Assembly (NCBI GenBank): GCA_033675265.1
Contig: JAUJYZ010000825.1
Span: forward strand, 186,001 to 250,000
Length of the DNA: 64,000 nucleotides
Direction of reading: 5' to 3'
From: Actinostola sp. cb2023
Lineage: Eukaryota; Cnidaria; Anthozoa; Actiniaria; Actinostolidae
Shown: positions 1-64,000 of the stretch, piece by piece
Layout: each line of letters opens with the position of its first letter
How positions within the stretch are numbered: the first letter of the stretch is position 1
The notes under the pieces: generated by a model
What the model was told of the DNA's origin: nothing
The model's input: only the letters and a program-made list of their open reading frames with translations
The model's database searches: none
Program-made: the position numbers and the translations under genes

Positions 1-66
1 GAGCTCTTTCCAGCTATCAAAGAATCAAAGAATGCTGTGTCGACTGTAACTCCATATTGTAGGTTT

Positions 67-92
67 CCCACTCATACGAAAACAACTCTATA
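67..92. mobile_element. Right terminus of a MITE
   Basis: cactcatacgaaaacaactc followed by tata is the same terminal inverted repeat as the right end of the element at 807-1020. The left end would be outside the window. Confidence 0.45.
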
Positions 93-281
93 AACCAAAT
101 CACACCACACCACATCAAACCATGATCTTTATTATGAAAGAAAAGCTCTACTGTCAACTAGATCACACCATGTCAAAGCACTCCACATCACAGCACCCGA
201 CATTACATTAATATACATGTACCTCACCAAACCACAGCACATCGCATGTACATGTATTAACTGTAAATCATTTTTACACAG

Positions 282-37602
<37,321 letters not shown>

Positions 37603-37815
37603 AATTCTTTGTTTTTTTTAAAATTTTACGAAGAAAGGGTCTTAATTATTTGTTACTTGTTTTTGGCTAATCTAAGTCCTGTGGGCTTTTGTGCGTTGCC
37701 CAATACTCCAGTTGTTTAGAAAACATGAAATTCAAGAAAGGCTGATACTACGTATGAAATAAAAAGCTTAACACAACAGCCAACATGATAGAGCAAGAGA
37801 GAGCCAGGATCGGCA

Positions 37816-37859
37816 ACCGTAGACAGCTGTTTCGTTCTTTTGGAACTCATCAGTACGGT
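37816..37859 (-). ncRNA. Type I hammerhead ribozyme, inverted copy
   Basis: Reverse complement contains accgta, then ctgatgag, stem II gttc/gaac with a caaaa loop, cgaaa, acagctgt (self-complementary stem III), and gtc followed by tacggt closing stem I. All core positions are present. Confidence 0.9.
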
Positions 37860-38371
37860 GTAGCGAGAGCAACAAACACCAACTCAGAAAGCCAATGTAT
37901 GCTACTTGCGTGTCGACTCTGAAACTCAACCAGCTCAAATTTAGAAACCTGCCCATTGGCTCACACCACAACACGTGCGGTATATGGTCCAAAGCAAAAT
38001 ATCATGTTGGTGTTGTGTTTAACCTAGGTGTGGATGGAAAAACCAATCCTACACGGAATGCATAGACAAACTATGCTAAAGAATTACAGCATAACGGATC
38101 TAAGAAGATCTACGCCCCAAACATCATGAAAATATAAACTTGAAAGCATAGTTTGTCTATGCATTCCGTGTAGATTGGTTTTGTCCATCCACACCTAGGT
38201 TAAACACAACACCAACATGATATTTTGGATTCTTGGCCTTTGGACCATAACACTGACAATAGATGTCATGGAGCCAATGGGCAGGTTTCTAAATTTGAGC
38301 TGGTTGAGTTTCAGAGTCGACACGCAAGTAGCATACATTGGCTTTCTGAGTTTGTTTGTTGCTCTCGCTAC

Positions 38372-38415
38372 ACCGTACTGATGAGTTCCAAAAGAACGAA
38401 ACAGCTGTCTACGGT
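38372..38415 (+). ncRNA. Type I hammerhead ribozyme, first direct copy
   Basis: Stem I arms accgta (38372-38377) and tacggt (38410-38415); core ctgatga from 38378; stem II gttc-caaaa-gaac; gaaa; stem III acagctgt; predicted cleavage after C38409 of gtc. Confidence 0.9.
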
Positions 38416-38877
38416 TGCCGATCCTGGCTCTCTCTTGCTCTATCATGTTGGTGTTGTGTTAAGCTTTTTATTTCTACGTAGTATCAGCCTTTCTTGAATT
38501 TCATGTTTGCCATATGTATAGCTGATTAGATCTTTTACAGATCCTACGTATACCTACAGCATTTTCGTTCACGGTTCCCTCTTTCAAGTTTATATTTTCA
38601 TGTTTTGGACCGTAGATCTTCTTAGATCCGTTATGCTGTAATTCTTTAGCATAGTTTGTCTATGCATTCCGTGTAGGATTGGTTTTGTCCATCCACACCT
38701 AGGTTAAACACAACACCAACATGATATTTTGGATTCTTGGCCTTTGGACCATATTACCGCACGTGTTGTGGTGTGAGCCAATGGGCAGGTTTCTAAATTT
38801 GAGCTGGTTGAGTTTCAGAGTCGACACGCAAGTAGCATACATTGGCTTTCTGAGTTGGTGTTTGTTGCTCTCGCTAC

Positions 38878-38921
38878 ACCGTACTGATGAGTTCCAAAAG
38901 AACGAAACAGCTGTCTACGGT
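38878..38921 (+). ncRNA. Type I hammerhead ribozyme, second direct copy
   Basis: Same core as the copy at 38372; predicted cleavage after C38915, exactly 506 bases from the first. A transcript through both would release a 506-nt unit. Confidence 0.9.
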
Positions 38922-40053
38922 TGCCGATCCTGGCTCCCTCTTGCTCTATCATGTTGGTGTTGTGTTAAGCTTTTTATTTCTACGTAGTATCAGCCTTTCT
39001 TGAATTTCATGTTTGCCATATGTATAGCTGATTAGATCTTTTACAGATCCTACGTATACCTACAGCATTTTCGTTCACGGTTCCCTCTTTCAAGTTGTTT
39101 AGACACCGCTGTACTCCTTGACAGAAGACTCATTTGTTCTGCCTCAATCCTGAGAGTACCCCGTGGAATTGAAAAAAAGTTTCAATTTTTTTATCAGCAA
39201 TTTTCGCGTTCTCGTTGATATTTGTGAAAATTATACGTACTGAGTCGAGGCTAAGGCTGAGCAAATCACTGTGTCTTTTGACAAGGAGTACAGCGGTGTC
39301 TAACTACTCGAAACTGGAGTATTACATGTAATACTGGATGACTGTTTGAAAACGCTTCAGTACACAAAAGCATCAGTAATGCCATGAGATAAATCTGTGG
39401 AAAATGCTATTTTTCGACCTCCAGTTGATTGTCGATCTTCTAGCTTCGAAGTCGTTTGCTTACCTTAGTTAGTAACCCAAACCCACTAGGCCAGTTACAG
39501 ATTGCTGTCACAGGCACTTTGTGTTATGTTATGCTATTTTTAGATTTACTATCTCATTCGTATTGAAATAACGGTCGTGACGTAGTAGTGCTCAATCATG
39601 ACTGATATAAACGATCAAAACTAATCCTGGGACAAAGACAGGAGTTGTGGAACAATGATTTACAGGCTTTTGAAGACCAAGGTAATTAATAATATATATA
39701 TCAAATACGAGAAAGACTTCTTCCGATTTCAAAACACCGTGAAGCGCTTCGTTTTCATAACCCGACTCGAGGTGTTTTGAACGTAGGGGAAGAACTATTT
39801 CGAGTGTTTGATCTAGCTAGAACCGTATATATACAGACACTTGAACCGTGCAACATTTTAAAATATAGTGGTTTTATTTATATGAAAATTAACGATTCAG
39901 TCAGTCTTGCAGTGTTTGTATGTAACTCAGTCTGTATTTAGTGATATTTCTATTTTAGTGAAAAAAGTTGCACGGCTTTAGTCGGTTTGTACGGCTAGAT
40001 TCTCTGATCATTAATAATTCGTGAAGCAATTAAGTTTTATAATGTACTATAAT

Positions 40054-40192
40054 AGAGTGATTCCAATAAACCTGGGCACTACTAATTAGCTGTCAGTGTT
40101 TATTAGATGCAAAGGAAACAAAAGAGCCGGTGAATGTCTAATAGTGTGTAATGGTGTAGTTAGTAATGCCCAGGTTTATTGGAATCACTCTA
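40054..40192. mobile_element. MITE with AGAGTGATTCCAATAAACC termini
   Basis: Left agagtgattccaataaacct, right aggtttattggaatcactct; about 139 bp with a unique centre. Confidence 0.85.
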
Positions 40193-40312
40193 GACCCGTG
40201 AAATAGTTAGTATAGACTAATAGACACTAGTAGACTTTAGTTCCATTGTTTTCTTTTGTGACTATTTGACTATTACACACTGACATCTAAATTTTATTTC
40301 ACGGGTTTATTG
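40193..40312. mobile_element. Second short palindromic element abutting the first
   Basis: acccgtgaaatag at the left and ttatttcacgggttt at the right, followed by a repeat of tgcactcactctatta. It may be an older element into which the previous one inserted. Confidence 0.5.
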
Positions 40313-40900
40313 CACTCACTCTATTATGCCATGCCAAGAGTATTCATATTCTCTTGGCCATGCTAAATTTCATTAAAAACACATTCATTCACGGTAGCGA
40401 TTTCCTTTGTTTTCGTCCTCATAATTATTCAGATTTTTTTTTAGATTTTTATTCCTTACACCATTTTTTTACAATATTAATAAATAAGGTAGATTTTTTG
40501 GCAGACAGTCAGGTACCTCAGTACAATGAAAGAAAATTACAAATGTATCTCTGAATTTTGGTCATAGAAGTAATGTTTAGAATGAACTAGTCAAAATCGC
40601 TGTCCGTTGCTATGGAGGTATTTTATTGGATGCAAATAAACATTTTATTAGAGTTGATGACGTCATCGATGTGACGTTGAGGATGACGTCACTGCTTTAT
40701 AATAACTTAAAAATCGTAAGAATAAAGTTCTTTGAGTTTCAAATTTGTTGTCATCGAAACAGAATAACCAAATGCGCATGAGACTAAGCATGAATTTTGC
40801 ATAAGACCTAGAGGGCTGGTCGCTAAGCTACTTTAAAATCAAATCGCGAAACAGCGCAAGAATCCTTGTTCTGGACCCCCAACACAGTAGCACGATTATA

Positions 40901-42521
40901 TCAGGAGCCCATAAGTAGGAGCGTCCATGCTCTATATTGGGTCTATGTCACAGCGTTTTCACAAGTGTGGTTATTTTTAGAACAGTTTTTTCCGCAAAAG
41001 AAGATCAATTGACCAATCAGAGAACGTTTCCGGTATGGCGGTTTCATTTCCGGTTTCACGTCAAAAATAAAATGGCGGAATTTCGAAAGACCCGAAGAGA
41101 TGAATGTACAAATAAAAGTCAGGATTATTATCCAGTTTTCTTTGTGTCTGATTCACAATTTTATCATACCAACAACTTCCCGGGATTCCATAGGCCGCTA
41201 CTTTGAACCTTGACCTAAAATTCTAGACTGCGTTTTCCGAACGAAGTGAACTTACAGGATTTGAATTGAAGTGATGCCAGGCGATTTCGTGGCAGAGTTT
41301 CGAGGATAGATAATGTGAGTGAACGCGTGTTTTCTGATCAGAAATATCAGTTCCTGTTTACCTCACGGAGAAATACAAACGTTTTATGAAGCGTTGTGCC
41401 ACTGAAACGTTAGAAAGTCAAAGTTAAAGTCAAGCCGAAGGTGCATCAAAGCGATAGTCTATTTAGGCAGTTGGTTTGTACCGGTAATTTGGTCTCAAAA
41501 ATCAGAAAACTTAAAAATAAAAGTCAGAAGACCCACCAAATGGAAACCAAATATGATTTTGAGCTACATTATGGATCATTTGGTCGAAGAATGTATCAGT
41601 TTAGTTTTCAATTCGTTTGAGTTTTGAATTTGATTAATTGACAAGTTCCAGCCGACTGTTTGAATGTCTGAGTACCGGCGCAGTAAGAAGGTAAAGCAAT
41701 TTTGAGTCAGTTTCGCTCAACTATTCGGCTTTATATTGACAGTGAAGCGTGTGTATAAAATAATAAGCTATGCAGTGAATCCATTAAATTAAACATCAAA
41801 ACTTGAATGAAGGTGTTTTTATTAATATATTTCAAATCGGCAGACTCACAAAAATACTGATTCACAATCCATTTTTAAGTCATTTTAGGTATCAGAAAAG
41901 ACACAACAAATGACAACAAATACGCTTACTTTCACCAATCTTATTTGTAATTTGATTCACTCGTCTTGTCGCTCATGCAGTTTCAGCGAATTTGTTTTTG
42001 AATAGCCTGGTCAGTCTTCAAACTCCACAACGATAATTACAAGATACCACTAAACCACATCCAAGAATAAATTGAATTCACTTTCTGACGAAATAGTTTA
42101 GCCGACGAAAATATGTCTTTGAAAGTCTTCGGCTAATTATTTGCATTCACACGCTACAACAGCTTCTCAGTCGGTCCCTTCGTGTTCGAGTTCTTCGAAC
42201 CACTTGCTTTGGATGCCTTTAGAAGCACAATCGTCACCACTATCACTTTCAATTGATTCTGATGTACCGAATGACTCATTACTGCTCTCACTATCACTAG
42301 ACGATTCGTAGTTTAGTTCACTTGAAGAATCTCTTTGTCGCTATCGGATGCCATCTTTATTTTACCTGCCATCTCATCAAAATTCAATAAAAACGTCACA
42401 CAGGAAACGTTCTCTGATTGGTCAAAATTCGCGGGAAAACTGTTCTAAAAATAACCACACCTGTGAAAACGCTGTGACACTACCCAATACCGTATGGACG
42501 CTCCTACTTATGGGCTCCTGA
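40901..42521. mobile_element. 1.6 kb non-autonomous DNA transposon with long TIRs
   Basis: Left tcaggagcccataagtagga, right tcctacttatgggctcctga; TIRs run about 130 bp with gaccaatcagagaacgtttc on the inner side. Flanked by ttata at 40896-40900 and 42522-42526. Minus-strand reading near 42170-42350 gives an acidic SSSDSESSNESFGTSE-type stretch ending in a stop, like the acidic N-terminus of some cut-and-paste transposases. No DDE core found. Confidence 0.8.
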
Positions 42522-42647
42522 TTATATATAATAGTTTCTGATTGGCTATCGCCAATGTTCATTCTTACGCGTGTCCTGATTGGTTGTGGTACTCGCGCTA
42601 TGTTTATTTTCAAAATGGCATCCACCTTTACTTTTCATTAGCGAGGA

Positions 42648-42932
42648 TATAGCTAATTGCATAATCGTTGTCGGGTTGAAAAGCATGAAAGCTATGACCA
42701 AAAGGAATTCTGGGAAATTAAAACTCTCAAATAACACCGTCAAATGATCGACCTTTTTATCCAGACTTGTAGGATCTTAGTTAAATAGCTCATATACCTT
42801 CAAAACTACGAGAACATTGAATATATCTGTATGTAATGTAGCTCATGAACTGATTTCTCATCCATCCTTGCGGTCTCAGCTTCTATGATTTATGATTTTC
42901 AACCCGACAACGATTATGCAATTAGCTATATA
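42648..42932. mobile_element. MITE with ATAGCTAATTGCATAATCG termini
   Basis: Left atatagctaattgcataatc, right gattatgcaattagctatat, about 35-bp inverted repeats. The copy at 27118-27364 is a diverged relative. Confidence 0.85.
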
Positions 42933-42971
42933 TGGACACAAGCATTCATAGCGGCCATACGTTCACATCAG

Positions 42972-46146
<3,175 letters not shown>

Positions 46147-46337
46147 TTCCGGTATAAAACTTAGCCTGATTTTCAGACGGAAGCGAAGCGTATGACACAT
46201 GAGCCGTCTGAAAATCAGGCTAGTATAAAAGAAGCCAGCCCAGGGGTAAGAAAATACGTTTGCTAATTAATCTTTGTAGATCACTACATGAATATGAGAC
46301 ATGTTGTACCCCTGGGCAGCATCCTTTTATACCGGAA
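46147..46337. mobile_element. Nested palindromes
   Basis: Outer ends ttccggtataaaa and ttttataccggaa with inner ccaggggtaa/tacccctgg. Inside it a smaller hairpin, 46163-46221, has arms agcctgattttcagacgg and ccgtctgaaaatcaggct. Confidence 0.75.
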
Positions 46338-46630
46338 TCTGTCCAACGAACAAAGTAAAGTAAAGATATCTGTTCACATGCCAAGTTGGCTATGCTTTAT
46401 GAATCACTTGCACATGACATTTCCTGAATCCTCGGCCTTGAATTGAAAAGCTTTTTGTTTTCAAACTTTTCAAAGCAAAGCGAACAATTAAACTCAGTCC
46501 CACGCATTTTCAAACTTCAGTTCACCGAGAGAAAAAATGATATTTCTTCCCACACAGGAAAAATATAGATAATAATAATAATAATCTAATATTTATGTAG
46601 CGCACTCTCCAGAATTGCCCAAATGCGCTT

Positions 46631-46925
46631 TACATATACAGTCAATGTCATTAAGGTTGTCCACCTCGGGAAGCACACTTACACATTTGCACATTTACAC
46701 ATTTACACATTTGCACATTCGCAACATCACGTGTATATTTGTTTTGCGCAAGTGGAACCCAGAGTCAATAGATTCAGTAGAAGTATACTGCCATAATAAT
46801 GCCGCGGCCTTATACAGAAGATTTCAGGTGGAGAGTTGTATTTCAGCGCTTGTAAAAGTGTAAATGTGTAAATGTGTAAATGTGCTTTTCCGAGGTGGAC
46901 AACCTTAATGACATTGACTGTATGT
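46631..46925. mobile_element. MITE with ACAGTCAATGTCATTAAGG termini
   Basis: Left acagtcaatgtcattaaggt plus tgtccacctcgg, right ccgaggtggacaaccttaat plus gacattgactgt. The inner ends are acatttacac repeats and their inverse gtgtaaatgt. It interrupts a gcgctttaca-acaattc sequence. Confidence 0.85.
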
Positions 46926-47372
46926 ACAATTCAAAAGTCTAAAAACTAAAAATAATTTAGATAATTTCTAGGTTGTTTTTTTTCATCACTGACAGAATCC
47001 GATTCAAACACAGTGATCAGAATTTTGTTTCTTCGAGTTATTTTATTTTTTTGCCAAGCTTTCGCACTACTAGTGCATTTTCAGGGCTGAAGTATTGTGA
47101 CAATAAATTCAAATATGAAACTAAAGTAAGACTGTATCGTGTTCGTATCCCTGCAAGCGGGACAAACTGCTGTGTCCTCAGTAGTTCGTTGTTCAGATGC
47201 ATGTATTTTCATTTGTATCAGTAGCACGCTCTCTCAAATCAGCCCAAAAATTACTTCACTGCATTCTTGAATATCTCGAAGTATTCATCGTCATTTACGT
47301 TTGTCATTCGATCGACGATTGGACATTAAGATTAACAAAATGAAAAGACGAAATTCAATGAGACATTCTATT

Positions 47373-47722
47373 AAAATGCTACTTGGACGAAAATCGGTCA
47401 AAATTTAAAATGAGCTGTAATTTTGCTGATGTAATATTGAAGGACCTATTTGTCATTTAGTTAAAATGTTGCTTTCATATTCCAACACGAAGTACTGCAT
47501 GTTTTACGATTTTGGGTTGAGTAGATGACGTCATGATGACATCATCTACTCAACCCGTCACTCAAACACTCATAGCTGATATACATAGCTTTCTCGACAA
47601 GTATTCGGCAATCAAGTGGGTTTTCTTCCCGGATTTAGTTTATTTATTGAAAATAAAATCATTTACAATGGAACATTTTATTTTTGAAATCGATCGATTT
47701 TCGTCCAAGTAGCACTTTAATT
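47373..47722. mobile_element. MITE centred on a palindromic CRE-like core
   Basis: Left tgctacttggacgaaaatcg, right cgattttcgtccaagtagca. The centre (about 47513-47555) is gggttgagtagatgacgtca and its near-perfect inverse. Confidence 0.8.
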
Positions 47723-48081
47723 GCATCGGGCATTGTGGCGTATTTTGCCGGCGAATATTGAGAATTCAGCGGGCTTTCTTTGATTCCTATTCTAAATGCC
47801 CTCTAAAATGCTTAGAAAAAGTAATACAATTGATATCAGTTCTTGGCCGTCATATGTTTTTGGACGGCCCTTCTATGAGCTCATTTTAACCCTGACGCCC
47901 AACATGTACATGAACTCTATTGTTACTTTCTATCGCGAAAGAAAAAGGAGTTTTACGGGAGCGCTATCTACACAAACTCTCAACTTCACGGCAAAGGTAT
48001 TGATCAGTTTTGCATGACAAACCGATCCTAACTCCAATTAATCAGCTAGCATAATCATTACTTAAGCTTAAAGTTTCATCA

Positions 48082-48485
48082 CAGGGAGCCCAAGCTCATT
48101 ATCTTCACTTTAAACCTTCCTGTTTACTAGGAATATTTAATACCTTTTTCTATTTATTAGCTTTTGCCACTGTTTTGTCCTTATTAATTGTTAATAATAA
48201 TAAATTAATTAATTAATGTTAAAAGCATCGAGACTATTGTATGATGCGTTTCTCAAGAACTTATTTATTATTATTACTAGGACCGTTTTAACCATTTACA
48301 GTAGGTCAAATCATCCCGCGACGCCGTCACTCATCGAATTCAAAAAAAAAACACATTAGAGAAAAAGGTTCTATTATTTACGAAATATCTTGACTACGGA
48401 GGGATGATTTAAAGCCACATACATTTACTGTAAATATGCAAATAAAACGGTCTTCATAGATAATGAGCTTGGGTTCCCTGTGGTT
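48082..48485. mobile_element. Two-tier foldback element
   Basis: Outer arms gggagcccaagctcattatc and gataatgagcttgggttccc; inner arms aggaccgttttaaccattta and cagtaaat...aacggtctt. Confidence 0.8.
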
Positions 48486-48523
48486 TCATATGGTACAGAA
48501 AGTACAGCTTCTTGAACTGCATT

Positions 48524-48715
48524 CAGGCCTGTAGCCAGGAGTAGCCAGACCAAAATCTCTCCCGCGAGGCACTTTTATCAGTGCAGACAAAAATGTTATA
48601 GCTGCACAGAGTGGACAGTCAGCCTTTTTTGTCAATTCAGTTAAAAGATCAATATAATCAGCGATGTTTTACTGAGGCAACTGCCTCGGCTCGCCTCATA
48701 CTGGCTACGGGCCTG
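48524..48715. mobile_element. hAT-like MITE, CAGGCCTGTAGCCAG termini
   Basis: Left caggcctgtagccag, right ctggctacgggcctg, 192 bp. The terminal pattern is common in hAT MITEs. I could not make out a clean 8-bp duplication. Confidence 0.75.
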
Positions 48716-49107
48716 TCATTGAACCAAACGTGAATACTCAGTTATCATGGTGAGACCAAAGTTTTTCAGTCAACGCTCCTGACACCTTAGCACAATAACG
48801 CAATAACTAGGCATTGCTTGAAAGCCAGCGGATAGAAGAACAATTATTTATAACTTATTTATAGTTGAAACGTGGTACTTTCCAAGAGCCGTTCTTAATT
48901 ACTTCAAAAGAAGCCGCCTCATTATCCATTGTTTGAAATGAGAACGGCTCATGATTAGCACGATTAGGCCCTATACGTAGCCGTTTTGGGTTGACAAATG
49001 TCAGGTGTTAACAAATGTGTTAACAAACATGTCGCAGTTGACTCTGTTTTCCTTTGACTGGACTGACCAGACTGTCTGTCTGTCTGACCACTGAACTAAC
49101 TCAATTA

Positions 49108-52100
49108 TAGGAGCCGCCATCTTGAACATAATAATTAATAATAATTATTAACATGGACAGGGCGTACAAATAGGACTACCTTGATACCAGGTCTAGATTG
49201 TAATAATATAACTCAAGCAGCCGCCATCTTGAACACGGACAGGACGTACAAAAAGGACTACCATGATACCAGGTCTAGATTGTAATAATATAACTCAAGC
49301 AGCCGCCAACTTGAACATGGACAGGACGTACAAAAAGGACTACCTTGATACCAGGTCTAGATTGTAATAATATAACTCAAGCAGCCGCCATCTTGAACAC
49401 GGACAGGACGTACAAAAAGGACTACCTTGATACCAGGTCTAGATTGTAATAATATAACTCAAGCAGCCGCCATCTTGAACATGGACAGGACGTACAAAAA
49501 GGACTACCTTGATACCAGGTCTAGATTGTAATAATATAACTCAAGCAGCCTCCATCTTGAACATGGACAGGACGTACGAAAAGGACTACCTTGATACCAG
49601 GTCTAGATTGTAATAATATAACTCAAGCAGCCGCCATCTTGAACACGGACAGGACGTACAAAAAGGACTACCATGATACCAGGTCTAGATTGTAATAATA
49701 AAACTCAAGCAGCCGCCATCTTGACCATGGACAGGACGTACAAATAGGACTACCTATACCAGGTCTAGATTGTAATAATATAACTCAAGCAGCCGCCATC
49801 TTGAACATGGACAGGACGTACAAAAAGGACTACCTTGATACCAGGTCTAGATTGTAATAATATAACTCAAGCAGCCGCCATCTTGAACACGGACAGGACG
49901 TACAAAAAGGACTACCATGATACCAGGTCTAGATTGTAATAATATAACTCAAGCAGCCGCCATCTTGACCATGGACAGGACGTACAAATAGGACTACCTA
50001 TACCAGGTCTAGATTGTAATAATATAACTCAACCAGCCGCCATCTGAACATGGACAGGACGTACAAAAAGGACTACATACCTTGACACCAGGTCTAGATT
50101 GTAATAATATAACTCAAGCAGCCGCCATCTTGACCATGGACAGGACGTACAAAAAAGGACTACCTTGACACCAGGTCTAGATTGTAATAATATAACTCAA
50201 GCAGCCAAGCATCCGCCACCATGGACAGGACAGTACGTACAAAAAGGACTACCTTGATACCAGGTCTAGATTGTAATAATATAACTCAAGCAGCCTCCAT
50301 CTTGAACATGGACAGGACGTACGAAAAGGACTACCTTGATACCAGGTCTAGATTGTAATAATATAACTCAAGCAGCCGCCATCTTGAACACGGACAGGAC
50401 GTACAAAAAGGACTACCATGATACCAGGTCTAGATTGTAATAATATAACTCAAGCAGCCGCCATCTTGACCATGGACAGGACGTACAAATAGGACTACCT
50501 ATACCAGGTCTAGATTGTGTAATAATAATATAACTCAAGCAGCCGCCATCTTGAACATGGACAGGACGTACAAAAAGGACTACCTTGATACCAGGTCTAG
50601 ATTGTAATAATATAACTCAAGCAGCCGCCATCTTGAACACGGACAGGACGTACAAAAAGGACTACCATGATACCAGGTCTAGATTGTAATAATATAACTC
50701 AAGCAGCCGCCATCTTGACCATGGACAGGACGTACAAATAGGACTACCTATACCAGGTCTAGATTGTAATAATATAACTCAACCAGCCGCCATCTTGAAC
50801 ATGGACAGGACGTACAAAAAGGACTACATACCTTGACACCAGGTCTAGATTGTAATAATATAACTCAAGCAGCCGCCATCTTGACCATGGACAGGACGTA
50901 CAAAAAGGACTACCTTGACACCAGGTCTAGATTGTAATAATATAACTCAAGCAGCCGCCATCTTGACCATGGACAGGACGTACAAAAAGGACTACCTTGA
51001 TACCAGGTCTAGTCTAGATTGTAATAATATAACTCAACCAGCCTCCATCTTGAACATGGACAGGACGTACAAAAAGGACTACCTTGATACCAGGTCTAGA
51101 TTGTAATAATATAACTCAAGCAGCCGCCATCTTGAACACGGACAGGACGTACAAATAGGACTACCTATACCAGGTCTAGATTGTAATAATATAACTCAAG
51201 CAGCCGCCATCTTGAACATGGACAGGACGTACAAAAAGGACTACCTTGATACCAGGTCTAGATTGTAATAATATAACTCAAGCAGCCGCCATCTTGAACA
51301 TGGACAGGACGTACAAAAAGGACTACCTTGATACCAGGTCTAGATTGTAATAATATAACTCAACCAGCCTCCATCTTGAACATGGACAGGACGTACGAAA
51401 AGGACTACCTTGATACCAGGTCTAGATTGTAATAATATAACTCAAGCAGCCGCCATCTTGAACACGGACAGGACGTACAAAAAGGACTACCATGATACCA
51501 GGTCTAGATTGTAATAATATAACTCAAGCAGCCGCCATCTTGACCATGGACAGGACGTACAAATAGGACTACCTATACCAGGTCTAGATTGTAATAATAT
51601 AACTCAAGCAGCCGCCATCTTGAACATGGACAGGACGTACAAAAAGGACTACCTTGATACCAGGTCTAGATTGTAATAATATAACTCAAGCAGCCGCCAT
51701 CTTGACCATGGACAGGACGTACAAAAAGGACTACCATGATACCAGGTCTAGATTGTAATAATATAACTCAAGCAGCCGCCATCTTGAACACGGACAGGAC
51801 GTACAAAAAGGACTACCATGATACCAGGTCTAGATTGTAATAATATAACTCAAGCAGCCGCCATCTTGACCATGGACAGGACGTACAAATAGGACTACCT
51901 ATACCAGGTCTAGATTGTAATAATATAACTCAAGCAGCCGCCATCTTGAACATGGACAGGACGTACAAAAAGGACTACCTTGATACCAGGTCTAGATTGT
52001 AATAATATAACTCAAGCAGCCGCCATCTTGACCATGGACAGGACGTACAAAAAGGACTACCATGATACCAGGTCTAGATTGTAATAATATAACTCAAGCA

Positions 52101-54969
52101 GCCGCCATCTTGACCATGGACAGGACGTACAAATAGGACTACCTATACCAGGTCTAGATTGTAATAATATAACTCAACCAGCCGCCATCTTGAACATGGA
52201 CAGGACGTACAAAAAGGACTACATACCTTGACACCAGGTCTAGATTGTAATAATATAACTCAAGCAGCCGCCATCTTGACCATGGACAGGACGTACAAAA
52301 AGGACTACCTTGACACCAGGTCTAGATTGTAATAATATAACTCAAGCAGCCGCCATCTTGACCATGGACAGGACGTACAAAAAGGACTACCTTGATACCA
52401 GGTCTAGATTGTAATAATATAACTCAACCAGCCTCCATCTTGAACATGGACAGGACGTACAAAAAGGACTACCTTGATACCAGGTCTAGATTGTAATAAT
52501 ATAACTCAAGCAGCCGCCATCTTGAACACGGACAGGACGTACAAATAGGACTACCTATACCAGGTCTAGATTGTAATAATATAACTCAAGCAGCCGCCAT
52601 CTTGAACATGGACAGGACGTACAAAAAGGACTACCTTGATACCAGGTCTAGATTGTAATAATATAACTCAAGCAGCCGCCATCTTGAACATGGACAGGAC
52701 GTACAAAAAGGACTACCATGATACCAGGTCTAGATTGTAATAATATAACTCAAGCAGCCGCCATCTTGACCATGGACAGGACGTACAAATAGGACTACCT
52801 ATACCAGGTCTAGATTGTAATAATATAACTCAACCAGCCGCCATCTTGAACATGGACAGGACGTACAAAAAGGACTACCTTGATACCAGGTCTAGATTGT
52901 AATAATATAACTCAAGCAGCCTCCATCTTGAACATGGACAGGACGTACAAAAAAGGACTACCTTGATACCAGGTCTAGATTGTAATAATATAACTCAAGC
53001 AGCCGCCATCTTGAACACGGACAGGACGTACAAATAGGACTACCTATACCAGGTCTAGATTGTAATAATATAACTCAACCAGCCGCCATCTTGAACATGG
53101 ACAGGACGTACAAAAAGGACTACCTTGATACCAGGTCTAGATTGTAATAATATAACTCAACCAGCCTCCATCTTGAACATGGACAGGACGTACGAAAAGG
53201 ACTACCTTGATACCAGGTCTAGATTGTAATAATATAACTCAAGCAGCCGCCATCTTGAACACGGACAGGACGTACAAAAAGGACTACCATGATACCAGGT
53301 CTAGATTGTAATAATATAACTCAAGCAGCCGCCATCTTGACCATGGACAGGACGTACAAATAGGACTACCTATACCAGGTCTAGATTGTAATAATATAAC
53401 TCAAGCAGCCGCCATCTTGAACATGGACAGGACGTACAAAAAGGACTACCTTGATACCAGGTCTAGATTGTAATAATATAACTCAAGCAGCCGCCATCTT
53501 GACCATGGACAGGACGTACAAAAAGGACTACCATGATACCAGGTCTAGATTGTAATAATATAACTCAAGCAGCCGCCATCTTGAACACGGACAGGACGTA
53601 CAAAAAGGACTACCATGATACCAGGTCTAGATTGTAATAATATAACTCAAGCAGCCGCCATCTTGACCATGGACAGGACGTACAAATAGGACTACCTATA
53701 CCAGGTCTAGATTGTAATAATATAACTCAAGCAGCCGCCATCTTGAACATGGACAGGACGTACAAAAAGGACTACCTTGATACCAGGTCTAGATTGTAAT
53801 AATATAACTCAAGCAGCCGCCATCTTGACCATGGACAGGACGTACAAAAAGGACTACCATGATACCAGGTCTAGATTGTAATAATATAACTCAAGCAGCC
53901 GCCATCTTGACCATGGACAGGACGTACAAATAGGACTACCTATACCAGGTCTAGATTGTAATAATATAACTCAACCAGCCGCCATCTTGAACATGGACAG
54001 GACGTACAAAAAGGACTACATACCTTGACACCAGGTCTAGATTGTAATAATATAACTCAAGCAGCCGCCATCTTGACCATGGACAGGACGTACAAAAAGG
54101 ACTACCTTGACACCAGGTCTAGATTGTAATAATATAACTCAAGCAGCCGCCATCTTGACCATGGACAGGACGTACAAAAAGGACTACCTTGATACCAGGT
54201 CTAGATTGTAATAATATAACTCAACCAGCCTCCATCTTGAACATGGACAGGACGTACAAAAAGGACTACCTTGATACCAGGTCTAGATTGTAATAATATA
54301 ACTCAAGCAGCCGCCATCTTGAACACGGACAGGACGTACAAATAGGACTACCTATACCAGGTCTAGATTGTAATAATATAACTCAAGCAGCCGCCATCTT
54401 GAACATGGACAGGACGTACAAAAAGGACTACCTTGATACCAGGTCTAGATTGTAATAATATAACTCAAGCAGCCGCCATCTTGAACATGGACAGGACGTA
54501 CAAAAAGGACTACCATGATACCAGGTCTAGATTGTAATAATATAACTCAAGCAGCCGCCATCTTGACCATGGACAGGACGTACAAATAGGACTACCTATA
54601 CCAGGTCTAGATTGTAATAATATAACTCAACCAGCCGCCATCTTGAACATGGACAGGACGTACAAAAAGGACTACATACCTTGACACCAGGTCTAGATTG
54701 TAATAATATAACTCAAGCAGCCGCCATCTTGACCATGGACAGGACGTACAAAAAGGACTACCTTGACACCAGGTCTAGATTGTAATAATATAACTCAAGC
54801 AGCCGCCATCTTGACCATGGACAGGACGTACAAAAAGGAATACCTTGATACCAGGTCTAGATTGTAATAATATAACTCAACCAGCCTCCATCTTGAACAT
54901 GGACAGGACGTACAAAAAGGACTACCTTGATACCAGGTCTAGATTGTAATAATATAACTCAAGCAGCCG
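49108..54969 (+). repeat. 82-bp satellite with higher-order structure, about 72 units
   Basis: Unit: gcagccgccatcttgaacat, ggacaggacgtacaaaaagg, actaccttgataccaggtct, agattgtaataatataactc, aa. Variants (accatgg, aacacgg, aaatagg with ctatacc, acatacc, cgaaaa, cctcc) recur in a fixed order. The block 51363-53156 is repeated from 53157 for about 18 units. Short ORFs only. Confidence 0.97.
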
Positions 54970-55702
54970 TATCACTAATTTTTCTTATAAAATAATAATA
55001 TTCTATGGCTTTTAGTGCCGGGTAAGACAAATTTGGCAAAAATTACATCATCCAATAATGACATATTGTAAGGTGTCATTACCACAATCTATCTTAGCCT
55101 GAATTGGTCACCTGCTCTTTCGCAAATTAAAAAAGTTTCAATTAAAACTACACTACGTGAAGTTGGCACTCTAGCTCTACAACTCATGTGGTTTTCTGAG
55201 GCAGTGCGTAGCAAAGTCTACTACCATAAAAGTCAAGCCGAGAAAATAACGTTAAATTTGTGATTATATATTAATTCTGAGCCGATTACTATCAGCTTTG
55301 TTTACATCATCTCTTTTGATACGCAAATTTATAAACGGCAGGGCAAATGAGAGATAATTATAAATGGAGTTGAAGAGAAAGTTGGAAACATTTTTGCTGC
55401 ATTTTGTACAGTAATAGTTCCAGCACCATTTTTTAAATTGTTACAGTTAAAAGTCGTATTTTTTTGTATGTGTTTTAGTTCGGACGATGGTTACCGGCTC
55501 CGAATAAAACTTCAGTCTTGCTTCTTTGAACAGTATTTGTAGTCGATTAACACAATTAATGCAAATATTCGGGTTACCCTTCATCTTTAAAGTGTATATT
55601 AAACGAACTAAACAGAAGCGAAAATTTAAAATATGGAATTGAATTCATTATATTTGGGGATTATCACATAGTAATGAGAGATACGTATATAGTTGCTATG
55701 GT
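54970..55702. other. Unannotated A/T-rich DNA after the satellite
   Basis: No ORF above 60 codons, no repeat pair and no RNA signal that I could support. Confidence 0.5.
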
Positions 55703-56018
55703 CTGACCCCAGGGGGGGTACTCAGGGGTATCAGTGACGGGGAGGTGCGAAGGCTTTTTTTGGGTTTGAAATTCGCGGCTTGGGACTTTTTTTGGGTTTT
55801 CATTTTTCTGGTGGTCTTTTTTTGATATTAAGATTTTGTCAAGGACTTTTTTTGGGGTTGATAAAAATGATATCCTATTCTCGATTTTATGCGGAGAAAA
55901 ATTGGACTGTTTTTGGGTTACGATTTTGGGCCGTTGGACTTTTTTGGGGTTAAAATGTTTGGCCTCATTCGCACCTCCCCGTCACTGATACCCCTGAGTA
56001 CCCCCCCTGGGGGTCTGA
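55703..56018. mobile_element. Foldback MITE with CCCCAGGGGGGGTACTC termini
   Basis: Left accccagggggggtactcag, right ctgagtaccccccctggggg, arms of about 48 bp, interior full of acttttttttgggtt words. gtctga is present at both flanks. Confidence 0.85.
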
Positions 56019-57074
56019 CGTGCACAAACGGTCCAAGACCTCCTCGTCATTTAATTTGTACTCTCTGATATAGGGAGTTTCTCTTATAAAAGATTTGCTT
56101 TTGATGCTTATTCTTATAGTTCTTTGAAGATATGATCTTCCAAGTGCATCAAAACTAAAATATTGGGAAAATTTTGACGAAATAATTGATCAAATTCAAA
56201 GATTTCTAACGGCTTCAAATTACTTCAATTGACATCTTCAGAATCACTGATAACATTCAACTTCACAGCTTACGTGCAAGCGTCTGGTTGTTGTGCTATT
56301 CTCTACCGCTTCCTACAGTGCTAAAAACAAAGACTGAAAACGTCCACGTACTGAGGTAAACAAAATGACGCAAAATTTTAATTCCAGAAACCATTAAAGT
56401 AATATTAATTGAAATCGTCCAATGTTCGTACCATATTTACCTTGGTTGCACTTGTATTTATTCAACTGGCGTTTTCCTTAATTTTGCAATTATTTTAAAG
56501 TAACTCAGTGCTAGCTTTCATTGTTGGCTTTTTAGTGAGGAATACACCAGACTACCAGTCGAACGTACCAAGCTTTTGAATGGAAAACATGGACTCTGAC
56601 TTATAGAACGTAAGGACATGATGTTGGTATGCTTTTAAGTTTATCAGTTATGTATATTATGTGATGTTGTGTTTTGCCTTTTCATGCGATATGTCAGTCA
56701 CTAACTGAATCATGCAGTTCAGCGAGTTGTTAGACGTTTTTTTACTGCAAACATCTTCACTTCTTCAAAGGCAACGTGATTCCAGTTTGTTAACTTTATC
56801 CGAGTAATTCAGTACACTGTGGAAACACGCAAAGATCTAGAAAGGATCAAGCTTTGAGTTGTACATGTTTCTACAGTTGAATTAGATCAGTACAGGGCGA
56901 CTTTTTCCCCCTCAGCGGAGGCTCCTAACTCAGCATAATCTCTTCACTTCTCTTTGGCTCGCTGCTTCAAACAAATCCATGCAGATATGATTTTAAGTAC
57001 ATGATGATCAGCGGCAAAATATACTTCATTTTAATTCATGATCACTATTAGTCTTGATTATATAGCTGGCACTA
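56019..57074. other. Unannotated intergenic DNA
   Basis: About 1 kb, A/T-rich, nothing recognised on either strand. Confidence 0.5.
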
Positions 57075-57083
57075 TTCAAGGTT

Positions 57084-57163
57084 TACCCTGGTTCCAGAGG
57101 CTACTATTCGTCCTTCGGACTCGACTTCGTGGACCCGACTTTCGAGACTCTGGAACCAGGGTA
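57084..57163. mobile_element. 80-bp micro-MITE
   Basis: Ends taccctggttccagag and ctctggaaccagggta. The direct repeat ttcaaggtt flanks it at 57075-57083 and 57164-57172. Confidence 0.88.
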
Positions 57164-57732
57164 TTCAAGGTTATGCCGGGTAATAGTTTTTCAGCCGAAA
57201 TAGCTATTACCTTCTCTCTATATAATCGAATTATCTGACAGCTTTATATGGCCATCCATAGATCTACTCAGTCTTTCATTGTACAGTCCATTCCATTCAT
57301 TGCTTTTCCGTCCCCCCAAGATAAGAGTCAATTCCCTTCCATTTAACTTTTGTGCTTAATCATAATACTATCAACACAGCTCATTACGGAGGTAAAAACT
57401 CGATGCAAAGAGTGAGTATTAACACCTCAATATTCACTCTCCATTTATTCATGAATCGTCACTCATGACATCTTTCGAAAAAATCTATTTTAAACGAAAA
57501 ACTCAGAGTAGCGCGAGATGGTGACAAAATTCGACACTCGAACAGACGAACATAGAATTCATTTTCGCCATTATTATTCAATGACATAATAAGCTGAACT
57601 GATATCGTCAGAATGCTGCCGAGTGAATGTTAATTCTTTAGGATTGTTGCATTGGATGAGGTATTTCACACTAAAGACATATGCCATATACCGTTACAAA
57701 ATAATCGTCAAAATACCCCTCCAAAAAGACGC

Positions 57733-59052
57733 CTTAAAACACGAAGACGCACTATAAAAGGAGTTTCAATGTGGCGGACAATGGTTGAACATGGCTGAAC
57801 AACGGGGTAAAATGATTTTCTTAATAAAATCACATTTCAACAGCAAAGTTAATGAAGAAATTATAAGTTTCCGTCTAAAACAGTTATAATAGACGAACGT
57901 GTCAATATGTTTCGTTTTCGGTAGTTATATACACCTATTTCAAAAATCGTTGTCGCAGCCGAAGCAACAGTCAACACTCCAAGACTGCAAAGGATTTGGG
58001 TAATTTTTCTTGTAATTAGTTTATTCAGTTGTGGTTATTGTAAATAGTTATCATGAATGTAGTTTTTCAGACTGTTTGGAAGCGTGTTTTTTTTATGCCT
58101 GCTCTTGTTCAACGAGTTTAGTACCCGCAACAGCCGCACGTTTGTAGTTCTAGTTTGTAGTTCTAGTTCTAGTATTTACCTTCTTAAAATAAAGTTCATT
58201 CATTCATTCATTCATTCACTTTCCTAAATATTCGGTTTGACACCCGAGCTACCACTTCAGCTTGCCATAATAACATGTCACAAACGCATGCAACCAAAAT
58301 ATGCTCTGAATGGATGAATTACGAGAAAAATTACCGAAATCCTTTGCAGTCTTGGAGTGTTGACTGTTGCTTCGGCTGCGACAACGATTTTTGAAATAGG
58401 TGTATACGATTTTCAGTCGCACCACGCCTCCACGTACGAAGGATATTTTGAATTTTGCGCGCCATGTATCACACGTACATTCAACATCTACAAATTCGAT
58501 CATGAGCCGAAATCCTCTTTGCCTGTAATAAGTATTTCCAAGCATAAAACTATGTTCGGTCATTTCTACATAAAGCGACAAGAGTATTGTTTTCATTACA
58601 GAAGTTCCGTTCGTCCTCGTTGTCGTTTGTCTTGTTGTGTATTAGAGCATTTGTACATCTCTGTACTTTTATGGTATTAAAAGGCCGGCAAGGTTTCGAA
58701 ACCTATGCTGTGAGTATATTTAATTTGCAAATGGCATGTCCATGTCTTGGCGGGGATATTAGGATAACCTACGAAAGAAACGATAAGCATAATAATACTG
58801 GATAGACCTGAGCCGTGCGACTTCAAAACGGCTAACGATTCCAGTTCAAAGTACCATATATAATTTTTACCAAAGTGAAAAGTGACAGTGAATTGTACAA
58901 CAAAAATTATCCATGTGCGTTTTTAGTACTTATTTCCACAGTTTCTTGTCTATTTGATTGATTTATAGAGCTTGCAGTTCTTGAGATCCTCTCTCTGTGA
59001 CGTCTCGGTAGATTTGATTGCTCCTTTTATAGTGCGTCTTCGTGTTTAAAAT
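57733..59052. mobile_element. Large inverted-repeat element with a retroposon inside
   Basis: Outer arms ttaaaacacgaagacgcact and agtgcgtcttcgtgtttaaa. Inner arms tgcaaaggatttgggtaatt (about 57988) and aattaccgaaatcctttgca (about 58330), continuing for about 85 bp. The centre holds a sequence ending in attcattcattc. Confidence 0.7.
58070..58220 (+). mobile_element. 3' end of a non-LTR retroposon with ATTC tail
   Basis: ttgtagttctagttctagta then ccttcttaaaataaagttc and five ATTC units. Simple-repeat tails of this kind mark the 3' ends of some LINEs and SINEs. Confidence 0.5.
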
Positions 59053-60050
59053 CTAGCCAAGCGATGTTGATCAAACTCCACAGCGGTATAAAGACATTGA
59101 TGTACTCTTTTAGCTCTGGAATTTTCATAAGGGGCCATAAGGCTTATTTTCGAGAAATTTGGGTTTGTTTTTCAAGATTTCAAGATTTTGAAAATGTCAA
59201 ATTACGGGATTTTAATTATAAAAAATGTTCATATAATTCTACAGAGTCAGCAGAAACTTCAATAAGAAAAATCGCAATAAGAATTGTGAGTGCGGCGATG
59301 AGTCGATCGGTTTTTTTTCATAAACTTGAGTTGCAAAAAGACATGGATTACCACTGGATTGATCGCGGCTCCTATCCCAAGGGAAGTGCAGTTTAGATTA
59401 ATGATAAGTCTCGGTGATAAGTGCATTGTATTCGATTATTGTCATTTATCGATTTCGATTTCTTAGATAATTATACGTACCTGAGTGGGTGCGCTTCTAA
59501 CCATGTAAAGGCCTGCAAGTTAACAAAATTATGACATATGCGGACAAATATCCGCATGTGTTTGTGTTGTATGTATGTACTGGCTATCGCTACTTCTGGA
59601 GTTCTTCACAGGAAGCTAGAATATTTATTTTTAAGTTATCTGATCAAGATGCTGTAATTCTCACATCTATTCTAAAGAAGAACACAAGGTTTGTATCAGT
59701 CATGTTTCGTGGACAGTTCCTCTGCCATCGCCAGTGTGGTTCCCATGGTTGCAAGTAGAGCTCATACGAAAGGCAAAAAATACAACGAATAATGTGAGAA
59801 TTCATTCAAATATAACTTAGTAAGATTGAAGTGTGATTTTACTTTTGCGTTTAAAGAAGGTTTCTTCTAGTGGAACATGTATAGCCTTTAGGTGGAACGC
59901 CTGGTTTATTAAACCAGTCTATCTATATCCTTTATCCTGAACTGGAATGGCGCCTCACATATCATATAACATATTTAATTTTGAACTGTTTCAGTTTTGT
60001 CGTTTATATTATTTTGTAATTATAGATCGAAGAGTTGATCTTAGTAGTTA
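59053..60050. other. Unannotated intergenic DNA
   Basis: Short ORFs at 59064-59396 (110 codons) and 59531-59758 have no motif I recognise and no splice context that supports them. Confidence 0.4.
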
Positions 60051-60051
60051 T

Positions 60052-60200
60052 AATACCATGATCACCTCGGCTTTCATTGTTCCGCGAGGGACATTTAACA
60101 TCGAACATCCCTCGCGAAAGCTCTAAGTCAAGTATCACTCCGCATGACTACTGATTCATGAGAGTCCCTCATATAACAATCATACAACTGACCACTCTGT
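60052..60200. mobile_element. Fragment of the TAATACCATG MITE family
   Basis: taataccatgatcacctcgg and gagggacatttaacatcgaa, as at 16669. Confidence 0.55.
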
Positions 60201-60672
60201 CCGACTTATGTTTAACTTGAAAGCAGGCTCTACTCCATGTTATTCAAGCATCCAACACATGTGGGATGGCTATGTCCTCGACTCTGCACATGAGCAGAGC
60301 ATATGCAAAGAGCGGAATTATTTCTTTTTTATGGAATAAAATCTTGGAACTCTTTATTTCTTGCCTTTATCCCATTGCTTATAAACGTTTGCACACCATG
60401 AAGTGTTTTTCCCCCGTATTTTCGGGCACTTTCTCGTGCTTGGTCAACTACAGCGTCTTTTACGAAGGCAAAACAACTGCCCGCTATGATTTGTGACCAA
60501 AATGACGATTAACTGATTCCTAATCTGACTAAACAATTCTCGATCATTGTTCAAATGAAACAAAGCATTCCAATGTATAAATTCTCAAGAGTGTCGTGTG
60601 AATCAACGCTCTTGGAGAAAAAGATTGTAGTTCGTACCGCTCTAAGTTAATCAAAGTGAACGGTATTACAAA

Positions 60673-60975
60673 CTAATACCATGGCTTCTTCTAGCCTCCT
60701 TTGCAGCCGTTTTTCGTTTCGGTCCCCAGATTCCCTCTCCACAAGGAGAGGGAATCTGGGTAGTAGTAGTACTACAAAGAGGGAATCTGGGGACCGAAAC
60801 GAAAAACGGCTGCAAAGGAGGCTAGGCTTCTTCGGGATATTCAGTAGTGATTAAATGTCCGTCAGCATCAGGAAGTTTAGTAAAAGTCCCTCGCCCGGAG
60901 ACTCGAGACTTCCACTAAGCTTCCCTCGGCTTCGGGGATATTTAATCACTAATATCCCTCAGTGCCATGGTATTA
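60673..60975. mobile_element. TAATACCATG-family MITE carrying a nested MITE
   Basis: Ends ctaataccatgg and ccatggtatta, with atatttaatcactaatatcc and ccctcggcttcgggg near the right end. It was split by the element at 60691-60825. Confidence 0.75.
60691..60825. mobile_element. Nested palindromic MITE with 7-bp target duplication
   Basis: Arms ctagcctcctttgcagccgt and acggctgcaaaggaggctag, extending to ggtccccagattccctct. Direct repeats gcttctt lie at 60684-60690 and 60826-60832. It has the same CTAGCCTCC terminus as 7984-8463. Confidence 0.92.
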
Positions 60976-60992
60976 CTTATAATAATTTTGTA

Positions 60993-61823
<831 letters not shown>

Positions 61824-62103
61824 TACTCGTTACCTACTGAGCTTCGTGCCATCGACAGCGTAGATACTTTAAACGTCGTTTAAAGACTTATCTTTTCAGA
61901 CAAGCTTATGATTAGTTTTTATTTTGTGTACATATTTCATTCTTAATTTTAATTTTGTATTTTAATTTGTACAGTATATATATATATATAGTTTTTTATT
62001 TTATTTTTGTAATTAGTTATAGTTATTGTAATGCGCACTTGATCATTTTATGAAAAGTGCGCAATATAAATTAATAAATTATTATTATTATTATTATTAT
62101 TAT

Positions 62104-62135
<32 letters not shown>

Positions 62136-62152
62136 ATAATAATAATAATAAG
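61824..62152 (+). mobile_element. 3' end of a LINE (CR1/L2-like) with microsatellite tail
   Basis: The first bases read LPTELRAIDSVDT, and in the next frame RLKTYLFRQAYD: the usual C-terminus of CR1/L2-type reverse transcriptase ORFs, broken by a frameshift. A long 3' UTR follows, then the hairpin gcgcacttgatc...aaaagtgcgc and an ATT tail that grades into CTA and TAA units. Confidence 0.65.
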
Positions 62153-63320
62153 CATTTGGATTCACTACGAAACAAGAAAGTAACGACATTTAAAAGCCGA
62201 TACAACAATATATAATTAACTACTAAACAAAATAAGACGAAAGAAAAACTCTGCTACCGAGCTACCATTTAATTAACGGATGGCAGATGTGATATGAAAA
62301 ACGTTAATTGGAAAACATATGACAACTAGAAGGCTTTTTTGGCAGTTCCGGAACAGGTGTTTGTTGATTTAGCAGATCATGTGATTTCGCTGCAAATAAC
62401 TATAAATTATGTGTGTCAACAAAGGAGCAAAAATAAAGCTTTCTCGGCTGATTCTCTGCTTAGACTACCTGAAGAAATGCTGTACACTTTTTTTAAATTG
62501 TCATTCAGCAGGGCCGTACACAGCACAGGGACAGGGGGGCCCCCTAGCAAGGTGAAAAAGATACCAAAAAGTACTGAGAACTGATCTATTTTATGTATTT
62601 TTTTTGCTGTTAAATACGTACTGTTTTTAACTAAAGGATCTCTAATAATTGCAATAATATTTTAATATTTTAATTTTAAAATTCATGGAACCGATTTGTC
62701 GATTCTGATCGATGAGAGCAGTACGTGTAACGTGAGCGTAACGCAGTGCAAATATCATTCCCTTGCACTGTGGCGCAAATTACAAACGGGAAGTATGAGT
62801 CGATCGACAATTTGTCCGTGACTATTACTACTAAATGGCTGCATGCAATTGCGTGTACTTTGTGATTAATTATTAACTAGTGTGTTTCAAAAGGCCCGAA
62901 TGATTTGCGTTCGTACACGCAATTCATACATGAAAAACACACATTAAGGTGTTTCTGAACAGTTAGTTTTAACAATACCCAACTTTGTAAATCTGCGTTT
63001 TTTTAATACTTTCGATCCTTTTGAAGTTTAGCGTGGTGTACATTTCACTGAGTGAAATTACCATAACCATCACCACGGCAACGCGTTGAAACATGTGGAA
63101 CGATATGTTCAGACCTCGATCGAATCTGGATGCACACAAAATGTCAAAAGGTATTTATTTTACTTCGATAACGCGGGGAGTGGTTGCCCAACTCTCCCGA
63201 GCCAGCAACTCGTGTAGAAAGCGTTCGAGGGTGAATTGCCTGATCAAACGCGACCCTTAAGATCGAGAATGGCAGTGCATGAAAGTCATTTAACGATCAG
63301 TTACCCTGAGTAACATTTAC
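62153..63320. other. Unannotated intergenic DNA
   Basis: A possible exon-like ORF at 62339-62584 (SADSLLRLPEEMLYTFFKLS) matches nothing I recognise. No other feature seen. Confidence 0.4.
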
Positions 63321-63362
63321 CTTATTACTCGGCGTGGACTGCCTGTGGCAGACGCCGAGTCA
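63321..63362. repeat. Short hairpin
   Basis: ctcggcgtggactgcc and ggcagacgccgag form a stem of about 12 bp with one mismatch. Confidence 0.5.
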
Positions 63363-63532
63363 TAAAATGGGCTTTTTCTTTGGTGTTAGAAGTGTCCCGG
63401 CCACAGGAAGAGCGATTTTCTGGTCCGTTTATAGTGGAGTAAACGACCTGAAAGCAGGTCAGGACACTGATAGATAGATTGCCATTCTACTACATATCAA
63501 AAGCTGTTGACTGAGGGACGTTACTAATATAG

Positions 63533-63600
63533 GGAATGAGGAATGGGGAATGAGGAATGGGGAATGAGGAATGGGGAATGAGGAATGGGGAATGAGGATT
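63533..63600 (+). repeat. 14-bp minisatellite, purine orientation
   Basis: ggggaatgaggaat repeated about five times. Confidence 0.9.
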
Positions 63601-63736
63601 ACTCCTTTCATGGTTGCCCAGGGGATTAGGGAGGGGGAGGATTCCCATGTCAAAAGGGCAGGGATGCTCCTCGTACCTTTTAGATGAGGCATTTTCAAAA
63701 TTTCCTATGAGCATCCCCACCCTCTTATGTATGGAA

Positions 63737-63756
63737 CCCCCCCCCCCCCCCCCCCC
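63737..63756 (+). repeat. Poly-C run (20 C)
   Basis: Homopolymer C between the two inverted minisatellites. Confidence 0.9.
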
Positions 63757-63879
63757 AATGAATTTTTAACCGATTTTTTTATGTTTCTCACGAAATATAC
63801 TCCACAAGGACTTCGTAACAGCAGTAACAGCAGCCATGATACTTTTAAAGGCAACTACCGCTGACCACTCGTCCCCAGT

Positions 63880-64000
63880 CTCCCATTCTCCATACCTCAT
63901 TCCCCATTCCTCATTCTCCATTCCTCATTCTCCATTCCCATTCTCCATTCCCCATTCCCCATTCCCCATTCTCCATTCCCCATTCCCCATCCCCATTCCC
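63880..64000 (+). repeat. Minisatellite in the opposite orientation, running off the window
   Basis: attccccattctccattcc type units, the reverse complement of the repeat at 63533-63600. The array continues beyond the edge. Confidence 0.88.

Follow-up and report, generated by a model that had tools for sequence, protein, structure and literature searches.

A non-coding hammerhead repeat family in a sea-anemone genome with arm ends like those of Penelope-like elements

The mover of animal retrozymes has been left undecided between Penelope-like elements (PLEs) and LINEs in the relevant parts of two accounts (PMC7229834, PMC11722881): Cervera and de la Pena (2020, PMC7229834) propose PLEs as the likely mover and treat them as a strong candidate, and a review from 2024 lists either LINEs or PLEs (PMC11722881). 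Among PLEs, a purified Anolis element has been seen to cut both strands and extend each of them, with two neighbouring internal sites as starting points; from these comes a genomic tail of 30-40 bp, which the authors regard as unique to PLEs. No difference in start site between the strands was observed, and ribozyme mutants still inserted, unprocessed RNA being the main template (PMC11167929). Rotifer Penelopes are described with inverted pseudo-LTRs (pLTRs), a 9-bp target-site duplication (TSD) and a tail that one repeat may carry (PMC3846280). The pDo500 repeats of crickets, roughly 500 bp long, contain a cleaving hammerhead (PMC2837043). Here we analyse a hammerhead-bearing insertion and the family to which it belongs.

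An insertion with three hammerhead motifs

Within the window (the whole 64-kb stretch of DNA that was analysed), the ribozyme element occupies positions 37721-39092 and is flanked by an 11-bp TSD. Its features are collected in Table 1.

Table 1. Coordinates of the insertion and its parts in the window
Feature	Position	Strand	Remarks
Left TSD copy AGTTGTTTAGA	37710..37720		11 bp
Inverted arm	37721..38146	-	426 bp, ~0.86 unit; sense on minus strand; locus L031
Hammerhead_1 motif in inverted arm	37816..37859	-	RF00163, 36.1 bits; predicted cleavage C37822/U37821
Direct arm	38145..39092	+	~1.9 units; start at unit 239; outer end at T site
Hammerhead_1 motif	38372..38415	+	RF00163, 36.1 bits; predicted cleavage C38409/U38410
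506-nt unit	38410..38915	+	between two predicted cleavage points
Conserved stretch, unit 1-171	38410..38580	+	follows cleavage point, holds S, extends up to T
Hammerhead_1 motif	38878..38921	+	RF00163, 36.1 bits; predicted cleavage C38915/U38916
Right TSD copy AGTTGTTTAGA	39093..39103		11 bp

The original prediction for this DNA had described three type I hammerheads, two of them direct copies 506 bases apart and the third inverted, without a reverse transcriptase (RT). The Rfam covariance check bears out all three motifs, each of which exceeds the gathering score of 34 (E 2.1e-05); they are the sole above-gathering matches to any Rfam family in the 64-kb window. The spacing is confirmed by the motif positions and by a 238-bp stretch that recurs in the window copy at 506-bp spacing with 100% identity. 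The inverted motif likewise stands, but the arm that holds it is too short for a full copy of the unit. Its outer (sense 3′) end falls at unit position 99, that is, at site S (see below), and its inner end at unit 172; for the direct arm the BLAST match extends to unit 181, the final 4 bases lying inside the TSD. In agreement with the lack of an RT, Pfam returned nothing above cut-off for the one open reading frame (ORF) scanned in the insertion or for 17 other ORFs of the window, and the two weak, sub-cut-off matches from window ORFs are to unrelated families. The TSD, the unlike ends and the finding that the inverted arm is common in the 506-nt-unit family go beyond that prediction.

What surrounds the element looks like a small inverted repeat of MITE type (37699-37720 and 39093-39323), near one end of which it lies. 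Read in reverse complement, 39262-39326 contains the left flank AATACTCCAGTT and after it the right flank TTAGACACCGCTGTACTCCTTG, which supports the empty site as reconstructed here. The direct-arm repeats of the window copy (13 differences in 268) are less uniform than the family norm. A 20-bp stretch of its middle unit, TGACAATAGATGTCATGGAG (38254-38273), is identical to the left flank at 37277-37296, ~440 bp outside the element; this patch, which is absent from the other family loci compared, is either templated or an assembly error. The window is also rich in tandem repeats (98 entries), with large arrays at 49150-54969 (82-bp unit) and 9815-11838 (56-bp unit).

Stem III of the ribozyme is the palindrome ACAGCTGT, present in 11 of 12 distinct motifs. 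The palindrome had been taken as favouring dimer-assisted cleavage; since another reading of the same bases is a stem of 2 bp capped by an AGCU tetraloop, dimer dependence is possible and not implied, and a stem III of two base pairs plus tetraloop has been described as resembling invertebrate hammerheads (PMC7229834). The minimum-energy fold of the isolated 44-mer differs from the hammerhead. As regards the canonical loop 1-loop 2 contacts of metazoan retrozymes, the Rfam model reaches stem I to 6 bp only, and a 71-nt fold lacks an evident stem I extension. Help from a second motif copy, in amphibian motifs (PMC7229834), and help to the ribozyme from a PLE protein (PMC11167929) are published parallels.

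Pairing was analysed in the 12 distinct motifs, taken from loci L001-L075 and biased as a set towards the Rfam model because some were recruited through that model: 97.2% of cells were paired, against 44.4% at most when partners were slid by 1-3 columns (an earlier subset of 9 chosen motifs gave 99.1%). Compensated changes affect two stem I pairs and one stem II pair, at least three compensated pairs being found also in 37 of 500 shuffles and the number of pair types being equalled by every shuffle; stem I is broken in two of the 12 motifs (L044, L068). Of the two polarities of the 506-nt unit, only one shows the ribozyme to Rfam. RNA of this unit has a fold of -163.9 kcal/mol, compared with -121.4 +/- 6.1 for shuffles (z = -7.0; 0 of 100 as low). 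A conserved peptide of 38 codons from the ribozyme ATG was considered and rejected because the CTGAGGA and CTGACGA subtypes have lost the ATG.

A dispersed family with two kinds of arm end

Throughout the 424-Mb assembly (1594 contigs, the window being C351:186001-250000), the 32-nt core CTGANGAGTTCCAAAAGAACGAAACAGCTGTC has 202 exact matches (95 forward, 107 reverse) and the reversed-pattern control has none, from which we conclude that the hammerhead pattern of the window is more than chance and that the further genomic copies for which the original prediction had proposed a search do exist. A broader core pattern gave 130 forward and 143 reverse exact matches (control 0), and a search with the unit, for which 40 of 307 candidate regions were scored, gave 148 matches, the first 32 listed being at 98-100% identity. 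The window element is thus one copy of a recent, multicopy, non-coding family. Among the first places listed, which extend to C855, opposite-strand core neighbours less than 2 kb apart are minus-then-plus, and hence head-to-head, in 19 of 19 cases, as read from the listing, two of them being copies of one insertion.

Alignment of 41 loci to the repeated unit, by which the arm ends were mapped, gave arms of at most ~3 units and whole insertions of ~1 to 4.5 units. Two-armed insertions are head-to-head, with the sense 3′ ends facing the flanks, and these ends form two clusters, S (+93 to +105 past the cleavage point) and T (+179 to +193). With bounds of 90-106 for S and 172-194 for T, 29 of 34 two-armed insertions pair one S with one T end, five have one off-site end (unit positions 53, 70, 75, 115 and 157), and none is S/S or T/T (binomial p = 1.9e-9 for the 29 with both ends clustered); the closest approach to a like-like pair is L075 (115/94). 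A TSD of at least 11 bp (11-15 bp) flanks 31 of the 34, as opposed to 3 of 204 mismatched flank pairs, and is absent from L044, L083 and L086.

The discovery set, a sample that favours long copies and includes one insertion (C1378) because it was examined for its PLE fragment, contributes S+T ends in 21 of 24 two-armed insertions. Since the bounds were derived from this set, the cleaner test is the validation set of 10 previously unused head-to-head pairs from the core-match listing, for which the outcome was predicted beforehand: 8 of 10 are S+T with TSDs of 11-13 bp, and the exceptions, L083 (157/96) and L086 (53/189), each have one off-site end and no TSD. Single-armed insertions (13 distinct) end at S in seven cases and at T in six. 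In the sister subtypes (L001-L030), examined last and kept outside the count of 34, seven two-armed insertions count as distinct: four combine S+T ends with 11-bp TSDs (L003, L015, L018, L024), three have one off-site end (L009, 75/175, with an 11-bp TSD; L017 and L026, poorly aligned and without TSD), and none is like-like.

Several loci show further features. L058, L059, L061 and L062 are one insertion recurring at several places in the same target site, and hence carried along either in a larger duplication or on allelic contigs. L006-L008 (C913:335558-342396) form a tandem 1.9-kb repeat of at least two successive copies, in which ~1.4 kb of apparently non-coding extra sequence is added to the ribozyme unit at unit 372-373. 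A second hammerhead family (L019, L030 and further rows), with stem I GCCGTG/CACGGC, many copies and head-to-head inverted arms, is otherwise unrelated to the 506-nt unit. A GPCR gene adjoins L011, its best named match being a sea-anemone protein at 50% identity; together with the named matches of the L077 frame (see below), this points to a cnidarian host, probably an anthozoan.

Divergence was compared across 39 loci, of which L058, L061 and L062 have a common target site. It amounts to 63 of 10,873 positions within an arm (0.58%), 90 of 11,486 between opposite arms of one insertion (0.78%) and 2.37% between loci. The far lower divergence within insertions indicates that each was mostly copied from one sequence, as is expected of a circle and equally of a homogeneous multimer. 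Arms of up to ~3 units run through intact predicted cleavage sites. A linear template cut at the ribozyme was rejected: in the 41 aligned loci and the validation set, no inner arm end comes as close as 2 nt to the cleavage point, bar that of the edge-cut L043, and the nearest lie 4, 8 and 9 nt away. The inner arm junctions overlap by at least 1 nt in 25 of 33 cases (43% expected) and by at least 2 nt in 18 of 33 (15% expected). Variable sites, counted where a minor state recurs in at least 4 segments, are confined to one part of the unit, with 0 of 171 at unit 1-171 versus 36 of 335 elsewhere (p = 3.7e-7, an optimistic value as segments of one insertion are non-independent), and we propose unit 1-171 as a putative recognition region for the copying enzyme.

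The copying machinery and rival explanations

As best explanation we propose, with a probability of roughly 80%, a retrozyme-like, non-coding, RT-less element copied in trans by PLE-type (RT + GIY-YIG) machinery. That PLE-type machinery did the copying is, taken by itself, very probable on the sequence evidence; as for the template, a circle would have about even odds against an uncut multimer, the insertion of ribozyme mutants and the use of unprocessed RNA in the Anolis system counting against the circle. From the end signature, the absent ORF and the retrozyme organisation we conclude that the 506-nt-unit element behaves as a template for PLEs without being one, and that it matches the animal retrozymes in all but length. 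The original prediction had offered either a non-autonomous PLE or an animal retrozyme; both classes find support, which upholds it in part, and it is the 'either' that probably does not hold, since retrozyme organisation and PLE-like end signature suggest both together.

By this mechanism, an endonuclease would nick the two target strands ~11 bp apart, and each nicked 3′ end would prime synthesis on the element RNA from either of two fixed internal positions, one arm beginning at S (~+99 past the cleavage point) and the other at T (~+182). Synthesis would go round a ribozyme-cut, ligated circle, or along a homogeneous multimer, to give up to ~3 units per arm, and the two cDNAs would be joined through microhomology. 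A bolder version, which we hold tentatively and at somewhat less than even odds, has one PLE dimer and one RNA circle serving each insertion, with subunits that prime opposite strands at S and T in an obligatory asymmetry; animal retrozymes of this kind might then be true PLE satellites whose signal is the ~180 nt past the ribozyme cut, and one-S-one-T a general PLE assembly rule.

The Penelope-like RT with the same terminal repeats for which the original prediction had proposed a search was not found among the candidates scored. PLEs are present in the genome: GIY-YIG matches number 149 among 150 scored of 541 candidates, and there is at least one PLE-type frame of 724 aa (L077, below). In these searches, which scored part of their candidates, no PLE carrying the 506-nt unit was found. 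Blastx of the unit gave no match below E 1.6 in a 125-protein set that included PLE-type proteins. Three candidates for an autonomous partner were rejected. L077 (C899:263300-266700) is an element of PLE type. Homologues of its 724-aa open frame have the domains typical of PLE-type proteins (named matches are Montipora and Stylophora proteins; no match in PDB), but the 506-nt unit is absent from it. L077 has on both strands a CTGAAGAAGGC...GCCGAAAC stretch, unreported by Rfam, which we take to resemble a minimal PLE hammerhead. At L014/L076 (C1378), a family copy is split by a ~1.6-kb insert holding a broken GIY-YIG-type frame; the short inverted ends of this insert, and the ~9 bp of unit sequence repeated at either edge of it, identify a nested element. 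The C913 form (L006-L008) has no ORF longer than 119 aa in its 6.8-kb stretch.

The most serious rival is that the copies are decayed pLTRs of an ordinary autonomous PLE, internally deleted and carrying the ribozyme as a passenger without a life cycle of its own. The PLE-type layout and ends would follow, solo pLTRs with TSDs are reported to have captured unrelated sequence between them (PMC3846280), and a master PLE with the same pLTR may sit among the unscored candidates; yet the hundreds of near-identical cores, the lack of a PLE ORF in the copies examined, the lack of protein similarity between the unit and the PLE-type proteins compared, and tandem units that are nearly free of differences within an arm make this an unlikely, if serious, alternative.

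Movement of a retrozyme by a LINE-type RT, with inverted arms from twin priming, is markedly less probable. In its favour, twin priming produces head-to-head inverted 5′ ends and microhomology joins. LINEs have also been named as possible retrozyme movers (PMC11722881, PMC7229834), but the outer ends lie one at S and the other at T, both of them fixed internal positions, no poly-A or 3′-terminal start appears among the junctions listed, and internal starts on both strands are reported PLE features (PMC11167929). Capture of a viroid-like or viral circular RNA, suggested by the strongly self-paired unit with its hammerhead, is very improbable given hundreds of dispersed copies, zero exact matches of the core pattern in IMG/VR viral contigs and GTDB genome contigs, and a ribozyme seen by Rfam on one polarity only. 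Least probable of all is a satellite unit spread by recombination and not by reverse transcription: 506-bp tandem units with a hammerhead do recall pDo500 (PMC2837043), but dispersed insertions of such limited length, with fixed ends and above all TSDs, speak against it.

Copying by PLE-type machinery would have wider implications. Fixed unlike ends, TSDs and same-template arms are a readable record pointing to such machinery, and the same record can be sought wherever an animal genome contains hammerhead repeats; the PLE marks on the element ends thereby hint at the copier of animal ribozyme parasites. The one-S-one-T pattern makes the PLE insertion model testable in vitro. In the parts of the PLE literature covered, where the tail is optional on one repeat, we did not come across an exclusive pairing of ends stated as a rule, nor such a rule for an RT-less ribozyme element, the limited coverage of that literature making this weak evidence of novelty.

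Comparison with described elements

Akin to metazoan non-LTR retrozymes as described in PMC7229834, the family consists of a non-coding unit that is repeated in tandem and has type I hammerheads at its boundaries, with a GC content below 50% (41.1% for the 506-nt-unit element), strongly self-paired RNA and TSDs longer than 4 bp. That class is expressed as linear and circular RNA. Head-to-head inverted arms with fixed unlike ends are not among the features given there for metazoan retrozymes. The unit had been predicted to be longer than animal retrozymes, which holds against the 170-400 nt of PMC7229834 but not against the ~500-bp pDo500 repeats of Dolichopoda (PMC2837043), whose unit also contains a hammerhead. 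The latter are described as satellite DNA; TSD-bounded head-to-head insertions are a feature of the element here, and long head-to-tail arrays of the satellite type were not met among the 41 loci (~3 units per arm at most). Plant LTR retrozymes (PMC4918200; features per PMC7229834) are likewise RT-less with a ribozyme-bounded unit RNA, but have type III hammerheads, 4-bp TSDs, a PBS and PPT, and units of 600-800 nt, as opposed to the type I hammerheads and TSDs of at least 11 bp found here. Terminons are attached to telomeric repeats (PMC6431247); here, 31 of 34 two-armed insertions lie between TSDs at internal sites.

Like hammerhead-bearing PLEs (PMC11167929, PMC3846280), the family has repeats in tandem and in inverted orientation, a TSD, two internal starts and a ribozyme lying upstream of where copying starts, so that PLE-type inverted arm, TSD and tail-type ends are all present. 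It differs from them in the absence of an ORF, the RT + GIY-YIG frame of an autonomous PLE being missing from the insertion (ORF scanned) as well as from the blastx results of the unit, and in the recognisable stem III of its ribozyme. With respect to the Anolis PLE (PMC11167929), S and T are ~83 bp apart, compared with a 30-40-bp tail, and the ends differ by strand, where no between-strand difference in start was observed for Anolis. The main start of the latter, obtained by subtraction from the published figures, nevertheless lies ~85-92 nt past the ribozyme cut, compared with ~93-105 nt here.
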